This document shows, one piece after another, positions 1 to 64,000 of a stretch of DNA of 64,000 nucleotides (the first letter of the stretch is position 1; each line of letters begins with the position of its first letter). Location: positions 4,071,001 through 4,135,000 of the forward strand of contig NZ_OY776414.1 of assembly GCF_963675585.1 (NCBI RefSeq), read 5' to 3'. The translations under genes were made by a program, and so were the position numbers. Source of the stretch: an uncultured Draconibacterium sp. (lineage in GTDB: Bacteria; Bacteroidota; Bacteroidia; Bacteroidales; Prolixibacteraceae). The notes beneath the pieces are model-generated. The model saw nothing but the letters and a program-made list of their open reading frames with translations. It was not told the origin of the DNA and made no database searches.

Positions 1-275
1 ATTCGTTCCAGAATATTAAATTGTGTTTGAAATTTACGCGATTTTAGGTTGTCTTCTTTGCTGATATCAAAACGTAGCACTAAAATGCGTTTTAATGTAC
101 GAATACCGGCCAATACCATCCAGGCCAGACTTATAATAAACAGAACGGAACCTGTAGTTTCGAAATAGGCAACTGAGTGTTCACTTAAAAGATTGAAATC
201 GTCGATAAAATACCGAAAAAAGAGTGCTGTTGCGAACAAAAAAAAGGGTAAAACAAATCGTTTTAAATGATGCAT
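1..275 (-). CDS. MscS-type mechanosensitive channel, N-terminal part
   Basis: The reading frame starts at an ATG at 275 and runs off the left edge, so only about 91 residues are visible. The protein begins MHHLKRFVLPFF and has two hydrophobic stretches (about residues 8-25 and 42-62). It then reads RKFQTQFNILER, the Arg-rich run followed by TQ..iler that precedes the pore helix in small-conductance mechanosensitive channels. A member of this family would be an inner-membrane channel that opens on membrane tension to release solutes. The pore helix and beta domain lie outside the window, so the assignment rests on the N-terminal pattern only. Confidence 0.6.
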   Translation of the reverse strand, partial: MHHLKRFVLPFFLFATALFFRYFIDDFNLLSEHSVAYFETTGSVLFIISLAWMVLAGIRTLKRILVLRFDISKEDNLKSRKFQTQFNILER

Positions 276-353
276 TGTTTCTGTTTTAGTGTAGTTCCTA
301 AACTTGTATCTATTCGTTTAACAGATGGGCAACATGTATGTTTAAAAATAAAA

Positions 354-378
354 AAGGGAGGCTCGTTGAACCTCCCTT
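354..378 (-). terminator. Rho-independent terminator of the S41 protease gene
   Basis: An 8-bp stem AAGGGAGG/CCTCCCTT encloses a 9-nt loop. On the minus strand it is followed by a run of T with few interruptions. It lies 20 bp past the S41 stop codon. Confidence 0.75.
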
Positions 379-398
379 ATATCTATGTTTTATAAAAA

Positions 399-2069
399 TC
401 AATTCATCGAAATAACTGTTCCGGGAGTAAAATATCCTGCATATGCCATTTCCGAATCCAATTCTTCAATGGCTTTTTTAATTCCTTTGTCGTCGTTTAA
501 CGAAGAACGTATGGCGCCTTTTTGATAGTAGTAGCGCGATACAATTTCATCTTCCAACATCTCACTTACTTCACTTCTAAACTCACCTAAATCTTTGTCC
601 AGGTTTGGTTCAAGTTTCGATTTTAAAGCTTCAAATTCTGCTTCGGCAAGGCCAAAATATTTTTCCTGCTTTGCTGTATTCATCAACTTGTCAAAATCGT
701 CTTGCGATTGCGATTTGTATTTGAAGTCGCTGTTTTTTACAAATTCCTTAAACTGTGCATAAATATCATCGGTAATTTCAAACTCTTCAGGCTGAGGAAT
801 GCTTTCGTTTTGGTTCGAGTATAAAGTGGCAAAATCGAATACCATAAAACGGGTAACCAGTTCAATACTTAAAGTACTTAGTTTGTCTGCATCAATTTTC
901 ACATCAGGAACAACTCCACCGCCGTCGTACACTTTACGTCCTTTTTTGGTGGTAAATTCCGAAATTAATGAATCAGGAACATGCCCAACACTTCCATCTT
1001 CATTTCGGTGTGAGTAATCCAGTGCCTGAATACATCTTCCGCTCGGAATGTAATATTTTGCTGTTGTTACTTTTAACTTGGTATTGTAGCTCAAATCGCG
1101 GGTGGTTTGTACCAGTCCTTTTCCAAAAGTACGCGCACCAACTACAATTCCCCGGTCCAAATCCTGAATGGCACCCGCAACAATTTCGGAAGCCGAAGCC
1201 GAACCTCTGTTTACCAAAACCGCAATTTTAATGGTTGTATCCATTGGCGCCGCAGTAGCTTTATACACTTTATCCCATTGTTTTACTTTACCTCGCGTGC
1301 TAACAATTTCTTCGCCCTGTGGTACAAAAAAGTTAACAATCTTCACCGCTTCCATCAATAATCCTCCAGGATTTCCACGCAAATCAAGTACCAGCGATTC
1401 CGGATTTTTATCTTTCATTTCAAGATAAGCTTTTTGTACTTCCTGGCTACAATTGGCTGTAAACTGCGACAAACGAATGTAAGCAGTTTTATTATCGAGC
1501 ATGCCGTAATAAGGCACTGCATTAATCGAAATTTTTTCGCGAATCACATTAAAAGTAATCGGTTTTTTGCTGCCCATTCGTTGAACTTTAATTTCAACGG
1601 GTTTGTTTGCAGGCCCTTTTAAAAGATTACTAACATCTTCGGTACTCATGTCTTTGGTGTCTTTTCCCGAAACCTCAAGAATTTCGTCACCTGCTTTCAA
1701 TCCGAATTTTTGAGCCGGAAAACCTTCATAAGGTTCAGCTATCAAAATTTTATCGTTTTGCTTGCTGATTAAAGCTCCAATTCCGGCATATTCTCCGGTA
1801 GTCATAAACCGGAAGTCTTCCATCTGGTCTTCCGAAATATAATTGGTATACGGATCAAGCGACTCAAGCATTTGATCGATACTGGTTTTCACCAATTTGT
1901 TCGGGCTGACTTCATCCACGTAAAACATGTTCAATTCTCTGAACAGTGTATGATAAATATCCAGATTTTTGGCTACTTCAAAATTTTTCTCATCGCGTGT
2001 AAAGCTGATTGAAGTAATTCCAACTACAGCGACTATAACTATTCCAATCCAAATTTTCCTCTTCATCAT
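399..2069 (-). CDS. S41 family C-terminal processing peptidase (CtpA/Tsp-like)
   Basis: This is a 556-residue periplasmic serine protease of the carboxyl-terminal processing family, which trims or degrades envelope proteins. A membrane anchor or signal helix lies at about residues 7-23. An S41 N-terminal helical region with SLDPYTNYIS (70-79) is followed by a PDZ domain (about 90-165, with GIGA, AGDEI and PVEIKVQR). The catalytic domain contains VLDLRGNPGG (227-236). The expected nucleophile is Ser292 in the SASE motif, with general base Lys317 in TFGKG; the 25-residue spacing matches E. coli Tsp. A C-terminal extension of about 150 residues follows. Two consecutive Met codons give alternative starts at 2069 or 2066. 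The gene is monocistronic, with its own promoter and terminator. Confidence 0.93.
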   Translation of the reverse strand: MMKRKIWIGIVIVAVVGITSISFTRDEKNFEVAKNLDIYHTLFRELNMFYVDEVSPNKLVKTSIDQMLESLDPYTNYISEDQMEDFRFMTTGEYAGIGALISKQNDKILIAEPYEGFPAQKFGLKAGDEILEVSGKDTKDMSTEDVSNLLKGPANKPVEIKVQRMGSKKPITFNVIREKISINAVPYYGMLDNKTAYIRLSQFTANCSQEVQKAYLEMKDKNPESLVLDLRGNPGGLLMEAVKIVNFFVPQGEEIVSTRGKVKQWDKVYKATAAPMDTTIKIAVLVNRGSASASEIVAGAIQDLDRGIVVGARTFGKGLVQTTRDLSYNTKLKVTTAKYYIPSGRCIQALDYSHRNEDGSVGHVPDSLISEFTTKKGRKVYDGGGVVPDVKIDADKLSTLSIELVTRFMVFDFATLYSNQNESIPQPEEFEITDDIYAQFKEFVKNSDFKYKSQSQDDFDKLMNTAKQEKYFGLAEAEFEALKSKLEPNLDKDLGEFRSEVSEMLEDEIVSRYYYQKGAIRSSLNDDKGIKKAIEELDSEMAYAGYFTPGTVISMN

Positions 2070-2118
2070 TGTCTTGTTTTCTGTATTAATAATCTGACAA
2101 TTTTCTTTTTCGAATTGC

Positions 2119-2151
2119 CAAAAGTATAAAAACTTACCTGATATATGTCAA
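2119..2151 (-). promoter_or_regulatory. Bacteroidota-type promoter for the S41 protease
   Basis: On the minus strand a TTG (-33 box, 2149-2151) is followed after 22 bp by TACTTTTG (2119-2126), which matches the TAnnTTTG -7 consensus. It lies about 50 bp upstream of the start codon. Confidence 0.55.
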
Positions 2152-2336
2152 TAACTCAGTAATTCCATTACGTTAATTTATATTAAAACCAGTATTTTAT
2201 GAAGGTTTAGCTGAACGAATTGTTCAAAGTACAATTGCAAAGAGTTAATTGAAGTTAATTTATAAAATCGGTTAAACCATCAAAATCTCAGGCAGTCAAA
2301 ACCTCAGTTTAGAAACAAATTTTAAAATTAGAAAAC

Positions 2337-2846
2337 ATGAAAACAAGAGTTTTGAGTATGGTACTGATTGCAGTTTTTGCAATTTCGTTAACAACAATGG
2401 CACAAAATCCAAAAACACAAAAAAAGAATTTGGAGCAAAAAGAAATGATGATGAAACATCGGGACGGCGACATGAATAAGCGTTTCGATACATTTTTCAC
2501 CGAGGAACAACAAGCCAAAGTAAAGGAACTGCGACTGGAATCGGCCAAGAAAATTAAGCCTTTAAAAAATGAATTGAATGAATTGCAGGCCAAACAACAA
2601 ACCTTAAGTACTGCCGACAAAGCAGATTTAAGTGCAATTAACAGCAACATTGACAAAATGAGCAAAGTTAAAGCTGACATTGCAAAAATAATGGCCAAAC
2701 AACACCAGGAAATCCGTTCGATGTTAAGTGAAGAGCAATTGATGAAATTTGATGAAATGAAAGCCAGAAGAGGCGATAGAAAACCTGGTTTTGAAAGAAA
2801 TGAAAGAGACCACAACAGCCGAAGTCCTCGTGGTGAGAGATCATAG
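2337..2846 (+). CDS. Spy/CpxP-like periplasmic protein
   Basis: This 169-residue protein has a clear signal peptide (MKTRVLSMVLIAVFAIS, cleavage after TMA). The mature chain is highly charged and helical. It carries two LxxEQ-like motifs, FFTEEQQAKVKELR (about 53-66) and MLSEEQLMKFDEMK (about 136-149), the pattern seen in Spy/CpxP-family periplasmic chaperones and metal-stress proteins. The tail is Arg/Asp/Glu rich. A chaperone role is inferred from this weakly conserved pattern, and a generic secreted coiled-coil protein remains possible. It is a single gene with its own terminator. Confidence 0.6.
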   Translation: MKTRVLSMVLIAVFAISLTTMAQNPKTQKKNLEQKEMMMKHRDGDMNKRFDTFFTEEQQAKVKELRLESAKKIKPLKNELNELQAKQQTLSTADKADLSAINSNIDKMSKVKADIAKIMAKQHQEIRSMLSEEQLMKFDEMKARRGDRKPGFERNERDHNSRSPRGERS

Positions 2847-2871
2847 GAACGAAAAAAACGGAAAAACGGAA

Positions 2872-2900
2872 AGCTTGCAATGTGTTTGCAGGCTTTTTTT
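2872..2900 (+). terminator. Rho-independent terminator after the Spy-like gene
   Basis: An 8-bp stem GCTTGCAA/TTGCAGGC (one G-T pair) has a 5-nt loop and is followed by seven T. Confidence 0.85.
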
Positions 2901-3017
2901 ATGCCTGTTTTACCGAGTAAAAATGGCCGTTCAACGAAATAATTTTTAATACCACCGATGTTTACAATACTTTGTACCTGCAATTTGAGCCAAACAAAAA
3001 CAACAAAAATAAATCGT

Positions 3018-3737
3018 ATGAAACAGAAAGTTCTATTCTTATCTGCCATTCTAATTTCATTAATTACCTCCTCGTGTATTTTTTCCCCATCGATAAAAGG
3101 GAACGGTAATGTTGAGAAACAGACAAGAAACGTCAGGGAATTTGATGAAATAAAAGTAAGCCGCGGAATGAATGTATATATTACGCAGGGCGATGAAACA
3201 AAGGTAGTGGTTGAAGCCGATGAAAATCTGTTGAGCCACATTGAAACGGAAAACGATGGTGGAGTTTTGGAGATATCAGCCCGGAGTAATATTCGACACG
3301 CCAAAGCCAAAAAAGTACATGTAACAACTCCAAACCTGTTAGCTTTAAAAGCCTTTGCCGGAAGTAATGCGTATTCTGAAGGCACAATAAGTACCGGGCA
3401 AATTGAAATTTCGGCCTCAGCCGGAAGCAACATTAAACTCGAATTACAGGCACAAAAAACAAAAGCCAGTGCCAGTGCCGGATCGAATGTGACATTAAAA
3501 GGTACTGCCAACAGTTTTGAGGGCAAAGCCAGTTCAGGCTCGAATATAAAAGCGAAAGATTTAACGGTAGAAAGTTGCGAAGCAAAAACAAGCAGCGGAG
3601 CAAACATTTGGATTACAACCGAAAAAAGCCTGAGTGGAAGTGCCAACAGCGGAGGTAATATTTTCTATTACGGCAATCCACAAAACAAAGACATTAACCG
3701 ATCATCGGGAGGTAATGTAATAGAAAAGGAAGATTAA
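3018..3737 (+). CDS. DUF2807 (head GIN domain) putative lipoprotein
   Basis: The protein has 239 residues from the ATG at 3018. An upstream in-frame start at 2958 would put 20 non-signal residues before an otherwise ordinary signal peptide, so it is rejected. LITSSC at the end of the signal resembles a lipobox, although Thr at -3 is atypical. The mature part has the DUF2807 opening (VREFDEIKVSRGMNVYITQG) and a C-terminal series of short repeats containing AGSN or SGSN every 15-20 residues, the turn pattern of a beta-helix-like fold. It is the first of three tandem paralogs. The family's function is not established; an outer-envelope adhesin or sensor role is speculative. Confidence 0.8.
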   Translation: MKQKVLFLSAILISLITSSCIFSPSIKGNGNVEKQTRNVREFDEIKVSRGMNVYITQGDETKVVVEADENLLSHIETENDGGVLEISARSNIRHAKAKKVHVTTPNLLALKAFAGSNAYSEGTISTGQIEISASAGSNIKLELQAQKTKASASAGSNVTLKGTANSFEGKASSGSNIKAKDLTVESCEAKTSSGANIWITTEKSLSGSANSGGNIFYYGNPQNKDINRSSGGNVIEKED

Positions 3738-3807
3738 TTAAACGAAGTTGTAACTTCTTAATTTTTTGAGCGTCATTACGAATGAATGAAAATTTAAACA
3801 CAAAAAT

Positions 3808-4518
3808 ATGAAAACACTTAAAAGTCTGTTTATTCTTACCCTGGCCGTATTTATGGGAATAAGTACTGCAATTGCCGGGAACAGCGACGAAACACAAATC
3901 AGAAAAGTTGAAAATTTTAATGCAATTAAAGTTTCAACCGGAATTGATTTGTACCTGACTATGGGAACATCGGAAGAAGTAAAAATTGTTGCTGACGATG
4001 ACATTATTGACGATTTAAAAACCGAAGTAAAAGACGGAACGCTACACATTTATGTGAAACAAAACAACTGGTTTAACTGGGGTGGCAATAAAACGCGAAA
4101 AGCCTATGTAACAGTTACCGAATTGGTAGCTCTGCACGCCTCTTCCGGTTCGGATGTGAGAAGCGAAAATACAATAAAAGGAACAAGTCTGGAAGTGAAA
4201 GCCAGTAGCGGCAGCGATGTGGTTCTTGATGTATTCTACAAAAATTTATCGGTAGATACCAGCAGTGGTTCGGATGCCAAAATAAGTGGAAGAGTAAAAA
4301 CGCTTGAAGCCGAAAGCAGCAGCGGCTCCGACATTAAAGCAGAAGGTTTGGAAGCACAAATTGGCAAACTAAAAGCCAGCAGCGGTTCGGATATTACAGT
4401 TACAGTTACCGACGAACTATATGCCAGAGCCAGCAGTGGTTCGGACATAAAATATTATGGCAATCCACAAATTCGCGACACCGACGAATCGAGCGGTGGC
4501 GATGTTCGACACAAATAA
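3808..4518 (+). CDS. DUF2807 (head GIN domain) secreted protein, paralog 2
   Basis: This 236-residue protein has a signal peptide ending in AIAG and no lipobox. The conserved DUF2807 start (VENFNAIKVSTGIDLYLTMG) is followed by at least six SSGSD motifs spaced about 18-20 residues apart, a very regular turn pattern consistent with stacked beta coils. It ends in YYGNPQIRDTDESSGGDV, similar to paralog 1. The signal peptide and first 120 residues are closest to paralog 3, so these two probably arose by recent duplication. It is followed by its own terminator. Function is unknown. Confidence 0.8.
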   Translation: MKTLKSLFILTLAVFMGISTAIAGNSDETQIRKVENFNAIKVSTGIDLYLTMGTSEEVKIVADDDIIDDLKTEVKDGTLHIYVKQNNWFNWGGNKTRKAYVTVTELVALHASSGSDVRSENTIKGTSLEVKASSGSDVVLDVFYKNLSVDTSSGSDAKISGRVKTLEAESSSGSDIKAEGLEAQIGKLKASSGSDITVTVTDELYARASSGSDIKYYGNPQIRDTDESSGGDVRHK

Positions 4519-4537
4519 GTTGATTTAAATATTCTGA

Positions 4538-4562
4538 AAGGCGGCTTTGTCCGCCTTTTTTT
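4538..4562 (+). terminator. Rho-independent terminator after DUF2807 paralog 2
   Basis: The stem AAGGCGG/CCGCCTT with a short loop is followed by a T run. The same stem occurs after paralog 3 (5427-5452), as expected if gene and terminator were duplicated together. Confidence 0.88.
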
Positions 4563-4715
4563 ATGCCCTTTTTCCTCAGTTAAAAATAAAATGTAATTAG
4601 CAGCCTGTTTATAAAGACTTTTGGAATAATTATTGTTAAATTTATAAGGTTAACCGATTCAAAAGAAAACTTGCCATAACTAGCAGAAATCCAATGAATC
4701 ATAAATTTAAACAGA

Positions 4716-5399
4716 ATGAAAACCTTTAAAAATTTACTTTTTCTAGCACTAATAATTTTTGTTGGAACAAACACGGTATTTGCAGGAAACATGGATCAAT
4801 CAGAAGTAAGAACGATTGAAAGTTTTAATTCAATTAATGTTTCAGATGGCATCGACTTGTTTCTATCGATGGGAGAAACAGAAAAGCTTAGTGTTACTGC
4901 AAACGGTACAGCAATTGACGACGTAAAAACCGAGATAAAAGATGGAACATTGTACATTTATCTTGAAAAAAATGATCGCTTTAAAAAGAACAAGAAAAAA
5001 GCGTTAAAAGTATATGTAACTGCTACCGAACTAAATGCCATTGAGGCAACTTCAGGAGCTGACATAAGAACAGAAACTTCGCTTCAGGGAGAAAGTCTTA
5101 CAGTGAAATCGAGAAGTGGCAGTTATCTTGAACTGAGTGTTTTTTACACCGATTTAATTGTTGCGAACAGTGGTTCTGATATTAAACTAAGTGGTAAAGT
5201 AAAAAATTTTAAAGCCGAGAGCAACAATGGTTCTGAGCTGGATGCATACAATCTGGAAGCCCAAATTGGTAAACTTAAAGCCGGAAGTGGATCTAATATT
5301 GCGGCAATGGTTACCGACGAATTATACACTCGGGCAAGCAATGGGTCAAATATCGATTATTTGGGCGATCCACGAATTCTCAACAACGGTTTTAGATAA
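4716..5399 (+). CDS. DUF2807 (head GIN domain) secreted protein, paralog 3
   Basis: This 227-residue protein has a signal peptide (MKTFKNLLFLALIIFVG, ending VFAG). It is closely related to the preceding gene: IESFNSINVSDGIDLFLSMG aligns with the same DUF2807 opening, and EAQIGKLKAGSG is shared. The strict SSGSD repeat of paralog 2 has drifted to RSGS, NSGSD, NNGSE and SNGSN, and the C-terminus is shorter and lacks the SSGG ending. This suggests relaxed constraint or divergence of ligand after duplication. It has its own terminator. Function is unknown. Confidence 0.78.
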   Translation: MKTFKNLLFLALIIFVGTNTVFAGNMDQSEVRTIESFNSINVSDGIDLFLSMGETEKLSVTANGTAIDDVKTEIKDGTLYIYLEKNDRFKKNKKKALKVYVTATELNAIEATSGADIRTETSLQGESLTVKSRSGSYLELSVFYTDLIVANSGSDIKLSGKVKNFKAESNNGSELDAYNLEAQIGKLKAGSGSNIAAMVTDELYTRASNGSNIDYLGDPRILNNGFR

Positions 5400-5426
5400 G
5401 CCACTACAAGGCTAAAAAATAATTTC

Positions 5427-5452
5427 AAAGGCGGTATCTTCCGCCTTTTTTT
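5427..5452 (+). terminator. Rho-independent terminator after DUF2807 paralog 3
   Basis: The stem AAAGGCGG/CCGCCTTT with a short loop is followed by T. It is nearly identical to the terminator at 4538. Confidence 0.88.
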
Positions 5453-5460
5453 ATTCCCTT

Positions 5461-5493
5461 TTTGAAACGAATTCAATATAAACCGTAATTTTG
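5461..5493 (+). promoter_or_regulatory. Promoter of the DUF5723 gene
   Basis: TTTG (5461-5464) is followed after 21 bp by TAATTTTG (5486-5493), a full match to the Bacteroidota consensus. It overlaps a TTG codon at 5491 that could be read as a start, so the ATG at 5506 must be the real start. Confidence 0.7.
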
Positions 5494-5505
5494 TGTTTAT
5501 TGTAT

Positions 5506-6867
5506 ATGAAGGATTCTTTCGCAAAGAAAAAAATAAGCTTTCTACTGGTTTTTATCAGCTTGTGCTTCCCGGCATTTTCGCAGGATGGAAACCCCTTGCA
5601 GTTTTTAAGGAATGTTAGCCAGGCTTCCCGACTTAATCCTTCGTATCAAAATTCAAGCGACAAATTTATTGTTGGTCTCCCCTTGTTGGCGGGCACCACT
5701 TTAAATTGGGAATCAAATTTTGAGCTTCAAAACATTGCCACCGATAATATCACTTCGGAGTTTTACAAGGCATTAAAAGAGCCCGGGCAAACATACACTA
5801 CTGCAAATCTTCCGGCCCTGTTTTTAAGTTTAAAAAGAAAATCGGCGACCTTAAGTTTTTCCATCTCCGAAAAAATTATTGGAAGTACCAATTTTGATGA
5901 AGAAGCAATCAACTTTATCGCGAAAGGACTTTTGCCTTATTATGGCAAAAACGAAAACTTTGGGCCCTTTTATTTTTCATCGCAGTACTACCGCGAAATT
6001 GCCTTTACCTATTCCACCGAAATAGTTCAGAAATTATACATTGGTGCGCGTCCTAAAATCCTTTTCAGCAAATTTTATGTTGATTTCGACAATGCTTATT
6101 TTCAGGTTGAAACCATGCAAGAATCGGAAACGCTCGTTATTCACCCCGAAGGAAACTACAGTGTTTCGGGGCCGTTAAAAGTAATTACCAACGAAGAAAA
6201 ACAGTACGAAGCCTTAAAACCCGACGTTCGTCCGGGTGACTATTTTTTTGGATTCAGAAACATGGGAGCCGGAATTGATCTGGGTTTAAGCTATCATCCA
6301 ACAAAAGAAAGTGAACTTAGCCTGTCGGTTCTCGACATTGGTTTTACACGGCTAAAACACAGAACATACAAGGTTGAATTTTCGAAAAGTCTGTATTACC
6401 AAAAGGAGGATTTATACCAGTCAAACGATCCACAGGCGCCAAACTACTGGACTCCCACAGAAGCGCTTACTGCTTTTACCGATTCGCTGCCCTATATTTC
6501 TTCGGTAAACAATACACATAACGGACTTACCGAAATGCTTCCGGTTCAGATAAATGCAAGCTTTAAATATCAACTTCCCAATAAAGTCCAGTTGGGTTTT
6601 TCAAATCATTTTACCCATACCAAAAGTCACTCAGAGAATTTTTTGAGTGGATTTATTCATACAACTATCGGATTGAATTTTGAGTTGGTCGGCACACTAA
6701 ATGTTTACAATTTCGAACGCCTCTTCCCGGGAATTGGGGCCAGTTACACGGGTCAGTCGGTTCAATATTTTATTTCTACCAATAATTTTCTTGAGCTTGT
6801 ACAACCATCTACCGCAAAAAATTTAAATTTGTGCTTTGGTGTGAATTTTTTATTTTCCACCGATTAA
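5506..6867 (+). CDS. DUF5723 family outer-membrane-like protein
   Basis: The protein has 453 residues from the ATG at 5506, chosen because the earlier TTG lies inside the promoter -7 box. A signal peptide (ISFLLVFISLCFPAFS) is followed by SQASRLNPSYQ, the 'NPA/NPS' opening common in DUF5723 and other Bacteroidota beta-barrel-like proteins. The rest alternates aromatic and polar residues, with motifs such as GLNFELVGTLNVYN, consistent with an outer-membrane barrel. It is probably co-transcribed with the DUF4834 gene 12 bp downstream. No biochemical function is known for the family. Confidence 0.72.
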   Translation: MKDSFAKKKISFLLVFISLCFPAFSQDGNPLQFLRNVSQASRLNPSYQNSSDKFIVGLPLLAGTTLNWESNFELQNIATDNITSEFYKALKEPGQTYTTANLPALFLSLKRKSATLSFSISEKIIGSTNFDEEAINFIAKGLLPYYGKNENFGPFYFSSQYYREIAFTYSTEIVQKLYIGARPKILFSKFYVDFDNAYFQVETMQESETLVIHPEGNYSVSGPLKVITNEEKQYEALKPDVRPGDYFFGFRNMGAGIDLGLSYHPTKESELSLSVLDIGFTRLKHRTYKVEFSKSLYYQKEDLYQSNDPQAPNYWTPTEALTAFTDSLPYISSVNNTHNGLTEMLPVQINASFKYQLPNKVQLGFSNHFTHTKSHSENFLSGFIHTTIGLNFELVGTLNVYNFERLFPGIGASYTGQSVQYFISTNNFLELVQPSTAKNLNLCFGVNFLFSTD

Positions 6868-6879
6868 AACAATTTTACA

Positions 6880-7155
6880 ATGACATTATTTATAGTACTT
6901 TATATCGTAAATTTTGTAAAAACGCTATTTATTATAGCAGTTATTTATTATGGTATCCGCTTTATTAGCCGCTATATTTTACCCATGCTGATTGATAAAG
7001 GTGTAAAAAACATGCAACAGAAAATGCAAAATCAGCAACAACAAAATCAGCCGAAACGTCCGGAAGGTGAAGTAACCATTGAAAAAAATCCCACGAACAA
7101 AAACAGGAATTCGCAAAACAATTCCGAATACGTTGATTTTGAAGAAGTGGATTAA
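6880..7155 (+). CDS. DUF4834 family small membrane protein
   Basis: This 91-residue protein has one N-terminal transmembrane helix (about residues 3-35, ending ISRYILPML). A Gln/Asn-rich hydrophilic tail ends in SEYVDFEEVD, and the acidic ending YxDFEEV is typical of DUF4834. It sits 12 bp after the DUF5723 gene, so the two are likely one operon. Function is unknown. Confidence 0.75.
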   Translation: MTLFIVLYIVNFVKTLFIIAVIYYGIRFISRYILPMLIDKGVKNMQQKMQNQQQQNQPKRPEGEVTIEKNPTNKNRNSQNNSEYVDFEEVD

Positions 7156-7206
7156 AGAAAGTTGGCAGTCGCAGTCGCAGTGAGCACTTTATTTTCCGAA
7201 ATCACC

Positions 7207-8600
7207 CCATAACTCATTTACCCATTCACTTTTTTTCCGGTAATACAGATCTCTTAACTCGTTCGGGAAAACAAGCTGAGATTAATTCACAAAAAGATCC
7301 TGAACTAAATTCAGGATGACGACTGTTCACAACTACTCACTACTCACTACTTTCTTCACTCATTCACTCATTCACTCATTCACTCAATTACTCAAATCCT
7401 CTCCTTTTTAACCGCAAAGTCACAATGACACCAAGATGGTTTTCACTGATCATTGCGACTGAACACTGAACACTTTCTTCACACCATAACTCATTTACCC
7501 ATTCACTTTTTTCCGGTAATACAAATCTCTTACCTCGTTCGGGAAAACAAGCTGAGATTAATTCACAAAAAGATCCTGAACTAAATTCAGGATGACGACT
7601 GTTCACAACTACTCACTACTTTCTTCACTCATTCACTCTTTCACTCAATCACTCAATCACTCAAATCCTCTCCTTTTTAACCACAAAGACACAATAACGC
7701 CAAGATGGTTTTCACTGAACACTGCGACTGAACACTGAACACTTTCTTCACACCATAACTCATTTACCCATTCACTTTTTTCCCGGAAATACAGATCTCT
7801 TAACGCGTTCGTGAAAACAAGCTGAGATTAATTCACAAAAAGATCCTGAACTAAATTCAGGATGACGTCGGTCAACCACTACTCACTACTTTCTTCACTC
7901 AATTACTCATTCACTCAATTACTCAAATCCTCTCCTTTTTAACCGCAAAGTCACAATAACGCCAAGATGGTTTTTACTGAACACTGCGACTGAACACTGA
8001 ACACTTTCTTCACCCCATAACTCATTTACCCATTCACTTTTTTTCCGGGAATACAAATCTCTTACCTCGTTCGGGAAAACAAGCTGAGATTAATTCACAA
8101 AAAGATCCTGAACTAAATTCAGGATGACGACTGTTCACAACTACTCACTACTTTCTTCACTCATTCACTCTTTCACTCAATCACTCAATCACTCAAATCC
8201 TCTCCTTTTTAACCACAAAGACACAATAACGCCAAGATGGTTTTCACTGAACACTGCGACTGAACACTGAACACTTTCTACACACCATAACTCATTTACC
8301 CATTCACTTTTTTCCCGGAAATACAGATCTCTTAACTCGTTCGGGAAAACAAGCTGAGATTAATTCACAAAAAGATCCTGAACTAAATTCAGGATGACGT
8401 CGGTCAACCACTACTCACTACTTTCTTCACTCATTCACTCATTCACTCAATTACTCATTCACTCAATTACTCATTCACTCAATTACTCAAATGCTCTCCT
8501 TTTTAACCGCAAAGTCACAATAACGCCATGATGGTTTTCACTGATCACTGCGACTGAACACTGAACACTGAATACTTTCTTCACTCAATAACTCATTTAC
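7207..8600. repeat. Array of 260-300 bp imperfect tandem repeats
   Basis: The phrase AACTCATTTACCCATTCAC begins at 7211, 7498, 7757, 8019 and 8289, with a partial copy at 8590, giving periods of 287, 259, 262, 270 and 301 bp. Each unit contains an inverted repeat TCCTGAA-N5-TTCAGGA; a block of 4-9 bp microrepeats based on TTCACTCA; and an AACCGCAAAG/AACCACAAAG segment (about 7410, 7679, 7941, 8210, 8505) resembling the repeats that bracket the GxxExxY gene near 38.1-38.6 kb. Units two and four resemble each other more than their neighbours, as do three and five, suggesting a higher-order dimer. Short reading frames inside are not credible genes. Confidence 0.9.
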
Positions 8601-8806
8601 CTGTTTACCAAATTACGTTGAGCTAAACCTTAAACTTTGAACCCTGAACTTTAAACTTTAAACTCCAATTCCTGAACTTTAGATTTTTATCCTATTTTTT
8701 TAACTTGGTTGAACAAATTTCACGAATATATAAGTTGTGAAATTTTATTCAAAAGTTAAGAACCGCTGCGCTTTCCCATGATTTTCTTTTATTTCAAAAC
8801 CTTAAA

Positions 8807-8836
8807 TTTCAAATAAAAAAAAATCATGTACATTTG
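8807..8836 (+). promoter_or_regulatory. Promoter of glyS
   Basis: TTTC (8807-8810) is followed after 18 bp by TACATTTG (8829-8836), matching the TAnnTTTG box. It lies 26 bp upstream of the start codon. Confidence 0.6.
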
Positions 8837-8862
8837 TGCTTCAATTCAGAAAATTATTATAG

Positions 8863-10398
8863 ATGGCACAAGAAGATATTTTCAAGAAACTGGTTGCACA
8901 TTGCAAAGAATATGGTTTTGTTTTTCAATCGAGCGAGATTTACGACGGGCTGGGAGCAGTGTACGACTATGGTCAAATGGGTGTTGAACTCAAAAACAAC
9001 ATAAAAAAATACTGGTGGGATAGCATGGTTCTTCTTCACGAAAATGTAGTTGGACTGGATTCAGCAATTTTTATGCACCCAACCATTTGGAAAGCTTCGG
9101 GCCACGTTGATGCTTTTAACGATCCGTTAATCGACAACAAAGACTCTAAAAAACGATACAGGGCCGATGTACTTATTGAAGAGCAGCTGGCTAAATTCGA
9201 GGAAAAAATGAACAAGGAAGTGGCCAAAGCTCAAAAACGTTTTGGCGATGCTTTCGACGAACAACAATTCAGAGACACAAATCCTCGTGTTTTGGCCAAC
9301 AAACAAAAATACGACGAGTTACATGCCCGCTTTGCCAAGGCATTAAACGACAACGATCTTGAAGAATTAAAACAAATAATAATCGATCAGGAAATTGTTT
9401 GCCCCATTTCGGGCTCGCGCAACTGGACCGATGTACGCCAGTTTAACCTGATGTTTTCAACCGAAATGGGATCGACTGCCGATGGTGCTTCTAAGATTTT
9501 CCTTCGTCCGGAAACTGCACAAGGTATTTTTGTAAACTACCTGAACGTGCAAAAAACCGGTCGTATGAAAATTCCTTTTGGAATTGCCCAGATTGGTAAA
9601 GCCTTTCGTAACGAAATTGTAGCACGCCAGTTTATTTTCCGCATGCGCGAATTTGAGCAAATGGAAATGCAGTTTTTTGTTCGTCCCGGCACCGAATTAG
9701 ACTGGTTCGACAAATGGAGAAACACCCGTATTGCCTGGCACCGTGCACTTGGTTTTGGCGACGACAATTACCGTTTCCACGAGCACGAAAAATTAGCACA
9801 CTACGCCAACGCTGCCGTTGATGTGGAATACAAATTCCCATTTGGTTTTAAAGAAGTGGAAGGAATTCACTCGCGTACCAATTTCGACCTTTCGCAACAC
9901 GAAGAATACTCAGGCAAAAAAATCCGTTACTTCGATCCGGAGTTAAACGAATCGTACGTGCCTTATGTAGTTGAAACTTCGATCGGCGTAGACCGTATGT
10001 TTTTACAAGTGATTTCGGCCTCGTATTGCGAGGAACAACTTGAAAAAGATACACGTGTTGTCTTGAAAATACCTGCACCTCTGGCTCCAATAAAACTGGC
10101 TGTTCTTCCATTGGTTAAAAAGGATGGATTACCTGAAAAAGCCCGTGAAATTATCGATAGTCTGAAATTTGATTTCAACTGCCAGTACGACGAAAAAGAT
10201 TCGATTGGTAAACGCTACCGCCGTCAGGATGCCATTGGTACTCCTTTCTGTGTAACTGTCGATCACCAAAGTGCCGAAGACAATACAGTAACCATTCGTT
10301 ACCGCGATACCATGAAACAGGAACGTGTGGCAATTTCGGAACTGGGAGATATTATTGGAAAACAGGTGAATTATAAAGGATTGTTTGCAAAATTGTAA
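8863..10398 (+). CDS. glyS: Glycine--tRNA ligase (homodimeric class II)
   Basis: This 511-residue enzyme charges tRNA-Gly with glycine. It has the eukaryote/archaea-like homodimeric architecture: an N-terminal motif-1 region with VYDYGQMGVELKNNI and ASGHVDAF; motif 2 (FRPETAQGIFVNY, then GKAFRNEI); motif 3 with SIGVDRMFL; and a C-terminal anticodon-binding domain (about 410-511). Its 3' end is the upstream copy of a 110-bp direct repeat (10289-10398 and 11875-11984), and the AlbA_2 gene begins in the same frame 63 bp after the stop codon. The coding sequence itself is intact. Confidence 0.97.
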   Translation: MAQEDIFKKLVAHCKEYGFVFQSSEIYDGLGAVYDYGQMGVELKNNIKKYWWDSMVLLHENVVGLDSAIFMHPTIWKASGHVDAFNDPLIDNKDSKKRYRADVLIEEQLAKFEEKMNKEVAKAQKRFGDAFDEQQFRDTNPRVLANKQKYDELHARFAKALNDNDLEELKQIIIDQEIVCPISGSRNWTDVRQFNLMFSTEMGSTADGASKIFLRPETAQGIFVNYLNVQKTGRMKIPFGIAQIGKAFRNEIVARQFIFRMREFEQMEMQFFVRPGTELDWFDKWRNTRIAWHRALGFGDDNYRFHEHEKLAHYANAAVDVEYKFPFGFKEVEGIHSRTNFDLSQHEEYSGKKIRYFDPELNESYVPYVVETSIGVDRMFLQVISASYCEEQLEKDTRVVLKIPAPLAPIKLAVLPLVKKDGLPEKAREIIDSLKFDFNCQYDEKDSIGKRYRRQDAIGTPFCVTVDHQSAEDNTVTIRYRDTMKQERVAISELGDIIGKQVNYKGLFAKL

Positions 10399-10461
10399 AA
10401 GCCTCTCTCAACCTCTCCAAAGGAGGGGAACCATAGGAAAAACATTACAGGGCAGTATAAA

Positions 10462-11847
10462 TTGCAGAAAGTGACAGGTGAGCAAATAATACATAGTATA
10501 AAACAAGGCGAAAGCGAAACTGTTGAATTTAAACAATCCTTCAGTAAAGCAGTTTTCGAAACTATTGTTGCTTTTTCCAACAATAAAGGAGGGAAACTAT
10601 TCATTGGAGTTGACAACAATGGAAATGTTATTGGAATAACTCCCACCGAAGAAACGATTCAAAAATGGCTTAACGAAATAAAACAAAATACAGAACCTTC
10701 CATTATTCCGGACGTAGAGATTGTTAGCATCAACAACAAGAAAGTTCTAATTGTATCGGTTAATGAATTCCCAGTAAAACCGGTTTCCTATAAAGACCGG
10801 TATTTTATTCGTAAAGTTAATTCCAACCATAAACTTTCTGCTGATGAAATTGCAGAACTAAGGTTTGTTAGTTTGAATTATTCCTTTGATGCTTTTGAAG
10901 TAGAAACAACCTTTGATGAACTGGATCAAAATGCCATTCATACTTTTCAAAAGAAAATTGAAAATAGTGGCAGATACAGATCCTCCGGTGATATCGAAAA
11001 CGACTTCAGAAAACTGGGATTTATAAAAAACGGCAACTTAACAAGAGCCTGCGAATTATTATTTGGCAATCACCATACAAACATTCATATGGGAAGATTC
11101 AAATCGCAAACAACAATTATTGACGATTTGATGATACGCAGCCCACTGATTATTGCGGTAGAAGAGGCGCTCGATTTTATAAAGAAAAACATCAGGCTTG
11201 GGTTTGAGTTTGGCAGCGACGGTTTGCAACGAACAGAACGCTGGCAATACCCCATTCCTGCTTTACGCGAATTGTTGCTAAATGCAATAGTACACCGCGA
11301 TTATTCGAACCCAACGGATGTGATTGTGAAAATTTTTGATGATAGTATCGAAATCACGAATCCGGGGAAATTGATGGGCGGATTAAAAGTAGAAGATTTA
11401 TATTCCGATAATTATATTTCCAGACATAGAAATAAATTAACAACCGAAGCCTTTTATTTAACAGGCGATATTGAAAAATACGGTACAGGTTTTAAACGAT
11501 TAAGAGAATGGTTTTCGGCCTATTCCGATTTAATTTTTAAAGTGGTAGATTTGAATGGTTTTATGCAGGTAAAACTATCATTTAAATCCAATGTCCCTAT
11601 AAATGACCCTGTAAATGACCCCGTAAATGACCCTGTAAATGACCCTGTAAATAAACGCCAAAAACGCATAGTAAAGCTAATTACTGAAAATAAACACATC
11701 ACCAGAGAAATATTGGCTGAAGAATGCAATATTAGTGTAGAAACGATTAAAAGAGATATTAGAAAGTTAAGAAAGTTAAATATTATCAAACGAATTGGAA
11801 GCTCCAAATCAGGACATTGGGAAATCATAAAAAACGAAACAAAATGA
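10462..11847 (+). CDS. AlbA_2/ATPase-like domain protein with C-terminal winged helix
   Basis: This 461-residue protein has an N-terminal Schlafen-type AlbA_2 domain (about 10-130: ESETVEFKQSF, NKGGKLFIGVDNNG). A GHKL-ATPase-like region (about 250-345) contains PIPALRELLLNAIVHRDYS and ITNPGKLMGGL. Four NDPV repeats follow (12-bp units), and then a DeoR-like helix-turn-helix (REILAEECNISVETIKRDIRKL). The family is usually annotated as a putative transcriptional regulator; some members sit in defence or mobile contexts. No ATG lies near the start: TTG at 10462 or GTG at 10471 are the options. It lies between two copies of the glyS 3' end, so it appears to have been inserted. Confidence 0.85.
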   Translation: MQKVTGEQIIHSIKQGESETVEFKQSFSKAVFETIVAFSNNKGGKLFIGVDNNGNVIGITPTEETIQKWLNEIKQNTEPSIIPDVEIVSINNKKVLIVSVNEFPVKPVSYKDRYFIRKVNSNHKLSADEIAELRFVSLNYSFDAFEVETTFDELDQNAIHTFQKKIENSGRYRSSGDIENDFRKLGFIKNGNLTRACELLFGNHHTNIHMGRFKSQTTIIDDLMIRSPLIIAVEEALDFIKKNIRLGFEFGSDGLQRTERWQYPIPALRELLLNAIVHRDYSNPTDVIVKIFDDSIEITNPGKLMGGLKVEDLYSDNYISRHRNKLTTEAFYLTGDIEKYGTGFKRLREWFSAYSDLIFKVVDLNGFMQVKLSFKSNVPINDPVNDPVNDPVNDPVNKRQKRIVKLITENKHITREILAEECNISVETIKRDIRKLRKLNIIKRIGSSKSGHWEIIKNETK

Positions 11848-11874
11848 CCAAGGGAAAGCCGGGAAAAAGAAAAA

Positions 11875-11984
11875 TAACCATTCGTTACCGCGATACCATG
11901 AAACAGGAACGTGTGGCGATATCTGAATTGGGAAGTATTATTGGCGGACAGGTAAATTATAAAGGATTGTTTGCAAAATTGTAA
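11875..11984 (+). pseudogene. Second copy of the glyS 3' end (36 codons)
   Basis: This 110-bp segment repeats 10289-10398, the end of glyS including the stop codon. Over the aligned 108 bp there are 10 mismatches. Six are synonymous, and the other four change only two residues (ELGDIIGK versus ELGSIIGG). That pattern indicates divergence while coding, not decay after a local duplication. It has no start codon or upstream body. The inverted repeat that follows could be the original glyS terminator. Confidence 0.9.
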
Positions 11985-12006
11985 GAACAATCGTAAGAAA
12001 CGAGCA

Positions 12007-12052
12007 TGAATTTTTATTCTTCAAATTACATCTTTGGAAGAATAAAAATTCA
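12007..12052. terminator. Perfect 16-bp inverted repeat, probable terminator
   Basis: TGAATTTTTATTCTTC (12007-12022) pairs perfectly with 12037-12052 around a 14-nt loop. It lies just after the displaced glyS tail. The T-rich arm makes it terminator-like, although no long T run follows. Confidence 0.5.
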
Positions 12053-12096
12053 GAGCGAGTTACATGGAATATCACTAAACTACTAATTTTAATGAG

Positions 12097-13101
12097 ATGA
12101 AATATTCAATAATAGTTCCTGTTTACAATCGTACAAACGAGGTTGCAGAACTATTACAATCAGCTGAGCAGCTAAATTTCAACAGAGATAATTTTGAAAT
12201 TCTTTTTTTGGATGATGGCTCCTCTGATGAGTTAGGAAAGTTTATTCATTCTTACAGATCTGAATCGAATCTGGCAATCCGATATATTTACCAGGAAAAC
12301 ACAGGACCTGCCGAAGCACGTAACAATGGAATGGCAAATTCGTCGGGCGACTATTTTCTGTTTTTAGATTCCGATTGTTTGTTGCCCCCACAATGGTTAA
12401 ACAAAATTGACGGTGCTTTGGCTGAGCATCATTATGATGCTTTTGGAGGCCCCGACACTTTTCACGAATCGTTTAGCCCGGTTTTAAAAGCGGTAAATTA
12501 TTCCATGACTTCATTTATTGGAACCGGTGGTATACGTGGTAACAAAAACAGTTTTGAACGGTTTTATCCACGAAGCTTCAACATGGGTATTTCAAAAAAG
12601 ATATTTGAAAATATTGGTGGAATGCGATTACGGTATTATGGCGAGGACACCGATTTTTCGGCTCGTATTTACGAAGCAGGCTATAAAGTTGGTCTAATTC
12701 CGGAAGCCTTTGTTTACCATAAGCGCAGAACCAGTTTACCTCGCTTCTTTAAACAGATTACACGGATTGGTATGTCGAGAATAGTAATCGGGAAATTGCA
12801 TAAACACATGTTAAAACCTGTTCACTTATTACCGGCTTTTCTAATTCTAGGGCTTGTTGCACTACTGCTATTAACATTATTGCTTCCAGCCGTTTTTGCA
12901 CCACTTTGGTACCTGGTGGCACTAGGGTTTGTGCTTATTTGTTTGCTGGCTTTTGTACAATCATTTCAGATGTACAAAAGGATAAAAGTGAGTTTGCTTT
13001 CAATAATGGCTTTAAACATACAGGTTTTTGGCTATGGCTATGGACTTTTAAAAGGAATCTGGAAATTTCATGTTCTAAAAGAAAATATTGAAAACAAATA
13101 A
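12097..13101 (+). CDS. Glycosyltransferase family 2, membrane-anchored
   Basis: This 334-residue protein has a GT-A fold: YSIIVPVYNR at the N-terminus, the DDGSSDE nucleotide-binding turn near 46, a DxD motif in LFLDSDC (about 89-95), and GEDTDFSARI further on as the acceptor-side acidic motif. Two hydrophobic segments near the C-terminus (about 245-290) suggest it is held at the cytoplasmic face of the inner membrane. It would transfer a nucleotide-activated sugar to a lipid-linked glycan or a protein/lipid acceptor. It is the first gene of the polysaccharide region and on the same strand as the YfhO gene. Confidence 0.85.
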   Translation: MKYSIIVPVYNRTNEVAELLQSAEQLNFNRDNFEILFLDDGSSDELGKFIHSYRSESNLAIRYIYQENTGPAEARNNGMANSSGDYFLFLDSDCLLPPQWLNKIDGALAEHHYDAFGGPDTFHESFSPVLKAVNYSMTSFIGTGGIRGNKNSFERFYPRSFNMGISKKIFENIGGMRLRYYGEDTDFSARIYEAGYKVGLIPEAFVYHKRRTSLPRFFKQITRIGMSRIVIGKLHKHMLKPVHLLPAFLILGLVALLLLTLLLPAVFAPLWYLVALGFVLICLLAFVQSFQMYKRIKVSLLSIMALNIQVFGYGYGLLKGIWKFHVLKENIENK

Positions 13102-13282
13102 AAACACGTTTGTAATGCTTGGCCACAAAATCAGTAGGCTGAAAAACCAATGATTTTATATCTTTACACCTCATCCAAAATAATACAATCAAGATGAAAC
13201 GAGCATTTACAAGTTCTAACACGAAATAGAATGGTTATTTGTAAGTTCCATATGATACCAAAAAACAAACAATTAGAATCGT

Positions 13283-15847
13283 ATGAAATCCTTATTAAAA
13301 CAAGCCTTACCTCATATTATAAGTATTCTGGCATTTGTAATCGTTTCTTCAGTCTATTTTCATCCTGCATGGGAAGGAAAATCGTTGCAAGGAGAAGACG
13401 TTGTTGGAAGCTATGGCTCAAACCGGGAGATCAAGGACTTTGCAAAATATGAAGAAGAAACAGTACTTTGGAATGGAGCCATATTTAGCGGAATGCCAAA
13501 TGTAATTTTCTCCGAATTCAAAGGAGCCACTGCACTTCAAAAACTATACAATTTCCCAAGAAGGATGGGATTTCCACATGAAATTTCTTCTCTGCTTTGG
13601 TATATGCTTGGTTTTTACATCCTTCTTGTTTCACTTGGCATTAAACCGCTTATCTCAGCTGGAGGTTCCATCGCCTTTTCGTTGTCATCCTACTACATTA
13701 TAATTATACTGGCCGGCCATTATATGAAAGTGGACACACTGGCTTTAATACCGCCTACACTGGCAGGAGTCTTTCTTTGTTTTAATCGAAAATATTTATG
13801 GGGATTTATACTAACTGCATTTTTCCTTGCTTTCCAGATCAATATGGCTCACATTCAAATGATTTATTATTTTATGATATCACTTATCATACTTGGTATC
13901 ATTGAATTCTATTTCCATTTAAAAAAGAAAGAACTAAAACAATTTGCCATTACTGTGGCTGTACTAGTTGGTGCCGCCCTCATGGGTATCGCGCCCAATT
14001 CAGCAAAGCTAATTACCTACTATAAATACAACGATTATTCGATACGGGGAAGCAGTGAACTTACCATTGGCAACGAAGGAGTAAAAACAGAAAAAGGCCT
14101 CGACAAAGACTATATCAATGCATGGAGCAGTGGAGTGGATGAAGCCATGATGGTGATTGTACCCAATGTAAAGGGAGGTTCAACAGGTGTAATAAAACAA
14201 GACCGCAATTTACTAAATAAAGTACCTCGTCAGTACCGTGAAACCATTGGCAACATGAATCAATACTGGGGAAATCAACCCTTTAGCGGAGGCCCCAATT
14301 ACCTGGGCATTGTATTTGTTTTTCTATTTATATTAGGCGCTTTTCTTATTCCAGGCCGGTTTAAACTTGCCGCGTTATTGCCTGTAATTCTATTCTTTTT
14401 ATTGTCGATGGGTGGAAACTTAACTTTTTTTACCGACCTATTCATCGATTATTTCCCGATGTACAATAAGTTTCGAACTCCTGTATCAATACTTGCTGTT
14501 GCAGCTATTTGGGTAGGATTATTAGCCATATTCTCACTTTATCAGATCTATATAAATCCATCTCTTTTGGAAAAAAAGAGTAGGGTTCCCGGGCTAAAAA
14601 AGGAACAACCTGTTTATTTGTTGGTATCAGCAGTATTTTTATTGTTCTTACTGATAAATATTGCCATGCCAAACCTCTTCAACAGTTATATAAGCGATAC
14701 AGAATACAATCAGTTTGCGTCTATTCGAAATCAGCAAAATGTAGGCAGCCAACTTGATACCATTGTTGCTGCCTTAGTTGATTTCCGTATTAGTGTGTTC
14801 CGGGCAGAACTATTACGAACACTCCTTTTTGTTGCAGGAATTACTGTTCTGCTATTTTTATATGCAAAAGGCAAGCTAAAACAAAATATTTTTGTTGCTG
14901 TAATTATTCTTCTTGCTGTAATCGATTTTTGGGGAACAAGTCGTCGTTATGTTCCGCTAAGCCAATTTCACAAAACGGGTAATGCGGTAAAACAAGCCTA
15001 CCTGTTAACTGATATCGACCGACAAATTTATCAACTGGAACAAAATGCCAATCCAGCCCTTCCCGGAAAAATTGAAGAGCTAAAAGCACAATTTAAGCCG
15101 GCAACAAAAGAAGAAGAAGAACATCTGATTACATACGCCACAAACAAGTACAATCACTACCGTGTATTTAATCTTACCCAATCGCCATTTCAGGAAAATA
15201 TTACAACTAATGCGCACAGCTCAATAGGGGGTTATCACGCCGTAAAATTGCGACGTTACCAGGACATGATTGAACACCATCTTACAAAAATGGATATGCC
15301 CGTGTTAAATATGCTCGATACAAAATATTTTATCACACAAAACGGATTACAACGCAATCCGGGAGCAATGGGAGCTGCCTGGTTTGTCGACTCAGTGAAA
15401 TGGGTAGATAATGCCAACGATGAAATTCTGGCGCTGAATGACATTGATGTAACTAAAACCGCAGTAATAAGAGATGAGAATAAAGACAAAATTACACTGA
15501 ATGGATCAGGAAAAGCAGAAATTGAACTGACTGAATATTCTCCGGATTATCTGGTGTACAACACTAAAACATCAGCAGATAGATTAGCCGTTTTTTCTGA
15601 AGTATATTTCCCCGACTGGGAAGTTTATGTTGATGGCAAAAAATCTGAATTATTTACTGCGAATTACATTCTGCGAAGTATGATGATTCCTGTTGGCGAA
15701 CATAAAATTGAGTTTAAATTCAATCCTGAATATTATTACAGATCGAATAGTTTTGCCCAGCTAGCTTACTACCTGTTACTTTTCGTACTGGTTGGAGCCA
15801 TTGCTTTTGAGATCTACAAGAACAGAAATAAATTAAAAGAGTTGTAA
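13283..15847 (+). CDS. YfhO-family polytopic membrane protein (GT-C-like)
   Basis: This 854-residue protein has an N-terminal helix (about 8-27) and an early acidic loop (LQGEDVVGSYGSNREIKDF) typical of GT-C/YfhO proteins. A dozen or so transmembrane helices extend to about residue 560. A soluble C-terminal domain follows (about 570-820), and a last helix precedes the end. In Gram-positive relatives YfhO modifies lipoteichoic acid with sugars from a polyprenyl donor; in Bacteroidota the substrate is unknown. Co-orientation with the upstream GT2 gene suggests a shared glycan-modification role (inference). Confidence 0.82.
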   Translation: MKSLLKQALPHIISILAFVIVSSVYFHPAWEGKSLQGEDVVGSYGSNREIKDFAKYEEETVLWNGAIFSGMPNVIFSEFKGATALQKLYNFPRRMGFPHEISSLLWYMLGFYILLVSLGIKPLISAGGSIAFSLSSYYIIIILAGHYMKVDTLALIPPTLAGVFLCFNRKYLWGFILTAFFLAFQINMAHIQMIYYFMISLIILGIIEFYFHLKKKELKQFAITVAVLVGAALMGIAPNSAKLITYYKYNDYSIRGSSELTIGNEGVKTEKGLDKDYINAWSSGVDEAMMVIVPNVKGGSTGVIKQDRNLLNKVPRQYRETIGNMNQYWGNQPFSGGPNYLGIVFVFLFILGAFLIPGRFKLAALLPVILFFLLSMGGNLTFFTDLFIDYFPMYNKFRTPVSILAVAAIWVGLLAIFSLYQIYINPSLLEKKSRVPGLKKEQPVYLLVSAVFLLFLLINIAMPNLFNSYISDTEYNQFASIRNQQNVGSQLDTIVAALVDFRISVFRAELLRTLLFVAGITVLLFLYAKGKLKQNIFVAVIILLAVIDFWGTSRRYVPLSQFHKTGNAVKQAYLLTDIDRQIYQLEQNANPALPGKIEELKAQFKPATKEEEEHLITYATNKYNHYRVFNLTQSPFQENITTNAHSSIGGYHAVKLRRYQDMIEHHLTKMDMPVLNMLDTKYFITQNGLQRNPGAMGAAWFVDSVKWVDNANDEILALNDIDVTKTAVIRDENKDKITLNGSGKAEIELTEYSPDYLVYNTKTSADRLAVFSEVYFPDWEVYVDGKKSELFTANYILRSMMIPVGEHKIEFKFNPEYYYRSNSFAQLAYYLLLFVLVGAIAFEIYKNRNKLKEL

Positions 15848-15876
15848 GCAAATAAGAAATAAACTACTTGATAGAT

Positions 15877-15920
15877 AAAAGCTACTGAAAACGCTCTATG
15901 CGATATTTTCAGTAGCTTTT
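15877..15920. terminator. Bidirectional terminator between convergent genes
   Basis: A 15-bp perfect stem AAAAGCTACTGAAAA (15877-15891) pairs with 15906-15920. There is A on one side and T (CTTTTTT) on the other, so it can stop both the YfhO transcript and the minus-strand cluster; the stop codon of the minus gene lies at its edge. Confidence 0.88.
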
Positions 15921-15925
15921 CTTTT

Positions 15926-16699
15926 TTAAAGGTAATTTTTACGAAACTGATTTTTCAATCCCAGTTTAATCATCAATTCATTTACAATAAACACGATATG
16001 TTTCCAAACGGTTAACGTTAAACCAAAATACTGTTTCATAATCGAAAAACGTTCTTTCAGACTTTCACCGTGCCGTTGTTTAGAAGCTCCTCCTTCTAAA
16101 AAGCGCGATATAATTGTACCCGTAAAAACAATCTGATCCGATTTTTTCAGGCACTTTAATACCCACTCAACATCCGACGATAATGTATAATCCATATTGT
16201 ATTCCGGTGCCAATTCTCGTTTAACTAAAATTGATTGATGACAAACAACCATCCCGTTTCTGAAATGTCTCCAGTTTAAATTATGCGGTAATCTCTTGGG
16301 ACGTAATCCCAGTTCATTTCCCTTGTCATCAACACTTAATGTTTCGCCATAAAACACATCAGCAGTTGGATATTTAATAAAAGGAACTTGTTGAAGCGTA
16401 TTTCTATCATACAAAATATCGCCGGCATTTAAAAATAAGACATACACACCGGTGGACATTTTTAGCCCTTTGTTCATGGCATCGTAAATTCCTTTATCAG
16501 GTTCACTCACCCATTTACTAAGGTCTTTTTCGTATTTTTTAATTACGTCGAGCGAACCGTCTGTTGAACCTCCGTCAACAATAATGTATTCAATGTCTTT
16601 AAACGTTTGCTCAACAACAGACCTAATTGTTTTATCCAGATCTTTTGTGCAGTTGTAGGCTATTGTGATTATCGATAGTTTATTCGACTTTCCGTTCAT
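15926..16699 (-). CDS. Glycosyltransferase family 2
   Basis: This 257-residue GT-A enzyme has KLSIITIAYNCTKDL at the start, the IVDGGSTDGS turn (about 38-47) and YDAMNKG, a strong signature of the WcaA/WbbD-like subgroup. FLNAGDIL takes the place of the usual DxD. It overlaps the preceding GT4 gene by 20 bp and is the last gene of the minus-strand block, ending at the bidirectional terminator. The sugar donor cannot be predicted from sequence. Confidence 0.87.
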   Translation of the reverse strand: MNGKSNKLSIITIAYNCTKDLDKTIRSVVEQTFKDIEYIIVDGGSTDGSLDVIKKYEKDLSKWVSEPDKGIYDAMNKGLKMSTGVYVLFLNAGDILYDRNTLQQVPFIKYPTADVFYGETLSVDDKGNELGLRPKRLPHNLNWRHFRNGMVVCHQSILVKRELAPEYNMDYTLSSDVEWVLKCLKKSDQIVFTGTIISRFLEGGASKQRHGESLKERFSIMKQYFGLTLTVWKHIVFIVNELMIKLGLKNQFRKNYL

Positions 16700-17930
16700 C
16701 TAATATAGTTTGATAAAATTCAATATACTTTTGGGCAATAACTTCAATACTGTACTCCTGAAGTACTTTTATCCTTCCGGCTTTGCCAAGATAATTATCC
16801 TGATTGTTTTCCAACACCCATTTAATACCCATCTTTAAATCTTCGGCGTCGAATGATTTTGCTTTGTATCCATTTTTTCTATGGTCTACAATATCTTTGG
16901 GGCCAGTGGCATCAAAACAAACGACCGGAGTTTCACAGGCCATTGCTTCACCCAGTGTTTTTCCAAAAGGCTCCATAATACTTGGGGCTACAAACACATC
17001 GGCTGCACTATACAATAATCGCAAGGCAATATTATCATGTAAATAACCAAAATTAAGATATTCAAAGCCTAAATCTTTTATTGTCTCATCATCTAGTTTA
17101 CCAAAAAATGCCAATATATATTTTTCCCTTTCAAGCATTTTTAATGCTTCCAGGTATTTGTTAAATCCTTTGTAAGTTAACTGAACGCTTGTTGCTCCGC
17201 AAAGAATAATTTTTTTTGTTGTACTTATATTTAGAAGGTTTCTGGCTAAAAGTTTATCAATTGGAGCAAATTCACGGGTATCTATATTATTGGGAATAGT
17301 TATGGTATTCAAGTCTTTAAACAGCTCACTCTCGTTCGCTTTTTGTGTTATCCATTTACTAATTCCAACGGGTTTAATATTTGTATTGAAAATCTTTTTT
17401 TTCCTACGAAATACGATCGTAGATAAATCCAACGCCCGATGGCTACCAAGCTGTTTACAATTTCCGCAGGCATCTTTGTAGTTTTGACAATCCAGCGCTT
17501 CTGCAATATGACAACCACCTGTCATAGGCCACAAATCACGAATGGTCCACACAATAGGAACCGAAATTTTTTTGAAGTGTTTAATATTTACAAATCCACT
17601 ATTTATCCAATGCAAATGAACGATGTCTGCATTTTTAACAAGTTCGTTTTTGGCTAAATTCTCTCCAAAAAATCCTGTACTAAAAATATCTTTGTTTCGT
17701 TTCCGATAAAAGAGAGTCAGTAAATAGTCGAGATTTTCATGTACAACTTTTTTTAGCTTATCTTTTTTGGTTTTAGTAATGGTAATTACACTTGTATCTC
17801 CAAAAGTAATTTCACTATTGGTAAAAACTTTCGAATCAACACCCAGATTTATAAGTCCCCGATGCAACCAATAAGCTCCACGGGCTGCGCCACCATCTAA
17901 ATTTCCAGCTATTATGTGTACTATTTTCAT
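16680..17930 (-). CDS. Glycosyltransferase family 4 (GT-B)
   Basis: This 416-residue retaining glycosyltransferase opens with MKIVHIIAGNLDGGAARGAYWLH, a glycine-rich N-terminal loop as in GT4 enzymes. The C-terminal Rossmann domain contains EPFGKTLGEAMACETPVV (about 315-332), the ExFGxxxxEA motif that binds the nucleotide-sugar. A Cys-rich stretch (CHIAEALDCQNYKDACGNC, about 138-156) resembles the metal- or disulfide-type insert seen in some GT4 proteins of capsule loci. The next gene overlaps its end by 20 bp, indicating translational coupling. Confidence 0.88.
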   Translation of the reverse strand: MKIVHIIAGNLDGGAARGAYWLHRGLINLGVDSKVFTNSEITFGDTSVITITKTKKDKLKKVVHENLDYLLTLFYRKRNKDIFSTGFFGENLAKNELVKNADIVHLHWINSGFVNIKHFKKISVPIVWTIRDLWPMTGGCHIAEALDCQNYKDACGNCKQLGSHRALDLSTIVFRRKKKIFNTNIKPVGISKWITQKANESELFKDLNTITIPNNIDTREFAPIDKLLARNLLNISTTKKIILCGATSVQLTYKGFNKYLEALKMLEREKYILAFFGKLDDETIKDLGFEYLNFGYLHDNIALRLLYSAADVFVAPSIMEPFGKTLGEAMACETPVVCFDATGPKDIVDHRKNGYKAKSFDAEDLKMGIKWVLENNQDNYLGKAGRIKVLQEYSIEVIAQKYIEFYQTILDERKVE

Positions 17931-18013
17931 TCGTTTAACTCTTCAAACAACCAATACAAACCATCAAATTAAGATTGGTACCTTCTCTAAATTACACAAA
18001 GCACATCGATTAA

Positions 18014-19156
18014 TTATCTGTTTTTCGTTAATCTCAGCTTCTTTTTTATCTCATATTTATTAATAAAGCTAACTCTATCAACAAATTTTCTTACGGATGA
18101 ATATTTGGTCGTATACTTTCTAGATCTTTTATCTTCCAAACAATTTTCGATGGACTGAAGTGGACAATCATAGAAATAGTGTGTTACAATCTCTTTCTGT
18201 TTTTTCAATAATTGATTGTATTTTAATTCATCCTGTTCCAATTCATTAATAAGCCTTAACACCTCCTCCATCGTTGTAACATGGCATTCATCTATTATGA
18301 GTTCTTTATGGATCACTTCATTGCGATTCATAATAGCAAGAGCTCCACAGGAAATAGCTTCGGCGGCCGAATTACCTCTGATTGTTCGTCCACCCATTTT
18401 TACAAAATATTTTGAACGACACAGGTTCTTTAAATTATCAAAAATAAGATCCTGATGCAAAATCACTTCAAATCCATGTTCTTCCAGCACTTTAAAATGA
18501 TCAGGAACTTTTGTGACCGGACGCTCTTTGGTCGAGTTGATTTCCATGAATACGCCTTTCCTTTTATAATCAGCCGGCATATATGGCTGCATCATAGCCT
18601 GCAGAGTATCTCCCTTTAAAAATGTGTACGGAAAATCAATAATCCCACATTTTTGTTGAACAATACCCCTTGCATTCTGATTCAGATAAGCATCGTAACC
18701 AAAACAGGGCCAGAAAGTCGCCATATTTGCTTCCCCAATCATATAAGCAAACAGCGTTTGCGGATATTTGAGAATTGTATGAGTTGGCAAACTAATATTT
18801 ATGGAAATTACAATATCATACTGGCCCCAATCTATATCTGAACCATTTACAGCTAACTCTCCCTGCGACAGAATACTACCAATCTTTCTTCTTTCCCATC
18901 CAGGCACCTTATTTAATGGAAGCGTTTTCAGAAGCTTAACTTTATCTGCCAAATGAGGAATAACCTTACGATAAATCTGAGTTTCCTTTTCATTTTCTTC
19001 TTTTACTATAAAAAAATCGGCACCTAATTCAGCCATTAATCCAATCGGACCAACTCTCATATTCGACGAGAAGAGTATTCTGGCCGCATCTCGTTCCGTT
19101 ACCGGACAAACATATAAGTCTTGATATATTTCTTGCTTTACAAGGGCTATTTTCAT
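18014..19156 (-). CDS. Putative GT-B-type glycosyltransferase
   Basis: This 380-residue protein lacks strong family signatures. The C-terminal half has GRTIRGNSAAEAISCGALAIMNRNEVIHKELI (about 272-303), resembling the E-x-x-A/S-C-G-A donor-binding segment of GT-B enzymes. The N-terminal half (VGPIGLMAELGADFFIVKE) resembles a Rossmann-type half-domain. It is flanked on both sides by glycosyltransferases on the same strand, which supports a role in assembling the same glycan. It could instead be a polysaccharide-modifying protein of unknown type. Confidence 0.5.
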   Translation of the reverse strand: MKIALVKQEIYQDLYVCPVTERDAARILFSSNMRVGPIGLMAELGADFFIVKEENEKETQIYRKVIPHLADKVKLLKTLPLNKVPGWERRKIGSILSQGELAVNGSDIDWGQYDIVISINISLPTHTILKYPQTLFAYMIGEANMATFWPCFGYDAYLNQNARGIVQQKCGIIDFPYTFLKGDTLQAMMQPYMPADYKRKGVFMEINSTKERPVTKVPDHFKVLEEHGFEVILHQDLIFDNLKNLCRSKYFVKMGGRTIRGNSAAEAISCGALAIMNRNEVIHKELIIDECHVTTMEEVLRLINELEQDELKYNQLLKKQKEIVTHYFYDCPLQSIENCLEDKRSRKYTTKYSSVRKFVDRVSFINKYEIKKKLRLTKNR

Positions 19157-19246
19157 TGTTAAATTTTTCTATTTGTAACTTATTTTCATTTTAGACTATT
19201 CAATACGCATTCACAAAATTCAGGATGATTGAGCACCAAAGATCAT

Positions 19247-20281
19247 TCAGACTAAACTATGATAAAGTTCAATAAACTTTTGTTGCACATTATTAGATCC
19301 GTAACCTTTTTTTACGACCTCGTACATTTTGGCACCCCAATCATTGAAAATCTCACTGTTATCTTTTTTAGCTTCAATAGCCTTTAGTACTTGTTGCTTT
19401 AAATTCTTAAAATGTTCTTCCTCATCATTGTATTTGTACGAAAATAGGTAACTTTTATCTTCAATGTCACTAACCGTACCAATTTCAGGAGCAATTATGG
19501 TTTTGGCATAAGAAAAACAAAGTATAATAGTTCCAGAATTTAAACTGCTCCTAATGTCGTATGGAAGTATTGCCAAATCATACTCCGAAAGCAATTGAAT
19601 CATTCGATTATTTTCGACAAATTCCAATTCAAAACTAATGTTATTGTTCCCTATAGCACGGCCAATAAGTTCATTTTTGTATTCTTCGGTTATAGGATTT
19701 CCAGCAATATGCAATTCAACCTCATTCTCAAACTGAGTGACAACATCAATTAATAATTCAATATTTTTATATGGGCGTACCGCTCCTAAAAACAGTAAGC
19801 GCAGTTTATCCGCAATCTTCTTTGAAGATCCAGGGATACTTCCATAAACATTAATGTAATTTGGATGAGGAATATGGACTATCTTATCTTTTCTAATTTT
19901 ATACTTATTATTAAGTAGCTCTTCCGATAATTTGCTGTGAATAACAATACGTTTCGAAGCTTTTACCAAAATATACTGAAGTACTTTTTGCAAGCCCAGC
20001 ACCTTTTGGGTATGTGGGGTTTTATTATGCATGGTCCAAACAATTTTTTTCCCAAAAGCAAGCAACAACAACAACTTGGTCAACTTCAAAATAAAACTAG
20101 GTAATGTTCCTACACTTTCATACCAGTTTAAATGCACAATTTTTACTGAAAAAAACTTTTGTGGACTCTTAAACAATTCGTCTAAAGAATAAACGGTACA
20201 ACCGTTTTCTCTTAGATAGCCGGTTATTATATTGGCGTATTCATTAGCACTTGAGTAAGATGGATTAAATACTAGTTTCAT
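19247..20281 (-). CDS. Glycosyltransferase family 4-like protein
   Basis: This 344-residue protein is read from the ATG at 20281; a TTG five codons earlier directly abuts the preceding stop codon and is less likely. The N-terminal half has KLVFNPSYSSANEYANII and VHLNWYESV. LFLGAVRPYKNIELLIDVV (about 190-208) is the typical linker and first strand of a GT-B C-terminal domain. The usual ExFGxxxxE motif is weakened to LPYDIRSSLNSGTII (about 260-274), in which the Ser/Gly run fits a GT4-like phosphate site. It is probably an enzyme of repeat-unit assembly. Confidence 0.72.
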   Translation of the reverse strand: MKLVFNPSYSSANEYANIITGYLRENGCTVYSLDELFKSPQKFFSVKIVHLNWYESVGTLPSFILKLTKLLLLLAFGKKIVWTMHNKTPHTQKVLGLQKVLQYILVKASKRIVIHSKLSEELLNNKYKIRKDKIVHIPHPNYINVYGSIPGSSKKIADKLRLLFLGAVRPYKNIELLIDVVTQFENEVELHIAGNPITEEYKNELIGRAIGNNNISFELEFVENNRMIQLLSEYDLAILPYDIRSSLNSGTIILCFSYAKTIIAPEIGTVSDIEDKSYLFSYKYNDEEEHFKNLKQQVLKAIEAKKDNSEIFNDWGAKMYEVVKKGYGSNNVQQKFIELYHSLV

Positions 20282-20296
20282 TTTTGTATCAATCAA

Positions 20297-21259
20297 TTAA
20301 TATCGCAATAAATTAAAAATTGTCTTGTAAATTTTAGATTGTTTTATCCACACTTGCCACTTAATAAAAAACATATTCTTAACCTGATAAACCTCTCGCT
20401 GAAAATAATAACTCAATCTTTCTCTTTCTGATTTTTCAATAATCTTTCTTGAATTATAAAGGCGACTGTAAAACCAATAAATTACTATCTTTCTAATTCT
20501 CTTCTCATCTATTTTTGCAATATCAGCGAATTTAGTTCGTAACCATTTTAAATAGGAAATATCAGACTTTAACTTTCTCTCAGCAATTTCTTTGTTATCT
20601 TTAATTCTCGATATATTTACTCCACTCGCCCTCCAATAAACTTTTGCATTCGGAACTGTATTTATTGAAGAATTTTGAGCCATCTGAAACCACATGGCAT
20701 CATCGGTATTCCATGCCAAATCAAACTTAGGGAACCCTTTTAGCTCCTCATATCGCTTCCTTGAAAAAACATATTCCACCACATAACTTCTATATTTAGA
20801 AGTAAACTTTCCTAGTAAAAATTCTAAAGAGGTAAGTCGATTCGGGAAAGGTGTATCGCGCTCTATTTCCCGACCTTCCATATCGATTACAGAAACGTCA
20901 AAATGATATAGATCTGATATTGCCGAAGAATTGAGATTTTGATAAAACTCCTCTACACAGTTAGGAGCCAGAATATCGTCGTCGGAAAAAAGCCAAATCC
21001 ATTCTTCTTCCTTGCTTAAGGCAATACATCTTTCCCACTGTGCTACCAATTCTTTTCCACCTAGATTTTCAGCAAATCTAACATATGTTAAGGTTATTCG
21101 ATCCTTAAAACCATCGATTATTGATTCAAGATTCTCAGGCGAATTATCATCTCCGATATATAAATGAAAATTCTTGTTCGTTTGACTCGCAATCGACTCT
21201 AAAGCCTCGCTAAAAAATTTGGCTTTATAGGCAGGTATGATGATGCCAAGTTTAGCCAT
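20297..21259 (-). CDS. Glycosyltransferase family 2
   Basis: This 320-residue GT-A protein opens with KLGIIIPAYKAKFFSEALESIASQT. A GDDNSPENL turn follows, and the DxD-type motif is in WLFSDDDIL (about 90-98), with WNTDDAMW further on. The charged C-terminus lacks obvious transmembrane segments. Downstream, the GT4-like gene begins within 16 bp, so the two are likely co-translated. The specificity is unknown. Confidence 0.85.
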   Translation of the reverse strand: MAKLGIIIPAYKAKFFSEALESIASQTNKNFHLYIGDDNSPENLESIIDGFKDRITLTYVRFAENLGGKELVAQWERCIALSKEEEWIWLFSDDDILAPNCVEEFYQNLNSSAISDLYHFDVSVIDMEGREIERDTPFPNRLTSLEFLLGKFTSKYRSYVVEYVFSRKRYEELKGFPKFDLAWNTDDAMWFQMAQNSSINTVPNAKVYWRASGVNISRIKDNKEIAERKLKSDISYLKWLRTKFADIAKIDEKRIRKIVIYWFYSRLYNSRKIIEKSERERLSYYFQREVYQVKNMFFIKWQVWIKQSKIYKTIFNLLRY

Positions 21260-21308
21260 ATTTACAAAATAGAAATATTAGCCCTCATTTTGTGACTTTT
21301 GAAATATA

Positions 21309-22367
21309 TCATCCTCTCAACTTTTTAATCCTATCCTTCATTTTCCACGGCAACACGAATCTTATTTGTAACAAAAAGAAACTAATTCTAGAATGTGCAC
21401 CTAAAAAATTTAAAAACCTTTCAAAGTTCTGATACTCCTTAGGAAAAAAAAACTGAAATTCCTTTGACAATTCGTCTCGGAAATTGGAATAAAAAAAACG
21501 GACGAATTGAAACTTTATACTATCAATCGTATTTTTTTTAATGATTTTGCTCAAATCATTAACCTCCATAAAACCCATGAGACAACCTAATAATTGAATT
21601 CGTGTAAGAATCCTTAATCTCTCATTTTCAAAACTCCATATCCCTCCTCGATGAACTCTATACACAGCCATAATTTGAGGTAATTTCTTAATTTTTCCAT
21701 ATTGAGCATTCATCATGTGCAGAAAATAATCCGCAACTCGTGACTTATTCTTTAATAGTGAACTGTAATCAAAAAGATTATTTCGATACATTACCGATGG
21801 AGTATGAATATAATTTCCAAGTATCAAATCATTAATATACGTAGTTTCATTAACCTCTTTTGTGATATAATCATCAACCAATTTTTGTTCTTCTTCTAGC
21901 CATATTTTTACAGGGTGAAAGCAAATTGAGTAACTTGGATTTGCCTCCATAAAATTAACCTGCTTTTGTAATTTGTATGGATCAATCCAATAATCATCGC
22001 CTTCACAAATTGCAATGTACTTGCCCCTTGAATACTTCAGATTCCATAGTAAATTAAAACGTCCTGTTGGTTTCTCATCAAATTCAAGAACATTAGATCT
22101 TGAGTGTAGAAATAGCCGAATCTTATCAGGATACTTTTTTGCATACTGTAGACAAATCTCGCGCGTCCCATCTATTGATTCATCTTCTCCTAATAAAATC
22201 TCATAGGAGAAATCCGTTTTTTGCATTGTAATTCCATCTAGACACGCTGAGATATAATCAACATGTTGATAGGTCTGCACAATTACAGAAACAACTGGAT
22301 TTTTGGGTACTGAATTAGGATAAATCTTGACAGGAACTTTTTGGTATTTTTTTAAAAAATCACTCAT
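21309..22367 (-). CDS. Glycosyltransferase family 2
   Basis: This 352-residue GT-A enzyme has PVVSVIVQTYQHVDYISACLDGI near the N-terminus. The LLGEDESIDGTREIC turn and CEGDDYWIDPYKLQKQV (about 120-136) follow; the EGDDYW variant of the DxD motif is typical of a GT2 subgroup frequent in Bacteroidota capsule loci. It lies between the sulfotransferase and another GT2 gene on the same strand. Confidence 0.87.
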   Translation of the reverse strand: MSDFLKKYQKVPVKIYPNSVPKNPVVSVIVQTYQHVDYISACLDGITMQKTDFSYEILLGEDESIDGTREICLQYAKKYPDKIRLFLHSRSNVLEFDEKPTGRFNLLWNLKYSRGKYIAICEGDDYWIDPYKLQKQVNFMEANPSYSICFHPVKIWLEEEQKLVDDYITKEVNETTYINDLILGNYIHTPSVMYRNNLFDYSSLLKNKSRVADYFLHMMNAQYGKIKKLPQIMAVYRVHRGGIWSFENERLRILTRIQLLGCLMGFMEVNDLSKIIKKNTIDSIKFQFVRFFYSNFRDELSKEFQFFFPKEYQNFERFLNFLGAHSRISFFLLQIRFVLPWKMKDRIKKLRG

Positions 22368-22431
22368 AAAATTAGCAAAATGCTTTATTTTTTAGACAAG
22401 ACAAAATTTTAATATATGAAATTTTACAACT

Positions 22432-23301
22432 TCATAAGCTATAATCATATTCAATCAAGACTTCTTTAGCTATTTTATTAAACCTTAGAATCTGTTCTTC
22501 CGTTAGAATTGTTTTATATTTATCAACAGGCTCATTTTGAATAGGGAGAGTATTCTTTTTTTTCCATTGGAGGTAATCCTTTGGAATCGACTTGATAATT
22601 TTCGATTCTTTATAGTATTCCAACATCGAAGGCTCAAAATCTTCTCCCAAGAAAGACATTATCTTTGAAATTTCGGTTTTTGGAGAAGCAGTTAAATCTT
22701 CCATCCGAACCTCCAATACATTATCGTAGTTAAAACTTTCAAAACTCTTTTTTATTTTTTGAATATTGGATTTCCATTCTGAGGCAATACTTTCAATTTT
22801 ATCAGGAAGATTGGGAGCATCAGCTGACTGTATTTGTTTCTTGTTTAACTTTTTATACGAACAGGCAACATTCCTGCCATCTCTTACAATATGAATAAAT
22901 TGTACACAAGGGAACACTTCCTTAATATCTTCAATATGATTTAAATAAAAGTTATTTTTATCTCCCCAGCGTTTAATTTTCATTCCCTTAGAATCTCCAT
23001 AGAATGAATAAATATCATTTATCAATTCTCCGTATTTGTTCGGCTGCTTTTTGAAAAGAAATTTTCTCAATTCAATCCAATCCAGATTCCAATTGTTAAT
23101 CTTTTTCGTGCTTTTCATGTCATCAAGAAAAGTATCCAAATCTCTATATCTAAAATTCTTGTATTGAGAATATAACCAAAAAGCAAATCCTGCTTCTGGT
23201 GGAATAACGAACTTACTGTGTGCATTTAATATTAGCCTAAGAAGAGTAGTTCCCGACCGAGGATTACCGATGATGAAAATGGGTTTCAGTTGTTTTGACA
23301 T
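22432..23301 (-). CDS. PAPS-dependent sulfotransferase
   Basis: This 289-residue protein has the 5'-phosphosulfate-binding loop PIFIIGNPRSGTTLLR (about 7-22) and the 3'-phosphate-binding segment FIHIVRDGRNVACSYKK (about 137-153), the two diagnostic motifs of PAPS sulfotransferases. It should transfer sulfate from PAPS to a sugar hydroxyl of the glycan made by this cluster (inference). cysC (PAPS synthesis) and cysQ (PAP removal) lie at 35.5-37.1 kb in the same region and complete a sulfation module. It starts only 2 bp after the upstream acyltransferase gene ends. Confidence 0.85.
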   Translation of the reverse strand: MSKQLKPIFIIGNPRSGTTLLRLILNAHSKFVIPPEAGFAFWLYSQYKNFRYRDLDTFLDDMKSTKKINNWNLDWIELRKFLFKKQPNKYGELINDIYSFYGDSKGMKIKRWGDKNNFYLNHIEDIKEVFPCVQFIHIVRDGRNVACSYKKLNKKQIQSADAPNLPDKIESIASEWKSNIQKIKKSFESFNYDNVLEVRMEDLTASPKTEISKIMSFLGEDFEPSMLEYYKESKIIKSIPKDYLQWKKKNTLPIQNEPVDKYKTILTEEQILRFNKIAKEVLIEYDYSL

Positions 23302-23303
23302 TC

Positions 23304-23843
23304 TTATAAATAATTGGTCAGGTTTCTATTTCTTGGTTTAATAAATTTTGAGGGAATACCACTATTGATACTCCAATCATCCAAATCTCTTTTCACTAGC
23401 GACATAGCACCTAAAACAGCACCTTCTGCAATGGTTACGTTTGGCATAACTACACAGTTGGCTCCAATTTGACTATATTTTTTCAGCCAAACTTTTCCCC
23501 CCTGAACATTAGTATATCTAGAGTCTGCCATAGGTCCAATTAAATAATCACCTGAGAAATCGTCCGTTGCGCTAAAAACTGTACATCTTGGCGATAAACC
23601 TGAATAATCTTCCATTTCTATCCCATTTCTTCCAAATAGGACACAATAAGCTCCAATATGTATATTATTGTGTAATTTAATTTCACCAGATAAGATACAA
23701 AAATCATCAATTCTGACGTTATCCCCAATCTCGATCTTCTCGCAACCATAAAACTGAGCAAATCTGCTTATCAGAACATTCCTCCCGACCGATTTGAAGC
23801 CGAAATTAACTAACTCGTTTTGCTCAAAAAAGGATGTTACCAT
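23304..23843 (-). CDS. Left-handed beta-helix acyltransferase
   Basis: This 179-residue protein has imperfect hexapeptide repeats (IEIGDNVRIDDFCILSG, NIHIGAYCVLFG, IEMEDYSGLSPRC, SQIGANCVVMPNVTIAEGAVLGAMSLV), as in LacA/WbbJ-type O- or N-acetyltransferases. It lies 7 bp downstream of a DegT aminotransferase gene, so N-acetylation of the amino sugar made there is a plausible role. O-acetylation of the polymer is the alternative. The usual catalytic His of LacA is not obvious at the expected place. Confidence 0.75.
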   Translation of the reverse strand: MVTSFFEQNELVNFGFKSVGRNVLISRFAQFYGCEKIEIGDNVRIDDFCILSGEIKLHNNIHIGAYCVLFGRNGIEMEDYSGLSPRCTVFSATDDFSGDYLIGPMADSRYTNVQGGKVWLKKYSQIGANCVVMPNVTIAEGAVLGAMSLVKRDLDDWSINSGIPSKFIKPRNRNLTNYL

Positions 23844-23850
23844 ATATGTT

Positions 23851-24969
23851 TTATTTGTTCAAAATGATATCTAAGATACGTTTCAGGTCATCCCTGGTTA
23901 AATCAGGATAAATTGGCAAACAAATCACACTATCTGTTATCATTTCAGCAACAGGCAGGTTTTCCGGTCTCGCAGATTCCAAACCTCTATAAGTTGGAAA
24001 TTGAGAAATAAGAGGATAAAAATACCTACGACCAAAAATATTATTGGCTTTGAGTTTTTCATATAAGGCGTCTCGAGTCATACCGTATTTTTGCTCATCG
24101 ATAAAAACCGGGAAATAGCCATAATTATAATGTAGATTTTCCGGCACCACAATCCTTTCTATTCCATCGATATTATCCAAATGTTTGCAATAAAAATCAG
24201 CTATTTCTTTACGCGCCAGAATATTTTTATCAATAGTTTTCAGCTGAAGAAGGCCGAAGGCCGACTGCACCTCATTCATTTTTGCATTAATACCCGGAGC
24301 AATCACCTCTGTTTCTCCTGCAAATCCGAAATTCTTTAAATAATCAATACGTTTTTTAGTCTTCTCATCATGACAAACGATGGCTCCCCCTTCAATGGTA
24401 TTAAATACTTTTGTAGCGTGGAAGCTCAAAATGGAAAGATCTCCAAAATTGAGAATACTTTGACCGTTCTGCTTTACTCCAAAGGCATGTGCCGCATCGT
24501 AAATTACTTTTAATCCGTAGCGATCGGCAATCTCCTGAATGGCTTCTGTATCACACGGATTTCCGTAAACATGTACAGGTAATATGGCTGTTGTTTTGGG
24601 AGTAATAGCTGCTTCAATTTTTTTGGAATCGAGATTACAGAATTCTGGTTCTACATCCACAAAGACCGGTTTTATATTATTCCACCATAATGCATGAGTG
24701 GTAGCCACAAAACTATAGGGTGTTGTAATTACTTCACCCGTAATATTTAAAACCTGCAAGGCTGAAATAAGGGCTAATGTTCCATTTGAGAATAATGATA
24801 TATATGGAACTCCCAAATAATCAGCCAACGCTTTCTCAAAATCCTGATGGTATTTACCATTGTTGGTTAACCATTTCCTACCCCATATATCCTTAAGTAA
24901 ATCGGTAAACTCATCCAAAGCCGGAAGTACAGGTTGGGTTACAAATATTTTCTGATCAGTTTTTTTCAA
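23851..24969 (-). CDS. DegT/DnrJ/EryC1 sugar aminotransferase (FdtB/VioA-like)
   Basis: This 372-residue PLP enzyme carries TPYSFVATTHALWW, the PVHVYGNPCDTEAI strand, YDAAHAFGV (Asp binding the PLP pyridine nitrogen) and LSFHATKVFNTIEGGA, in which Lys forms the Schiff base. The SFHATKxFnTxEGG form is typical of aminotransferases acting on dTDP-4-keto- or 3-keto-6-deoxyhexoses, such as VioA and FdtB. With the following acyltransferase it would give an N-acylated amino-deoxy sugar. No dTDP-glucose synthase or dehydratase is in the window, so the keto sugar must come from elsewhere. Confidence 0.85.
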   Translation of the reverse strand: MKKTDQKIFVTQPVLPALDEFTDLLKDIWGRKWLTNNGKYHQDFEKALADYLGVPYISLFSNGTLALISALQVLNITGEVITTPYSFVATTHALWWNNIKPVFVDVEPEFCNLDSKKIEAAITPKTTAILPVHVYGNPCDTEAIQEIADRYGLKVIYDAAHAFGVKQNGQSILNFGDLSILSFHATKVFNTIEGGAIVCHDEKTKKRIDYLKNFGFAGETEVIAPGINAKMNEVQSAFGLLQLKTIDKNILARKEIADFYCKHLDNIDGIERIVVPENLHYNYGYFPVFIDEQKYGMTRDALYEKLKANNIFGRRYFYPLISQFPTYRGLESARPENLPVAEMITDSVICLPIYPDLTRDDLKRILDIILNK

Positions 24970-25024
24970 TTTCTATATTTTACGCCCCAAAAGTAATATT
25001 TATCACTGATTTTTATTGTCCAAA

Positions 25025-26482
25025 CTACGAGCTTCTTTTTTGAATCCATTGCTCCATTACTATTCTTTTCAAATATTGATAATCACCAAAATTTAGAAGT
25101 TCACCAAAAATAAAAACAATCAAAGCTCCTAAACCAAGTTGAGCAATTAGGATAATCCAGTTACTGTATGGGATAAAAGTTCCAACCATAAAGACAATAA
25201 TAGCCATTAGTGAACTAAACAAAAACGATGGAAGAATATCAATAATTTGTTGTTTTGTGGAATAGCCAATCAGTTTACCCGAGTAAAAACTATTCAGGCC
25301 ATACGCAAAAACACTGTTAATTATCATTCCTATAATCATTGCTTTAATGCCAATAAAAATACCTACTAAAATAACAGGAATTGCAATTATCTTTTTTATA
25401 ATCTCTAAACGGAGAAAAAGATCTGACCTGCCTTTTACATTAAGCATATTCAGATTTAATGCCTGTAAAGGATAAAACATGCCGACAAAACAAAGCAATT
25501 GAAGATAGGGAACTGAAGGGAGCCACTTTTCACCAACTAATGCAATTACCATAGGTTTTGCAATCGCTGCCATGCCGAGCATCATTACAAAAGTAATAAA
25601 CATAGTACTTCTTATTAATTTCTTATAGTTGCTTTTTAAACGTTCCTTTTCGTCTTGTATACTCGACAATACTGGATAACTTACGCGTTGAATTACTCCC
25701 ATAATATTTTTAGAAGGAAGGTTTCTAAATTGATCTGCACGTGTATAAAATCCTAACTCCATTGCCGAAAAATATTTACCAATAATCAGGTAATATACAT
25801 TCTGATATATGGTTTCTATTAGAGCACTAATCAGCAACTTACTGCCAAAACCAAACAATTCGAAAAAAGATTCCTTACTAAATATTCGGATGGGACGCCA
25901 CACAGACCAAATCCACAAAAAAAGTGTATTCAGACAAGCACGGCTCAGGTTAAGTATTACAAGGCTCCATACACCAAGTCCCATCAAAGCTGTTGTTATA
26001 GCTAAAACTCCCGACCCCACAGATGCCACAAGCGTAACATAAGTCTGAACCTTAAAGTTAATCTCCTTGCTGAATATTGTTTGCTGAATGATACCCAGTG
26101 CATTTATAATTAGGATGATTCCAAAAACCTTAAGCATATTTTCGAGTTCAGGTTCTTCAAAAAACCTACCTATTAATCCTGAAGAAAAAAACAAGAAGAT
26201 ATAAAGCGCAGCAGAAACAAGAAGATTAAAATAAAATACGGTTGAATAATCGGCCAAACTACATTCTCTTTTACGAATAAGAGCCGTACTAAATCCACTT
26301 TCAACAATTGTCTGAGATATGGCTATAAAAATGGTTAGCATTCCGATCAATCCAAATTCTCGAGGAGATAAGATTCGAGCTAAAATAATTCCAACTATAA
26401 ACTGGATGCCTAGCTTTGCGAAATTATCGATAAAACTCCAAAAAAGCCCACCAATGGTTTTTTGTTTTAAATTACTTGTCAT
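25025..26482 (-). CDS. Wzx-type lipopolysaccharide/oligosaccharide flippase
   Basis: This 485-residue protein of the MOP superfamily (polysaccharide export subgroup) has 12-14 hydrophobic helices. It opens with LKQKTIGGLFWSFIDNFAKLGIQFIVGIILARILSPREFGLIGM, a signature of the WzxC-like branch. It should flip undecaprenyl-linked repeat units to the periplasm for polymerisation. Its presence implies a Wzy-dependent route, although no Wzy-like polymerase was recognised in the window. Confidence 0.88.
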   Translation of the reverse strand: MTSNLKQKTIGGLFWSFIDNFAKLGIQFIVGIILARILSPREFGLIGMLTIFIAISQTIVESGFSTALIRKRECSLADYSTVFYFNLLVSAALYIFLFFSSGLIGRFFEEPELENMLKVFGIILIINALGIIQQTIFSKEINFKVQTYVTLVASVGSGVLAITTALMGLGVWSLVILNLSRACLNTLFLWIWSVWRPIRIFSKESFFELFGFGSKLLISALIETIYQNVYYLIIGKYFSAMELGFYTRADQFRNLPSKNIMGVIQRVSYPVLSSIQDEKERLKSNYKKLIRSTMFITFVMMLGMAAIAKPMVIALVGEKWLPSVPYLQLLCFVGMFYPLQALNLNMLNVKGRSDLFLRLEIIKKIIAIPVILVGIFIGIKAMIIGMIINSVFAYGLNSFYSGKLIGYSTKQQIIDILPSFLFSSLMAIIVFMVGTFIPYSNWIILIAQLGLGALIVFIFGELLNFGDYQYLKRIVMEQWIQKRSS

Positions 26483-26562
26483 TACCTAATATAAGCCCAC
26501 AAAATTAGTTTTTTTGATTCCCCAATAAATGAAATCAGAATTATTTTTTTTTGTAAAGGACT

Positions 26563-27438
26563 TTATTCCATTACAGAGACATAATTTCTTCCATAACTAC
26601 CATTCCCCGGATTAAGTTTTAAAGCTCGCCTTAACTCATCAGGCTTCATTATCATTCTTTCATTTGCTGTCGCCAGGTCATGAATACGATTTATTAAATC
26701 GATATTTCTCGCCAAACGAGTTCTGTTAACATCGAAATAAATATTATCCTCTAATCCTACGCGAACGCCTCCCCCTGAAGCAATTGCGATGGAATTCATC
26801 ATTAGCTGATTATTGCCAATTCCTCCAAAGCTCCACAATGATAGTTCTGGTAAATCATTAACCATTATTCCTGAATGAAGCAAATCAGCCTGAGCACAGG
26901 CTATATTTCCTAATAACAAGTTAAAATAATATGGAGGCTCCAACAAACCCTTTCGTTCTAGATATTTTGCATAATTAATCATTCCTACATCGAAGGCTTC
27001 TAATTCTGCTACAATCCCTTTCTTTTGCATTTCCAAGGCCAGCATCTGTATCATGTCCGGGGAATTCAGACTTTCAGTTTTGTTAAAATTCAAGGAGCTT
27101 AAAGTTAAACTACCCATATCAGGTTTAAGGTTTCCTCCCAATTGAAGCGGCGAAGCCCTACATTCAAATTCCTTTATACCTCTTCCACTAAGAGACACAC
27201 ATATAACTAGGTCGTTTGAGAATTTCCTAATCCCTTCTATAATTTTTCCATAAACTTCCTGTTTATAGGTCGGTTTTCCGGAGTCCTCTTCTCTGGCATG
27301 CAAATGTACCATTGTTATCCCAGCTTCAACCGCTTGGTGAACATCTTCAATAATTTCGGAAACTGTAATTGGAACATAAGGAGTCATCTCCTTTGTTGGG
27401 ATCATGCCAGTAGGTGTAAAATTTATAATCAAATTCAT
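26563..27438 (-). CDS. BKACE family (DUF849) beta-keto acid cleavage enzyme
   Basis: This 291-residue TIM-barrel protein has the metal-binding VHLHARE (about 43-49), VCVSLSGRG, ELEAFDVGM (about 146-154) and GGGVRVGLEDN (about 217-227), all diagnostic of the 3-keto-5-aminohexanoate cleavage (Kce/BKACE) family. Known members condense a beta-keto acid with acetyl-CoA to give acetoacetate and a CoA ester. The context is odd: it sits between a flippase and a NeuD/PglD-type acyltransferase, not with lysine-fermentation genes. A role in making or rearranging an unusual acyl-CoA for an N-acyl sugar is an inference. Confidence 0.85.
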   Translation of the reverse strand: MNLIINFTPTGMIPTKEMTPYVPITVSEIIEDVHQAVEAGITMVHLHAREEDSGKPTYKQEVYGKIIEGIRKFSNDLVICVSLSGRGIKEFECRASPLQLGGNLKPDMGSLTLSSLNFNKTESLNSPDMIQMLALEMQKKGIVAELEAFDVGMINYAKYLERKGLLEPPYYFNLLLGNIACAQADLLHSGIMVNDLPELSLWSFGGIGNNQLMMNSIAIASGGGVRVGLEDNIYFDVNRTRLARNIDLINRIHDLATANERMIMKPDELRRALKLNPGNGSYGRNYVSVME

Positions 27439-27456
27439 TGTAATAAGTTAAAAAGA

Positions 27457-28077
27457 TTAAATAAAATGCTTTGTAATAGAAGCTGGAACTCCAACAACCT
27501 GAACGTTGTCAGGAACATTTTTTGTTACTACTGCTCCAGCTCCAACCACAGCGTTCGCTCCAATCTTAACACCATCAATAATTATTGCTCCCATACCAAT
27601 GTATGATCCATCACCAATTTCACATCTACCTGCAATATTAGCTCCTGGCGAAATCGTCACATAATTCCCAATTTCTACATGGTGCCCAACGAGACAACCT
27701 CTGTTTACGATAACATGCTTACCTATTCTTGTTTTTGCGGCAATAATACTGCCTGCTCCAATCAAAGATCCTTCACTAATTTTAACAGAAGGAAATATTT
27801 GTGTTGAAGGGTGGATTAGAGTTGTAAAATTGTATCCTCTATTTTCAATAACTTTAATTATATGTTCTCTTTGAGGAGAACCTATTGCACAGAAGAATTC
27901 AACATTACGGTTTATTTTCTCAAGTTCATCAATCCAAATAATTGGAATTCCATTTAGCAAATATTCACATCTTTCTTTATTGACCCCTTCAATAAAAGCT
28001 TCAATTTTAAGATTACCAATTATCTGTATTATATCCTGAACTTCTTCTGCAAATATACCGGCACCAATAATGACCAT
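27457..28077 (-). CDS. NeuD/PglD-type sugar acyltransferase
   Basis: This 206-residue protein has an N-terminal Rossmann-like nucleotide-sugar-binding domain (MVIIGAGIFAEEVQDII) and a C-terminal left-handed beta-helix of hexapeptide repeats ([48 protein letters not shown]). VGHHVEIG at about residue 130 contains the catalytic-type His of PglD. Such enzymes N-acylate UDP-4-amino sugars or O-acetylate sialic acid. It is the first gene of the minus-strand cluster and lies 18 bp upstream of the BKACE gene. Confidence 0.83.
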   Translation of the reverse strand: MVIIGAGIFAEEVQDIIQIIGNLKIEAFIEGVNKERCEYLLNGIPIIWIDELEKINRNVEFFCAIGSPQREHIIKVIENRGYNFTTLIHPSTQIFPSVKISEGSLIGAGSIIAAKTRIGKHVIVNRGCLVGHHVEIGNYVTISPGANIAGRCEIGDGSYIGMGAIIIDGVKIGANAVVGAGAVVTKNVPDNVQVVGVPASITKHFI

Positions 28078-28190
28078 AGCTTTTATCCTTTATTCGTAAT
28101 TTAATTTTAATTGTACCTAAATTAGGTAAATGTATTCTACTATTGGCTAAGATAATATTTTCGTCTGGAACTATACATAGAACCTTCCGG

Positions 28191-28241
28191 CGCGAGTCTC
28201 CAGACTCGTGCACTTACCATATAGAAAACAGACTTAGTCTG
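28191..28241. repeat. RAYT-associated end repeat, type R1, copy 1
   Basis: It contains two hairpins, CGAGTCT-CC-AGACTCG (28193-28208) and CAGAC-TTA-GTCTG (28229-28241), joined by GTGCACTTACC. The same sequence, with few changes, is at 35031-35082 next to a decayed RAYT transposase. Confidence 0.85.
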
Positions 28242-28911
28242 AACAGAATTAAACCGGACAAATAGTTACAAAACTTTTCCCCTCGTAGCCATACGATTGC
28301 CGCGGTATAACTTTTCTCACAAATGTGGATACAATAGCACCATAGCATGTGGTACAAAATTATACAGCAGATGGAAAAGCCGGATCACATGAAATTTCAG
28401 GTGGAGTAATTTTTCGAAGTTTGTATAATCCTGCAACAATAGATATTATAATGCGCCTTTGCCTTATCAGGCCGATTCTACTCTTTGGTTTGGCCCAAAG
28501 AGTAGACAGAAAACCCAAGGCTGCGCCCGCTTCACTCGGAAAAGCTACGCGATGCCGGCTAAAATTCCTGAAACTCGTCGTACCTCCTCAAACAGCAGTA
28601 ATTTTTTAACGCCGACACCACTTGTTTTCCGGCTCACCGAACGAGGCCGAAGCTTCGAATAAGGTCTTTGGTTTGCCATCCCCAGATCAGAGGATCAGCC
28701 TCTTTTGGTCTTTATGATAGCGGAAGGCAAGGATCAAAAGCAGCCTGGATTTTTCTGCTTCGTCCCAATTGAATCGGGATGAAGGCCTGCGGCAGCAATT
28801 TTAAAATCGACTAAAGGTCAAATTGACGTTTAGTGTGCCCATGTACTTTTGATATATAAATATTCAAATCCACCTAATTTTACGGGTGAGCCCAAAAGCC
28901 TTTAACCGAAA
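28242..28911. other. Gene-free segment of foreign-looking DNA
   Basis: This stretch between the R1 and R2 repeats has no convincing gene. It looks richer in GC than its neighbours (for example GGCTGCGCCCGCTTC near 28520 and CGAACGAGGCCGAAGC near 28640). Frames of 67-86 codons at 28349 and 28459 overlap each other, lack domain signatures and end at random. It may be an eroded insertion; I recognise no RNA family. Confidence 0.4.
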
Positions 28912-28970
28912 AAGCAGACTTAGTCTGCTAATTTATTCGTTAGCGCTCAAGTCAGAAGACATGCACCAGG
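28912..28970. repeat. RAYT-associated end repeat, type R2, copy 1
   Basis: GCAGACTTAGTCTGC hairpin, then the conserved phrase AATTTATTCGTTAGCGC and a degenerate AGTC-AGAAGACA stem. It matches 35407-35464, the other end of the decayed RAYT element. Confidence 0.85.
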
Positions 28971-29072
28971 ATTGAAAAATACCTATAACACATATAACTT
29001 TTTTTTCTAAAATCCGCTAGCCCTTTATTCATCGTACTTTCAGGATTTGAAAAGCAAGGAGCATAAAACCAT

Positions 29073-29250
29073 CCCCCGGGGGCACACGATTATCCCCTGT
29101 TTTGGCAGGCCTTGCCCCTTGGGGCATAGAATTATCCCCTTGGGGCGCAAGCCATGCCCTTGTTTTCCCAATGCCGGCCCCTTGGGGCACACTTTAATCC
29201 CCTTGGGGCGCAAAGCAAATAAATAGGGGGGCAAGCTTTGCCCTCGGGGC
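29073..29250. repeat. Cluster of CCCCTTGGGG palindromes
   Basis: Perfect 10-bp palindromes CCCCTTGGGG occur at 29115, 29136, 29178 and 29199, and a CCCCCGGGGG at 29073, spaced by AT-rich linkers (ATAGAATTAT, CACTTTAAT). GGGG tracts continue to about 29292. The G-tracts could form quadruplexes or strong hairpins. A 70-codon frame on the minus strand (29040-29252) is only a by-product of the repeats. Confidence 0.75.
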
Positions 29251-29331
29251 ACGTTCTGAACAAATGGGGGGAAATAGGAATTTATAGGGGGAGAAAGGCA
29301 AAAATCACTTTCAAAAAGTGAAAAACAAACA

Positions 29332-29356
29332 AGCCATCTTGAAAAACAAGATGGCT
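29332..29356 (-). terminator. Terminator of the 118-residue gene
   Basis: A 9-bp stem GCCATCTTG/CAAGATGGC has an A5 loop. On the minus strand it is followed by TTGTTTGTTTTT. Confidence 0.75.
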
Positions 29357-29374
29357 TCTTTAAAAAGACGGTGA

Positions 29375-29731
29375 TTAAGCTTCGCCGGACGGTTTCACCG
29401 GCTTGCCATTTGACTTGCGCAGTTTCCGGAGCTCCTGAACCAATGGATGGTCTTTGCCCAGAAAACCGGCAACGATTTCTACGGTAGCCGAACCATCGTT
29501 GTAAGCCGTTTTTAGCGTTTGCATTGCTTCGCGGGTAGCAATTTTCGCAGCGGCTTTTGCATCGATTTGGCGACCTTCGGCATCGTCGGCAGCAGTTAGT
29601 TCAGTCTGTAGCTGAGTAACTTTTGCCGCCGGATCAAAACCTGCATCGGTAAGAAGCGTAGCATTTTGTTGCAGAATTGTAATCATCTGCGAAACAAAAT
29701 CGCGTTTTCCCGATTCATTCATTTTTGCCAT
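29375..29731 (-). CDS. Small helical protein of unknown function
   Basis: This 118-residue protein begins MAKMNESGKRDFVSQM and is Ala/Lys/Gln rich and predicted helical, with no signal peptide or membrane segment. QTELTAADDAEGRQIDAKAAAKIA suggests a coiled coil; DHPLVQELRKLRKSNGKP is a basic tail. I do not recognise an assigned domain, although similar small proteins seem common in Bacteroidota. Start, terminator and a structured leader are all present, so it is likely a real gene. It lies in a repeat-rich interval with no functional partner. Confidence 0.65.
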   Translation of the reverse strand: MAKMNESGKRDFVSQMITILQQNATLLTDAGFDPAAKVTQLQTELTAADDAEGRQIDAKAAAKIATREAMQTLKTAYNDGSATVEIVAGFLGKDHPLVQELRKLRKSNGKPVKPSGEA

Positions 29732-29768
29732 ATTGCAAAAGGGTTTAAGTTGAAAGATTTAAACTTTG

Positions 29769-29829
29769 GGTCACCTGTAAGCTTCTCACGGCGCAGGTGG
29801 CCTTTTTACCACACAAACCTTCGGGTTTG
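29769..29829 (-). promoter_or_regulatory. Structured leader upstream of the 118-residue gene
   Basis: Two hairpins precede the gene. One is a 9-bp stem GGTCACCTG/CAGGTGGCC (29769-29777 with 29794-29802, one G-T pair) followed on the plus strand by T5; the other is CAAACC-TTCG-GGTTTG (29814-29829), a plus-strand UUCG tetraloop form. They could terminate plus-strand transcription entering the gene, or act in its own 5' UTR. Confidence 0.4.
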
Positions 29830-30014
29830 CTATACATACACACCTTGTGCATGTGAACAGTTTGGGATTAAAATGTAAAAACGTTTAAAACAGCGTTAGA
29901 CGGGTTTTATGTGTTTTTGGTTTTTAACCTATCTGCAAATTATGAAAAATAGGAGTTCAAGTCAATTTGTTATTGAGCATATTTTACTTTTATTCACCAG
30001 CTGAGCGACCAGGA

Positions 30015-30296
30015 TTGAGCTGGTGATTTAACATCACCTGCTCAATGGATCCTATTTCTATTCACCAGCTGAACTTTAGTCAGCGGGTGAACAGATAGGA
30101 GGTTGAGCTGAGCCCAAGTCAACAGGCGAACAAGTAGAATGTTGAGCTGGTGACTAAAGATCACCTGCTCAATGGACCCTATTTCTATTCACCAGCTGAG
30201 CTTTAGTCAGCAGGTGAACAGGCAGGAGGTTGAGCTGAGCCGAAGTCAGCGGGTGAACAGCCAGGAGGTTGAGCCGAACCTAAGTCGGCAGGTGAA
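30015..30296. repeat. REP-like hairpin array, left of the RAYT gene
   Basis: It contains seven related 28-31 bp imperfect palindromes. Type A (TTCACCAGCTGA, 5-7 nt loop, TCAGCGGGTGAA) is at 30061-30091 and 30188-30218. Type B (TTGAGCTGGTGA, loop, TCACCTGCTCAA) is at 30015-30045 and 30142-30172. Hybrids beginning TTGAGC and ending GGTGAA or GGCGAA are at 30103, 30230 and 30269. Linkers repeat as ACAG-TAGGAGG and TGGACCCTATTTCTA. Alternation of the forms is a hallmark of REP/BIME arrays maintained by a RAYT transposase. Confidence 0.9.
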
Positions 30297-30374
30297 CTTC
30301 TCCTGCTCAACAATAGGCTGCAACTCTTTAAACAAATAAAAGAAAGCCGTATTTTTATAAAAAATACCTGTAAC

Positions 30375-31046
30375 ATGCAATTCGAACCCAACAACATTTA
30401 CCACATTTACAACCGGGGAAACAATTCCCAAAGAATATTTTTCATACGGGATAACTACTTATTTTTTCTGAAAAAGCTTCAGACATATATTACCCCATTT
30501 GCCGATATTCTGGCATGGTGTTTAATGCCCAATCATTTTCATTTAATGGTATATGTCAACCAAATTACAGTTTCAGTGAATTCACCCGGTTCTAGTAAGC
30601 AGGTGAGCGTAAGTCACCAGCTCACCGGGCACGGTTCAAGTGAGCAGGTAAGCTATAGTCACCAGCTCACTAAGCTCACTAAAGAGCGGTCGATAAATGA
30701 TTCCATTTCCATTTTACTTCGTTCGTATACAAGGGCAATAAACAACCAAGAGTCAAGAACAGGAAGTCTTTTTCAGCATCGAACCAAAGCCATTTGTATA
30801 AGCGATACCTCAGGAGTAACACCTGCATGGTTTCAAACAAATTATGGAACCATAATTAATGTGGATGATCCGGACAAGGCTTATCCTCAGAGCTGTTTTA
30901 ACTACATCCATATGAATCCTGTAAATGCAGGATTATCAAACAATCCGATAAATTGGGAATTTTCATCTTTCCCTGATTATTTTGGGATACGAAATGGCAA
31001 ACTGATCAATCGAGAGCGGGCTAATGAATTTGGATTGCACATTTAG
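30375..31046 (+). CDS. REP-associated Y1 transposase (RAYT) with REP-derived insert
   Basis: This 223-residue HUH/Y1 transposase has YHIYNRGNNSQRIFF near the N-terminus, the HUH motif in WCLMPNHFHLMV (His54 and His56), the candidate catalytic Tyr118 in LLRSYTRAINN, and YPQSCFNYIHMNPVNAGL at the C-terminus. RAYTs nick and mobilise REP hairpins. Residues 72-101 form two 15-residue repeats (GSSKQVSVSHQLTGH and GSSEQVSYSHQLTKL) encoded by two REP-like palindromes. The insertion lies between the HUH motif and the Tyr helix and keeps the frame open. REP arrays flank both sides. Confidence 0.9.
   Translation: MQFEPNNIYHIYNRGNNSQRIFFIRDNYLFFLKKLQTYITPFADILAWCLMPNHFHLMVYVNQITVSVNSPGSSKQVSVSHQLTGHGSSEQVSYSHQLTKLTKERSINDSISILLRSYTRAINNQESRTGSLFQHRTKAICISDTSGVTPAWFQTNYGTIINVDDPDKAYPQSCFNYIHMNPVNAGLSNNPINWEFSSFPDYFGIRNGKLINRERANEFGLHI
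30595..30670 (+). repeat. Two REP-like hairpins inside the transposase coding region
   Basis: Palindromes at 30595-30625 and 30640-30670 are 45 bp apart. Each has GTGAGC(A)GGT-type and TCACCAGCTCAC arms and matches type B units of the flanking arrays. Because 45 is a multiple of three, the frame is kept. Confidence 0.88.
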
Positions 31047-31054
31047 GTAATATA

Positions 31055-31385
31055 TTCACCAGCTGAGCTGAAGTCAGCAGGTGAACTGGCAGGAGGTTGA
31101 GCTGGTGATTTAAGATCACCTGCTCAATGGACCCTATTTTTATTCACCAGCTGAGCCGAAGTCAGCGGGTGAACAGATAGGAGGTTGAGCTGAGTCCAAG
31201 TCAGCGGGTGAACTGGTAGGAGAATGAGCTGGTGACTATGGCTCACCTGCTCAATGCCAGCGCTCGGGCATTTTTATTCACCAGCTGAGCCGAAGTCAGC
31301 GGGTGAACAGATAGAAGGTTGAGCTGAGCCCAAGTCAGCGGGTGAACAGGTAGAAGGTTGAGCTGAACTTTAGTCAGCGGGTGAA
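31055..31385. repeat. REP-like hairpin array, right of the RAYT gene
   Basis: Eight palindromes of the same two types as the left array: type A at 31055, 31143 and 31277; type B at 31097 and 31225; hybrids at 31185, 31319 and 31358. Units are 28-31 bp with 10-20 bp linkers. No spacers of uniform length and no cas genes are present. Confidence 0.9.
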
Positions 31386-31389
31386 CAGG

Positions 31390-31485
31390 TAGGAGTGAAA
31401 AACACAGCACGATATCAAGCTGTTTATTTGCCCTTGTATAAAATGCTTGTATTGACTCAGGCAATAAAGTACCATCCCTAACCAA
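31390..31485 (-). pseudogene. Fragment of a second RAYT-like transposase
   Basis: On the minus strand the frame reads ESIQAFYTRANKQLDIVLCF. It resembles LLRSYTRAINNQESRTGSLF of the intact RAYT around the catalytic Tyr, and both DNAs share TACAAGGGCAA. It is cut off by the REP array. It is too short for a firm call. Confidence 0.45.
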
Positions 31486-31554
31486 AACAAAATGTATACT
31501 TTTTTATACCTTAGCGCGGCGAATATTTTTCCACAACACATTAACAAAACAAAA

Positions 31555-32715
31555 ATGACAAAAAAAACAGCTTTAATAACAGGAATTACCGGACAGGACG
31601 GAGGTTATCTTGCTGAATACCTGTTAAAAAAAGGATACATTGTGCACGGTGTAAAACGTCGTGCTTCATTATTTAATACCGATCGCATCGACCATTTGTA
31701 CCAGGATCCCCACGTGGAGAATCGTAATTTTATTCTTCATTACGGCGATCTGACCGATAGCATGAACATAACCAAAATTATTCAGGAGGTTCAGCCCGAT
31801 GAAATATATAACCTGGCAGCAATGAGCCATGTAAAAGTAAGTTTTGATACTCCTGAATACACTGCCAATGCAGACGGTATTGGCATGTTGCGTATTTTGG
31901 AAGCGGTACGTTTACTCGGGCTAACAAATAAAACAAGAATTTACCAGGCTTCAACCTCCGAATTATACGGGTTGGTACAAGAAGTGCCGCAAAAAGAAAC
32001 AACTCCCTTTTATCCCCGCTCTCCGTATGCGGTGGCAAAAATGTATGCTTACTGGATTACTGTAAATTATCGCGAAGCTTATAATATGCACGCCAGCAAT
32101 GGAATTCTGTTTAATCACGAAAGCCCGCAACGTGGCGAAACCTTTGTTACCCGAAAAGTAACCCGGGCTTTATCGAAAATTGCAATGGGCCTGCAAGACA
32201 AAGTATTTATGGGAAACCTGAGCAGTAAGCGCGACTGGGGGCATGCAAAAGATTACGTCCGTGCAATGCACCTTATCCTGCAACACGATCAACCCTCTGA
32301 TTACGTTATCGCAACAGGTATAACAACAACCATTCGCGATTTTATAAAACTGGCAGCTCAAGAAATTGGCCTCGAAATACAATTTTCAGGCGAAGGAATA
32401 AATGAAACCGGTTTTTTAGCTTCAATCGATGAATCATTATTCAACAAAAAGGTTGGAGAAAAATTCGCAGAAAACATCAAACAAAAACTTAAGGAAAAAA
32501 CACCCATCGTTGGTGTAGACCCCGCATATTTCAGACCTACAGAAGTTGATTTATTAATTGGAGATGCCAGTAGAGCCAAAACAGAACTGGGTTGGGAACC
32601 GGAGTATAACCTTCAGGCGCTTATAGCCGACATGATGCAAAGCGATATTAAACTAATGAAAAAAGAAAGTTACCTGAGGGAAGGTGGCTTTGAAATATTA
32701 AACTATTTTGAATAA
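31555..32715 (+). CDS. gmd: GDP-mannose 4,6-dehydratase
   Basis: This 386-residue short-chain dehydrogenase makes GDP-4-keto-6-deoxy-D-mannose, the first step to GDP-L-fucose. It shows the NADP-binding [16 protein letters not shown] (about 9-24), [15 protein letters not shown], the ASTSELYG active-site segment and the [15 protein letters not shown] catalytic YxxxK. The ATG at 31555 is chosen because a frame-open ATG 63 bp earlier would add 21 residues before the Rossmann strand. The stop codon overlaps the next start by one base (TAATG), indicating coupling with the nucleotidyltransferase gene and fcl. Confidence 0.97.
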
Positions 32716-33890
32716 TGACCGGCAAAGCTACTACTTCTTCCAAAAAAATATTTGTTTCGGGTTGTTACGATCTGCTACATAGCGGACATGTGGCATTTTT
32801 TAAAGAAGCCTCTCAGTACGGGGAACTCTACGTTGGCCTGGGATCTGATGCCACTGTTGAGAGTTTGAAAGGAAGAAAAACCATTAACAGCGAACAGGAG
32901 CGTTTGTATATGGTAAAATCGATAAAATATGTGCACGATGCATTTATTAATAGCGGCAGCGGAATCATGGATTTTGAAGAGGAACTCAGGGAGCTGCAGC
33001 CAGATTATTTTGTGGTAAATGAAGATGGATTTTCGCCGGCAAAAAAAACATTTTGCGATGCACTGGGAATTGAATTAAAAGTTCTGGAACGGATTCCGGA
33101 TGCAGGTTTACCAACGCGTTCCACAACAGCACTTCGCTCTTCTGACAACTGCACACTTCCTTATCGTATTGATCTTGCCGGAACATGGATAGACCAGCCT
33201 TATGTCTCAAAGTATCATCCGGGATGGGCCATTACTCTGTCGCTTGAACCAATTGTTGAATACAACGAACGATGTGGCATGAGCACCTCAACGCGCAATG
33301 CCGCAAAAAAAATGTGGCCGTATAATCTGCCTCTTGAAAAACCACAAAAATTAGCAGAAATACTTTTCCGTTTTGAGAATTCTCCCGGTTCAACACTTGT
33401 TTCAGGAGCACAGGATGCCATTGGTATTTGTATGCCGGGCCTTGTTCGACACTATTATGACAATGCCTACTGGCCAAAACAATTTGAAACAGTTGACCGC
33501 GAGGATATCCTTGACTGGCTGGAAAATCACCTTTTTATGGTTTTGCTATGGCCGCGTCCGGATAAATTAGATCTGCTAAAAGAAACTTATATTAATAAAG
33601 AAAACGTTGAAAAACTGGCCAATGCAGCGGAAGGTGCATGGGAAGCCATTCTTAAAAAAGACTTAACCGGTTTTGCGAAATATTTCAAAGAATCATTTAA
33701 TGCTCAAACCACCATGTTTCCTGCAATGATGAATGATGATATCAATGAAGCATTAAAAAATTACAAAAATGACGCACTCGCCTGGAAACTTGCAGGCGCC
33801 GGAGGCGGAGGATATTTAATACTTTTGGCTGAGAAACGTCCAAAAGATGCCATGAAAATAAAAATTAGAAGAAGAGGTAGCGATTTGTAA
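32715..33890 (+). CDS. Nucleotidyltransferase fused to a GHMP-kinase-like domain
   Basis: This 391-residue two-domain protein has a cytidylyltransferase-type half (about 10-140) with GCYDLLHSGHVAFF, the HxGH active site, and the family's VGLGSD and KGRK segments. The C-terminal half starts CTLPYRIDLAGTWIDQ, like GHMP kinase motif 1, and ends LAWKLAGAGGGGYLILL, like motif 3; motif 2 is a non-canonical PGSTLVSGAQDAIG. It lies between gmd and fcl, so a role in fucose or heptose-type sugar activation, analogous to the bifunctional Fkp, is an inference. The altered motif 2 makes kinase activity uncertain. Confidence 0.78.
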   Translation: MTGKATTSSKKIFVSGCYDLLHSGHVAFFKEASQYGELYVGLGSDATVESLKGRKTINSEQERLYMVKSIKYVHDAFINSGSGIMDFEEELRELQPDYFVVNEDGFSPAKKTFCDALGIELKVLERIPDAGLPTRSTTALRSSDNCTLPYRIDLAGTWIDQPYVSKYHPGWAITLSLEPIVEYNERCGMSTSTRNAAKKMWPYNLPLEKPQKLAEILFRFENSPGSTLVSGAQDAIGICMPGLVRHYYDNAYWPKQFETVDREDILDWLENHLFMVLLWPRPDKLDLLKETYINKENVEKLANAAEGAWEAILKKDLTGFAKYFKESFNAQTTMFPAMMNDDINEALKNYKNDALAWKLAGAGGGGYLILLAEKRPKDAMKIKIRRRGSDL

Positions 33891-33909
33891 ACACCTGAAT
33901 AAATTCAGA

Positions 33910-35001
33910 ATGAACAAACAATCAAAAATATACATTGCCGGACACATGGGATTAGTCGGCTCGGCAATCTGGCAAAACCTTAAAGAGAAAGGATATACCC
34001 AGTTAATTGGCAAGACTCGGAAAGAGCTTGACCTTTTGGACCCGAAAGCCGTAGAACGTTTTTTTACTGAAGAGAAGCCGGAATATGTATTTGTTGCCGC
34101 AGCAAAAGTTGGAGGTATTGTTGCGAACAACAAGTATCGGGGTCAGTTTTTATATGAAAACCTGATGATCCAAAACAATATCATTCATCAAGCCTATTTA
34201 AATCAGGTAAAGAAGTTGTTGTTTTTAGGAAGTACATGTATTTATCCGCGCGAAGCACCACAACCTATGCCTGAAAACTGTCTTCTGACTTCGCCATTGG
34301 AATACACAAACGAACCCTATGCCATTGCCAAAATTGCAGGTATAAAAATGTGTGAGAGTTACAATATTCAATATGGAACAAACTTTTTGAGCGTAATGCC
34401 CACTAATCTTTATGGCCCTAATGATAATTTTGACCTGGAGAAATCTCATGTTCTCCCTGCCTTAATTCGGAAAATACATCTTGGGAAATGCCTTGAAGAC
34501 AAAAACTGGAATGCGATACGAAAAGACTTAGATCAAAATCCGATCGGAGAAACTGATGGTAATTCAACGGAAGAAGAGATCCTGAAAAAACTCAGCCACT
34601 TTGGAATTACATTACAATCTGAAAGTCAACAATCTTCAATTGAAATATGGGGATCGGGAAAACCAATGCGCGAATTTCTGTGGAGCGAAGATATGGCAGA
34701 TGCTTGTGTATTTGTAATGGAAAATGTTAGTTTCAATGATTTAACGACACAATCAGTAAAAAATGAAATCCGAAATACACATATAAATATAGGAACCGGG
34801 AAAGAAATCAGTATTAAAGACCTGGCCGAACTGATAAAACAAAAAGTTGGATTTAAAGGTCAATTCATTTTCAATACCACAAAACCTGATGGGACAATGA
34901 AAAAATTAACCAATCCCCAAAAGATTCACGCCTTGGGCTGGCATCATTCGATTGAAATCGACGAGGGCATCGATCGAATGTATAATTGGTATTGCAGGTA
35001 G
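33910..35001 (+). CDS. fcl: GDP-L-fucose synthase
   Basis: This 363-residue NADPH-dependent epimerase/reductase converts GDP-4-keto-6-deoxymannose to GDP-L-fucose. It has IYIAGHMGLVGSAIW (about 7-21), AAAKVGGI, the STCIYPREAPQPMPE active-site loop and EPYAIAKIAGIKMCE (YxxxK). A charged insert of about 40 residues after GKCLEDKNW is also seen in many Bacteroidota homologs, making the protein longer than the E. coli form (about 320). It lies 19 bp after the fusion gene and ends the operon. Confidence 0.96.
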   Translation: MNKQSKIYIAGHMGLVGSAIWQNLKEKGYTQLIGKTRKELDLLDPKAVERFFTEEKPEYVFVAAAKVGGIVANNKYRGQFLYENLMIQNNIIHQAYLNQVKKLLFLGSTCIYPREAPQPMPENCLLTSPLEYTNEPYAIAKIAGIKMCESYNIQYGTNFLSVMPTNLYGPNDNFDLEKSHVLPALIRKIHLGKCLEDKNWNAIRKDLDQNPIGETDGNSTEEEILKKLSHFGITLQSESQQSSIEIWGSGKPMREFLWSEDMADACVFVMENVSFNDLTTQSVKNEIRNTHINIGTGKEISIKDLAELIKQKVGFKGQFIFNTTKPDGTMKKLTNPQKIHALGWHHSIEIDEGIDRMYNWYCR

Positions 35002-35030
35002 AACGTCTATTTTTCCGGATACCTCCTCTA

Positions 35031-35082
35031 GCGCGAGTCTCCAGACTCGTGCACTTACCCAATAGAAATCAGACTTAGTCTG
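35031..35082. repeat. RAYT-associated end repeat, type R1, copy 2
   Basis: Same two hairpins and linker as at 28191-28241 (CGAGTCT-CC-AGACTCG, then CAGAC-TTA-GTCTG). It marks one end of the decayed RAYT element. Confidence 0.88.
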
Positions 35083-35344
35083 AGTAATAAGCTGAACAGC
35101 TGTGAATTTCTTTAGATCCCGCAATATATCACTGAGCTTAGAATCGATAGTACTGCTTCAAACCAAGTGAACATGATTGGTCATAAGTACCCATGCAGAA
35201 TTAATTAATGCTTTATTGGCGCACATTAATTCAATGATTTACAAACAATTTTGCGATAGCAGTCGCGTGTAAAAATATCGACCCACTGAACAGTTGAGAA
35301 AGTAATAAAATAGATTGCCTCGGGATTGTGGATTTCGTGCTCAT
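35083..35344 (-). pseudogene. Decayed RAYT (Y1) transposase
   Basis: Reading the minus strand with frame corrections gives IYFITFSTVQWVDIFTRDCYRKIV, then KALINSAWVLMTNHVHLV (the HUH motif), then STIDSKLSDILRDLKKFTAVQLI. These are the consecutive landmarks of a Bacteroidota RAYT of a different subgroup from the intact one. At least two frameshifts and stop codons (TAA after SLN, TGA after HVHLV) interrupt it, and the C-terminal part is missing. R1 and R2 repeats flank it. Confidence 0.85.
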
Positions 35345-35406
35345 GGAGTATATTTTTTCTTGAAGGTACAAAAACATACCGCGAATGGGAAGCCCTGGAA
35401 TTACTA

Positions 35407-35464
35407 GGCAGACTAAGTCTGCCAATTTATTCGTTAGCGCACAAGTCTGAAGACTTGCGCCAGG
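35407..35464. repeat. RAYT-associated end repeat, type R2, copy 2
   Basis: GGCAGACTAAGTCTGCC hairpin, AATTTATTCGTTAGCGC, and a second stem AAGTCT-GA-AGACTT. It matches 28912-28970. Confidence 0.88.
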
Positions 35465-35482
35465 AATGTGTAAGTAGTACTT

Positions 35483-36085
35483 CTATTTTTCCGGATACGA
35501 TATTTGTTCCAGTATCTTTTTAAAAACCTTCTCCACCGATTGCGCCAAAGGAACTTCCGAGGTATCAATAATCACATCGGCATCCACCGGTTTCTCAAAA
35601 GGAGCACTTACTCCGGTAAAATTTTTTATTAAACCTTTTCGTGCTTTCTCATACAAACCTTTTACATCGCGTTTTTCGCAAACCTCAAGGGGTGTATCAA
35701 TAAACAACTCAATAAAATCATCCTCACCAATTATACGTTTTGCCAAATTACGTATATCGTCGGTTGGACTAATAAATGCACAAAGAACGATTACGCCGCA
35801 ATTCATAATCAGTTTTGCCATTTCAGCAATCCGCCGAATGTTCTCTGTACGGTCTTCCTCTGAAAAAGTGAGGTTGTTGTTTATTCCTGAACGAATGTTA
35901 TCGCCATCGAGCAATTGGGTAAAATACCCCATTTCGAATAATTTCTTCTCCAGGGCCGAAGAAACAGTAGTTTTGCCTGAACCCGACAGGCCGGTAAACC
36001 AAATTACCTTTGCTTTTTGTTTTAAACGTATTTCTTTTGCTTCACGCGAAACAATTTTATCAAATACGGGATGTATATTTTTCAT
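35483..36085 (-). CDS. cysC: Adenylyl-sulfate kinase
   Basis: This 200-residue APS kinase phosphorylates adenylyl sulfate to PAPS. It has the Walker A loop TGLSGSGKTT (31-40), LDGDNIRSGINNNLTFSEEDRTENIRR (APS-binding region), CAFISPTDD (the conserved Ser region) and KGLYEKARKGLIKNFTGVSAPFEKP, which is highly diagnostic. PAPS is the donor for the sulfotransferase at 22.4-23.3 kb. No CysD/CysN sulfurylase is in the window. It is on the same strand as cysQ, separated from it by a 235-bp gap holding a small repeat. Confidence 0.95.
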   Translation of the reverse strand: MKNIHPVFDKIVSREAKEIRLKQKAKVIWFTGLSGSGKTTVSSALEKKLFEMGYFTQLLDGDNIRSGINNNLTFSEEDRTENIRRIAEMAKLIMNCGVIVLCAFISPTDDIRNLAKRIIGEDDFIELFIDTPLEVCEKRDVKGLYEKARKGLIKNFTGVSAPFEKPVDADVIIDTSEVPLAQSVEKVFKKILEQISYPEK

Positions 36086-36210
36086 AGTAAAAGTCGGAAG
36101 TCCGAAGTTGTATACCTACCCGGCCGTTGCCAAATCTTCCTTATTTGTTATTTCGTATTAATTACTACTACATACCTTAGTCAATCATTATAATTCGGAC
36201 ACAATTATTT

Positions 36211-36271
36211 GGTCTGTTTCAACTACGCTCGACATGACCAATTCTGTCAGACTGAGCGAAGTCGAAGTCTT
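36211..36271. repeat. Intergenic REP-like inverted repeat
   Basis: TTTCAACTACGCTCGACATGAC and GTCAGACTGAGCGAAGTCGAAG are complementary half-sites around a short spacer. It is similar in style to dispersed intergenic repeats of Bacteroidota, and sits between cysQ and cysC. Confidence 0.6.
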
Positions 36272-36320
36272 TAACGTCAATTCATCTTTCATATAACTTA
36301 AAAACACAAATTACTCTCAT

Positions 36321-37118
36321 TCAATGCACAATAAAAAAGGGATTTAGTAAATCTTCCTTATTGTACTTTAATGGTGTTTTATGGTCGGCCAAGGTAACAT
36401 TTTTTCCGGCGGCAACAGCAATGGCGTGTCCGGCGGCGGTGTCCCATTCCATGGTTGGACCAAAACGCGGATAGACATCAGCACTTCCTTCGGCAACCAT
36501 ACATATCTTTAAGGAGCTGCCTTTCGAAATAATCTCGATCTTGCCAAACTCCTCTTCCAGCTTTTTAATATAAACTACAGTCTCTTCGTTGCTGTGTGAA
36601 CGACTTCCAACTGCTGTAAATTTCCGGCCCGCATCAACCTCAGGTAAACGAATTCCGTTTTGTTTTATACGTTCAATGATCCAATCTTCAACTATTGACA
36701 CTGCATCCAGTTTCCAGGCGCCTTGTCCAACTTCCCCAAAGTACAGTGTTTTTGTTACCGGCACAAAAATAATACCCACAACAGGATCTCCGCTTTCCAC
36801 CAATGCAATATTTACCGTAAACTCACCATTACGCTTTATAAACTCTTTGGTACCGTCCAGGGGATCGACCAACCAGAATTTTTGCCATTGTTTTCGTTCT
36901 TTATAATCAATAGCCTTGCCTTCTTCGCTAAGAATTGGATACGGCGTTTTTAAAAGAGCCGCCTCAATTATTGTATGGCTTAATTTATCGGCAATGGTAA
37001 GTGGAGAATTATCTGCTTTGCGTTCGACAGAAAAATCCTGTTCCGGATCATTATAAATTTTCAGAATTTCTTCGCCCGCCTGAATGGCTGCATGAATTGC
37101 AACTGATATTTCATCCAT
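36321..37118 (-). CDS. cysQ: 3'(2'),5'-bisphosphate nucleotidase
   Basis: This 265-residue inositol-monophosphatase-fold enzyme hydrolyses PAP, the inhibitory by-product of sulfotransferases, to AMP. Motifs are ADNSPLTIADKLSH, ILSEEGK (metal-binding Glu pair), LVDPLDGTKEFIKRNGEFTVNIALV (metal-binding DPLDGT) and GPTMEWDTAAGHAI. It overlaps the upstream wbpB gene by 8 bp. Together with cysC and the sulfotransferase it supports sulfation of the glycan. Confidence 0.94.
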   Translation of the reverse strand: MDEISVAIHAAIQAGEEILKIYNDPEQDFSVERKADNSPLTIADKLSHTIIEAALLKTPYPILSEEGKAIDYKERKQWQKFWLVDPLDGTKEFIKRNGEFTVNIALVESGDPVVGIIFVPVTKTLYFGEVGQGAWKLDAVSIVEDWIIERIKQNGIRLPEVDAGRKFTAVGSRSHSNEETVVYIKKLEEEFGKIEIISKGSSLKICMVAEGSADVYPRFGPTMEWDTAAGHAIAVAAGKNVTLADHKTPLKYNKEDLLNPFFIVH

Positions 37119-38094
37119 TTTCTGTTTGTTTTGTCTGAGGTCGCAAAACTACCCATTCCTTAATTTTTAAGCAAACTTCCCTTTTTTCAGTATTGCCCAT
37201 CCTTATTTCTTCGGTGAGTTCAATACTCATCCTGGCATCATTTATTCCAAATCCGTTACCATCGAGTATGTTTTGGTACGTTGCAGTGTGTAAATCGGTA
37301 AAGCCGCCGCTAAACTCTATTTCTTTCCCATCCACTTTAATTGACCGAAAGGTTCTTTTACCAGCATTGCTAACAACATCAGGCAGGTCGGATGAATCGA
37401 GGCTTAAAAACCAATTCACTTTTGCTTTTTCGAGTTTTAGAAAGCCCGATGCTTTATCAGATTCGTAAGATTCAATTCTGTTTTCTTTAACCGCCCCAAA
37501 TATCCAGTTCAGCATATCGAAAAAATGAATTCCAATATTTGTTGCAATACCTCCCGATTTGTTAGCGTCTCCTTTCCAGCTTTTAAAATACCACTTACCT
37601 CGCGATGTAATGTACTGCAGATCCACCTCAAAAAAATCCTTATCTGATTTCTGAATTTGATCCCTTAATTGTACTATAGTTGGATGATATCGGAGTTGCA
37701 ATACGGTATACACCTTTTTCCCTGTCGCAGCTTCCAGTTGCTTTATTTTATCCAAATCTGTTGAATCAACAACCAAAGGCTTTTCGCAAATCACATCGCA
37801 TGCATTTTTTAATGCCAACTCAATGTGTTTAAAATGAAGATAGTTTGGCGAACAGATACTAATGTAATCCACCGGTTCACCTTTTTCTTTTGCTAATTGA
37901 AGAAATTGAACGAGTTCTTTTTCTGAAGTAAAAAACTCTGCCTCAGGAAAATAACTGTCCATGCGCCCCATTACATCAAAGGTGTCCATGGCACAAACCA
38001 GCTCGTTTCCGGTTTCTTTAATAGCTCTGATATGTCGTTCGGCTACAAACCCTGCAGCCCCTATTAATGCAAATCTTTTCATATTCTTTTTCAC
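37111..38094 (-). CDS. wbpB: UDP-GlcNAcA 3-dehydrogenase (WbpB/WlbA-type oxidoreductase)
   Basis: This 327-residue Gfo/Idh/MocA oxidoreductase has FALIGAAGFVAERHIRAIKETGN (NAD-binding, the WlbA-type GAAG-F/Y-A..RH signature), SICSPNYLHFKHIELAL, and VICEKPLVVD, which holds the catalytic Lys. It should oxidise C3 of UDP-GlcNAcA, the second step to UDP-2,3-diacetamido-2,3-dideoxyglucuronic acid. The other three enzymes of the pathway are the next recognisable pathway genes upstream. The start is the ATG at 38094, with a second Met four codons later. Confidence 0.9.
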   Translation of the reverse strand: MKKNMKRFALIGAAGFVAERHIRAIKETGNELVCAMDTFDVMGRMDSYFPEAEFFTSEKELVQFLQLAKEKGEPVDYISICSPNYLHFKHIELALKNACDVICEKPLVVDSTDLDKIKQLEAATGKKVYTVLQLRYHPTIVQLRDQIQKSDKDFFEVDLQYITSRGKWYFKSWKGDANKSGGIATNIGIHFFDMLNWIFGAVKENRIESYESDKASGFLKLEKAKVNWFLSLDSSDLPDVVSNAGKRTFRSIKVDGKEIEFSGGFTDLHTATYQNILDGNGFGINDARMSIELTEEIRMGNTEKREVCLKIKEWVVLRPQTKQTENG

Positions 38095-38160
38095 CGCAAA
38101 GGCGCAGAGGCGCTAAGTTTATTTTCTTTGCGACTCTGCGTCTCCGCGGTTAACTCTTTT
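38091..38160. repeat. Repeat bracketing the GxxExxY gene, copy A
   Basis: ACCGCAAAGGCGCAGAGGCG, CTAAGTTT, then TTTGCG-CTCTGCGTCTCCGCGG and TTAACTCTTTT. It is partly self-complementary and shares its layout with copy B (38561-38630) and, partly, copy C (40509-40566). Confidence 0.8.
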
Positions 38161-38161
38161 T

Positions 38162-38548
38162 CTAGAAATTATTTACAAACCTTCGAAATCCTAGTTTCAA
38201 CAAAGGAACATTAAAATTGATTAAGAATCCAAGTCTTTTGTCGGTTAGCTTTAAATGAGAAATAATTTGAGCTTCATGGACAGGTAACACTACCTCAACT
38301 GCTTTTAACTCAATTATAATTTCATTTTCTAACAAAATATCAATCCTGTAATCTTTATTTAATGCATAGCCCTTATAATTTAATTGAACAGGCACTTGAT
38401 TTTCTGCAAAAATTCCTCTCAGTTCAAACTCTTTCATTAGGCAGTGTTCATAAACCGATTCCAACAATCCTGGCCCCATTTCTTTATGAACAGTTATTGC
38501 CGCATCAAGAATTTCTTTTGACAGTTGGTTATATTGTTCCTTATTCAT
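38162..38548 (-). CDS. GxxExxY protein (PDDEXK_3 family)
   Basis: This 128-residue protein carries the defining motif in MGPGLLESVYEHCLMKEF (about 24-41), and further on YRIDILLENEIIIELKAV, a PD-(D/E)XK-like nuclease core (Asp, then ExK). The biological role is unknown. It interrupts an otherwise tight sugar-pathway operon between wbpA and wbpB and is bracketed by direct copies of a 70-bp repeat, which suggests independent mobility. Confidence 0.88.
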   Translation of the reverse strand: MNKEQYNQLSKEILDAAITVHKEMGPGLLESVYEHCLMKEFELRGIFAENQVPVQLNYKGYALNKDYRIDILLENEIIIELKAVEVVLPVHEAQIISHLKLTDKRLGFLINFNVPLLKLGFRRFVNNF

Positions 38549-38560
38549 ACTATTTCTTTA

Positions 38561-38630
38561 TCGCTAAGACGCCAAGGCGCTAAGTTTTTCTTTCTTTGCG
38601 GCTCAGCGACTCCGCGGTTAACTCTTTTTA
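38561..38630. repeat. Repeat bracketing the GxxExxY gene, copy B
   Basis: TCGCTAAGACGCCAAGGCGC, TAAGTTTTT, CTTTGCGGCTCAGCGACTCC, GCGGTTAACTC. It aligns with copy A in the same orientation and abuts the wbpA stop codon. Confidence 0.8.
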
Positions 38631-39938
38631 TAATTTATAAACCTTTTCCGAAGCCTCTTTTATTACATTTCGCAAATCAACAATCAATTCTGAATGTGCC
38701 TCAATAAAGCCGGCATCAAACACCGAATGATTGGTAGTTATTACAACACAATCGGCCAGTGATAAACTTTCTTTATTCAAATCCACCGAAGTAAACAATG
38801 CTCCTTCGGGAGTTTTTATGTTGGAAATAAACGGATCATGATAACTTACTTCGCCTCCTTTTTTAAGCACTTCATCTATAATTTTTAAAGCAGGAGATTC
38901 GCGCTCATCATTTATATCCGGTTTGTAGGCAACTCCCAAAAACAGTATTTTACTTCCGTTGATGGCCTTTTTATGTCGGTTTAAGGCAGAGGTAATTTTC
39001 AAAGTCATCCGGTGCGCCATTAATAAATCGATGTGACCGGCAGTATGAATCATTGATAATTCGAAGTTGAATTTACGGGCAATACTCTCCAGATAGAAGG
39101 GATCCAGCGGAATACAGTGCCCACCAATTCCCGGGCCAGGGTAGAAAGCCTGAAATCCAAATGGTTTTGTTTTGGCCGCTTCAATTACTTCCCAAATGTT
39201 TATGTCCATTTTTCCGGCTAAAAGTGCCAGTTCATTCACTAAACTTATATTTACCAAACGGTAGGTATTTTCCAGAATCTTCACCATTTCGGCCACCCGC
39301 GGCGAACTAACCAGATGAACCTCTTCAACCGCCAGTTTGTAAACAGCCTCTCCAATTTGCAAACCGTCGTTGTTTAAAGCACCTAAAACCTTGGGCGTAT
39401 TTTCGGTTGAATACACTGAATTTCCCGGATCAACACGCTCCGGAGAATAGCCCAACCAAAAGTCAATGCCTTCTTTTAATCCGGAGCTTTGCTCCAAAAT
39501 TGGCAATACAAATTCTTCGCTTGTAGTTGGGTAAGTTGTGCTTTCCAGACAAACAAAAGTACCTTTTGCGAGGTTCTCTCCTATTGCCTTACAAGCTGAC
39601 TCGATAAAAGTCATATCAGGTTTCCGAAACGTATCCAAAGGAGTTGGAACACAAATCAATATGGTGTCACAATCTTTTAATTCGGCAAAATTGGAGCTTG
39701 CAGAGATCGTCTTTTTGTGAACCAAATCACGAAATAAATCATCGTCAATATCTGCTATATAGTTTTCGCCGGTATTAATCTTTGTAACCTTCTCTTCCGA
39801 CACATCAAAACCAAGAACAGAAACACCTGATCGGGCAAATGCAACTGCCAGCGGAAGTCCGACATAACCTAAGCCAATTACTCCGACTTTTAACCGGCCA
39901 TCCTGAATTTTTTGTAATATATTTTCTTTATTACTCAT
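38628..39938 (-). CDS. wbpA: UDP-N-acetylglucosamine 6-dehydrogenase (WbpA type)
   Basis: This 436-residue nucleotide-sugar dehydrogenase has [22 protein letters not shown] (NAD-binding, about 17-38), CVPTPLD, the [21 protein letters not shown] active-site segment with the catalytic Cys, and [17 protein letters not shown] in the C-terminal domain. It oxidises UDP-GlcNAc to UDP-GlcNAcA. The WbpA/TuaD-like form rather than a UDP-glucose dehydrogenase is supported by the adjacent wbpB, wbpD and wbpE. It overlaps wbpD by 8 bp. Confidence 0.9.
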
Positions 39939-40500
39939 TCTTATAAAGTTTCAGACTGTTTTCAAGAAGTACATACTTTTCTCCCGTTTCAGGGCAAATT
40001 AAATCATCTTTCAAAACAATTCCTGCCCTGCTCACCCATCCGGTTTGTTTCGCAGGCACTCCGGTCATTAAAGCAAAAGCTTTCACATCTTTTGTTACTA
40101 CAGCTCCTGCACCAATAAAACAATATTCGCCAAGTGTTATTCCGCAAATAATTGTTGCATTTGCCCCAACCGAAACTCCTTTTTTAACCAGGGTTGATTT
40201 GAATTCATTTTTCCGTTCAACTGCACTACGTGGATTTATCACATTTGTAAATACCATCGATGGCCCCAGAAAAACATCATCTTCACACACCACGCCATCG
40301 TACAACGAAACATTATTCTGGATTTTTACATTGTTCCCAATTTTTACATTGTTCCCCACAAAAACATTCTGCCCCAAAATACAACGTTCTCCAATTTCCG
40401 CAGTAGCCATAACATGACTAAAATGCCATATTTTTGTACCTTCTCCAATCTGAGCACCGTCATCTACTATTGCTGTTTCGTGTATAAATGATTTATCCAT
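39931..40500 (-). CDS. wbpD: UDP-GlcNAc3NA N-acetyltransferase (WbpD type)
   Basis: This 189-residue left-handed beta-helix acetyltransferase opens [28 protein letters not shown], the standard WbpD/WlbB opening. Repeats [35 protein letters not shown] and [18 protein letters not shown] follow. It acetylates the 3-amino group to give UDP-GlcNAc3NAcA. The frame is open 27 codons further upstream, but that part reads through repeat copy C and is not family-like, so the ATG at 40500 is chosen. Confidence 0.92.
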
Positions 40501-40508
40501 ATTATTAT

Positions 40509-40566
40509 TTTTACCGCGGAGACGCCATTTTTTTTGCGAACCAGCGTTTTTGCAGTTAACTATTTT
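40509..40566. repeat. Repeat of the GxxExxY-bracketing type, copy C
   Basis: ACCGCGGAGACGCCA, TTTGCG, ACCAGCG, then GCAGTTAACTATTTT. It is more degenerate than copies A and B, has no GxxExxY gene beside it, and overlaps the end of wbpE. Confidence 0.65.
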
Positions 40567-41680
40567 CATAGAAAGCTTCAATATTCTTCACAATATATTC
40601 CAACTGCTCTGCTTGTAATTCGGTGTGCATTGGCAAAGATAACACTGTTTCACTTAGTTTCTCGGCAACCGGAAAATCACCCTTCTTATAACCTAAATTC
40701 TTATAGGCTGCCTGTAAATGCAGTACCTTGGGATAATAAACCATTGACGGAATGCCTTTTTCTCTTAAATATTTTTGCAAGGCATCGCGTTTTTCCGTTC
40801 GAATGGTATATTGATGAAAAGTATGCGAACTGTACTTCACCCGAAGCGGCAAATCTATTTCGTCAATGTTTTTCAGCTTTTCGTCGTAAAACAGTGCTGC
40901 ATTTTGCCTGGCTTTTATATGTTTTTCAATGTACTTCAATTTTACTTCAAGAATTGCGGCCTGCATACTGTCTAATCTCGAATTCATCCCAATTCGTTCG
41001 TATTCGTATTTAGCTTTCATCCCATGGTTTGCCACAGACCGGATTTTATTAACCAGCTGTTCGTCTTTTGCATAAACGGCACCACCGTCGCCAAAAGCCC
41101 CCAGATTTTTCGAGGGGAAGAATGAATTACACCCAACATCTCCAATTGTGCCTGCATTTTTAACTGTACCATCTTCAAAATAAAAATCAGTTCCCAAGGC
41201 CTGACATGCATCTTCAACAACAAACAAAGAATACTTTCCCGCTAAGGTTAAAATTTTCTCCAAATCGGCACACTGTCCAAATAAATGAACAGGTAAAATA
41301 GCTTTTGTTTTATCCGTAATTACTGCTTCTATTAAATCAGCATTTAAATTATAAGTGTCTGCGCAAACATCAACAAAAACAGGTTTCATTCCCATTAAAA
41401 CAGCTGTTTCTACTGTTGAGACAAATGTAAAGGGAGTGGTAATTATTTCATCTCCCGGTTGTAACTCAAGTGCCATAAAAGCCAGTTGCAAAGCATCAGT
41501 GCCATTTCCACAGCTTACTACATTCGTTTTCAGGTAAGTTGCAAGCTTTTCCTCAAAATCGAGCACTTTGCCGCTTTTAATAAAATGAGATGATTTTATT
41601 ACATCCTGAATGGCAGTATCTATTTCATCTTTCATGGTAAGATACTGTCCATATAAATCGCACATGTGGATTGTTTGCAT
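40556..41680 (-). CDS. wbpE: UDP-3-keto-GlcNAcA aminotransferase (WbpE type)
   Basis: This 374-residue DegT-family PLP enzyme has [17 protein letters not shown], the N-terminal D-L-x-x-Q/Y layout of WbpE/Wlb[32 protein letters not shown] and [17 protein letters not shown] (Schiff-base Lys) follow. It aminates C3 of the 3-keto sugar. It is the first gene of the minus-strand operon wbpE, wbpD, wbpA, (GxxExxY), wbpB, cysQ. WbpI-type epimerase to the manno form is not present in the window. Confidence 0.92.
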
Positions 41681-41794
41681 ATTCAGCGTGAGTTCTACCT
41701 ATTAAACTTTAAAAATATAAAATTAGTGTACAGTAAAGGTCATTCGAAATTTATTTTGCTTTTTTACATTCCAAAATCTGAGATCATTTAAGTT

Positions 41795-42316
41795 TTGAAA
41801 GAAAATCATCGCCTTCCTTCTGCCTTTTTTCAACGCGAAGTTACAGAGGTAGCTCCTGAAATATTGGGTAAAATTCTTATTCGAAAATTTGACGACGACT
41901 CGGTACAAAAATACACAATTACAGAGGTAGAAGCCTATCGGGGTCGAGACGACAAAGCCTGCCACGCCAATAAAGGAATGACTCCGCGAACTGAAGTAAT
42001 GTTTCGTGAAGGTGGCTTGGTTTATGTGTACCTGATATACGGAATGTACTGGATGCTAAATATTGTAACAGGAAAACTTAATGACGCATCGGCAGTTCTC
42101 ATTCGCGGAATAGAAGAAATTCATGGTCCGGGAAGAGTGGGAAAAGCACTACAACTTGACAAATCGTTTTATGGAACAGATCTATCTCGTTCCGATAGAA
42201 TTTGGATTGAAGATACCGATACTAAAGTTTCTTACAAAGCAGTTCCTCGAGTTGGGATAGACTATGCCGGCGAACCATGGATTAGTATTCCGTGGCGATT
42301 TATTCTTGAAAAATAA
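41795..42316 (+). CDS. DNA-3-methyladenine glycosylase (AAG/MPG family)
   Basis: This 173-residue enzyme of the AAG fold removes alkylated purines from DNA. It has LPSAFFQREVTEVAPEILGKIL at the start, ITEVEAYRGRDDKACHA with the catalytic Glu, VYVYLIYGMYWMLNIVTG (minor-groove Tyr) and VLIRGIEE, GPGRVGKAL. The start is a TTG at 41795, because an in-frame stop lies 6 bp upstream and the first ATG (about codon 69) is inside the catalytic core. It is divergent from wbpE and unrelated to the polysaccharide genes. Confidence 0.9.
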   Translation: MKENHRLPSAFFQREVTEVAPEILGKILIRKFDDDSVQKYTITEVEAYRGRDDKACHANKGMTPRTEVMFREGGLVYVYLIYGMYWMLNIVTGKLNDASAVLIRGIEEIHGPGRVGKALQLDKSFYGTDLSRSDRIWIEDTDTKVSYKAVPRVGIDYAGEPWISIPWRFILEK

Positions 42317-42331
42317 CCAATGCAGAATACT

Positions 42332-42375
42332 CAATGTTCAATGTAAAACACTTGAGAATTGTATATTGAACATTG
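42332..42375. repeat. Inverted repeat after the glycosylase gene
   Basis: CAATGTTCAAT (42332-42342) and its complement near 42364-42375 form an 11-bp stem. No T run follows, so a terminator role is uncertain; the sequence resembles low-complexity TTCAATGT intergenic repeats. Confidence 0.45.
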
Positions 42376-42501
42376 GATATTGGAAATTTCCTTTAGTATT
42401 AAACCTTGTTTTTTGTACTTAATTGTACTTATTAATAGGGATCTCTCCTCGTTCCTCTTCGAGATTACACTCTGCTAACTGAAACTGCGACTGAATACTT
42501 C

Positions 42502-43944
42502 TTAATTCTTTCCAATTACAAACCTGTCGTACAACCAAAGAAATACAACTGCCGAAACGGCAATTCCTGAAAAAACAATCCAGATATTTGATGGGTGGTA
42601 ACTTTTCCAAAGAAAGTTGGTTAATTCCACCTGCGACATATTCATTTTATCGGCAGCCTGACTAAAAAAGTCATTCTTTGTAAACTCAACTGAAAATTCG
42701 GATGGAAATTCCAAACCGCGCTTTGCCACTTCCTTCTGAAGCAAAAAATATTTATCTGAAATACCTTCGTAAAAATCGCCCGACAACCAACCTGCCAGTT
42801 TATGCGCAGCCGCAATGGGTAAGAACGAAGTTCCCATATACAATGCTTTTTTATCGGCCGGAGCAATTTTACCCACATACTCGGTAAACTTGGGCGAACT
42901 TCCCATTTCACCCAGGGCAAAAATCAGCACGCCCAATAAAATTAACCATCCACTTTGGGTTGAAAACATTAATCCCAAACCTCCGGAAAGAACAAGAATT
43001 CCTCCCATCATGGCAGCCAATGGACGAAAACGCATTACAAAAGCCGACACCATTATTTGGAAAACAATAATAAAAAATGAATCCATACTGGTCATCGACA
43101 CGGCACTAATGGCTCCATGATCTCCGATAGTTTCGGCCAACCAGGGCCAAACCATATGTAAACCGTTATACACTACCGTGGTATCAATCCACTGGTCCAC
43201 AAAAATTCCGAATGAATAATACAACTGGTTAAAAGCGGTCCAAAACAAAATCATTATTACTAAAAACAATACATATTTCCAGTTTTGCAGCGTAATAAAA
43301 ATGTTTTTAAACGCCTGTACAATATTGGTAATAAGCTTCGTATCATCCTTTTCTCTTCCCGGTTCTTTAAAAAAGAAAAGAGTAACCAAAACATTAATTC
43401 CAATAACAGCAATTGCCATAAAGAAAACATATTCCCAACTTAGTTTTAGTAATGCTCCGGCGATAAATGGCCCAATAAATCCACCGATGTTAACCATCAT
43501 ATAAAAAATACCAAACCCAATTGAAGCCGTTTCTTCGTCGGTAGTTTTAGCAATCATTGCCGAAATAATTGGTTTAAAAAGTGCTCCACCCACACAAGTC
43601 CATACAAAAGCAAAGTACACCAGGCCAAATCCTTCAAATATATTGATCATATAAAAGCCCGACGCATAAATGGCAAAAGCCAGCAACAGTATTTTTTTGT
43701 ACCCCACTTTGTCGGCAATGGCTCCGGTAAGTACCGGTAAAAAATAAAGCAAAGCCGAGCCGGTTCCCATAATTGCACCTTTTTGCCCATTCGAGAATCC
43801 CAAAGCTCCTGTATCGGATGATCCAACCAGAAAAATCGGGAATGCCAGATAAAAACCATACCAGGCCCACCTTTCGAATAACTCTATTGTATTCGAAGTC
43901 CAAAAACTCTTATTGTACTTTTTAAATACTTTTACAATTGCCAT
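42502..43944 (-). CDS. MFS/POT-like transporter
   Basis: This 480-residue protein has about 12 transmembrane helices. FWTSNTIELFERWAWYGFYLAF near the N-terminus resembles the ExxERFxYY motif of proton-dependent oligopeptide transporters, here E-x-x-E-R-W-x-W-Y. Helix 2-3 loop GAIADKVGYKKILL is the MFS A-motif, and GEMGSSPKFTEYVGKIAP resembles the POT FSYSQAP region only loosely. A long hydrophilic segment (about 390-445) separates the last helices. The substrate is unknown, though peptides are a reasonable guess. Confidence 0.75.
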   Translation of the reverse strand: MAIVKVFKKYNKSFWTSNTIELFERWAWYGFYLAFPIFLVGSSDTGALGFSNGQKGAIMGTGSALLYFLPVLTGAIADKVGYKKILLLAFAIYASGFYMINIFEGFGLVYFAFVWTCVGGALFKPIISAMIAKTTDEETASIGFGIFYMMVNIGGFIGPFIAGALLKLSWEYVFFMAIAVIGINVLVTLFFFKEPGREKDDTKLITNIVQAFKNIFITLQNWKYVLFLVIMILFWTAFNQLYYSFGIFVDQWIDTTVVYNGLHMVWPWLAETIGDHGAISAVSMTSMDSFFIIVFQIMVSAFVMRFRPLAAMMGGILVLSGGLGLMFSTQSGWLILLGVLIFALGEMGSSPKFTEYVGKIAPADKKALYMGTSFLPIAAAHKLAGWLSGDFYEGISDKYFLLQKEVAKRGLEFPSEFSVEFTKNDFFSQAADKMNMSQVELTNFLWKSYHPSNIWIVFSGIAVSAVVFLWLYDRFVIGKN

Positions 43945-44156
43945 ACTTTGCCTTTTTTAGAAGCGCGCAAGGTAGCAAAACATGCAAAATGTCAAAAGTT
44001 ATATGCTAAAAGTTCATCAGAACCTGTTAAAAATCAGAAATAGAGATCGGCTTCCAGAAAGAAAATACAGGATTAATACACCAGAATTACGGCATAATAC
44101 AATCCCGTATCCAACACGGCTAAATAGTTGAACTCGCGTTTACAGCAACAGAAAAA

Positions 44157-44651
44157 TTAAAATTCCAGTTCGAAGAAAATCGACATAAACATGATAACCA
44201 TAATAATTAAAAACAGCATAATGAAAAATCCAACAACACCCACTTTAAATCCTTTGGATGCTTTCTCTTTTTTTGTGTTGTTAATTAAATGGTCGATTGA
44301 TTTAACAAGATTGTATGGAGCCTGATCGTTTTTAACGATGTAATCTGCCGCACCAATCTTCATGATTTTAACAGCTACTTCCAGGTTGTTCTGCCCACTT
44401 AAAAATATAAAATCGGTTTCAGGATATTCCTTTTGAATTTGAACCATTAATTCCAAACCCGTTTTCCCTTGCGTTGAATAATCGAGTATTATCAGGTCTG
44501 GCTTCAAATGAATATTCTTTAAACATTCTTCTCCACTTTTAAAGATTTTCAGATTTGTGAACTTTCGCGATTGCAGATGTCCAACAATCAAATCTTTGTA
44601 CACAACACTGTCTTCAATGATAAAAATTAGTGGATTTCTTGTCTTTTGCAT
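44157..44651 (-). CDS. Response-regulator receiver domain with C-terminal membrane anchor
   Basis: This 164-residue protein has a complete receiver domain: acidic pair Glu13/Asp14, phospho-acceptor Asp57 in LIILDYST, Ser85 and Lys107 (YIVKND). Instead of a DNA-binding output it ends, after a basic linker (KKEKASKGFK), in one long hydrophobic helix (about 137-160) and a short FFELEF tail. The receiver should therefore be tethered to the cytoplasmic face of a membrane. It has no neighbouring kinase; the nearest one is the broken gene at 47.8 kb. Confidence 0.82.
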   Translation of the reverse strand: MQKTRNPLIFIIEDSVVYKDLIVGHLQSRKFTNLKIFKSGEECLKNIHLKPDLIILDYSTQGKTGLELMVQIQKEYPETDFIFLSGQNNLEVAVKIMKIGAADYIVKNDQAPYNLVKSIDHLINNTKKEKASKGFKVGVVGFFIMLFLIIMVIMFMSIFFELEF

Positions 44652-44864
44652 AACTCCCTGTTTGTTGTTAAAGCTACTGTACTAAATTAATCTTTTTTTT
44701 GAAAGAACATAATAATGTACAGCTTGGCACAATTCTTAAACGTAATTATCTCAAATTTAGTTTAAAAATATGAGTGCAAAAACATTTTACATAAAAACAG
44801 AACCATTAAATTCAAAAAAAATGAGTTCTTGAAAACAGAAATCCTGATAATTGCGTAAAATAGG

Positions 44865-44872
44865 TACTTTTG
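44865..44872 (+). promoter_or_regulatory. Promoter -7 box of coaX
   Basis: TACTTTTG matches TAnnTTTG, 25 bp before the ATG. No good -33 box is seen at the usual distance. Confidence 0.45.
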
Positions 44873-44897
44873 GTATTCAATAATTAAACACAAAAAA

Positions 44898-45662
44898 ATG
44901 TTACTAGCAATCGATATCGGAAATACCAACATTGTTTTTGGTGCGTTCGATTCTTCTGTATGTCTTAATAACTGGCGTATACAAACCGACCCCTTAAAAA
45001 CTGCCGACGAGTATGAAGTTTTGTTCCGTTCCTTACTTACTGCCGGTAAAATTTGTCGTACCGATATTGAAAAAATTATTTTAAGTAGTGTTGTTCCGGC
45101 ACTTGTTCATCCTTTTGAAGAAATGCTGACGAATGTATTTGAAGAAGCTACAATTGCCATCGTTTCTCCAAACATTTATAATAAGTTGCCGATAAAAATT
45201 CTGAATCCCACACAAATTGGTACCGACCTCGTGGCCAATGCAGTTTCTGCTTTTCAAAAATTTGGAACAAATACGATGGTTATCGACTTTGGAACCGCAT
45301 TAACTTTTACTACAATTGGCGATAAGGCCCAGATTTTGGGTGTCGCCATTGCTCCCGGACTTCGAACTGCTGTAGGAGCGCTGGCAGGCAAAACTGCCCA
45401 ATTGCCACAGATACACCTTACTCCTCCTCCCTCGGTTTTGGGAGAAAACACGGTGCATGCCATTCAGGCAGGAATTGTTTATGGCTTTACTGGCCTGGTC
45501 GACTCAATTATTGAACGCACGCAATCGGAACTCAACCAAAAACTTACTATTGTAGCTACCGGAGGACTGAGTAGTGTAATTGCACCGCTTACTAAAAACA
45601 TTAAAATTATTGAGCCCATGTTAACACTTGAAGGCCTGGTGCAAATAAATTCATTCTTATAA
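44898..45662 (+). CDS. coaX: Type III pantothenate kinase
   Basis: This 254-residue ASKHA-fold kinase catalyses the first step of coenzyme A synthesis and is insensitive to CoA feedback. It has LLAIDIGNTNIVFGAFD (phosphate-1 loop), LNPTQIGTDLVANAVSAF, VIDFGTALTFTTIG, APGLRTAVGALAGKTAQLP and TGGLSSVIAP. Family length and order of motifs are complete. A -7 promoter box precedes it, and dxs follows 129 bp downstream with its own promoter. Confidence 0.95.
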   Translation: MLLAIDIGNTNIVFGAFDSSVCLNNWRIQTDPLKTADEYEVLFRSLLTAGKICRTDIEKIILSSVVPALVHPFEEMLTNVFEEATIAIVSPNIYNKLPIKILNPTQIGTDLVANAVSAFQKFGTNTMVIDFGTALTFTTIGDKAQILGVAIAPGLRTAVGALAGKTAQLPQIHLTPPPSVLGENTVHAIQAGIVYGFTGLVDSIIERTQSELNQKLTIVATGGLSSVIAPLTKNIKIIEPMLTLEGLVQINSFL

Positions 45663-45766
45663 AATTGAACTATCATTTTAATTTCTCTCAAAAATTCTTT
45701 CTTTTACAGTACACAAAACAAAATGTTTTTCTTTATCGAATGAACAAACAGTAGGTGAGTAAATGT

Positions 45767-45774
45767 TATCTTTG
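45767..45774 (+). promoter_or_regulatory. Promoter -7 box of dxs
   Basis: TATCTTTG is an exact TAnnTTTG match 17 bp before the dxs ATG. No clear -33 box is visible. Confidence 0.5.
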
Positions 45775-45791
45775 CAATTATTTTTAGGCAG

Positions 45792-47698
45792 ATGGTTGAA
45801 GTTAAGGGGAAGCTACTTGAAAAAATAAATAATTCTACAGATTTAAAAAAGCTATCAGAAGATCAGTTAGAAGCGGTTTGTAGCGAATTACGAGATTTTA
45901 TTATCGATGTTCTTTCGACTAATCCTGGTCATTTTGGAGCCAGCCTGGGCGTTGTTGAACTCACAGTAGCTCTTCATTACGTATACAATACTCCCTACGA
46001 TCAACTTATTTGGGATGTAGGGCACCAGGCATACGGACACAAAATTTTAACCGGTAGGCGCGATAACTTTGACACCAATCGAAAATTTAAAGGATTAAGT
46101 GGATTCCCCAAACGCGAAGAAAGTGAGTTTGATGCATTTGGTGTCGGACACTCATCAACTTCTATTTCGGCTGCATTGGGTATGGCCGTTGCATCGAAAC
46201 TGAAAAACGAAAAAGACAGGAAAGTGGTTGCTGTGATTGGCGATGGTGCAATGACCGGAGGAATGGCATTTGAAGCCTTAAACAATGCCGGAGGCGAAAA
46301 CTCCGATCTGCTGGTAATTTTAAACGACAACAATATGGCCATCGACCCGAGTGTCGGCGGACTAAACAAATATTTGTTAAACATTTCAAAATCGAATACT
46401 TACAACCGTTTTAAAAATGACGTGTGGGAAGGACTAGGAAAACTGGATGGCATCGGTAAAAAAACCCGAAGGTTTATTCAAAAAAACCAGCATGCCCTTA
46501 AAAACATGATTTTGAAAGAAAACAATCTGTTTGAAGCTTTTAATTTCAGGTATTTCGGACCGGTTGACGGACACGATGTAGTGTACATGACGAAGGTTTT
46601 AAATGCATTGAAAGAAATTCCCGGCCAAAACTTTTGCATGTTATCACGCAGAAAGGCAAAGGATTTAAACTGGCTGAGTTAAACCAAACAAAATACCATG
46701 CTCCGGGTACGTTCGACAAAGAGACAGGTGAAATTTATTCGTGCGACTGTCCATTAGATAAAGCTCCAAAATTTCAGAATGTTTTTGGCGAAACCTTGGT
46801 TGAACTGGCCGAACAAAACGAAAAAATTGTAGGAATTACACCTGCCATGCCTACCGGCTGTTCGATGAACCTGATGTTAAAACAAATGCCCGACCGTGCT
46901 TTTGATGTGGGAATTGCGGAACAACATGCAGTTACCTTTTCAGCCGGACTTGCAACGCAGGGAATGGTTCCGTTTTGTAACATCTACTCTACTTTTATGC
47001 AGCGTGCTTACGACCAGGTAATTCACGACGTCGCAATTCAAAACCTGCACGTGGTATTTTGCCTCGACAGAGGTGGACTTGTTGGCGAAGATGGCCCAAC
47101 GCATCATGGAGCATTTGACATTGCATACATGCGCCTGATACCGAATATGATTGTTTCGGCTCCAATGGACGAAATTGAGCTTCGCAACCTGATGTACACG
47201 GCACAACTCACTGAAGTTGGCAAACCATTTTCAATTCGTTACCCACGGGGTTGTGGAAGTAAACCAAACTGGAAAGTTCCATTCGAGAAAGTGGAGATTG
47301 GAAAAGGCAGGAAACTTAGTGAAGGTTCCGATGTTGCCATTTTAAGCATTGGTAAAACCGGAGTATTTGCTCAACGAGCCGTTAAAAGCCTTGCAAACAA
47401 AAATATTTCGGCTGCACATTACGATCTTCGTTTTATAAAACCATTAGATACAGAGCTACTTAAAGAAGTATTTGAAAATTTCCCGAATATAATTACGGTT
47501 GAAGACGGAACCATACGAGGCGGATTTGGAAGTTCAGTAGTAGAGTTTATGGCTGAAAACGGATACGCATCAAAAATCAAGATACTGGGAATCCCCGATC
47601 GGTTTATAGAGCATGGCACACCTGAAGACCTATACAAAGAATGCGGTATAGATGCAAAAGGAATTACTAATGCTGTTGAAGAAATGCTGAGTAATTAA
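45792..47698 (+). CDS. dxs: 1-deoxy-D-xylulose-5-phosphate synthase, frameshifted here
   Basis: TPP-dependent first enzyme of the non-mevalonate isoprenoid pathway. The first frame (45792-46682) has [50 protein letters not shown] and the TPP-binding [20 protein letters not shown]. The second frame (from about 46628) continues with [30 protein letters not shown] and [18 protein letters not shown] to the end. Together they give the expected length of about 635 residues. One C appears missing near 46625 (GGCCAAAA where GGCCCAAAA restores [16 protein letters not shown]). Dxs is normally essential, so sequence error is more likely than loss of function. ispD of the same pathway is at 62.1 kb. Confidence 0.92.
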
Positions 47699-47826
47699 TT
47701 CCTGCTTTTTCATTATTCTATTCCTAAAAAACAGGCTCAAATCTCTGCAGCACCAGAAATTAATAGTTTGTATAATATTTTTATCTTTAGGTCGTTTCCA
47801 TCATTGTACGTTAAAAACAATTTGCA

Positions 47827-48986
47827 TTGGACATTTACATTAAAAGACGCCGGGGGAAAATCTTACTTCTTATAGTCGCTGTACTTATTGGCGTTGCATC
47901 CTTACTTTACACCAATTGGCTTACAAAAAAAATGGCGGTAGAAGAACGCAACAAAGTTGAACTTTGGGCAAAAGCCATTGAGCAAATTAGTGGGACAAAC
48001 GACCTTGGTTCGGAATACCTGAATTTTTTGATGGAAGTAACTTCGAAAAACACCACCATTCCGATTATCGTGGTAAATGCTGATGGCACACTTAATTCCG
48101 ATGCCAATATTACCTACAACGAAGCTCGAAAAGAGGAAGTTCTGCAAAAGGAAACTAAAAAAGATGAAAGACCGTGTTGTCCCCATAAAAATTGAACTTT
48201 CAGAAAATGAATATCAACTGCTCTACTACCCGCGAATCAAGTATTCTAAGAAACCTTCGTTTGTATCCGTTGGTGCAGCTATTTGTTATTGTAATATTTA
48301 TAGTAGTAGCCTACTTTGCTTTTAATGCAACCAACCAGGCTGAGCAAAATCAAGTTTGGGTGGGAATGTCAAAAAGAAACAGCACATCAGCTGGGCACCC
48401 CCAATTTCGTCGTTAATGGCGTGGATTGAATTGTTGAAATTAAAGGATGTTGACGAAAACCTGGTGAAAGAACTTGAACAAGACACCAAACGACTGGAAC
48501 GGATTACCGAACGGTTTTCAAAAATTGGCTCGAAACCCGAATTATTACGAGTTAATATTGTTGAAGTATTAAACTCATCGGTTGACTATTTAAAACGGCG
48601 CTCATCCGATAAAGTAATTTTCGAAACTTCGTATGACGAAAAAGCCTATGTAGAAACTCCTTTAAATGCCGCATTGTTTTCGTGGGTTATCGAAAACATC
48701 TGTAAAAATGCCATTGATGCCATGGGAAACAACGGCACAATAACGTTAAAACTAAAAGAAAAAGAAAATCAGGTTTACATTGATATTAGCGATACCGGAA
48801 TAGGAGTGGCAAAAAGTCATTTTAAAACCATTTTCCAACCTGGTTATTCCACTAAAAAAAGAGGGTTGGGGACTGGGTCTTTCGCTGGCAAAACGTATTG
48901 TTGAAATCTATCACAGTGGTAAAATCTTTATAAAATCGTCGGAGCTTGGAAAAGGAACTACTTTCAGAATAGTTCTAAACAAATAA
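47827..48986 (+). pseudogene. Sensor histidine kinase with five single-base insertions
   Basis: The pieces join into one kinase. A TTG start gives MDIYIKRRRGKILLL; an N-terminal helix and periplasmic-like region follow; then ELSENEYQLLYYPRIK; a second helix (YPLVQLFVIVIFIVVAYFAF); MSKETAHQLGTPISSLMAW (H-box with the phospho-acceptor His); ENICKNAIDAMGNNGTI (N-box); DTGIGV (G1); and GWGLGLSLAKRIVE (G2). The frame is restored by removing one C near 48173, one C near 48254, one A in the A5 run near 48371, one C in the C5 run near 48401, and one G near 48861. All the extra bases are in short same-base runs. This is either sequencing error or a true pseudogene. Confidence 0.82.
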
Positions 48987-49136
48987 AGAACCGCTTACAG
49001 TATCTTTCTCTTAATCGGGTTATGGCAGAGCTTTCAGTAGCCTGGCAGGCAATAAACAAAGTTGCTTAATCAGATTAATTATTTGTCTCTATATAAAAAA
49101 ATTAGCCTCTCACTTCATCTGTTAATAAAAAATTTA

Positions 49137-49144
49137 TACTTTTG
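49137..49144 (+). promoter_or_regulatory. Promoter -7 box of the DUF177-rpmF operon
   Basis: TACTTTTG matches TAnnTTTG. A TTG codon inside it (49142) is in frame with the DUF177 gene but cannot be the start if this is the promoter; the GTG at 49163 is preferred. Confidence 0.55.
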
Positions 49145-49162
49145 CATCCACTTTTTCGAATC

Positions 49163-49705
49163 GTGAGCTGGAAAACAAAATATAACATTGAGTTTAAAGG
49201 CCTTAAAGAAGGTCTTCACGAATACGAATTTGAGATTAACAAGAAGTTCTTTGAACATTTTAACGAGGGTCTGGTTGAAAATGGCGAGGTAACGGTAATA
49301 GTTAAACTCGAAAAACGTAGTGCATTTTTAAAATTGCACCTCGGAATTTCGGGATGGCTGGAACTAACCTGCGATCGCTGTCTTGACAATTATCCACAGG
49401 ATATTGAACTCGAAACGGAGCTGTTTGTAAAATATGGCGAAGAAACAGAGTTTGAAGAAGGCGACAATGTAATTTGGGTTTTACCCGAAGAACATTATTT
49501 AAATCTGGCCCAGGTTTTTTACGAATACATTGCATTAAGCATTCCGTTGCGCCATGTTCATCCTAACGAAACAGGAGAAAACAGTTGCAACGAGGAAATG
49601 CTCGACAGATTAGAAAATATTACATACGCTGAAGACGAGGAAGAAACAGAAGAAGAAATTGATCCGCGTTGGGCAGCATTAAAGAGTTTAAAAAATAATA
49701 ATTAA
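49163..49705 (+). CDS. DUF177 (YceD-like) rRNA accumulation protein
   Basis: The protein has 180 residues from the GTG at 49163. It contains FLKLHLGISGWLELTCDRCLDNYPQDIE, with the C-x-x-C pair of YceD proteins, and an acidic C-terminus (EDEEETEEEIDPRWAALKSL, with the conserved DPRWAAL). YceD-family proteins are needed for 23S rRNA accumulation in E. coli and plants and are nearly always beside rpmF, as here, with 11 bp between the genes. Confidence 0.9.
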   Translation: MSWKTKYNIEFKGLKEGLHEYEFEINKKFFEHFNEGLVENGEVTVIVKLEKRSAFLKLHLGISGWLELTCDRCLDNYPQDIELETELFVKYGEETEFEEGDNVIWVLPEEHYLNLAQVFYEYIALSIPLRHVHPNETGENSCNEEMLDRLENITYAEDEEETEEEIDPRWAALKSLKNNN

Positions 49706-49716
49706 AATACATTACA

Positions 49717-49902
49717 ATGGCACATCCGAAGCATAGAATTTCGAAATCGAGAAGAGATAAGAGACGTACGCATTACAAGGCAGTAGCTCCAACTTTAGCT
49801 ACCTGTTCAAATTGCGGAACTACTGTTAAATACCACACCGTTTGTCCGGAATGTGGATATTACAGAGGAAAACAAGTAATTGAAAAAGAAATTGCAGTTT
49901 AA
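49717..49902 (+). CDS. rpmF: 50S ribosomal protein L32
   Basis: This 61-residue protein is MAHPKHRISKSRRDKRRTHY followed by a zinc-ribbon with two C-x-x-C pairs (CSNCGTT and CPECGYY). Length and motifs match the zinc-binding form of L32. It is co-transcribed with DUF177 and followed by a strong terminator. Confidence 0.98.
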   Translation: MAHPKHRISKSRRDKRRTHYKAVAPTLATCSNCGTTVKYHTVCPECGYYRGKQVIEKEIAV

Positions 49903-49942
49903 TTAAAACTGAAATTACCGGTAACTAACCGGCTTGGAATTA

Positions 49943-49983
49943 AAATTCCATCTCTGATTTTATATTGGAGATGGAATTTTTTT
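49943..49983 (+). terminator. Rho-independent terminator after rpmF
   Basis: A 10-bp perfect stem ATTCCATCTC (49945-49954) pairs with 49968-49977 and is followed by a T run. Confidence 0.88.
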
Positions 49984-50191
49984 ATGCCCGAATTGTAAAA
50001 CATTCGGGCTGTATTTCAGACTTTTCGAACATCCTTATTAATTATTCCGCCCCAGCATTACAAATTGTTAACCACTAGGCTACATCTCCATGTATTTCTT
50101 TGACTTTACCTTTTTTTCCCTCTATATTCACCCCGTTTTTACCAAGACAGAAAAACAGAAAGCATATAAATACAAAAGAGCAATTTGAACA

Positions 50192-51190
50192 ATGGCTAAT
50201 ATAAGAGCGGCAATAACAGGAATAGGCGCATATTTACCCGAATACCGATTAACAAACGAAGAGATTAGTACAATGGTTGACACATCCGACGAATGGATAA
50301 TGCAACGCATTGGAATTAAAGAAAGACGTATTTTAAAAGAAGAAGGCAAAGCAACCAGCGATATGGGAGCCTGGGCAGTAGAAAATCTACTCGAAAAAAC
50401 AGGTGCAAAACCCGAAGAAATCGACATGTTGATTTGTGCAACCATCACTCCCGACATGATTTTACCTGCCACGGCAAATATAATTGCCAACAAAGTAGGT
50501 ATCCACAACGCCTGGAGTTTTGATTTAAATGCTGCTTGTTCCGGATTTCTTTTTGCGATGGCTACGGCCACCCAATTTATTGAATCGGGACGCTATAAAA
50601 AAGTAGTAATTGTTGCCGCCGAAAAAATGTCTTCCATTATTAATTACGAAGACCGTTCTACCTGCCCGCTTTTTGGCGATGGTGCAGCGGCTGTTTTGGT
50701 TGAGCCAAACACCGAAGATTTAGGTGTTCAGGATTATATAAACCGTGTTGATGGTCTTGGCCGTCATCACTTACATATTAAAGCAGGTGGTTCGCTAAAA
50801 CCTGCCACCGAAGAAACTGTAAAAAACAAAGAACACTTCTTGTACCAGGAAGGTCAGGCAGTTTTTAAAGCCGCTGTTTCGAGTATGGCCGATGTGGCCG
50901 TTGAAATAATGGATAAAAACAATATTACTTCTGATGACATTGCATGGCTGGTACCTCACCAGGCCAACATGCGTATTATTGAAGCCACTGCAAAGCGAAT
51001 GAAAATCAGCAAAAAACAAGTGATGATTAACATTAAGAAGTATGGAAATACTACTGCAGCAACAATTCCGCTTTGTTTGTGGGACTACGAAAAGCAGTTG
51101 AAAAAGGGCGACAACATTATTCTTGCTGCTTTTGGTGCCGGTTTCACCTGGGGAAGCCTTTATCTAAAATGGGCTTACGATTCGGAATAA
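50192..51190 (+). CDS. fabH: Beta-ketoacyl-ACP synthase III
   Basis: This 332-residue condensing enzyme starts fatty-acid synthesis from acyl-CoA and malonyl-ACP. It has [18 protein letters not shown] at the start, [16 protein letters not shown], the catalytic Cys in [15 protein letters not shown] (about 108-122), His in [19 protein letters not shown] and Asn in [15 protein letters not shown], and ends [15 protein letters not shown]. The catalytic triad is complete. Order DUF177, rpmF, fabH without plsX between is usual in this phylum. The 288-bp gap before it holds the rpmF terminator and nothing else recognised. Confidence 0.96.
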
Positions 51191-51384
51191 ATATACATCC
51201 TGAAAAATTTCGTACACGTCACTATCAAATGCTAATTCAACTTTCTCCGGTAAAAGACTGAAGAAAGTTGGATTAGTGCTATTTCTTTTGTTCAACTCGC
51301 AAAAAGTTGTAATTTCAAAGCCCTGAAATCAAAGATTAAAAACAACAGGTTGTATTGAAATTTATAAATCGAAAGAATACAGAA

Positions 51385-51786
51385 ATGGCAAAACAGAGCT
51401 ACGGAGAAACCTCAAATGCTTCGATAAACATTATTAGTGAAGGAACTTCGATTAAAGGCGACATTAATGCAAGTGGAGACACCCGCATTGATGGCGAATT
51501 AGTTGGCAACATTACATCGAAAGGAAAACTGGTTGTTGGCCCCAAAGGGAAAATTACCGGCGAAATTCGTTGCAACAATGTTGAAGTTTCCGGACTTATC
51601 AAAGGAAAAGTAAATAGCACCGAACTTTTGATAATGAAAGCTTCATCGAAAATTGAAGGAGATATAATTGCCGGTAAATTATCGGTTGAACCCGGAGCTG
51701 TTTTTACAGGATCATGTGCCATGGGCGGTTCGGGTGCATCGCTTAGCAATGAAAAAGAAAAAACCTTATACAACTCAAAAAGCTAA
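51385..51786 (+). CDS. Bactofilin-family cytoskeletal protein
   Basis: The protein has 133 residues from the ATG at 51385; a TTG ten codons earlier is possible but unlikely. The core SINIISEGTSIKGDINASGDTRIDGELVGNITSKGKLVVG...EIRCNNVEVSGLIKGKV is the beta-helical bactofilin domain, which polymerises into filaments without nucleotides and often tethers cell-wall enzymes. Its last 38 bp overlap the atpZ-like gene in another frame, so the two are likely coupled. Confidence 0.92.
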   Translation: MAKQSYGETSNASINIISEGTSIKGDINASGDTRIDGELVGNITSKGKLVVGPKGKITGEIRCNNVEVSGLIKGKVNSTELLIMKASSKIEGDIIAGKLSVEPGAVFTGSCAMGGSGASLSNEKEKTLYNSKS

Positions 51787-51973
51787 TTCGTTTATCAAGT
51801 ATTCCAGCCTTGGATTTGAAATGATGGCAATTATTGGCGGATTCACTTTCCTGGGGTACAAAATCGATCAGTGGATGAACAACCAGTTTAAAGGATTCAC
51901 TTTTGGACTTATGGTTCTATCGGTTATTATTGCAGTTGTTTACGGAACAAAAAGTCTTTTAAAAAAGAAATAA
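51749..51973 (+). CDS. AtpZ/AtpI-family protein
   Basis: The protein has 74 residues from the ATG at 51749, which overlaps the bactofilin gene. Earlier starts in this frame read through the bactofilin core and are rejected. Two transmembrane helices (YSSLGFEMMAIIGGFTFLGYKI and FGLMVLSVIIAVVYG) flank DQWMNNQF, the hairpin layout of the ATPase_gene1/AtpZ family found at the start of F-type ATP synthase operons. It is thought to help Mg2+ uptake or c-ring assembly. Confidence 0.8.
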   Translation: MKKKKPYTTQKANSFIKYSSLGFEMMAIIGGFTFLGYKIDQWMNNQFKGFTFGLMVLSVIIAVVYGTKSLLKKK

Positions 51974-51982
51974 AAACATTTA

Positions 51983-52045
51983 CGTCATGCTGAGCTCGTT
52001 CCAGCATCTTCATTTAGAGATTCCGAGTCAAGTTCGAAATGACGT
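51983..52045. repeat. REP-like intergenic element in the ATP synthase operon
   Basis: ACGTCATGCTGAGCTCG then CCAGCATCT, and AGATTCCGAGTCAAGTTCGAAATGACGT. The outer ACGTCAT/ATGACGT arms are complementary and an inner stem AGAT..ATCT is possible. It resembles dispersed 'GTCATGCTGA' repeats of the phylum and lies between the atpZ-like and atpI-like genes. Confidence 0.65.
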
Positions 52046-52061
52046 CCAGACATAGTCTTCC

Positions 52062-52439
52062 ATGAAATCATTCATCATAAAACTCACGGTAATCACTCTT
52101 GCCATCGCGTTAATAGGCTGGCTTGTATTTTCATTCCTGTTCCCTCAGTACTATTTGCCGGTATTGCCTTTTTTGTTGATCTTCTTTTATGCAACAACAC
52201 TATTAATACATGCCTACCAACTGGTATTGGCTAAAAAAGACATTGGCAAATTTGCACGAAGCAACATGCTCATTACCTTTTTCAAACTAATATTGTATTC
52301 GGTAGTAACCGTTATTTACATTGCATTCGACAAAGAAAATGCCATCATTTTTGTAGTTTGTTTAATGTTACTCTACCTGGTTTTTACCTTTGTTGAAGTA
52401 AATGAGATAACAAAGATTTCAAGATCGAATAAAGAGTAA
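52062..52439 (+). CDS. Four-helix AtpI-like membrane protein
   Basis: This 125-residue protein has four hydrophobic helices: FIIKLTVITLAIALIGWLVF, YLPVLPFLLIFFYATTLLIH, LITFFKLILYSVVTVIYIAF and AIIFVVCLMLLYLVFTFVEV. Its place between atpZ and atpB fits the AtpI (ATP synthase I) position, but sequence similarity to classic AtpI is weak. It ends with a short charged tail (NEITKISRSNKE). Confidence 0.65.
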   Translation: MKSFIIKLTVITLAIALIGWLVFSFLFPQYYLPVLPFLLIFFYATTLLIHAYQLVLAKKDIGKFARSNMLITFFKLILYSVVTVIYIAFDKENAIIFVVCLMLLYLVFTFVEVNEITKISRSNKE

Positions 52440-52554
52440 AAAATGTACTCCCCCTCATTATTAGCCCACTAAACTCATCAAAAAATAGGTTATTAAACAT
52501 TGTTAATTCTATTTCGAAAATCCCGATTTTTTATCGGTGGTTCAAAAAATCTTC

Positions 52555-52607
52555 TAAATTTGTGAATGTTTGAAACAAGCCTGATTATTTGTTCACAGTT
52601 CGCGAAC
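52555..52607 (+). promoter_or_regulatory. Promoter region of atpB with an operator-like palindrome
   Basis: TAAATTTG (52555-52562) matches the -7 box. Between it and the ATG lies GTTCGCGAAC (52598-52607), a 10-bp perfect palindrome inside a larger TTGTTC/GAACAA pair. It could be a regulator site or a 5' UTR hairpin. The rest of the 237-bp gap holds nothing recognised. Confidence 0.4.
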
Positions 52608-52676
52608 AATTGTTGTGCGAGTTCGTTTGTTTCCAAGTGGACAAACATTTAAACGAAATGATAAACTGAATTAACC

Positions 52677-53813
52677 ATGCTGAAGCTTTCCAAAGGAATC
52701 TTTATATTATTTGCACTTTCACTTTTAAGTTTTGGTGCGTTGTATGCACAACACGGACAAGAAGAAGTGCACACGCAAACAGCAGATAGTCATGCCAGCG
52801 ACTCGCATGCCGAAGAAGAGGCTTTTAATGCCGGAGAATTTGTGATTGACCACGTTTCTGATTCGTACGACTGGCACATTACCTCTTTTGGCGAAACACA
52901 CATAAGCATTCCATTGCCGGTGATTTTGTACAGCAAACATCCCGAATTGCACGAAGGAAAAGCTTTTCACGCTTTTATGTCCTCAAAATTTCATCACGGA
53001 CACAGCGCTTACAAAGGATTTCAGATATCAGAAAGTAAAGACAATAAAGGTAAAATTGTTGAGCTCGATGCACACGGAGAAGAGCTTGGTAAACCCATCG
53101 ATATTTCAATTACAAAAACCATTGCCGGAGTATTTGTATCGGTAATTATTTTGTTTTGGCTGGTATTTAGTATTGCTTCTTCAACTAAAAAAAACCAGGG
53201 CAAAGCTCCAACAGGTGTTCAAAACCTGTTCGAACCTATTATTTTCTTTATTCGCGACGAGGTAGCAAAACCTGCCATTGGAGATAAAAAGTACGAGAAG
53301 TTTATGCCGTTTCTTTTAACGCTATTCTTTTTTATTCTCATTAACAACTTTATGGGACTGATTCCAATTCCTCCATTTGGAGCGAATGTTACAGGAAACA
53401 TTGGAGTTACAATGGTTTTGGCACTTTTTACTTTTGCCATTACTACAATAAACGGAAACAAACATTACTGGAAAGAAATATACAATCCGGATGTACCCTG
53501 GTGGTTAAAATTTCCTATTCCGTTAATGCCAATTGTTGAGCTTTCGGGTGTAATTACCAAACCATTTGTATTAATGGTCCGACTTTTTGCCAACATGATG
53601 GCAGGACACATGATTGTGACTGTGTTTGTGAGTTTGATATTTATTTTCACTAGTATAATGGGAGCCGGAGCAGGATTTGGAATCAGTCCTGTATCTGTTG
53701 CATTCTCTGTATTTATATTGTTACTCGACGTTTTGGTGTCGTTTATACAAGCTTATGTTTTTACGCTCTTGTCGGCGCTCTATTTTGGAATGGCGACATC
53801 GGAGCATCACTGA
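52677..53813 (+). CDS. atpB: ATP synthase F0 subunit a
   Basis: This 378-residue membrane subunit forms the proton half-channels against the c-ring. It has a signal-like first helix, a His-rich extension (HAEEEAFNAG, about 35-120) typical of this phylum, and then five or more helices. PTLLIN-type FILINNFMGLIPIPPFG and GVITKPFVLMVRLFANMMAGHMI contain the essential Arg (in VRLFAN). It is the first F0 gene of the block atpB-E-F-H-A-G. Confidence 0.95.
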   Translation: MLKLSKGIFILFALSLLSFGALYAQHGQEEVHTQTADSHASDSHAEEEAFNAGEFVIDHVSDSYDWHITSFGETHISIPLPVILYSKHPELHEGKAFHAFMSSKFHHGHSAYKGFQISESKDNKGKIVELDAHGEELGKPIDISITKTIAGVFVSVIILFWLVFSIASSTKKNQGKAPTGVQNLFEPIIFFIRDEVAKPAIGDKKYEKFMPFLLTLFFFILINNFMGLIPIPPFGANVTGNIGVTMVLALFTFAITTINGNKHYWKEIYNPDVPWWLKFPIPLMPIVELSGVITKPFVLMVRLFANMMAGHMIVTVFVSLIFIFTSIMGAGAGFGISPVSVAFSVFILLLDVLVSFIQAYVFTLLSALYFGMATSEHH

Positions 53814-53832
53814 TATTGAGATTTATTATTAA

Positions 53833-54111
<279 letters not shown>

Positions 54112-54180
54112 CAAAAAACATTTTGGCAACCATCCCGGGGATTGCCCGGGATGCAGTTGCCTTCACAAAAAATTTGAATT

Positions 54181-54675
54181 ATGGGTTTAGTAATGCCGAA
54201 TCCGGGAACGATATTCTGGATGCTAATAATTTTCGGAATCGTACTTTTTGTTTTAAAGAAGTTCGCCTGGAAACCGATATTAAATGCGTTAAAAGAACGT
54301 GAAGAATCGATTGCCAATGCACTAAATTCTGCCGAAGAAGCAAAAAAGGAAGTTGCCGGATTAAAAGCCGACAATGAAAAAATTATTATCGAAGCCAGAA
54401 AAGAAAAAGATGTAATTCTAAAAGAGGCAAAAGTACTGCAGGCAAAAATTGTTACCGAGGCAAAAGAAAAAGCTACACAAGAGGCTCAAAAAGCCATAGA
54501 ACAGGCACGCCAACAAATCGAAGCCGAAAAAACGGCTGCCATCAACGAAATTAAAAAGCAGGTTGCTGAATTGTCAATTGTAATTGCTGAAAAAGTAATT
54601 AAAAAAGAACTCAGCAACAAAGACGAGCAAAAGAAAATGGTTGACGGATTAGTTGACGACATCAAGTTGAATTAA
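54181..54675 (+). CDS. atpF: ATP synthase F0 subunit b
   Basis: This 164-residue peripheral-stalk subunit has one N-terminal helix ([20 protein letters not shown]) and a long charged coiled coil ([19 protein letters not shown] onwards), ending in the delta-binding tail DIKLN. It is followed 4 bp later by atpH. Confidence 0.95.
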
Positions 54676-54679
54676 CAGT

Positions 54680-55225
54680 ATGGACCAAAGCGCAATAACG
54701 GTTAGATACGCCAAAGCATTCTTTTCAACAGCAAAAGAAAAAAATCTGCTCGACGTTTTAAAAACGGATATCGAACATGTATTTGATATTTGTAAAACCT
54801 CGCAGGATTTTATCCTTTTACTGGAAAGCCCAATCGTAAAAACCTCAAAAAAATCAGAGTTACTAAGCTCTATTTTCGAAAATAAGGTGAATAAACTCAC
54901 CATGAACTTTTTGTTGCTGATTGCACAAAACAAACGCGAAGTTCATATTCCGGGTATTTGCAGAAACTTTCTGGATTTAACCAGAAAAGACCAAAATATA
55001 AAATCAGCGGTTCTTACCACCGCTTCAGAAGTTAATTCGGAAACCATTAAAAAGGTTGAGCAATTGTTGACGAAAGAATTAAAAGCCACAATTGAACTTA
55101 CAACCCAGGTTAATCCGGAAATATTGGGAGGTTTGGTTTTGCGCCTCGACGACAAACAGTACGATGCCAGCGTGGCAACACAACTGAAAAAAATTAAGCA
55201 AAACCTACTTGAGACTGAATTATAA
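54680..55225 (+). CDS. atpH: ATP synthase F1 subunit delta
   Basis: This 181-residue OSCP/delta protein begins SAITVRYAKAFFSTAKEKN, with ESPIVKTSKKSELL and MNFLLLIAQNKR in the helical N-domain, and ends EILGGLVLRLDDKQYDASVATQLKKIKQ, the conserved C-terminal signature. It joins stalk to the F1 head. Confidence 0.95.
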   Translation: MDQSAITVRYAKAFFSTAKEKNLLDVLKTDIEHVFDICKTSQDFILLLESPIVKTSKKSELLSSIFENKVNKLTMNFLLLIAQNKREVHIPGICRNFLDLTRKDQNIKSAVLTTASEVNSETIKKVEQLLTKELKATIELTTQVNPEILGGLVLRLDDKQYDASVATQLKKIKQNLLETEL

Positions 55226-55258
55226 AATTGTAATCAATAAGAGAAAAATATAGAGAAC

Positions 55259-56836
55259 ATGGCTAATATAAAACCTGCTGAAGTATCTGCAATTCTTAAG
55301 CAACAATTAGAAGGATTTAAGTCGGAAGCTGAACTGGAAGAAGTTGGCACCGTATTACAAGTTGGTGACGGTATTGCCCGTATTTACGGTCTTTCGAATG
55401 TTGAAGTAAACGAAATGGTTGAATTCGAAGGAGGCATGAAAGCAATTGTGCTGAACCTCGAAGAAGACAATGTTGGAGTTGTACTTTTAGGACTTTCAGA
55501 AGAAATTAAAGAAGGCGACACTGTAAAACGTACACGACGTACCGCTTCAATTCATGTTGGCGAAGGTTTGCTTGGGCGCGTGGTAAATACCATTGGTGAA
55601 GCCATCGACGGGAAAGGTGCATTTACCGGCGAACTTTTTGAAATGCCTTTGGAACGTAAAGCACCTGGTGTAATTTATCGTCAACCGGTAAACCAGCCGC
55701 TTCAAACAGGATTAAAAGCAATCGATGCCATGATTCCGATTGGCCGTGGACAACGTGAGTTAATTATTGGTGACCGCCAGACAGGAAAAACTGCTGTGGC
55801 CATTGATACCATTATTAATCAGCGCGAAAATTTTGAAAACGGCACACCGGTTTACTGTATTTATGTAGCAATCGGACAAAAAGGTTCAACTGTGGCCAAC
55901 ATTGCCAATACACTTACAAAAGCAGGTGCAATGGAATATACTACCATTGTTTCGGCAACGGCCTCCGACCCGGCTGCTTTGCAATATTATGCACCTTACG
56001 CAGGGGCTGCAATTGGCGAGTATTTCCGCGATACAGGCCGCGATGCACTGATTATATACGACGATCTTTCGAAACAAGCGGTTTCGTACCGTGAAGTTTC
56101 GTTGTTACTTCGCCGTCCACCGGGTCGTGAAGCTTATCCGGGTGATGTATTTTACTTACACTCGCGTTTATTGGAGCGTGCGGCAAAAGTGATCGATTCG
56201 GACGAGATTGCTAAAAACATGAATGACCTGCCCGAATGTTTAAAAGACAAAGTAAAAGGAGGCGGTTCGTTAACAGCACTTCCAATTATTGAAACTCAGG
56301 CAGGAGACGTTTCTGCATACATTCCAACCAACGTAATTTCAATTACCGATGGTCAAATTTTCCTTGAATCGAACCTGTTTAACTCGGGTATTCGTCCTGC
56401 CATTAACGTAGGTATTTCGGTATCACGTGTGGGTGGTAATGCTCAAATCAAGTCGATGAAGAAAATTTCGGGTACTTTAAAACTCGACCAGGCACAGTTC
56501 CGCGAACTGGAAGCATTTGCAAAATTCGGATCCGATTTAGATGCAGCTACCATGCGTGTACTCGACAAAGGGCGTAAAAACGTTGAAATCCTGAAGCAAG
56601 GGCAGTATTCTCCAGTAAGAGTAGAACATCAGGCAGCCATTATTTACTGCGGTACAAAAGAATTACTTCGAAATGTTCCGGTTGAAAAAGTAAAAGAATT
56701 TGAAGCTGATTTCCTTGAAACGCTGGAAATGTCGCACCGTCCGGTTTTAGATGAATTAAAAGCAGGAAAATTAACAACTGAGATTGAAGATACAATCAAA
56801 AAAGTTGCTGCAGAAACTGCAGAAAAGTTTAAGTAA
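55259..56836 (+). CDS. atpA: ATP synthase F1 subunit alpha
   Basis: This 525-residue protein has [16 protein letters not shown] at the N-terminus, [21 protein letters not shown], the P-loop [11 protein letters not shown] (about 170-180), [43 protein letters not shown], and [14 protein letters not shown]. It is the non-catalytic nucleotide-binding subunit of the F1 hexamer. Full length. Confidence 0.98.
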
Positions 56837-56923
56837 AAAGTAAATGAGTGACTGAGGAATTGAGTAAATGAGAAAAACAAGAGTCTCATTCTCTGATTCG
56901 CAAAATCACACAATCACTAAAAA

Positions 56924-57805
56924 ATGGCTGGATTAAAAGATATACGAAACCGGATTGCATCGGTAAAAACCACAAGACAGGTAACCAGTGCCATGAAAAT
57001 GGTTTCGGCTGCAAAACTTAAAAAAGCACAAGATGCCATTATGCAAATAAGGCCTTATGCCGACAAGTTGCACCAAATATTATCATCGTTAAGTGCCAGC
57101 CTTGAAAACGTGGAAGACTCGGTTTTTACACAAGCCCGCGAGCCTGAAAAAGTGCTGGTTGTGCTGGTTACATCGAACCGTGGACTATGCGGAGGTTTTA
57201 ATACCAACATTACAAAAAAAGCGGTAGAACTTGCCAAAACAAAATACAGCAAACAACTTCAGTTGGGAAAACTCGACTTTATGTGTATTGGCAAACAAGG
57301 CGAGCGACAATTAAAACACCGCGGCTTAAATGTGGTTGCCAACGAAAACGAGCTTTTCGATTCGCTTACTTTTGATAATGTATCGGTTGTTGCAGCAGAA
57401 ACAATGCAAGCTTTTGCCAATAAAAGTTACGATAGAATTGAGTTGGTGTACAACCAGTTTAAAAATGCAGCGGTGCAGATTTTAAGTACAGAACAATTTT
57501 TACCGGTTGAAATGAACGAAGAACAAGATGATGTTACGACCAACTTCGATTTTATTTACGAACCGAGCAAAGAACACATTATTCAGGAATTAATTCCACG
57601 TTCGCTTAAAATTCAGTTTTATAAAGCACTGCTCGATTCGCATGCGGCTGAACACGGAGCCCGGATGACCGCAATGCACCAGGCAACCGACAACGCCAGC
57701 GAAATGATAAATGCACTTTCATTACAATACAACAAAGCGCGTCAGACTGCAATTACAGGAGAAATCCTCGAAATTGTAAGTGGTGCAAATGCTTTAAACG
57801 GATAA
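56924..57805 (+). CDS. atpG: ATP synthase F1 subunit gamma
   Basis: This 293-residue central-stalk subunit begins LKDIRNRIASVKTTRQVTSAMKMVSAAKLKKAQ and ends MTAMHQATDNASEMINALSLQYNKARQTAITGEILEIVSGA, the two helices of the rotating coiled coil. VTSNRGLCGGFNTNI is the conserved middle motif. It is the last gene of the block; beta (atpD) and epsilon (atpC) are not in this window, as in many members of this phylum where they lie elsewhere. Confidence 0.97.
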   Translation: MAGLKDIRNRIASVKTTRQVTSAMKMVSAAKLKKAQDAIMQIRPYADKLHQILSSLSASLENVEDSVFTQAREPEKVLVVLVTSNRGLCGGFNTNITKKAVELAKTKYSKQLQLGKLDFMCIGKQGERQLKHRGLNVVANENELFDSLTFDNVSVVAAETMQAFANKSYDRIELVYNQFKNAAVQILSTEQFLPVEMNEEQDDVTTNFDFIYEPSKEHIIQELIPRSLKIQFYKALLDSHAAEHGARMTAMHQATDNASEMINALSLQYNKARQTAITGEILEIVSGANALNG

Positions 57806-57824
57806 AATAATTTTTATCCCCAAT

Positions 57825-57863
57825 AAAAAAGCAGGAATTCAATAGATGAATTCCTGCTTTTTT
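57825..57863. terminator. Strong terminator after atpG
   Basis: A long perfect stem AAAAAAGCAGGAATTCA (57825-57841) pairs with 57847-57863 around a 5-nt loop. It stops the plus-strand atp operon and, in reverse, could stop the minus-strand GIY-YIG array. Confidence 0.92.
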
Positions 57864-57922
57864 GTGGACTGTACTGGATTCGAACCATCCGTCAGCTGAC
57901 GGACTAAACCAACTGAGCTAAT
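57864..57922 (-). pseudogene. tRNA-derived remnant, distal end of the GIY-YIG array
   Basis: On the minus strand it reads ATTAGCTCAGTTGG, TTTAGTCCGTCAGCTGACGG (a palindrome replacing the anticodon arm), GGTTCGAATCC (T-arm) and AGTACAGTCCACA. The 3' end differs from the other two remnants, which end ATGTCCCACCA. Confidence 0.75.
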
Positions 57923-58163
57923 CTGCAAGCAAACGCCTTATGAAATCTCTTCCTCTGGAGGACTTCAACTGCCTTTCTCTGGCCGGTGCTTCCGTTTTTG
58001 TTTGACATGCTTCGGTGTAAACTAATTTCCAGGGCTGATACTTACTTGTCCAACCAGTATTACACTCATCGTTATGAGAAGCCAAACGCTTTTCAACATC
58101 AGAACTAAAACCGATATATATTTTATCAAATGCTTTGGAGTATAGCACGTAAACAGAAAACAT
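57918..58163 (-). CDS. GIY-YIG nuclease domain protein, array copy 3 (distal)
   Basis: This 81-residue protein is a single GIY-YIG domain: VYVLYSKAF and DKIYIGFSSDVEKRLASHN (the two strands and the catalytic Arg), and KTEAPARERQLKSSRG (Glu region and basic helix). Copy 3 differs from copies 1 and 2 at a few residues (V/A6, C34 for R, P for L in TEAPARER). Its last codons run into tRNA-like sequence, so the stop codon (TAG) lies in a D-arm-like sequence. The start ATG lies 17 bp after the CCA of the preceding tRNA-like unit. Confidence 0.85.
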   Translation of the reverse strand: MFSVYVLYSKAFDKIYIGFSSDVEKRLASHNDECNTGWTSKYQPWKLVYTEACQTKTEAPARERQLKSSRGRDFIRRLLAD

Positions 58164-58180
58164 AATTCGAAGGTGAGAAA

Positions 58181-58267
58181 TGGTGGGACATACTGGATTC
58201 GAACCATCCGTCTATCGACGGATACCCTGTCATCCGTCAGCTGACGGACTAAACCAACTGAGCTAAT
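58181..58267 (-). pseudogene. tRNA-derived remnant between GIY-YIG copies 2 and 3
   Basis: Minus strand: ATTAGCTCAGTTGG, palindrome TCCGTCAGCTGACGGA, GACAGGGTA, a second hairpin ATCCGTC-GATA-GACGGAT, GGTTCGAATCCAGT, ATGTCCCACCA. The 3' half copies tRNA-Val. The 5' acceptor arm does not pair with ATGTCCC, so a functional tRNA is unlikely. Confidence 0.85.
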
Positions 58268-58508
58268 CTGCAAGCAAACGCCTTATAAAATCTCTTCCTC
58301 TGGAGGACTTCAACTGCCTTTCTCTGGCCAGTGCTTCCGTTTTTGTTTGACATGCTTCGGTGTAAACTAATTTCCAGGGCTGATACTTACTTGTCCAACC
58401 AGTATTACGCTCATCGTTATGAGAAGCCAAACGCTTTTCAACATCAGAACTAAAACCGATGTATATTTTATCAAATGCTTTGGAGTAGAGGGCGTAAACA
58501 GAAAACAT
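58263..58508 (-). CDS. GIY-YIG nuclease domain protein, array copy 2
   Basis: This 81-residue GIY-YIG domain is nearly identical to copy 1 (one residue differs near position 13). An ATG at 58610 would extend it through the tRNA-like remnant (QISSVGLVRQLTDDRVEV), which is clearly tRNA sequence read as protein, so the ATG at 58508 is chosen. That ATG lies 17 bp after the CCA of the remnant, exactly as for copies 1 and 3. Confidence 0.87.
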   Translation of the reverse strand: MFSVYALYSKAFDKIYIGFSSDVEKRLASHNDERNTGWTSKYQPWKLVYTEACQTKTEALARERQLKSSRGRDFIRRLLAD

Positions 58509-58525
58509 AATTCGAAGGTGAGAAA

Positions 58526-58604
58526 TGGTGGGACATACTGGATTCGAACCAGTGACTTCTACCCTGTCATCCGTCAGCTGACGGACTAATCCAACTGAGC
58601 TAAT
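58526..58604 (-). pseudogene. tRNA-derived remnant between GIY-YIG copies 1 and 2
   Basis: Minus strand: ATTAGCTCAGTTGG, palindrome TCCGTCAGCTGACGGA, then GACAGGGTAGAAGTCACTGG, TTCGAATCCAGT and ATGTCCCACCA, identical to the 3' half of the adjacent tRNA-Val. The 5' acceptor strand does not match. Confidence 0.87.
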
Positions 58605-58845
58605 CTGCAAGCAAACGCCTTATAAAATCTCTTCCTCTGGAGGACTTCAACTGCCTTTCTCTGGCCAGTGCTTCCGTTTTTGTTTGACATGCTTCGGTGT
58701 AAACTAATTTCCAGGGCTGATACTTACTTGTCCAACCAGTATTACGCTCATCGTTATGAGAAGCCAAACGCTTTTCAACATCAGAACTAAAACCGATGTA
58801 TATTTTATTAAATGCTTTGGAGTAGAGGGCGTAAACAGAAAACAT
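58600..58845 (-). CDS. GIY-YIG nuclease domain protein, array copy 1 (next to tRNA-Val)
   Basis: This 81-residue GIY-YIG domain (MFSVYALYSKAFNKIYIGFS, RLASHNDERNTGW, TKTEALARERQLKSSRGRDF) begins 17 bp after the CCA end of tRNA-Val(GAC) on the same strand. The frame stays open back through the tRNA to 59076, but that part is tRNA read as protein. Members of this small family (YhbQ-like) cleave or nick DNA. Placement suggests transcription from the tRNA promoter, with the mRNA released by tRNA 3' processing (inference). Confidence 0.87.
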   Translation of the reverse strand: MFSVYALYSKAFNKIYIGFSSDVEKRLASHNDERNTGWTSKYQPWKLVYTEACQTKTEALARERQLKSSRGRDFIRRLLAD

Positions 58846-58862
58846 AATTCGAAGGTGAGAAA

Positions 58863-58940
58863 TGGTGGGACATACTGGATTCGAACCAGTGACTTCTACC
58901 CTGTCAAGGTAACACTCTAAACCAACTGAGTTAATGTCCC
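58863..58940 (-). tRNA. tRNA-Val (anticodon GAC)
   Basis: The cloverleaf is complete: acceptor GGGACAT/ATGTCCC, D-arm ACTC-AGTTGGTTTA-GAGT, anticodon arm TTACC-TTGACAG-GGTAG (anticodon GAC), T-arm ACTGG-TTCGAAT-CCAGT, discriminator A and encoded CCA. It is the only intact tRNA in the window. Three GIY-YIG genes and three tRNA-derived remnants follow on the same strand. Confidence 0.96.
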
Positions 58941-58965
58941 ATTGCACAAGCAAATGTAGTAAAAA

Positions 58966-58997
58966 ACAAAAAAGAGGAACATTTCTGCTCCTCTTTT
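58966..58997 (-). terminator. Terminator of the purine permease operon
   Basis: AAGAGGA and TCCTCTT form a 7-bp core stem, extended by flanking A/T. On the minus strand it is followed by TTTTTTGTTTTTT. It separates the NCS2 gene from tRNA-Val. Confidence 0.75.
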
Positions 58998-59027
58998 CCA
59001 TATTGTAAGAATAAATATTTTTCGACT

Positions 59028-60320
59028 TTAAACGCCTAACCAAAGATTGACTACCGACAATACTGCAATGAGCCACATCAACAACGAAACTTCGTTGTAT
59101 TTTCCTGCAATTGCTTTCAGTATTACGTACGAAATAAATCCGAACGACAAACCAATTGAGATACTATAAGTTAAAGGCATCAATACAATGGTAAGAAATG
59201 CTGGTATTCCTTCCGAAAAATCAGAGAATTGAATTTCCTTGATATTTTTGAACATGTAAACTCCAACAATTACAAGCGCCGGAGCCGTTGCATATCCGGG
59301 AACCATGCCAATTAAAGGAGCAAAAAACAAAGCAAGAAAAAACAAACCTGCCGTAATCAAAGAGGCAAATCCGGTTTTAGCACCATTTGCAATTCCAGAT
59401 GCCGACTCAATGTAAGTTGTAGTGGTACTTGTTCCCAATAACGATCCGGCAACTGTAGCAATCGCATCAGCTTCAAGTATTCTGTCAACGTGTTCTACTT
59501 TTCCGTCTTTATCAACAAAACCGGCTTCGTATGAACAGGCCACAATAGTACCAACCGAGTCGAACAAATCGACAAACATAAAAGAGAAAATAGCACCTAC
59601 CAAACTAAAACTCAAGGCAGATAATATATCGAGTTTAAAAGCAAGCGGGCTCATAGACGGAGGCATTGAAACAAACACATCAGGAGCCTTTACCTGGCCT
59701 GCAATCAATGCAATAATGGTAGTAATTATAATACCATAGAAAATACCTCCTCTAATTTTTTTAACTTCAAAAATGGCTGTAATCAGCAAACCGGCGATAC
59801 CAATTAACAAGGTTGGAGTAAATTTTCCCAATCCAACAAAAGTTGCCGGATTAGAAACCACCAAACCCATATTTTTAAATCCAATAAAGGAAATAAACAA
59901 ACCAATACCAGCGCCGGTTGCCAAACGTAAAGCTAGCGGAATAGTATGAATAATTTTGGTTCGGATTCCGGTTACAGTAAGTGCAAGAAACACCACACCC
60001 GAAATAAACACAACTCCCAAGGCCGTTTGCCAGTCAACACCGGCACCAATTACCAGTGTATATGTAAAAAAGGCATTTAATCCCATTCCCGGTGCCATGG
60101 CATAAGGTACTTTTGCCCAAACACCGGCTAGTACGGTACCTATAATTGAAGCTACAATTGTAACAGTAATTAAAGCATTTTTATCCATCCCTGCATCACC
60201 CAAAATCGATGGGTTAACAAAGATTATGTAGGCCATAGTGAGGAAAGTAGTGGCTCCTCCAATCATCTCCTTTTTAAAAGATGATCCACGTTCTGTAATA
60301 TTAAAATACTTGTTTAGCAT
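59028..60320 (-). CDS. NCS2-family purine permease (AzgA/PbuG-like)
   Basis: This 430-residue inner-membrane symporter with about 13 hydrophobic segments has LNKYFNITERGSSFKKEMIGGATTFLTMAYIIFVNP at the start and APGMGLNAFFTYT, FVDLFDSVGTIVAC and GTSTTTTYIESASGIANGAKTG, the signatures of the adenine/guanine/hypoxanthine branch. It starts 10 bp after a Tsx-like outer-membrane gene, so the pair probably forms a nucleobase/nucleoside uptake route across both membranes. Confidence 0.92.
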   Translation of the reverse strand: MLNKYFNITERGSSFKKEMIGGATTFLTMAYIIFVNPSILGDAGMDKNALITVTIVASIIGTVLAGVWAKVPYAMAPGMGLNAFFTYTLVIGAGVDWQTALGVVFISGVVFLALTVTGIRTKIIHTIPLALRLATGAGIGLFISFIGFKNMGLVVSNPATFVGLGKFTPTLLIGIAGLLITAIFEVKKIRGGIFYGIIITTIIALIAGQVKAPDVFVSMPPSMSPLAFKLDILSALSFSLVGAIFSFMFVDLFDSVGTIVACSYEAGFVDKDGKVEHVDRILEADAIATVAGSLLGTSTTTTYIESASGIANGAKTGFASLITAGLFFLALFFAPLIGMVPGYATAPALVIVGVYMFKNIKEIQFSDFSEGIPAFLTIVLMPLTYSISIGLSFGFISYVILKAIAGKYNEVSLLMWLIAVLSVVNLWLGV

Positions 60321-60330
60321 ATCTCCGGTT

Positions 60331-61017
60331 TTAGAATGTGTATTTCACAGCCAAAGTGGGTTTCACAGCAAACTCAGCTCCAACAAAATTGTTGCTTAAT
60401 TCAATTTCTGTTCCCATTGAGAAATTTTTACATGGATTGTACCACAATTGAGGCTCAGCAAGGAACCTGTAATCCGTTCCCCAGAACATTTCCTCTTTCC
60501 AGAAATCTGCAAAACCGGTAAACGTAAATTTACCTTCTGCCATTTGAACTGTCCAAACAGCTGTTAACTGAAAAGCAGCATCTTCTTTGTCTTTAATGTA
60601 TTTATAATTGGCCTGAAGAGTCAGTATCTTCGAGAAATCAGCCGACGCCCAGGTACGCTCAATACCAGCCAACCAGCAATTTTCGATTGGAATCCATGGT
60701 GCATCTTCGGGAGCCAATTTCATTGTTCCGCCATTATATTCAACACGTGGCATAATTTTTTGTGTTTCGTTCCATTTAAAAGCACGAGCGATTTCCCAGT
60801 ATGCCAACGAAATTCCATTGTCAATTCCGGTACCTTCTGCACCATAATCCATATCAACAAAGAAGAAAGTTGAACCAAATTTGTCGGGTTTAAACATTTC
60901 TACAGTAGTTGTAAACATCTTACGTCCTTCACCCATATCGTAGTGAAGTTGAACGTTTTGTGCACTTAAAGAAGCCGCCATGGCCACAAGAGAAAATAAT
61001 AGTAGAATTCTTTTCAT
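60331..61017 (-). CDS. DUF5020 family Tsx-like outer-membrane protein
   Basis: This 228-residue protein has a signal peptide (KRILLLFSLVAMAASLSAQ). A beta-barrel-type sequence of alternating aromatic/polar strands follows (LHYDMGEGRKMFTTTVEMF, GSTFFFVDMDYG, LAGIERTWAS, FTFTGFADFWKEEM), ending in ...KPTLAVKYTF with the C-terminal Phe of barrel proteins. DUF5020 resembles the nucleoside channel Tsx. The downstream purine permease supports this role. Confidence 0.85.
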   Translation of the reverse strand: MKRILLLFSLVAMAASLSAQNVQLHYDMGEGRKMFTTTVEMFKPDKFGSTFFFVDMDYGAEGTGIDNGISLAYWEIARAFKWNETQKIMPRVEYNGGTMKLAPEDAPWIPIENCWLAGIERTWASADFSKILTLQANYKYIKDKEDAAFQLTAVWTVQMAEGKFTFTGFADFWKEEMFWGTDYRFLAEPQLWYNPCKNFSMGTEIELSNNFVGAEFAVKPTLAVKYTF

Positions 61018-61044
61018 AGTTATCGAATATTAATAATTAAGTTG

Positions 61045-61073
61045 CAAAAATAGTTTTTTATTGAAGTTTTCAA
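61045..61073 (-). promoter_or_regulatory. Promoter of the DUF5020-permease operon
   Basis: Minus strand TTG (61071-61073), 18 bp, then TATTTTTG (61045-61052), a match to TAnnTTTG, about 28 bp before the ATG. Confidence 0.6.
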
Positions 61074-61377
61074 GATGTTGCAAAACTAAAATGTATTATT
61101 TCCAACTATTCTAAATTACTGCAACTCAGCATATAAAACTTATGTCGATTAAAAACAAGAAGTCAAAAGCAGATTAGCTGCTTTAGGCAACGCAAATGGC
61201 TTGCATATATTGCTGATAGTATTGTAAATAAAGAAACCCCGGTAAGGACTACCGGGGCATTCATTGAAATCGGGAAGATAAAAAATAAGGGTTTTATATA
61301 AGTATATTCCTTTAAAACTTTAAAAGTAACCCCGTTTTGTATGAATTTTAATTCATTTCAGCAGAATTAGAATGAAT
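61074..61377. other. Intergenic region between DUF5020 and DUF2461 genes
   Basis: No gene is visible. It holds a small hairpin AAAGCAG-ATTAG-CTGCTTT (61166-61184) and the DUF2461 terminator (61237-61257). The remainder is AT-rich without motifs I recognise. Confidence 0.5.
61237..61257 (-). terminator. Terminator of the DUF2461 gene
   Basis: CCCCGGTA-AGGAC-TACCGGGG, an 8-bp GC-rich perfect stem. On the minus strand TTTCTTTATTT follows. It lies about 120 bp after the stop codon. Confidence 0.7.
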
Positions 61378-62028
61378 TTAAATAAGCGCTTCATACAAAA
61401 AAGAATTGACAGGACTCAGCTCCTCAAACAACTCAACCATCTGATTAATGTAGTTATTTCCCTTTATTACTCCGTCGTTTAACTCCTTTGAAAATATATA
61501 GGATTTATACCGCAAAAGCTCAATAAACTCGTGGTCTTTGGGAAAACCTTTTGGAGCGGTTTTAAGCTTGTCGTCGTACATTTGCGGGAACAGAGCTTTA
61601 AACGAGGTATCGTTTGTAATATCTAAAAACTCCTCTGCATGGTCAGCCATATAATTTCGGATGGCCTTTAAAGGTTCGGCAGGAGGCATATAAATTCCAC
61701 CGGCAACAAAACTACTTCCCGGTTCAATATGAAAATAATACCCCGGATTCATACTTTTACGCCCTCCCTTGCAAATAAAACTTCCAAAATTTGTTTTGTA
61801 CGGACGTTTGTCGTTCGAAAAACGAACATCCCTAAATATTCTGAAAGTACAATCTTTGGGACTTAAACCTTTTACCGAAGAATCAAATTTCCCAATTTCG
61901 TTAATTAAAACATCGCTTATAAAAATAACTTTATCGCGGCTCTCCTCGTACCATTTCCGGTTATCGTTAAACCATTCGCGCGTATTGTTTTTTGATAGTT
62001 CTTCTAAAAAATTTAAAACCTTGTCCAT
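61378..62028 (-). CDS. DUF2461 domain protein
   Basis: The protein has 216 residues from the ATG at 62028; an open extension to 62211 overlaps ispD and is not family-like. It has VLNFLEELSKNNTREWFNDNRKWYEESRD at the start, DCTFRIFRDVRFSNDKRPYKTNFG in the middle and GYYFHIEPGSSFVAGGIYMPP, the three signatures of the DUF2461/TIGR02453 family. The biochemical role of the family is unknown. It is divergent from ispD, 59 bp away. Confidence 0.9.
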   Translation of the reverse strand: MDKVLNFLEELSKNNTREWFNDNRKWYEESRDKVIFISDVLINEIGKFDSSVKGLSPKDCTFRIFRDVRFSNDKRPYKTNFGSFICKGGRKSMNPGYYFHIEPGSSFVAGGIYMPPAEPLKAIRNYMADHAEEFLDITNDTSFKALFPQMYDDKLKTAPKGFPKDHEFIELLRYKSYIFSKELNDGVIKGNNYINQMVELFEELSPVNSFLYEALI

Positions 62029-62087
62029 TGTGGAATTTATTTGAGTTATTTTTACCCTCGAAATTAATACATTTAACAAAAAGCAGG

Positions 62088-62756
62088 GTGAAAAAGTTTG
62101 CATTAATTGTGGCGGGTGGAAGTGGCAACCGAATGAACAATTCGTTACCCAAACAGTTTTTGGAAATTGGAGGGAAAACTGTGTTGATGTATACTTTCGA
62201 AGCGTTTGCACAATTTAGCACCGACATTAATTTTGTTCTCGTTCTTCCCGAAAACCAGGTTGATTATTGGAAAGAGTTGTGTGTACAGCACAATTTCAGA
62301 TACAACTACGAGCTTGCTTTTGGTGGCGCAAACCGCTTTCAGTCGGTGAAAAACGGCCTCGATAAGATTCACGGAGAAGGAATTGTATTTATCCATGATG
62401 GTGTTCGTCCGCTGGTTTCAGCACAAACTTTAAACAACTGTTTATCTGGTGCCACAAAACACGGAAACGCGCTTCCTGTAATTTCGCCTTCCGAGTCGGT
62501 GCGATACGCGGCAGATGGAAAAAACAATGCGCTTGACCGATCGAACTATTTCCTGGTACAAACACCACAAACTTTTAAGATAAGCGAAATTAAAAACGCG
62601 TACCATTCAGCACCAAACGAAAACTTCACCGATGATGCTTCTGTATTGGAAAATACAGGTAAAGAGATTCATTTAGTTGAAGGAAACCGTGAAAATATAA
62701 AGATTACCTGGCCCCAGGATATAATCGTCGCAAAATCATTTCTTCTTCCACAATAA
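62088..62756 (+). CDS. ispD: 2-C-methyl-D-erythritol 4-phosphate cytidylyltransferase
   Basis: The protein has 222 residues from the GTG at 62088; upstream codons lie in the divergent gene and would add 32 unrelated residues. FALIVAGGSGNRMNNSLPKQFLEIGGKTVL is the CTP-binding loop of IspD; VFIHDGVRPLVS, QTPQTFK and FTDDASVLE are further family motifs. It makes CDP-methylerythritol in the non-mevalonate isoprenoid pathway, as does Dxs at 45.8 kb upstream in the pathway. Confidence 0.95.
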   Translation: MKKFALIVAGGSGNRMNNSLPKQFLEIGGKTVLMYTFEAFAQFSTDINFVLVLPENQVDYWKELCVQHNFRYNYELAFGGANRFQSVKNGLDKIHGEGIVFIHDGVRPLVSAQTLNNCLSGATKHGNALPVISPSESVRYAADGKNNALDRSNYFLVQTPQTFKISEIKNAYHSAPNENFTDDASVLENTGKEIHLVEGNRENIKITWPQDIIVAKSFLLPQ

Positions 62757-62918
62757 AATATTCGGGTTTTATTGGTACTATTTCGCCATTTACCGATTCC
62801 GGGTTTGGAAACTTTACGTGTTCTTATAGTTTCACACTTCGATTTTAAAGCGTTAAAATACTCTGAATTGTAACTATTAGTATAAAAAACAATTAATAAA
62901 CTTTTAATATGTTAAAAG

Positions 62919-62947
62919 TTTCCCAAGCACAAATTAGATTACCTTTG
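62919..62947 (+). promoter_or_regulatory. Promoter of the TetR-family gene
   Basis: TTTC (62919-62922), 17 bp, then TACCTTTG (62940-62947), matching TAnnTTTG, 5 bp before the GTG start. The very short leader suggests near-leaderless translation. Confidence 0.55.
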
Positions 62948-62952
62948 CAGCT

Positions 62953-63585
62953 GTGGAAGAAAAAAAATTAAATATTATAAAGAATGTTGGCCGGATGTTT
63001 CTCAAACTTGGGATCAGGAATGTAACAATGGATAACATTGCTGCCGAATTTGGCATTTCAAAAAAAACACTCTACCAATATTTCTCTGATAAAGAAGATC
63101 TGGTTTCACAGGTAGTCGATTATTTTCTTGAAGACCTGAAAACAGACTTGCAAAAAATTGCACTGGGTAATGCCAATGCCATTGACGAAATGTTTAAAGT
63201 GCGCGAGCATGTCGATTTTATTCTAAAAATGTACAACAGCCACATCGAACAGGATTTAGAGAAAACCTATCCGAGACTGTATAAAAAAATACACGAGACC
63301 AAACGGCAAAGAATTTTTGCCAACACCATCGACAATCTCAATAAAGGAATTGCACAGGGATTGTACCGAAGTGATGTGGAAACCTACTTTATTGCAAAAC
63401 AACAAGTAGGTCTGATATTGTACACATTAAATCCTCATTTTAAACTTTTTGAGGACTACGAAGTGCAGACACTTGCCGTGTTTGACAATATGATGAATTA
63501 CCACATGCATGCCATTTGTACCGAACAAGGATTAAACTATTATAAGAAACAATTGAACATCGTGCAGCATGAAACAAGTTTGTGA
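62953..63585 (+). CDS. TetR/AcrR-family transcriptional regulator
   Basis: The protein has 210 residues from a GTG. The N-terminal helix-turn-helix is typical: IIKNVGRMFLKLGIRNVTMDNIAAEFGISKKTLYQYFSDKEDLV (about 8-51). The C-terminal ligand-binding part is helical and unassigned. The next gene is the outer-membrane component of an efflux-type system, so this regulator probably controls it (inference). Confidence 0.92.
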   Translation: MEEKKLNIIKNVGRMFLKLGIRNVTMDNIAAEFGISKKTLYQYFSDKEDLVSQVVDYFLEDLKTDLQKIALGNANAIDEMFKVREHVDFILKMYNSHIEQDLEKTYPRLYKKIHETKRQRIFANTIDNLNKGIAQGLYRSDVETYFIAKQQVGLILYTLNPHFKLFEDYEVQTLAVFDNMMNYHMHAICTEQGLNYYKKQLNIVQHETSL

Positions 63586-63656
63586 TCGTACTACACTATT
63601 AAGTGGATTACGGGCAAGTTACCTCCGACACGAGAGAAAACAAAAATTACTACCGA

Positions 63657-64000
63657 ATGAAAATAACAATTAAACCGTATTTGTTGCTTGTGGCTCTTGT
63701 CATAAGTAGTCTGGGTACAAAAGCTCAAGACAAAACAATGTCGTTTTCGTTGTACGAGGCTACACAATTTGCCATGGAAAACTCGTACATTTTAAAAAAT
63801 ACGAATAAAGACATTACCATTGCCCAAAAGAAAGTTTGGGAAACCATTTCCACCGGACTGCCACAGGTTTCCGGATCGGCAAATTACAATATGTTTTTGA
63901 ACCTACCTGTTTCGCTGTTGCCCGGCGAATTTTTTGGTGGAGAGCCCGGAACTTATGTACCCGTTAAGTTTGGACAAGATTACAATTCAGATTTTGGATT
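63657..64000 (+). CDS. TolC-family outer membrane efflux protein, 5' part
   Basis: The first 114 residues before the window ends. A signal peptide (LLLVALVISSLGTKAQ) is followed by MSFSLYEATQFAMENSYILKNTNKDITIAQKKVWETISTGLPQVSGSANYN, the N-terminal helix and strand of TolC-like efflux proteins (TLxxAxxxAxxNN... then GLPQ). It lies 71 bp after the TetR-type gene on the same strand. The partner pump genes would lie beyond the right edge. Confidence 0.87.
   Translation, partial: MKITIKPYLLLVALVISSLGTKAQDKTMSFSLYEATQFAMENSYILKNTNKDITIAQKKVWETISTGLPQVSGSANYNMFLNLPVSLLPGEFFGGEPGTYVPVKFGQDYNSDFG

What the first reader, a model, noticed from the sequence alone, without database searches (positions are those of the whole stretch)
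57864..58940. tRNA-Val followed by three tandem GIY-YIG genes, each ending in a copied tRNA 3' half
Seen: an intact tRNA-Val(GAC), then three 81-residue GIY-YIG genes in units of 337 and 345 bp. Each ATG is exactly 17 bp after a CCA, and each stop codon sits in a D-arm-like sequence that leads into a tRNA remnant with T-arm; the first two remnants end ATGTCCCACCA. The copied 3' halves match what repeated integration at a tRNA 3' end, or nuclease-driven copying using the tRNA as homology, would leave. Small GIY-YIG proteins near tRNAs are common in this phylum, but I know of no described mechanism. Inference: a minimal tRNA-targeting element whose nuclease gene borrows the tRNA promoter and 3' processing.
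Basis: partly seen in the sequence, partly recalled or inferred. Interest (0 to 1): 0.87.

Follow-up and report, generated by a model that had tools for sequence, protein, structure and literature searches.

The report
Nuclease genes that parasitise tRNA genes
Three tiny copies of a DNA-cutting enzyme gene sit behind a tRNA gene, each ending in a broken piece of a tRNA that carries a short palindrome; some close relatives lack the copies and similar layouts recur at tRNA genes across the Bacteroidota, which looks like an undescribed kind of selfish gene that breaks and rebuilds an RNA gene of its host.

Summary
Confirmed: tRNA-Val(GAC), then three 81-residue GIY-YIG genes in 345- and 337-bp units, each followed by a tRNA remnant. 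Thirteen same-genus genomes hold this tRNA at the locus: five with the nuclease (1-3 copies), eight without, six of those clean. In occupied G002 the intact tRNA is foreign (25 of 76 nt differ from an empty-site tRNA) while the last remnant is native (1 of 42 differs), so a nuclease-plus-tRNA cassette sits inside the native gene. Of 80 homologous loci, mostly Bacteroidota, 65 have a tRNA within 400 bp, Val(GAC) or Met(CAT) in all but one; palindromes of this type lie near the stop of 60 of 87 copies, against 14 in 338 kb. At the conserved place beside the anticodon they replace exactly 10 nt in 27 of 31 loci. Other nuclease clades use other tRNAs and mostly other palindromes. Best reading: a selfish, homing-like nuclease element that disrupts a tRNA gene, supplies or leaves an intact copy, and expands by segmental amplification as phage SegB does. 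Cleavage, homing and the palindrome's role are inferred. Nine paper searches found no description.

The parts
58863..58940 (-). intact tRNA-Val(GAC)
   Evidence: ARAGORN; differs from the empty-site tRNA of G012 at 9 of 76 positions, including paired acceptor-stem changes 2/73 and 4/71
58846..58862 (-). 17-bp leader between CCA and the first ATG, repeated before copies 2 and 3 (58509-58525, 58164-58180)
   Evidence: sequence
58600..58845 (-). GIY-YIG nuclease gene, copy 1 (81 aa)
   Evidence: PF01541 64.4 bits; AlphaFold model of this copy, pLDDT 97
58526..58605 (-). tRNA remnant 1: D-arm to CCA, 10 nt of the anticodon side replaced
   Evidence: sequence; 97.4% over 77 nt to a palindrome-bearing tRNA-Val piece of G018
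58570..58585 (.). palindrome TCCGTCAGCTGACGGA in remnant 1
58263..58508 (-). GIY-YIG nuclease gene, copy 2
   Evidence: PF01541 63.2 bits
58181..58268 (-). tRNA remnant 2, with two palindromes
   Evidence: sequence
58233..58248 (.). palindrome TCCGTCAGCTGACGGA in remnant 2
58207..58222 (.). second palindrome of remnant 2, TCCGTCGATAGACGGA on the minus strand, between the anticodon arm and the T loop
57918..58163 (-). GIY-YIG nuclease gene, copy 3
   Evidence: PF01541 60.5 bits
57864..57923 (-). terminal tRNA remnant 3; its 3' end (ACAGTCC) belongs to another tRNA-Val than the intact one
   Evidence: sequence; the matching 5' half GGACTGT is a dead piece upstream of the tRNA in G007; an intact tRNA-Val with these ends exists in G081
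57888..57903 (.). palindrome TCCGTCAGCTGACGGA in remnant 3

Best explanation
The array is a selfish, homing-like element that lives in tRNA genes. Its single protein is a small SLX1/UPF0213-type GIY-YIG nuclease. Proposed cycle: (1) the nuclease cuts a tRNA gene at its anticodon arm (inferred); (2) repair copies in a cassette that contains or leaves an intact tRNA of the same specificity plus the nuclease gene, so the cell keeps the tRNA (the product is shown by alleles with and without the gene; the copying step is inferred); (3) the old tRNA survives as dead pieces on one or both sides (shown); (4) in those pieces a palindrome linked to that nuclease clade replaces part of a tRNA arm, 10 nt beside the anticodon in the Val/Met clade (shown for the loci counted), which may remove the cut site or be the nuclease's own recognition hairpin (inferred); (5) tandem copies arise by recombination through the shared tRNA parts, as shown for T6 SegB (inferred here); (6) the nuclease is later lost, leaving a replaced tRNA and a palindrome-bearing scar (G006 and G007 look like this). 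Judged likelihoods: mobile or selfish element 0.8; cut near the anticodon arm 0.55; palindrome is the nuclease's cognate site or a target lock 0.5.
For: Alleles at one syntenic locus: 13 of 28 regions examined (27 from relatives plus the window) hold this tRNA-Val; 5 with 1-3 nuclease copies, 8 without, 6 of those with no tRNA piece in the 140 bp before or 260 bp after. In G002 the intact tRNA differs from the empty-site tRNA at 25 of 76 nt with paired stem changes; the terminal remnant differs at 1 of 42 from the empty-site tRNA but 16 of 42 from its own intact tRNA (G009 the same), and the left remnant at 3 versus 7 of 24. 65 of 80 homologous loci have a tRNA call within 400 bp, against 78 of 3,926 control positions. 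51 of 62 have a downstream remnant scoring above the best of 20 shuffles. Palindromes near the stop in 60 of 87 copies versus 14 in 338,457 bp; inner stem pairs complementary in 52, 55, 33 and 36 of 55. The palindrome sits right after TCATA in 24 of 44 Met loci and right before TGACA in 7 of 14 Val loci, replacing 10 nt in 20 of 24 and 7 of 7. Palindrome type largely follows nuclease clade. dN/dS 0.06-0.25 in three of five within-array comparisons. Closest by profile and fold: UPF0213 and SLX1.
Against: No cleavage or movement was observed. G004 and G017, with one copy each, show no downstream tRNA remnant. The intact tRNA is not always recoded: in many Met loci the remnant's anticodon 5' side equals that of the intact tRNA, so resistance of the rescue copy is not shown. 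My D-stem resistance idea failed: the A10-U25 form occurs in 4 tRNA-Val loci without a nuclease. tRNA-Val(GAC) was found by a strict pattern in only 26 of 296 Bacteroidota genomes, so for Val the target may be dispensable. In 22 of 34 testable loci the direct repeat continues beyond the tRNA 3' end (3 of the 22 are arrays), which fits local duplication as well as import. 27 of 87 copies lack the palindrome near the stop, and 11 of 62 lack a clear remnant. As single DNA strands the three remnants fold only 0.9-2.0 standard deviations better than shuffles. No relatives in viral contigs and one weak hit in phages, so a vehicle between genomes is unknown. Of the other two within-array dN/dS pairs, D. 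mangrovi gives 0.76 on 4 changes and window copies 1 and 2 have no synonymous change.
Confidence: 0.55

Rival explanations
1. Palindrome-mobilising system: the nuclease is to its palindrome what RAYT transposases are to REPs. It spreads short palindromes into hairpin-forming DNA (other repeats, tRNA arms, perhaps terminators); tRNA loci are the places where damage was tolerated because a spare tRNA existed.
For: Palindrome type largely follows nuclease clade; clades away from tRNAs lie mostly between the arms of larger palindromic repeats; 8 of 17 solo palindromes in G000 have an outer stem of 5 or more pairs versus 5.3% of 393 control positions, and several interrupt another palindromic repeat such as GTCATGCTG...TTCAGCATC.
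Against: One of those 8 (L284) is a native terminator whose stem covaries in relatives, not an insertion, and at least two others (L282, L291) also look like terminators. Only 22 sites in the genome. It does not by itself explain the foreign tRNA cassette in G002.
Confidence: 0.25
2. A vertically inherited, domesticated nuclease whose gene happens to lie behind tRNAs; copies and remnants come from ordinary unequal crossing-over.
For: Signs of purifying selection; internal remnants are what crossing-over between tRNA and remnant would leave.
Against: Sites without the gene or any tRNA piece in close relatives, a foreign tRNA inside native halves, many tRNA types used by different clades.
Confidence: 0.1
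3. A remnant of an integrative element that used a tyrosine recombinase at the tRNA 3' end.
For: Intact tRNA, element, then a 3' tRNA piece is the classic layout (recalled).
Against: No integrase ORF in the unit; variable remnant starts; mirrored loci with 5' remnants; palindromes in the remnants.
Confidence: 0.05

Closest known systems
SegB of phages T4/T6, free-standing GIY-YIG homing endonuclease (PMC13096335: outline with abstract, and the Results sections on amplification and on tRNA association)
   Same: GIY-YIG nuclease gene beside tRNA genes; SegB cuts inside tRNA genes and drives tandem segmental amplification of tRNA plus its own gene
   Different: Phage, not chromosomal; the paper reports no favoured tRNA isotype; no remnants or palindromes are mentioned in the sections I read; sequences were not compared
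REP sequences and RAYT transposases (search listing and starts of abstracts only)
   Same: Short palindromes with a linked gene; enzyme type goes with palindrome type (latter recalled)
   Different: RAYTs are tyrosine (HUH) transposases, not GIY-YIG; no tRNA rescue copy (recalled)
Mobile element in mitochondrial atp6 of Allomyces (recalled, nothing read)
   Same: Endonuclease gene inserted in a gene together with a substitute gene end, leaving the displaced end downstream
   Different: Protein gene, organelle, no palindrome
UPF0213-type and SLX1 nucleases (PDB 1zg2, 1ywl, 6seh, 7cq2)
   Same: Closest by profile and by fold; the SLX1 entries concern branched DNA
   Different: Nothing seen here ties them to tRNA genes or palindromes; SLX1 works with SLX4

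Membership tests
GIY-YIG nuclease superfamily (PF01541) | Pfam profile match above cut-off | tested here: met
   60.5-64.4 bits against 22.6 for all three copies
GIY-YIG nuclease superfamily (PF01541) | Catalytic Tyr, Tyr-x-Gly, Arg, Glu (residue roles recalled) | tested here: met
   Y5, Y16, G18, R26 and E63 invariant in 18 of 18 aligned proteins
Free-standing homing endonuclease genes | Nuclease gene present in some and absent in other alleles of one locus, sitting inside its target | tested here: met
   5 with, 8 without, of 13 syntenic loci; native halves on both sides in G002 and G009; only the left half in G004 and G017
Free-standing homing endonuclease genes | Nuclease cuts the empty allele and is copied into it | not testable with these tools
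   needs cleavage and transfer experiments
SegB | Sequence membership in the SegB family | not tested
   no SegB sequence was compared
SegB | tRNA co-location and tandem copies of nuclease plus tRNA part | tested here: met
   that the nuclease causes the amplification was not testable
tRNA-targeting integrative element with tyrosine recombinase | integrase gene within the element | tested here: not met
   in the repeat units the ORF list shows the GIY-YIG ORFs and one overlapping 83-codon frame, no integrase-sized ORF
REP/RAYT | HUH tyrosine transposase | tested here: not met
   only PF01541 matches
REP/RAYT | dispersed palindrome linked to the enzyme gene | tested here: met
   22 sites in G000, 0 for the reversed pattern; 60 of 87 nuclease copies
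Group I intron with homing endonuclease | gene lies in an intron between the exons of the working tRNA | tested here: not met
   a complete tRNA lies outside the gene

The most novel reading that the evidence does not exclude
A phylum-wide class of miniature mobile elements made of one SLX1-like GIY-YIG nuclease plus its own cognate palindrome. Different nuclease clades have taken different palindromes and targets: the anticodon, T or D arm of particular tRNA genes, larger palindromic repeats, or possibly the starts of protein genes. The tRNA-targeting clades act as natural cleave-and-rescue elements: they destroy an RNA gene, supply its replacement, and mark the dead copy with the palindrome.
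Probability: 0.35. Interest if true: 0.95.

Novelty: new variant of a known kind. Interest (0 to 1): 0.87.

Why it matters
If right, tRNA genes of a major bacterial phylum, apparently including initiator and elongator Met tRNA genes, have been repeatedly cut, replaced and rebuilt by some of the smallest homing-like elements I know of. It would be a natural example of the cleave-and-rescue logic used in synthetic gene drives, would explain many small GIY-YIG genes of Bacteroidota, and would supply around ten natural nuclease-palindrome-target sets with which the target choice of a bare 80-residue nuclease could be worked out.

Tried and rejected
Resistance by D-stem recoding: G000 and the G002 group carry different compensated D-stem changes, but one of these forms occurs in 4 tRNA-Val loci without the nuclease, so the idea was dropped.

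Solo palindromes as insertions in terminators: L284 proved to be a native terminator with a covarying stem. The wider claim that palindromes enter hairpin loops rests on 17 sites and is weak. A solo palindrome in a tRNA-like stretch (L289) was read by eye; Rfam gave no tRNA match there at E up to 1.

Universal recoding of the rescue tRNA: clear for Val in G002 and G004 (25 and 18 of 76 nt), not general in Met loci.

Phage, virus or plasmid carriage: 153 pattern matches but no relative in viral contigs, one 40% hit in phages, only 55-63-nt matches over the tRNA stretch of the query in plasmids.

Cautions on counts. Of 141 PF01541 matches in the 31 genomes, 99 were taken on; those dropped were UvrC-sized and other long frames and short fragments. 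60 of the 99 lie at tRNAs or tRNA pieces (one, in the His array, by its array only) and 39 do not. ARAGORN's Lys(ttt), Cys(gca), Stop(tta), Phe(aaa) and unassigned calls near some copies are palindrome-bearing Val(TAC)-type pieces, and the call at L178 among the 65 is a palindrome-bearing Val piece. In one search two loci (L190, L225) were scored against a more distant tRNA-Arg, and both count as misses. In the tree several tandem copies were labelled none, which inflates the changes. The palindrome families were defined after reading the same loci, so that table describes and is no independent test; its pattern for gene-start elements found 0 of 7 and was badly written, so that class rests on reading by eye. 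Pro, Ser and Gly-G000 loci matched none of my patterns. Related genomes were not down-weighted; tandem copies are counted apart.

Papers: nine searches of an open-access library showed no description of this arrangement in their listings; only PMC13096335 was opened (outline with abstract, and two Results sections).

Full report
What is there. On the minus strand, tRNA-Val(GAC) at 58863-58940 is followed by three 81-codon GIY-YIG genes spaced 337 and 345 bp. Each ATG lies 17 bp after a CCA; each stop codon is the TAG of a tRNA D-arm that leads into a tRNA remnant. All three remnants hold the palindrome TCCGTCAGCTGACGGA; in remnants 1 and 2 it replaces exactly the 10 nt AGTGTTACCT next to the anticodon loop, in remnant 3 more is missing, and remnant 2 has a second palindrome.

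Own genome. The genome (6.03 Mb) has 17 PF01541 matches. Besides one UvrC-sized frame they are the present array, six copies in 446-447-bp steps behind tRNA-His, three in 435-436-bp steps behind tRNA-Gly, one in a cluster of Val(TAC) pieces, one before tRNA-Pro in mirrored layout, and two without a tRNA next to palindromic repeats.

Alleles with and without the gene. I searched 37 same-genus genomes for the neighbouring atpG (33 hits, own included) and fetched 27 downstream regions from the 32 relatives with a hit. With the window, 13 of 28 regions hold tRNA-Val(GAC), all 13 beside a permease gene and the same two following genes; the permease is 87-100% identical to the window's except in G006 and G004, where it is 48%. 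Five carry the nuclease: window genome 3, G002 2, G009 2, G004 1, G017 1. Eight do not. Six of these show one plain tRNA, with no tRNA piece in the 140 bp before or 260 bp after; G006 and G007 have a dead 5' tRNA piece with the palindrome upstream of an intact tRNA, as expected after loss of the nuclease.

A foreign tRNA inside the native one. In G002 the order is native upstream region, native tRNA 5' part with palindrome, a different intact tRNA-Val, nuclease, remnant, nuclease, native tRNA 3' part, native downstream region. The intact tRNA differs from the empty-site tRNA of G012 at 25 of 76 positions, with matching changes on both sides of stems and the same anticodon; G004's differs at 18. 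The terminal remnant of G002 differs from the native 3' part at 1 of 42 positions but from its own intact tRNA at 16 of 42; G009 gives the same. In G004 and G017 the left native piece is present but no downstream piece was found. In the window genome the terminal remnant ends in ACAGTCC, the partner of the dead 5' piece GGACTGT in G007; an intact tRNA-Val with these ends exists in G081. Several tRNA-Val genes have thus followed one another at this site.

Phylum-wide recurrence. A search with four Val-type proteins gave 109 related places, of which the best 80 were kept, mostly Bacteroidota with a few genomes labelled as other phyla. 65 of 80 have an ARAGORN call within 400 bp, all on the same strand, and the nearest is Val(GAC) or Met(CAT) in all but one (L217, Asn); in L178 the call is itself a palindrome-bearing piece (control 78 of 3,926 positions). 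By sequence the Met targets include initiator-like and elongator-like genes, which share TCATAACCC (assignment from recalled features). Of 62 loci with the tRNA upstream, 51 have a downstream remnant scoring above the best of 20 shuffles. Of the 15 loci without a tRNA call, in 10 the contig ends within 300 bp upstream of the first copy; Rfam shows tRNA-like pieces after the copies in one of them, L177. In 99 of the 141 GIY-YIG matches of 31 genomes, 60 lie at tRNAs or tRNA pieces: Val(GAC), Val(TAC), Met, Asp, Gly, Pro, Ala, Ser, Phe, Gln, Arg, Asn, Leu, Thr and His. Target labels are clustered on the protein tree (45 changes for 16 groups; shuffled mean 82, 0 of 200 as low), although the tree has few columns and many open forks.

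The palindrome. Palindromes that start TCCG with six paired positions lie within -20 to +120 of the stop in 60 of 87 nuclease copies, against 14 in 338,457 bp of the same contigs. Among 55 16-mers TCCG-N8-CGGA near the genes, the four inner pairs are complementary in 52, 55, 33 and 36 (background, 13 sites: 11, 10, 4, 3), so the palindrome is kept while its letters change. It follows TCATA directly in 24 of 44 Met loci and precedes TGACA directly in 7 of 14 Val loci; the replaced length is 10 nt in 20 of 24 (the other 4 gave no 6-nt match) and 7 of 7. 22 of 56 loci also have a palindrome within 80 bp upstream of the intact tRNA. Palindrome type largely goes with nuclease clade rather than with tRNA: Val(GAC) and Met of one clade share TCCGYC; Asp-A and two Gly loci of one clade share TGCTGAC; Val(TAC) differs from Val(GAC), two Met loci of another clade differ from the main Met loci, and Asp-B differs from Asp-A. 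The link is not absolute: His, Val(TAC) and some others share a TCCCGA type, and Pro, Ser and the window genome's Gly loci fitted none of my patterns, which were drawn up after reading these loci. In the window genome the motif occurs at 22 sites, 5 of them at nuclease-tRNA loci, none for the reversed pattern.

Protein. Closest by profile to UPF0213 and SLX1 structures; AlphaFold pLDDT 97. Among folds only UPF0213 1zg2 reaches E 0.001; SLX1 follows (E 0.0025 and up), then I-TevI and UvrC domains at E above 0.1. Catalytic positions are invariant in 18 proteins. dN/dS is 0.25, 0.19 and 0.06 in three within-array pairs and 0.76 in a fourth (4 changes); window copies 1 and 2 differ by one nonsynonymous change only; between D. 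sediminis and D. mangrovi copies it is 0.07 and 0.37; among more distant species synonymous change is saturated at dN 0.18-0.33.

How it most likely works. A nuclease that breaks a needed tRNA gene could persist only if the cell regains that tRNA. The alleles show this outcome: an intact tRNA with the nuclease, and an older tRNA in pieces. Internal remnants join a palindrome-bearing 5' part to the 3' part of the present tRNA at or near the anticodon loop, which fits recombination after a break there. SegB, a GIY-YIG enzyme that cuts inside phage tRNA genes, causes such tandem amplification and needs its active site for it (PMC13096335). Whether the palindrome is the enzyme's binding site or removes the cut site cannot be told from sequence.

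Limits. Nothing here shows cutting or movement. In 22 of 34 loci the repeat runs past the tRNA end, so local duplication is possible there. The D-stem idea failed, one presumed palindrome insertion was a native terminator, single-strand folding of the remnants is weak (z -0.9 to -2.0), a promoter scan gave nothing useful, and no vehicle was found. Nine searches of the open paper library returned no description.

Noticed in passing
G000 C4:3732268-3734920 (L173, L004-L009): Six tandem copies of a different GIY-YIG gene (86 aa, identical proteins) in 446-447-bp steps behind tRNA-His, each followed by a tRNA-His piece in which the T-arm is replaced by a palindrome.
   Followed up: partly
L010, L016 and loci such as L132, L136, L130, L121, L037: Small GIY-YIG genes of about 95-110 aa without tRNA lie mostly between inverted arms of larger palindromic repeats; five clades go with five repeat types (9 of 9, 4 of 5, 5 of 6, 3 of 4, 5 of 5, patterns drawn up after reading the loci).
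   Followed up: partly
L137, L154, L052, L163, L127 (records 29, 61, 12, 77, 15): Another GIY-YIG clade sits at or inside protein genes; in L137, L154 and L052 a copy of the downstream gene's first codons lies upstream of the GIY-YIG gene (gene names recalled: dTDP-glucose dehydratase-like and CysC-like). In L137 the upstream copy differs from the intact gene mainly at synonymous positions, as a recoded rescue copy would. Read by eye.
   Followed up: no
G000 C4:756886 (L289): A tRNA-like stretch with the 16-bp palindrome where the anticodon arm would be, and no nuclease gene in the 321 bp fetched; by eye only, Rfam gave no tRNA match at E up to 1.
   Followed up: partly
G000 C4:3181861-3182846 (L011): Cluster of Val(TAC)-like tRNA pieces whose anticodon arms are replaced by TCCCGATTTAAATCGGGA, next to a GIY-YIG frame that lacks its first residues.
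   Followed up: partly
296 Bacteroidota genomes: tRNA-Val(GAC) was found by a strict pattern in only 26 of 296 genomes, so this tRNA seems patchy in the phylum; the pattern may miss variants.
   Followed up: no
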